The translations under genes and the position numbers were made by a program. A stretch of DNA of 6,149 nt from Chloroflexota bacterium (lineage in GTDB: Bacteria > Chloroflexota > Anaerolineae > DTPP01): assembly GCA_012514615.1 (NCBI GenBank), contig JAAYZY010000158.1, positions 1-6,149 on the forward strand. The letters run 5' to 3'. This document shows positions 1 to 6,149 of the stretch, piece after piece. Each line of letters begins with the position of its first letter. Within the stretch, counting starts at the first letter, position 1. The notes under the pieces are model-generated. The model made no database searches and was not told the origin of the DNA. It worked only from the letters and a program-made list of their open reading frames with translations.

Positions 1-990
1 CAGCGCCCCGAGCCCCAAGGCCAGCAGAGGCACAGCCAACGAAACCACCATGGTTAGGCGAAGCGTCTGCACGCGCCCCAGCAGGCCATCCAGGCGAGGC
101 CAGACCACATTGCCGCTCAGCGACGCCAGGGTCACCATGCTGAGGTACAAGCCGGCGATGGCCTCCGGGGCCGCCAGCCGTTCCACGGCGTAGATCACGT
201 AGAACGGGTCGGCGATGCGAATCATGGCCACCAAGAAGCGCACCGCCAGCAGGCGGGCGTAGTTGGGTGTGCGCAGGATCTCTGGCACGCGGCGCCACTG
301 ATCCGACAGGCGCAACCATTCACTGCGCCGCCGCACCGGGGGTTCCTTCAGCCGGCGGCCCACCAGCGCCGCGGTCATGAACGCCAGCCCGCTGCCCAGA
401 AACAGAAGGCTATAGACCCTGAGCCCTTGGCCGCCATAGCGCAAGCTCAAGCTGACCAGCAGGCCGGCGGTTAGTCCGCCCACGCCGCCCAGCAGCGACC
501 GAACAGCGTAGAAACGAGCCCGCCCGGTCTGACGCACGATTCGGCCGAAGACATCGGTGATGGCCAGGTCCGCCGTGCCCACCAGCACGCGGGTGATGGC
601 AAAGAGCAGGAACATGGTCCACAGCAGCACGCCTGGTTGGCTCGGCAACAGCAGCAGCAAGGCCAGGGCGATGGCGCCGTAGATGGCCGCGCGCCCAAAC
701 TCCAGAGAGACATAGATTGGCAGGCGGCGCAGGCGCTGCTGCAGCCAACCGCTGACCAAGAACTGCGGCAACCAGTAGAGCCCGAAGCGCACCGCCGGCA
801 GCGCGCCGATGAGGACGCTGCTGCCCCCCAGCGATCGCACCAGGATCGGCATCACCAAGTCTGGCGAGCTCAGGGAGACGCCCAGATTGGTGACCATGGA
901 GTTCAACCCGCCCAGCGCATCGGTCGGTTCCGGCAGGTGAAGCTGCAAGCGGGCGTGCAGGCGTCGAATCCGTGCGCCATTCAACCGCAT
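1..990 (-). CDS. Major facilitator superfamily permease, N-terminal 330 residues (partial, runs off the window)
   Basis: The reading frame is open from ATG at 990 down to base 1, giving 330 residues without a stop. It begins MRLNGARIRRLHARL and is followed by a series of hydrophobic segments, including one rich in Leu (ALALLLLLP) and a Gly-rich helix (LLGGVGGLTAGLLVSLSL). A basic cytoplasmic stretch (RRLKEPPVRRRSEW) sits about where the central loop of a 12-helix MFS transporter is expected. The start is well supported: GGAGGT lies 8 bases upstream of the ATG. The family call rests on overall pattern; the transported substrate cannot be read from the sequence. The gene is divergent from thyX and shares its start region with the thyX promoter. 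The C-terminal helices lie outside the window. No convincing promoter of its own was found in 1020-1106. Confidence 0.8.
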   Translation of the reverse strand, partial: MRLNGARIRRLHARLQLHLPEPTDALGGLNSMVTNLGVSLSSPDLVMPILVRSLGGSSVLIGALPAVRFGLYWLPQFLVSGWLQQRLRRLPIYVSLEFGRAAIYGAIALALLLLLPSQPGVLLWTMFLLFAITRVLVGTADLAITDVFGRIVRQTGRARFYAVRSLLGGVGGLTAGLLVSLSLRYGGQGLRVYSLLFLGSGLAFMTAALVGRRLKEPPVRRRSEWLRLSDQWRRVPEILRTPNYARLLAVRFLVAMIRIADPFYVIYAVERLAAPEAIAGLYLSMVTLASLSGNVVWPRLDGLLGRVQTLRLTMVVSLAVPLLALGLGAL

Positions 991-1019
991 TTGACCTTAC
1001 CTCCGGCCCCTGCTATACT
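991..1019 (+). promoter_or_regulatory. Sigma-70 type promoter of thyX
   Basis: TTGACC at 991-996 and TATACT at 1014-1019 are separated by exactly 17 bp, and a TG lies one base before the -10 box (extended -10). It points at thyX, giving a leader of about 80 nt. The -35 box abuts the start codon of the divergent permease gene (988-990), and its ribosome binding site (999-1004 on the other strand) lies inside the spacer. A short hairpin, GTGGTG / CACCAC with a 6-nt loop, can form in the leader at 1070-1087, just upstream of the thyX ribosome binding site. Confidence 0.75.
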
Positions 1020-1106
1020 GCCGCCTACACCGCGCAACGGTTCCTCCTGAAATCGGTATTGTGCAAGATGTGGTGAGACGCCACCACCGCAGAAGGGAAG
1101 ACCACC

Positions 1107-1736
1107 ATGGACGTCCAACTGATCGGCGTTACCCACGTTGTAGGGGGCCAGGGTGGTCCCCAAGAGCTGTTGGAGCATGCGGGGCGGGTCTGCTACCGCA
1201 GCGCGGCTCGGGGCAAGGCCGAACGGTTCCTCCGCAGCCGCATCGCCGAGGGCCACGAATCGATCATCGAGCACGCCAGCCTGACCTTTGAGATCAGCGG
1301 CATCTCTCGCGCCTGCAGTCACCAACTGGTGCGCCATCGGCTGGCCAGCTACAGCCAAGAATCGCAGCGCTATGTGGAGATGTCCGACGCCCAGTGGGTG
1401 GTACCGCCCAGAGTAGCCGCCGACTCGGCCGCCATGGTCATCTGGGAAGCGGCCATCGCCGACGTGCAGCGGGCCTACCGCGATCTGCGCGACCTGGGCA
1501 TCCCCAGGGAAGACGCCCGCTACCTGCTGCCCAATGCCACGCAGACGCGCCTGGTGGTGACCATGAACTTCCGCGAACTGCGCCACGTCTTTCGGCTGCG
1601 CATCAGCCGCCAGGCGCAGTGGGAGATCCGTGACCTGGCCCTGGCCATGCTGCGTCTGGCCTACGATGTCGCGCCGGGCGTCTTCAGCGACATCTGGGAA
1701 GACCTCAACGCCCAGTATCCGGAGTGGTTCGCCTAA
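1107..1736 (+). CDS. thyX: Flavin-dependent thymidylate synthase ThyX
   Basis: This 209-residue protein methylates dUMP to dTMP using methylenetetrahydrofolate, FAD and NADPH; ThyX enzymes act as cytoplasmic homotetramers and replace ThyA. The ThyX signature RHR-x7-S is complete: RHR at residues 76-78 and Ser86 within RHRLASYSQESQRY, which binds FAD and dUMP. The conserved upstream block (EGHESIIEHASLTFEISGISR, 48-68) and the C-terminal block NFRELRHVFRLR...AQWEIRDLA are also present, the latter carrying the usual substrate-contacting Arg. Length is typical for the family. The ATG at 1107 has a GAAGGGAAG ribosome binding site at 1092-1100. The gene is monocistronic by layout: divergent from the permease and convergent with the glutaredoxin gene, whose stop codon is only 4 bp away, leaving no room for an intrinsic terminator between them. 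Confidence 0.97.
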   Translation: MDVQLIGVTHVVGGQGGPQELLEHAGRVCYRSAARGKAERFLRSRIAEGHESIIEHASLTFEISGISRACSHQLVRHRLASYSQESQRYVEMSDAQWVVPPRVAADSAAMVIWEAAIADVQRAYRDLRDLGIPREDARYLLPNATQTRLVVTMNFRELRHVFRLRISRQAQWEIRDLALAMLRLAYDVAPGVFSDIWEDLNAQYPEWFA

Positions 1737-1740
1737 GCCC

Positions 1741-2271
1741 CTAGCGCCCACCCCACACCAGTTGCAGCCGCAGCCGTTGGCTGCCGCGCAGCACCACCAG
1801 CGGCACCGTCTGGCCCTCCGCCAGCCCGCTCAGCAGATGCTGGAACGCCTCCAGGCTGCCCAGAGGCCACCCGTTGGCCTCAACCAGCACATCCCCTGCC
1901 TGAAGACCGGCCCCCTCAGCCGCCGAGCCGGGGTGCACCCGACCCACCAGCACGCCGGTCAGCGGCGGCAAGCCCCGCTTCTCGGCCACGCGCGCGGCGT
2001 CGGCGATGGAAGCCCCGAGGCGCGGCCGCTGGCCGACCGAGCGGGCTAGCAGCGCCTCCAAGCGAGCCACGTCGAAGCCGATCACCACCTGGCCATCCAC
2101 CACGATGACCGGCACGCCCTGCTGCCCGGAGCGCTGTACCATCTCCCGCGCCGCAGCTGGGTCGGCGGCCACGTCTCGCTCCACAAAGGGGATGCCCTTC
2201 TGCGTTAGGTAGCGCTTGGCCTGGTGGCAGAAACCGCACGTCGGAGTGGTGAAGATGGTTACCTGTGCCAT
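1741..2271 (-). CDS. Glutaredoxin-PDZ domain fusion protein
   Basis: The 176-residue product has two domains. Residues 1-78 form a glutaredoxin/NrdH-like thioredoxin fold: VTIFTTPTCGFC with the redox pair Cys12/Cys15, the cis-Pro loop GVPVIVVDG (Pro54), and the closing GFD. Residues about 85-176 resemble a PDZ domain: a hydrophobic first strand (LTGVLVGRVHPGSAAEGAGL), then the GLQAGDVLVEANG motif at 122-134 and a final strand LRLQLVW. No signal peptide or membrane segment is seen, so a cytoplasmic redox protein is expected, with the PDZ domain presumably choosing the partner. It is the second gene of an operon with trmO: 3 bp separate the trmO stop from this ATG, and its ribosome binding site GAGGAG (2280-2285) lies inside the end of trmO. 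The redox substrate is unknown; ordinary glutaredoxins end where the PDZ part begins here. Confidence 0.9.
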   Translation of the reverse strand: MAQVTIFTTPTCGFCHQAKRYLTQKGIPFVERDVAADPAAAREMVQRSGQQGVPVIVVDGQVVIGFDVARLEALLARSVGQRPRLGASIADAARVAEKRGLPPLTGVLVGRVHPGSAAEGAGLQAGDVLVEANGWPLGSLEAFQHLLSGLAEGQTVPLVVLRGSQRLRLQLVWGGR

Positions 2272-2274
2272 AGC

Positions 2275-2757
2275 CTACTCTCCTCGGAAGAGCCAGGGCG
2301 GGGGAGTTGCCAGGCTCTCCCCCTCCGGCACCACGCCATCCCTGTCGTCGAACGATGGGGTATGGTTCTTGATATCCAAGACGGGTGTTCCATCGATGGC
2401 GTCCAGGCCACGCAGGCGCAGGCGATGCCCCTCCACCGCCACGACCCGAGCCACCGTGACACCCAAGGGGTTGGGCCGGTAGGGCGAGCGGGTGGCGAAC
2501 ACCCCACGCTGGGGCCTGGACGTATCGCCACGGGGGTGCTGGCGCAGGGAACAGCCTTTGCCTGCCGCCAGATGGAAGTAGTAGATCACCAACACCAGGT
2601 CGTCAGCAGAGATGGCATGCAGCCCCTCGGCCAGCTCTGGCCGCAGCTCGATCTCCACCTCCCCCTGACGCAGCGTCTCTGGGTCGGTCATCTCCCGCTG
2701 GGCGCTGCGCACCCAGCCGATCGACTCCATGGAGATCCGTCCCTGCTCCTGCATCAT
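2275..2757 (-). CDS. trmO: tRNA (N6-threonylcarbamoyladenosine-37) methyltransferase TrmO (TsaA/YaeB family)
   Basis: TrmO uses S-adenosylmethionine to methylate t6A at position 37 of tRNA-Thr, making m6t6A next to the anticodon. The 160-residue protein carries the family landmarks: an N-terminal IGWVRS strand (13-18), YYFHLA (59-64), the signature block RGVFATRSPYRPNPLGVTVARV (84-105) and LDAIDGTPVLDIKNHTP (118-134). It is a single-domain form; the E. coli protein is about 235 residues with an extra C-terminal domain that is absent here. Two adjacent ATGs (2757 and 2754) lie 5 and 8 bases from GGAGG at 2763-2767, so either may be used; a third Met at residue 10 has only a poorly spaced site. 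It is the first gene of an operon with the glutaredoxin-PDZ gene. Methyltransferase specificity is by family, not shown for this protein. Confidence 0.92.
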   Translation of the reverse strand: MMQEQGRISMESIGWVRSAQREMTDPETLRQGEVEIELRPELAEGLHAISADDLVLVIYYFHLAAGKGCSLRQHPRGDTSRPQRGVFATRSPYRPNPLGVTVARVVAVEGHRLRLRGLDAIDGTPVLDIKNHTPSFDDRDGVVPEGESLATPPPWLFRGE

Positions 2758-2768
2758 CCGCTCCTCCC

Positions 2769-2784
2769 CGCCTGAGCTCAGGCG
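2769..2784. repeat. 16-bp perfect palindrome just upstream of trmO
   Basis: CGCCTGAGCTCAGGCG is a perfect palindrome beginning 1 bp upstream of the trmO ribosome binding site. In the mRNA it could fold as a 6-bp stem with a 4-nt loop; in DNA it could be a dyad operator. No regulator is identified. Confidence 0.5.
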
Positions 2785-2821
2785 CCGTCGCGTCCTTGGG
2801 GCCAGGCGCCCAAGCGCCGGA

Positions 2822-2851
2822 ATGGTACCACAGCCAACGGAGCCGCGTCAA
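2822..2851 (-). promoter_or_regulatory. Probable promoter of the trmO-glutaredoxin operon
   Basis: On the minus strand TTGACG (2851-2846) and TACCAT (2827-2822) are separated by 18 bp. The -10 box matches consensus at four of six positions. It would give a leader of roughly 60 nt that contains the palindrome at 2769-2784. This is the best candidate between trmO and lexA but is weaker than the other promoters in the window. Confidence 0.45.
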
Positions 2852-2897
2852 AGGGCGGCGCCCCGGCAACGCAGGTTCACCCAACAGAAACTGGGGC

Positions 2898-2926
2898 TTG
2901 ACTAGAACAGACGTTCGTGCTATAAT
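2898..2926 (+). promoter_or_regulatory. lexA promoter, near-perfect sigma-70 consensus
   Basis: TTGACT at 2898-2903 and TATAAT at 2921-2926 are separated by exactly 17 bp. The spacer is almost filled by the LexA box at 2905-2916. The leader to lexA is about 70 nt. Confidence 0.93.
2905..2916. promoter_or_regulatory. LexA box (SOS operator) in the lexA promoter
   Basis: GAACAGACGTTC fits the GAAC-N4-GTTC form of LexA operator known from Bacillus and other Gram-positive bacteria and also reported for a member of the Chloroflexota. It lies between the -35 and -10 boxes, so bound LexA would exclude RNA polymerase, the usual arrangement for lexA autoregulation. Confidence 0.9.
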
Positions 2927-3002
2927 GGGAGCATGGAGTCCGCACAGGTGTGCTAGGAGCGCCGTCCGTGTCTGGCGGAGGGGCCCATGAAGGAGGAGCG
3001 TG

Positions 3003-3638
3003 ATGCAGCTTTCGGAACGACAGCAGGCCATACTGGACTACATCCGCGCCTACTGGCGGGGGAACCAGCGCCCCCCCACCATCCGCGAGATTCAGGAGCA
3101 CCTGGGCATCAGCTCCACCTCGGTGGTCAACTACAACCTGAACCGCCTGGCTGATGAGGGGCTGATTGTCCGCGCCCGGGAGGTATCGCGGGGCATCCGC
3201 CTGGTGGATGACTCGGGCATGCGCTTGGCGCAAGACATCCTGGTGCGGGTACCCATCTCCGGCTACATCCGCGCCGGCGCGCCGGTGGACGTGCCGGACG
3301 CCTCGGTGGCCCCAGACGAGTACCTGGAGCTGACGCGGGACCTGGTGAAGGGCGAGGGAGACGTCTTCGCCCTGCGCGTCCGTGGAGACTCCATGATCGA
3401 CGCCCTGGTGAACGACGGAGACATCGTCTTGATGCAGCAGGTGCCTCGGGTGAACAACGGCGAGATGGTGGCTGCCTGGCTCAAGAACGAGCAGGAAACC
3501 ACTCTGAAGAAGTTCTACCTGGAAGGCAATCGCGTCCGCCTGCAGCCGGCCAACCCCACCATGGAGCCGATCTACACCACGCCGGCCAACGTGCAGATTC
3601 AAGGCAAGGTCATCGTAGTCATCCGACAGGTGGCCTAG
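3003..3638 (+). CDS. lexA: SOS response repressor and self-cleaving protease LexA
   Basis: The 211-residue protein represses DNA-damage genes until RecA filaments trigger its self-cleavage. Residues 2-66 form the winged-helix DNA-binding domain (LSERQQAILDYI, then TIREIQEHLGISSTSVVNYNLNRLADEGLI at about 26-55). The C-terminal S24 peptidase domain has the cleavage bond Ala91-Gly92 in YIRAGAP, the nucleophile Ser130 in RGDSM and the general base Lys169 in TLKKFY, spaced as in E. coli LexA apart from two extra residues. Length is normal. The start is taken at ATG 3003, 6 bases after AAGGAGG; the GTG immediately before it (3000) is the in-frame alternative but is only 3 bases from that site. Transcription is from the promoter at 2898-2926 with an internal LexA box, implying autoregulation. 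Two hairpins follow the gene. Confidence 0.98.
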   Translation: MQLSERQQAILDYIRAYWRGNQRPPTIREIQEHLGISSTSVVNYNLNRLADEGLIVRAREVSRGIRLVDDSGMRLAQDILVRVPISGYIRAGAPVDVPDASVAPDEYLELTRDLVKGEGDVFALRVRGDSMIDALVNDGDIVLMQQVPRVNNGEMVAAWLKNEQETTLKKFYLEGNRVRLQPANPTMEPIYTTPANVQIQGKVIVVIRQVA

Positions 3639-3672
3639 CACCCCGTCCGTCAGCCCCTTGGGCAGCAGCCAA

Positions 3673-3699
3673 CTGGGCCGGCTGTAGCAGCCGGCCCAG
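3673..3699. terminator. Strong hairpin after lexA (12-bp perfect stem, no U-tract)
   Basis: CTGGGCCGGCTG and its exact complement CAGCCGGCCCAG flank a 3-nt loop, TAG. It starts 34 bp after the lexA stop codon. No run of T follows on either strand, so it is only a likely terminator or mRNA 3'-end stabiliser. Confidence 0.6.
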
Positions 3700-3700
3700 G

Positions 3701-3736
3701 CCCCCTGTTCAGCCAACGACGCCCAGGGGGGTTTCT
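3701..3736 (+). terminator. Second terminator-like hairpin after lexA
   Basis: CCCCCTG (3701-3707) can pair with CAGGGGG (3724-3730) across a 16-nt loop, followed by GTTTCT, a short T-rich run. It directly follows the stronger hairpin and ends 13 bp before the LexA box of the next operon. Together the two structures should separate lexA transcription from that of the downstream cassette. Confidence 0.4.
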
Positions 3737-3749
3737 GGCCCAAGGAGTA

Positions 3750-3761
3750 GAACAAATGTTC
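3750..3761. promoter_or_regulatory. LexA box (SOS operator) upstream of the mini-FtsK cassette
   Basis: GAACAAATGTTC fits the same GAAC-N4-GTTC pattern as the lexA operator, and the dyad extends to 14 bp (AGAACA-AA-TGTTCT, 3749-3762) with 6-bp perfect arms, a better palindrome than the one at lexA. It lies 50 bp before the preferred start of the downstream gene. No consensus promoter is obvious; TAGAAC at 3748-3753 could be a weak -10 overlapping the box, but no matching -35 was found. Confidence 0.85.
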
Positions 3762-3811
3762 TTGTGCGCCCAAGAGGCCTCTCCCTTCCAGCGCAGAGTG
3801 GGGGAAACGAG

Positions 3812-4951
3812 ATGAAGCGAGCCCGACTGGAGATGCAGGCCAACCGCATCGAGGCGGTATTGGCCAGCCACAAGATCCCGGCCCAGGTGTGCGGGGGGCG
3901 CGTGAGCCCGCGCTACGTGCGGTTCCACTTGGCCACCGCCGCTGGCGTGCGCCTGGCGCGCATCGCCAACCTCTCTGAAGAGATCGCCCTGGCCCTGGAT
4001 GCCCGCACGTGCCGCGTTCGGCGCGAGAACGGCACCCTGGCGGTGGAAGTGCCCCTGGAGACCGAACGTACCGTGGCCTTCGCCAACGTGCTGCGCAAGG
4101 TCCAGCGCATCCCGCCGTGCACCGCCCTGCTGGGCGTGGATGAAGGCGGGCACCCCCTGCTCATCCGCCTGCCCAGCCCAGAGGTGGCCCACATCCTCAT
4201 CGCCGGCACCACAGGCTGCGGCAAGACGATGCTGATGCAGGCCATGATCCTCTCGTTGGCCCTGGCCAACCGCCGCAGCGCCCTGCAGATGGCCTTGATC
4301 GACCCCAAGATGCGAGGCTTCGGTGCGTTGGCCGGTGTGCCGCACCTCCTCAGCGGGGTGATCCATGCGCCCGAAGAGGCCGCCGCCCTGCTAGAGCGGT
4401 TGGTGGCGGAGATGATCCGACGGGACCACGAGCGCCGCTCCGACCCGCGGGTGGTGGTCTTCATCGACGAGCTGGCCGACCTGGCCCAGGCGGAGAGCGG
4501 CCGTCGCTGCGCCTCCTTACTCACCCGCCTGGCGCAGCGGGGCCGGGAGGCAGGCATTCACCTGGTGGTGGGTACCCAGAAGCCCAGCAGCGAGATCTCC
4601 GGCGCCATGTTCAAGAGCAACTTCCCGGTGCGACTGGTGGGGCGGGTCACCTCGGCCGACGATGCGCGGGTAGCCGCTGGCGTGGGCGGTTCGGGGGCCG
4701 AGAAGCTGTTGGGACGGGGCGACTTCCTGGCCGTGGCCTGCGGATCGGTGGTCCACTTCCAGGCGCCCCTGTTGAGGCCCCCGGAACTGCGGCACCTGCT
4801 GGGCCACGTGCAAGCCGGCGGGCAGTGGCCGCCCCTGCCCCCAGGTGCGGGCAGCGGGGCGGCGGCTGCTGGCTTGCCCCCAAGGGCCGGCGGTCCAGGC
4901 GCACCGCCCATGAGACGACAGGCAGCGGGAGAGAGCCCATGGAGAGACTGA
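3812..4951 (+). CDS. Soluble mini-FtsK/SpoIIIE-type DNA translocase ATPase
   Basis: The 379-residue product matches the motor part of FtsK/SpoIIIE. An alpha-like region (about 8-100: NRIEAVLASHKIPAQVCGGRVSPRYVRF, ARIANLSEEIALALDA) precedes the RecA-like beta domain. That domain has Walker A GTTGCGKT (132-139), Walker B VVVFIDE (214-220), the GIHLVVGTQKPS sensor-like motif, and GAEKLLGRGDFL (295-306), all hallmarks of hexameric FtsK motors. Missing are the N-terminal four-helix membrane domain, the long linker and the C-terminal gamma winged-helix domain that reads KOPS/SRS sites; the last 50 residues are low-complexity Gly/Pro/Ala. The start is ATG 3812 with a weak GGGGG site at 3800-3804; the upstream in-frame GTG at 3764 nearly touches the LexA box and is less likely. 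The 3' end overlaps the next gene by 13 bp. LexA control is implied by the box at 3750-3761. Role unproven: chromosome clearance at division, or a plasmid or element transfer motor. Confidence 0.9.
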   Translation: MKRARLEMQANRIEAVLASHKIPAQVCGGRVSPRYVRFHLATAAGVRLARIANLSEEIALALDARTCRVRRENGTLAVEVPLETERTVAFANVLRKVQRIPPCTALLGVDEGGHPLLIRLPSPEVAHILIAGTTGCGKTMLMQAMILSLALANRRSALQMALIDPKMRGFGALAGVPHLLSGVIHAPEEAAALLERLVAEMIRRDHERRSDPRVVVFIDELADLAQAESGRRCASLLTRLAQRGREAGIHLVVGTQKPSSEISGAMFKSNFPVRLVGRVTSADDARVAAGVGGSGAEKLLGRGDFLAVACGSVVHFQAPLLRPPELRHLLGHVQAGGQWPPLPPGAGSGAAAAGLPPRAGGPGAPPMRRQAAGESPWRD

Positions 4952-5388
4952 AGCGGATGGTGGTAACGGCGCTGATCCTGTTCAGCGGGACCCTCAGCGC
5001 CCTGCTCATCAAGGAGCTGAGCGCCGATGCCTTGGCCATGCTCCTAGGCGTGGCCTGCGGCATGCTGGCCAGCTTGCCCCTGCTGGTGGCCTTGCTGTTC
5101 TGGTCCAGCCGCAGCCAGCGCAACGAACGCCGCGAGCCTGCAGCCAGGCCGCAGCACGAGACGCACCAGCCGCCGGTCATCGTCATCGCCGGCGCTGGGG
5201 CGCCTTCGGCCCCGCCGTGGGTCAATGGGCGAGCCTGGCTGCCGCCAGCGTCCCAAGCCCTCGGCTTGGGCAGCCCGTCCCTGCGCGTGCTGGGCGAGCC
5301 CATGGCGGAATCGTGGGTCGGCGACCACGGATCAGGCGGCAACGCAGAGACCGAGCGTTGGTCTTGGGAAGGAGAGGAAAGATGGTGA
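4939..5388 (+). CDS. Two-TM membrane protein with Pro-rich C-terminal tail, unknown function
   Basis: The 149-residue protein is not assigned to a named family. It has a short basic N-terminus (MERLKR), two predicted membrane helices at about 7-24 and 31-56, a positively charged boundary (SRSQRNERR, 57-65), then a roughly 85-residue tail rich in Pro, Gly and Ala containing QPPVIVIAGAGAPSAPPW and ending acidic and Trp-rich (ERWSWEGEERW). Both termini are probably cytoplasmic by the positive-inside rule. ATG 4939 is preferred because a GGGAG site stands 7 bases before it and the membrane segments begin right after; longer in-frame versions starting at 4825 only add translation of the mini-FtsK C-terminal region. 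It overlaps the mini-FtsK gene by 13 bp and the next gene by 7 bp, so translation is likely coupled. It could supply a membrane anchor to the soluble motor; this is inference. Confidence 0.75.
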   Translation: MERLKRMVVTALILFSGTLSALLIKELSADALAMLLGVACGMLASLPLLVALLFWSSRSQRNERREPAARPQHETHQPPVIVIAGAGAPSAPPWVNGRAWLPPASQALGLGSPSLRVLGEPMAESWVGDHGSGGNAETERWSWEGEERW

Positions 5389-5555
5389 CAGTCACGAACT
5401 CACAGGCGCGGGCAGAGCGAGGGCAGTCGGCGGTGTGGCTGCATCTCAGGCGAGTGTGGGCGCGGTGGCGCAGCGAAAACCCGGCGTTGGTGGATGACGC
5501 CTTGGCCCTGGGCGCGGCGTTGGTGGTGGCCGCCGTCGTGTGGATCGGGAGGTAG
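5382..5555 (+). CDS. 57-residue tail-anchored membrane protein, unknown function
   Basis: A small protein with a cytosolic-looking N-terminal half and one C-terminal membrane helix. Residues 17-31 are basic and contain three Trp (AVWLHLRRVWARWRS), resembling a membrane-surface amphipathic segment; residues 40-56 (ALALGAALVVAAVVWIG) form the helix and only one Arg follows. ATG 5382 is chosen because GGAGAGG precedes it at 5371-5377 and because it overlaps the upstream stop codon in ATGGTGA, a classic translational-coupling arrangement. The reading frame extends further upstream, but that part is out of frame with the well-supported preceding gene. No family recognised. Small single-TM proteins near lexA in other bacteria are SOS-induced division inhibitors, which gives one possible role, without sequence similarity to support it. 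Confidence 0.65.
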   Translation: MVTVTNSQARAERGQSAVWLHLRRVWARWRSENPALVDDALALGAALVVAAVVWIGR

Positions 5556-5557
5556 CT

Positions 5558-5830
5558 ATGGCAACGGGAACGCGTTTTCGGTTCGGGTTGATGTGGTTCG
5601 ACGACAGCAGCCAGACAAGCCTGGAAGAGAAGGTGGCCCGGGCGGCCCAGCGTTACCGAGACAAGTTCGGCGGTGCGCCCGACACCTGCTGCGTGAACCG
5701 CAACCTGCTGCCGGACGGTCAGGAGGAGCTCTGGGTAGGCGCGGTGCGAGTCATCCCCCTGCCCAGCATCCTGCAGCACCATTTCTGGCTGGGGGTGATG
5801 GAAGAAGCCGCGGCCCCAGCCAACCGCTAG
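5558..5830 (+). CDS. 90-residue conserved-looking protein of unknown function
   Basis: The product has no signal peptide or membrane segment. It opens with a strand-like, aromatic segment (TRFRFGLMWFDD), followed by a charged helix (SLEEKVARAAQRYRDKFG, about 21-38), a Cys pair (DTCCVNRNLL, Cys44-Cys45), and a C-terminal block VRVIPLPSILQHHFWLGV (about 64-81). The pattern resembles small orphan proteins I associate with FtsK-like cassettes of Chloroflexota, but I cannot name a family. ATG 5558 has GGGAGGT 4 bases upstream, overlapping the end of the preceding gene, whose stop codon lies 2 bp before; the GTG at 5540 has no comparable site. As the last gene of the cassette it is followed by the hairpin at 5852-5881. 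It probably works with the mini-FtsK motor; the biochemical role is unknown. Confidence 0.75.
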   Translation: MATGTRFRFGLMWFDDSSQTSLEEKVARAAQRYRDKFGGAPDTCCVNRNLLPDGQEELWVGAVRVIPLPSILQHHFWLGVMEEAAAPANR

Positions 5831-5851
5831 GCGCGCTGCCGCCCACATGCA

Positions 5852-5881
5852 GAGACGGCAGGCATGGTTGCCTGCCGTCTC
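5852..5881. terminator. Bidirectional hairpin between the cassette and tRNA-Pro (13-bp perfect stem)
   Basis: GAGACGGCAGGCA pairs perfectly with TGCCTGCCGTCTC around the 4-nt loop TGGT. It lies 21 bp after the last cassette gene on the plus strand and 4 bp after the tRNA-Pro 3' end on the minus strand, so it could end both transcripts. No T-tract follows on either side. Confidence 0.65.
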
Positions 5882-5885
5882 CCAG

Positions 5886-5963
<78 letters not shown>

Positions 5964-5985
5964 ACGCCCACTGCCCTACTCGTCC

Positions 5986-6014
5986 ATTATACAGCAACCT
6001 CGTCTGGGTGACAA
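5986..6014 (-). promoter_or_regulatory. Promoter of tRNA-Pro
   Basis: On the minus strand TTGTCA (6014-6009) and TATAAT (5991-5986) are separated by exactly 17 bp. The -10 box ends 22 bp before the mature tRNA 5' end, leaving a short leader for RNase P processing. Confidence 0.88.
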
Positions 6015-6149
6015 ATCACGCACCCCTCTGCGCATCCCGGGGACGCGCCTGGTACCGCTGGCTGGCGCACCGGCCCTGACGCTCCCGGCGCAGACTCCCC
6101 TTCGGACAAGGGATCTTGACCCCAATCACTCCGGCCACGAGCAGGCCCA
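6015..6149. other. Window end with no recognised feature
   Basis: No supported gene is seen. On the minus strand two frames stay open from the window edge for roughly 40-50 codons (one begins GLLVAGVIGVKIPC and stops at about 6019), so the end of an upstream minus-strand gene could lie here, but nothing identifies it. A weak 5-bp hairpin CCCTT-CGGAC-AAGGG sits near 6098-6112. Confidence 0.3.

Follow-up and report, generated by a model that had tools for sequence, protein, structure and literature searches.

The described systems which come closest to the locus studied here are the housekeeping DNA translocases FtsK and SpoIIIE, in which an alpha–beta dsDNA motor is joined to an N-terminal membrane domain and to a gamma domain which reads KOPS. 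The available text of PMC4080785 places an SOS promoter (dinH) at the ftsK gene of E. coli. Stand-alone ImuB-C (DUF6504) proteins are encoded in SOS operons and have been proposed to act in damage sensing, as set out in the available sections of PMC3765255; the words FtsK and Chloroflexi are absent from the main text of that paper. The genes of the archaeal Ced system are damage-induced (available text of PMC11868833). Other motors which invite comparison are the TcpA/TraB conjugative ATPases and those of the Ssp/HerA anti-phage systems. The small membrane proteins of Ced are of two-TM size.

The locus lies in a stretch of 6,149 nucleotides from a Chloroflexota bacterium, all of which was analysed and which we refer to as the window. 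Its motor, a mini-FtsK, resembles housekeeping FtsK/SpoIIIE in the alpha–beta dsDNA motor and, with regard to E. coli ftsK, in an SOS-linked promoter, but it has neither the N-terminal membrane domain nor the gamma domain and is an extra gene with a separate two-TM partner. As in the stand-alone ImuB-C operons, control appears to be of the LexA type and a DUF6504-type gene is close by in 19/65 loci, although the window is without DUF6504. LexA-type control also sets it apart from the TcpA/TraB ATPases; the 6 kb of the window contain no recognisable integrase or replication gene, and a serine recombinase adjoins 7 of the 65 copies of the motor gene. With archaeal Ced, as far as the available text describes it, the locus would share a damage-induced ATPase accompanied by small membrane proteins; however, no CedA-like channel was recognised and the motor is of the FtsK rather than the HerA/VirB4 type. 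From Ssp/HerA systems it differs in that the motor region alone matches and ORF2–ORF4 match nothing. The available portions of the literature on LexA, FtsK or SOS in Chloroflexi or Anaerolineae described no such system, and those of the literature searched contained no boxed, separate mini-FtsK with a split anchor and an ORF4 family. An SOS-linked FtsK is already known from E. coli, and this arrangement appears to be undescribed.

Gene content and LexA boxes of the window

The preliminary description had reported four closely packed genes 3' of lexA, and their coordinates and joints were confirmed (Table 1). Upstream of lexA, positions 1741–2271 encode a glutaredoxin-like protein which runs on into a PDZ-like domain (read by eye). 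tRNA genes, such as the tRNA-Pro gene after the cassette, are frequent integration sites, but nothing in the window could be recognised as an integrase.

Table 1 Coordinates of features in the window
Feature	Position	Strand	Remarks
thyX-like gene	1107–1736		
lexA promoter	2898–2926	+	TTGACT −35, LexA box (2905–2916) in spacer, TATAAT −10
lexA repressor gene	3003–3638	+	211 aa; TIGR00498 176.5 bits (cut-off 110.95), PF01726, PF00717
GC-rich hairpin in the lexA/cassette interval	3673–3699	+	terminator-like, 12-bp stem, without U-tract; fold of 3640–3745, z −3.11
Cassette LexA box	3750–3761	+	GAACAAATGTTC; 50 bp 5' of ftsK ATG (3812)
mini-FtsK (ftsK)	3812–4951	+	379 aa; alpha–beta motor
ORF2	4939–5388	+	predicted two-TM hairpin protein, proline-rich tail; 13-nt overlap with ftsK
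ORF3	5382–5555	+	57 aa; C-terminal hydrophobic segment; 7-nt overlap with ORF2
ORF4	5558–5830	+	90 aa; soluble; 2-nt gap after ORF3
tRNA-Pro (CGG)	5886–5963	−	directly after the cassette

Exact GAACNNNNGTTC (GAAC-N4-GTTC) boxes occur twice in the window, once in the lexA promoter and once upstream of ftsK, compared to 0.04 expected from the shuffled window; none of 200 shuffles reached two. A box sharing the core of the lexA operator does stand 50 bp before the first gene, as previously described. It had also been called a 14-bp perfect dyad, which is true of the arms (AGAAC/GTTCT); the AAAT between them breaks the palindrome. Chance occurrence of the box was ruled out by the window shuffles together with motif controls across 63 copies of the motor gene (see below). 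A promoter scan gave no sigma-70-like match around the ftsK box, and a terminator scan called none in the lexA/cassette interval. With a strong hairpin separating lexA from the second box, the cassette may be transcribed from a promoter of its own.

A motor without membrane and gamma domains

FtsK alpha and beta (RecA-like) motor domains are both present, and the earlier label of mini-FtsK motor was right. The alpha domain starts at residue 3 and the chain contains no N-terminal multi-TM domain. PF09397, the gamma winged-helix (KOPS-reading) domain, was not among the best 25 of 30 families; in the structural model the last helix ends at residue 334 and the tail (348–379) has a pLDDT below 50. 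FtsK_gamma matches were found in all 48 genomes from the order of G197, with one to three matches each, and we infer that the mini-FtsK is an auxiliary protein which exists beside the housekeeping FtsK.

Using a threshold of E ≤ 1e−60, mini-FtsK was found in 14 of 400 evenly drawn Chloroflexota genomes (the phylum of G003) and in 34 of the 48 genomes from the order of G197, where genomes with cassette pieces at contig ends (G413, G418, G424, G425 and G427) were scored as misses. The set compared here contains 65 distinct copies, window included. In 17 of these the gene adjoins holA, which looks like a stable chromosomal setting.

Conservation of the LexA box

Box counts were made for the 63 copies with at least 150 nt of upstream sequence, leaving out L050 and L100. 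The preliminary description had proposed searching for the box upstream of related copies, and an exact box was found ≤ 320 nt upstream of ftsK in 42 of the 63, window included. When the letters GAAC were permuted into their 11 other orders, none reached more than 1/63 copies, and the best other palindromic 4 + 4 motif, out of 256, reached 4/63. Flanking positions also agree among 53 boxes, with T at −2 in 45, A at −1 in 47 and T at +12 in 48. In a simpler and weaker control, which used crude gene starts, left out lexA-like genes and had the box inside some ftsK frames, a box was found ≤ 320 nt upstream of 20/39 ftsK genes vs 17/578 other genes; 15 of these 17 genes were on the strand opposite to ftsK. 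The overall density was 83 boxes per 928,630 nt in the 65 loci, with the ftsK boxes counted in.

No exact box was found within 320 nt of the remaining 21 copies: 3 follow a lexA which has the box itself, 7 adjoin a serine recombinase and the other 11 fall in neither class. Among the copies without an exact box, L094 and L105 have a site with one mismatch. On a midpoint-rooted FtsK tree, boxed copies were present in both halves and in most main groups, and the box label required 13 changes, whereas each of 500 shuffles required more. The same motif precedes lexA itself in 19 of 29 genes from relatives, an exact box of their own being absent from the other 10; this count is based on loci for 30 of the 41 lexA matches, from which the boxed L229 was dropped. 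In five loci (L063, L064, L069, L079 and L111) lexA lies upstream of the motor on the same strand, within approximately 1.3 kb. From the conservation of this putative operator, LexA control of the cassette is well supported.

ORF2 and ORF3

Relatives of ORF2 were found in 60 of the 65 loci, which makes it the most constant partner of this group of motors; three of the five loci without it (L110, L114 and L117) have little sequence after ftsK. The earlier description of ORF2 as a two-TM protein was borne out, as exactly two TM segments with positive charges mainly at both ends were predicted in 59/60 relatives, and this would correspond to a hairpin whose two ends face the cytoplasm. An RxFxVVG-like tip was found in 52/60 relatives (TM and tip counts are both from stop-to-stop frames); the tip of ORF2 in the window, LRVLGEP by eye, is unmatched by this pattern. 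We propose that ORF2 is the membrane anchor of the motor, and direct contact between the two would be a guess.

ORF3 has a coding-like GC3 of 0.86. It had no family match in the libraries searched and no relatives by tblastn at E 1e−3 in the first 59 loci, and seems to be local to the window. A common four-gene order, as suggested by the preliminary description, is thus seen in part: the motor and ORF2 recur together in one group (60/65 loci) and an FtsK-like motor recurs with ORF4 elsewhere, but no relative of ORF3 was found in those 59 loci.

ORF4 belongs to a widespread family

ORF4 had been considered an orphan, which it is not: a profile built from 16 members found 2201 database proteins, and at E ≤ 1e−4 the family was present in 84 of the 400 phylum genomes, placing ORF4 in a family which is widespread in Chloroflexota. 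Its model has a pLDDT of 84.3 and gave no significant fold match.

We examined 52 of the 93 phylum rows for ORF4 (the 31 best, G286 and 20 weaker ones). Of 29 well-scoring loci, 27 have an FtsK-like frame 5' of ORF4 on the same strand. Most of the FtsK-like proteins encoded there are short and distantly related (E 1.7e−8 to 2.1e−81 with a model built here). Larger regions were obtained for 19 of the 27 FtsK-linked loci; G293, which is among the other 8, is also in the 65-copy set. A box was found ≤ 200 nt from the motor in 16 of these 19 regions, a count without a matched control, and was missing in L270, L271 and L283; L273 and L278 have lexA immediately upstream. None of the 19 regions was found to contain ORF2, indicating that a membrane tether is not general.

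The 20 weaker loci had a box ≤ 950 nt upstream of ORF4 in 18 cases (again without a matched control), the exceptions being L294 and L297, a DUF6504-type gene upstream in 10 and an FtsK-like frame in one. ORF4 is boxed without DUF6504 or an FtsK-like frame in L266 and L267, occurs with DUF6504 and without a box in L287, and is without a box in two viral contigs (L288 and L289). Boxed DUF6504–ORF4 pairs were observed in L291, L293, L295, L298 and L301, where loci of about 8 kb contained no FtsK-like frame. ORF4 appears to be an independent SOS gene, and, as it often occurs with no motor nearby, steering a motor may not be its main task.

A second copy of ORF4, a paralogue, was found near murD in 13 genomes from the order of G197 (including L179, L181 and L185). 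It lies between mraY and murD in 8 of the 13, which are those where mraY was found. MraY, MurD and MurF were confirmed around the paralogue in L181, and the best FtsW model scored 300.7 bits in L179, below its cut-off of 337.5. Larger regions around the murD-linked copies contained a box in L182 only, approximately 6 kb away. In an ORF4 tree, built from few columns and with many forks left open, the cassette copies except L066 formed one group (support 87/99).

DUF6504 and other SOS-linked neighbours

A DUF6504-type gene was found near the motor in 19/65 loci, and 16 of the 22 ORF4-bearing loci in the 65-copy set also have one; two representatives of these genes matched PF20114. In the window, none of ORF2–ORF4 is a DUF6504 protein. 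In L134 and L136, PF20114 was located near the end of ImuB-like frames which stand behind a box and before dnaE-like frames, and L138 has the same layout, judged from layout alone. We read the genes in these three loci as probable ImuB and DnaE2 and, from L134 and L136, DUF6504 as the putative ImuB-C.

Three loci (L092, L093 and L095) have a protein of approximately 326 aa between ORF2 and DUF6504, the L095 member of which gave weak matches to bDLD1 (bacterial death-like domain, below cut-off) and to S24 peptidases. In L126 and L127 a radical-SAM-like gene (SplB-like by eye) has an exact GAACN4GTTC box near its start and a DUF6504 match close by; these are likely to be further SOS genes.

Links to mobile elements

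A serine recombinase of about 540 aa was found beside 7 of the 65 copies (L082–L084, L086, L088, L089 and L049), and these mini-FtsK and ORF2 pairs are without an exact LexA box. Primase-, ParB- or ParM-like genes were seen nearby in those loci which were read by eye. The recombinase label required two changes on the FtsK tree, and it seems that integrative elements have acquired the pair. We do not favour a mobile element as a general explanation, with a recombinase beside 7/65 copies and holA beside 17/65. Searches by tblastn gave relatives of 31–34% identity in plasmids (E 1e−30; 2 of 2 records listed) and, in phages (E 1e−20), 31–34% identity among the matches listed, the best 10 of 64 records.

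Discussion

Our favoured reading, to which we give a probability of about one half, is that the cassette encodes a LexA-repressed, damage-induced auxiliary dsDNA translocase, a membrane-tethered "split FtsK". Sequence comparison shows the LexA-type operator and its conservation, the alpha–beta fold of the motor and the recurrence of ORF2 and ORF4 as partners, while the tether, the targeting and the site of action are what we infer. DNA damage would cause RecA-driven cleavage of LexA and so open the operon, and the soluble motor would form a hexamer on dsDNA. The proline-rich tail and conserved tip of ORF2 would act as membrane tether and linker, a role which parallels that of the linker and tether in the N-terminal half of housekeeping FtsK itself. 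ORF4, plus the DUF6504/ImuB-C protein in relatives, may guide the motor towards damaged DNA or the site of division. Pumping or stripping of dsDNA would take place close to the membrane or septum during repair, with the machine working beside the housekeeping FtsK and not replacing it. A function at the septum or membrane is plausible from the topology of ORF2 and from the ORF4 paralogue next to murD.

It is possible, though not probable, that membrane attachment is secondary and that DUF6504- or ORF4-type proteins bring the translocase to lesions or stalled forks, where it would strip proteins or remodel DNA. The DUF6504-type genes near the motor (19/65 loci), the position of this domain at the C-terminus of boxed ImuB-like proteins and its presence upstream of motor-less ORF4 in 10/20 weaker loci are all consistent with this, but the most constant partner of the motor is the membrane protein ORF2 (60/65) and the window has no DUF6504 among ORF2–ORF4. 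Alternatively, the motor and an ORF2 oligomer could form a trans-membrane dsDNA channel for damage-induced DNA exchange or export, with a logic like that of Ced or actinobacterial TraB. The motor–ORF2 pairs beside large serine recombinases (7/65), with primase-, ParB- and ParM-like genes around them as read by eye, would fit such a channel, as would the damage induction of the Ced genes (available text of PMC11868833). We consider it unlikely, as the window has no recognisable gene for a pore, pilus or relaxase, the CedB model NF041017 matched the motor at E 0.0038 (15.9 bits vs a cut-off of 700) and 17/65 copies are in the stable-looking chromosomal setting beside holA. By analogy, a LexA-controlled channel which exchanges template DNA or ejects damaged DNA would be a bacterial counterpart of Ced in its logic, and this we regard as quite unlikely.

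In other phyla, small membrane proteins encoded next to lexA (YneA, Rv2719c) inhibit division. These, together with the paralogue of ORF4 near murD (13 genomes, 8 of which have mraY on its far side), could point to an SOS division checkpoint in which ORF2, ORF3 and ORF4 delay septation, with ORF4 competing with its paralogue in the dcw cluster, while trapped DNA is rescued by the motor. However, only genomes from the order of G197 showed the paralogue linked to murD, and we hold such a checkpoint to be quite unlikely. A defence or mobile-element gene set which is switched on by SOS is very unlikely in our judgement. The motor domain does resemble SspH (PADLOC, E 1.2e−43) and HerA, three loci add a protein family with weak bDLD1 and S24 matches in one member, and serine-recombinase-linked copies exist; but the SspH match is limited to residues 1406–1761 of a 1766-position profile and ORF2–ORF4 match nothing in PADLOC or PHROGs.

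The SOS response of Chloroflexota appears to be little described, and the cassette points to an undescribed arm of the bacterial damage response, in which a motor with its own membrane protein as partner, and a family of small proteins unmatched in the libraries searched, recur behind a conserved LexA-type operator. It raises the questions of why a second FtsK would be induced after damage, and of what role is played by ORF4, which is boxed alone in some genomes and has a paralogue in the cell-wall cluster in others.
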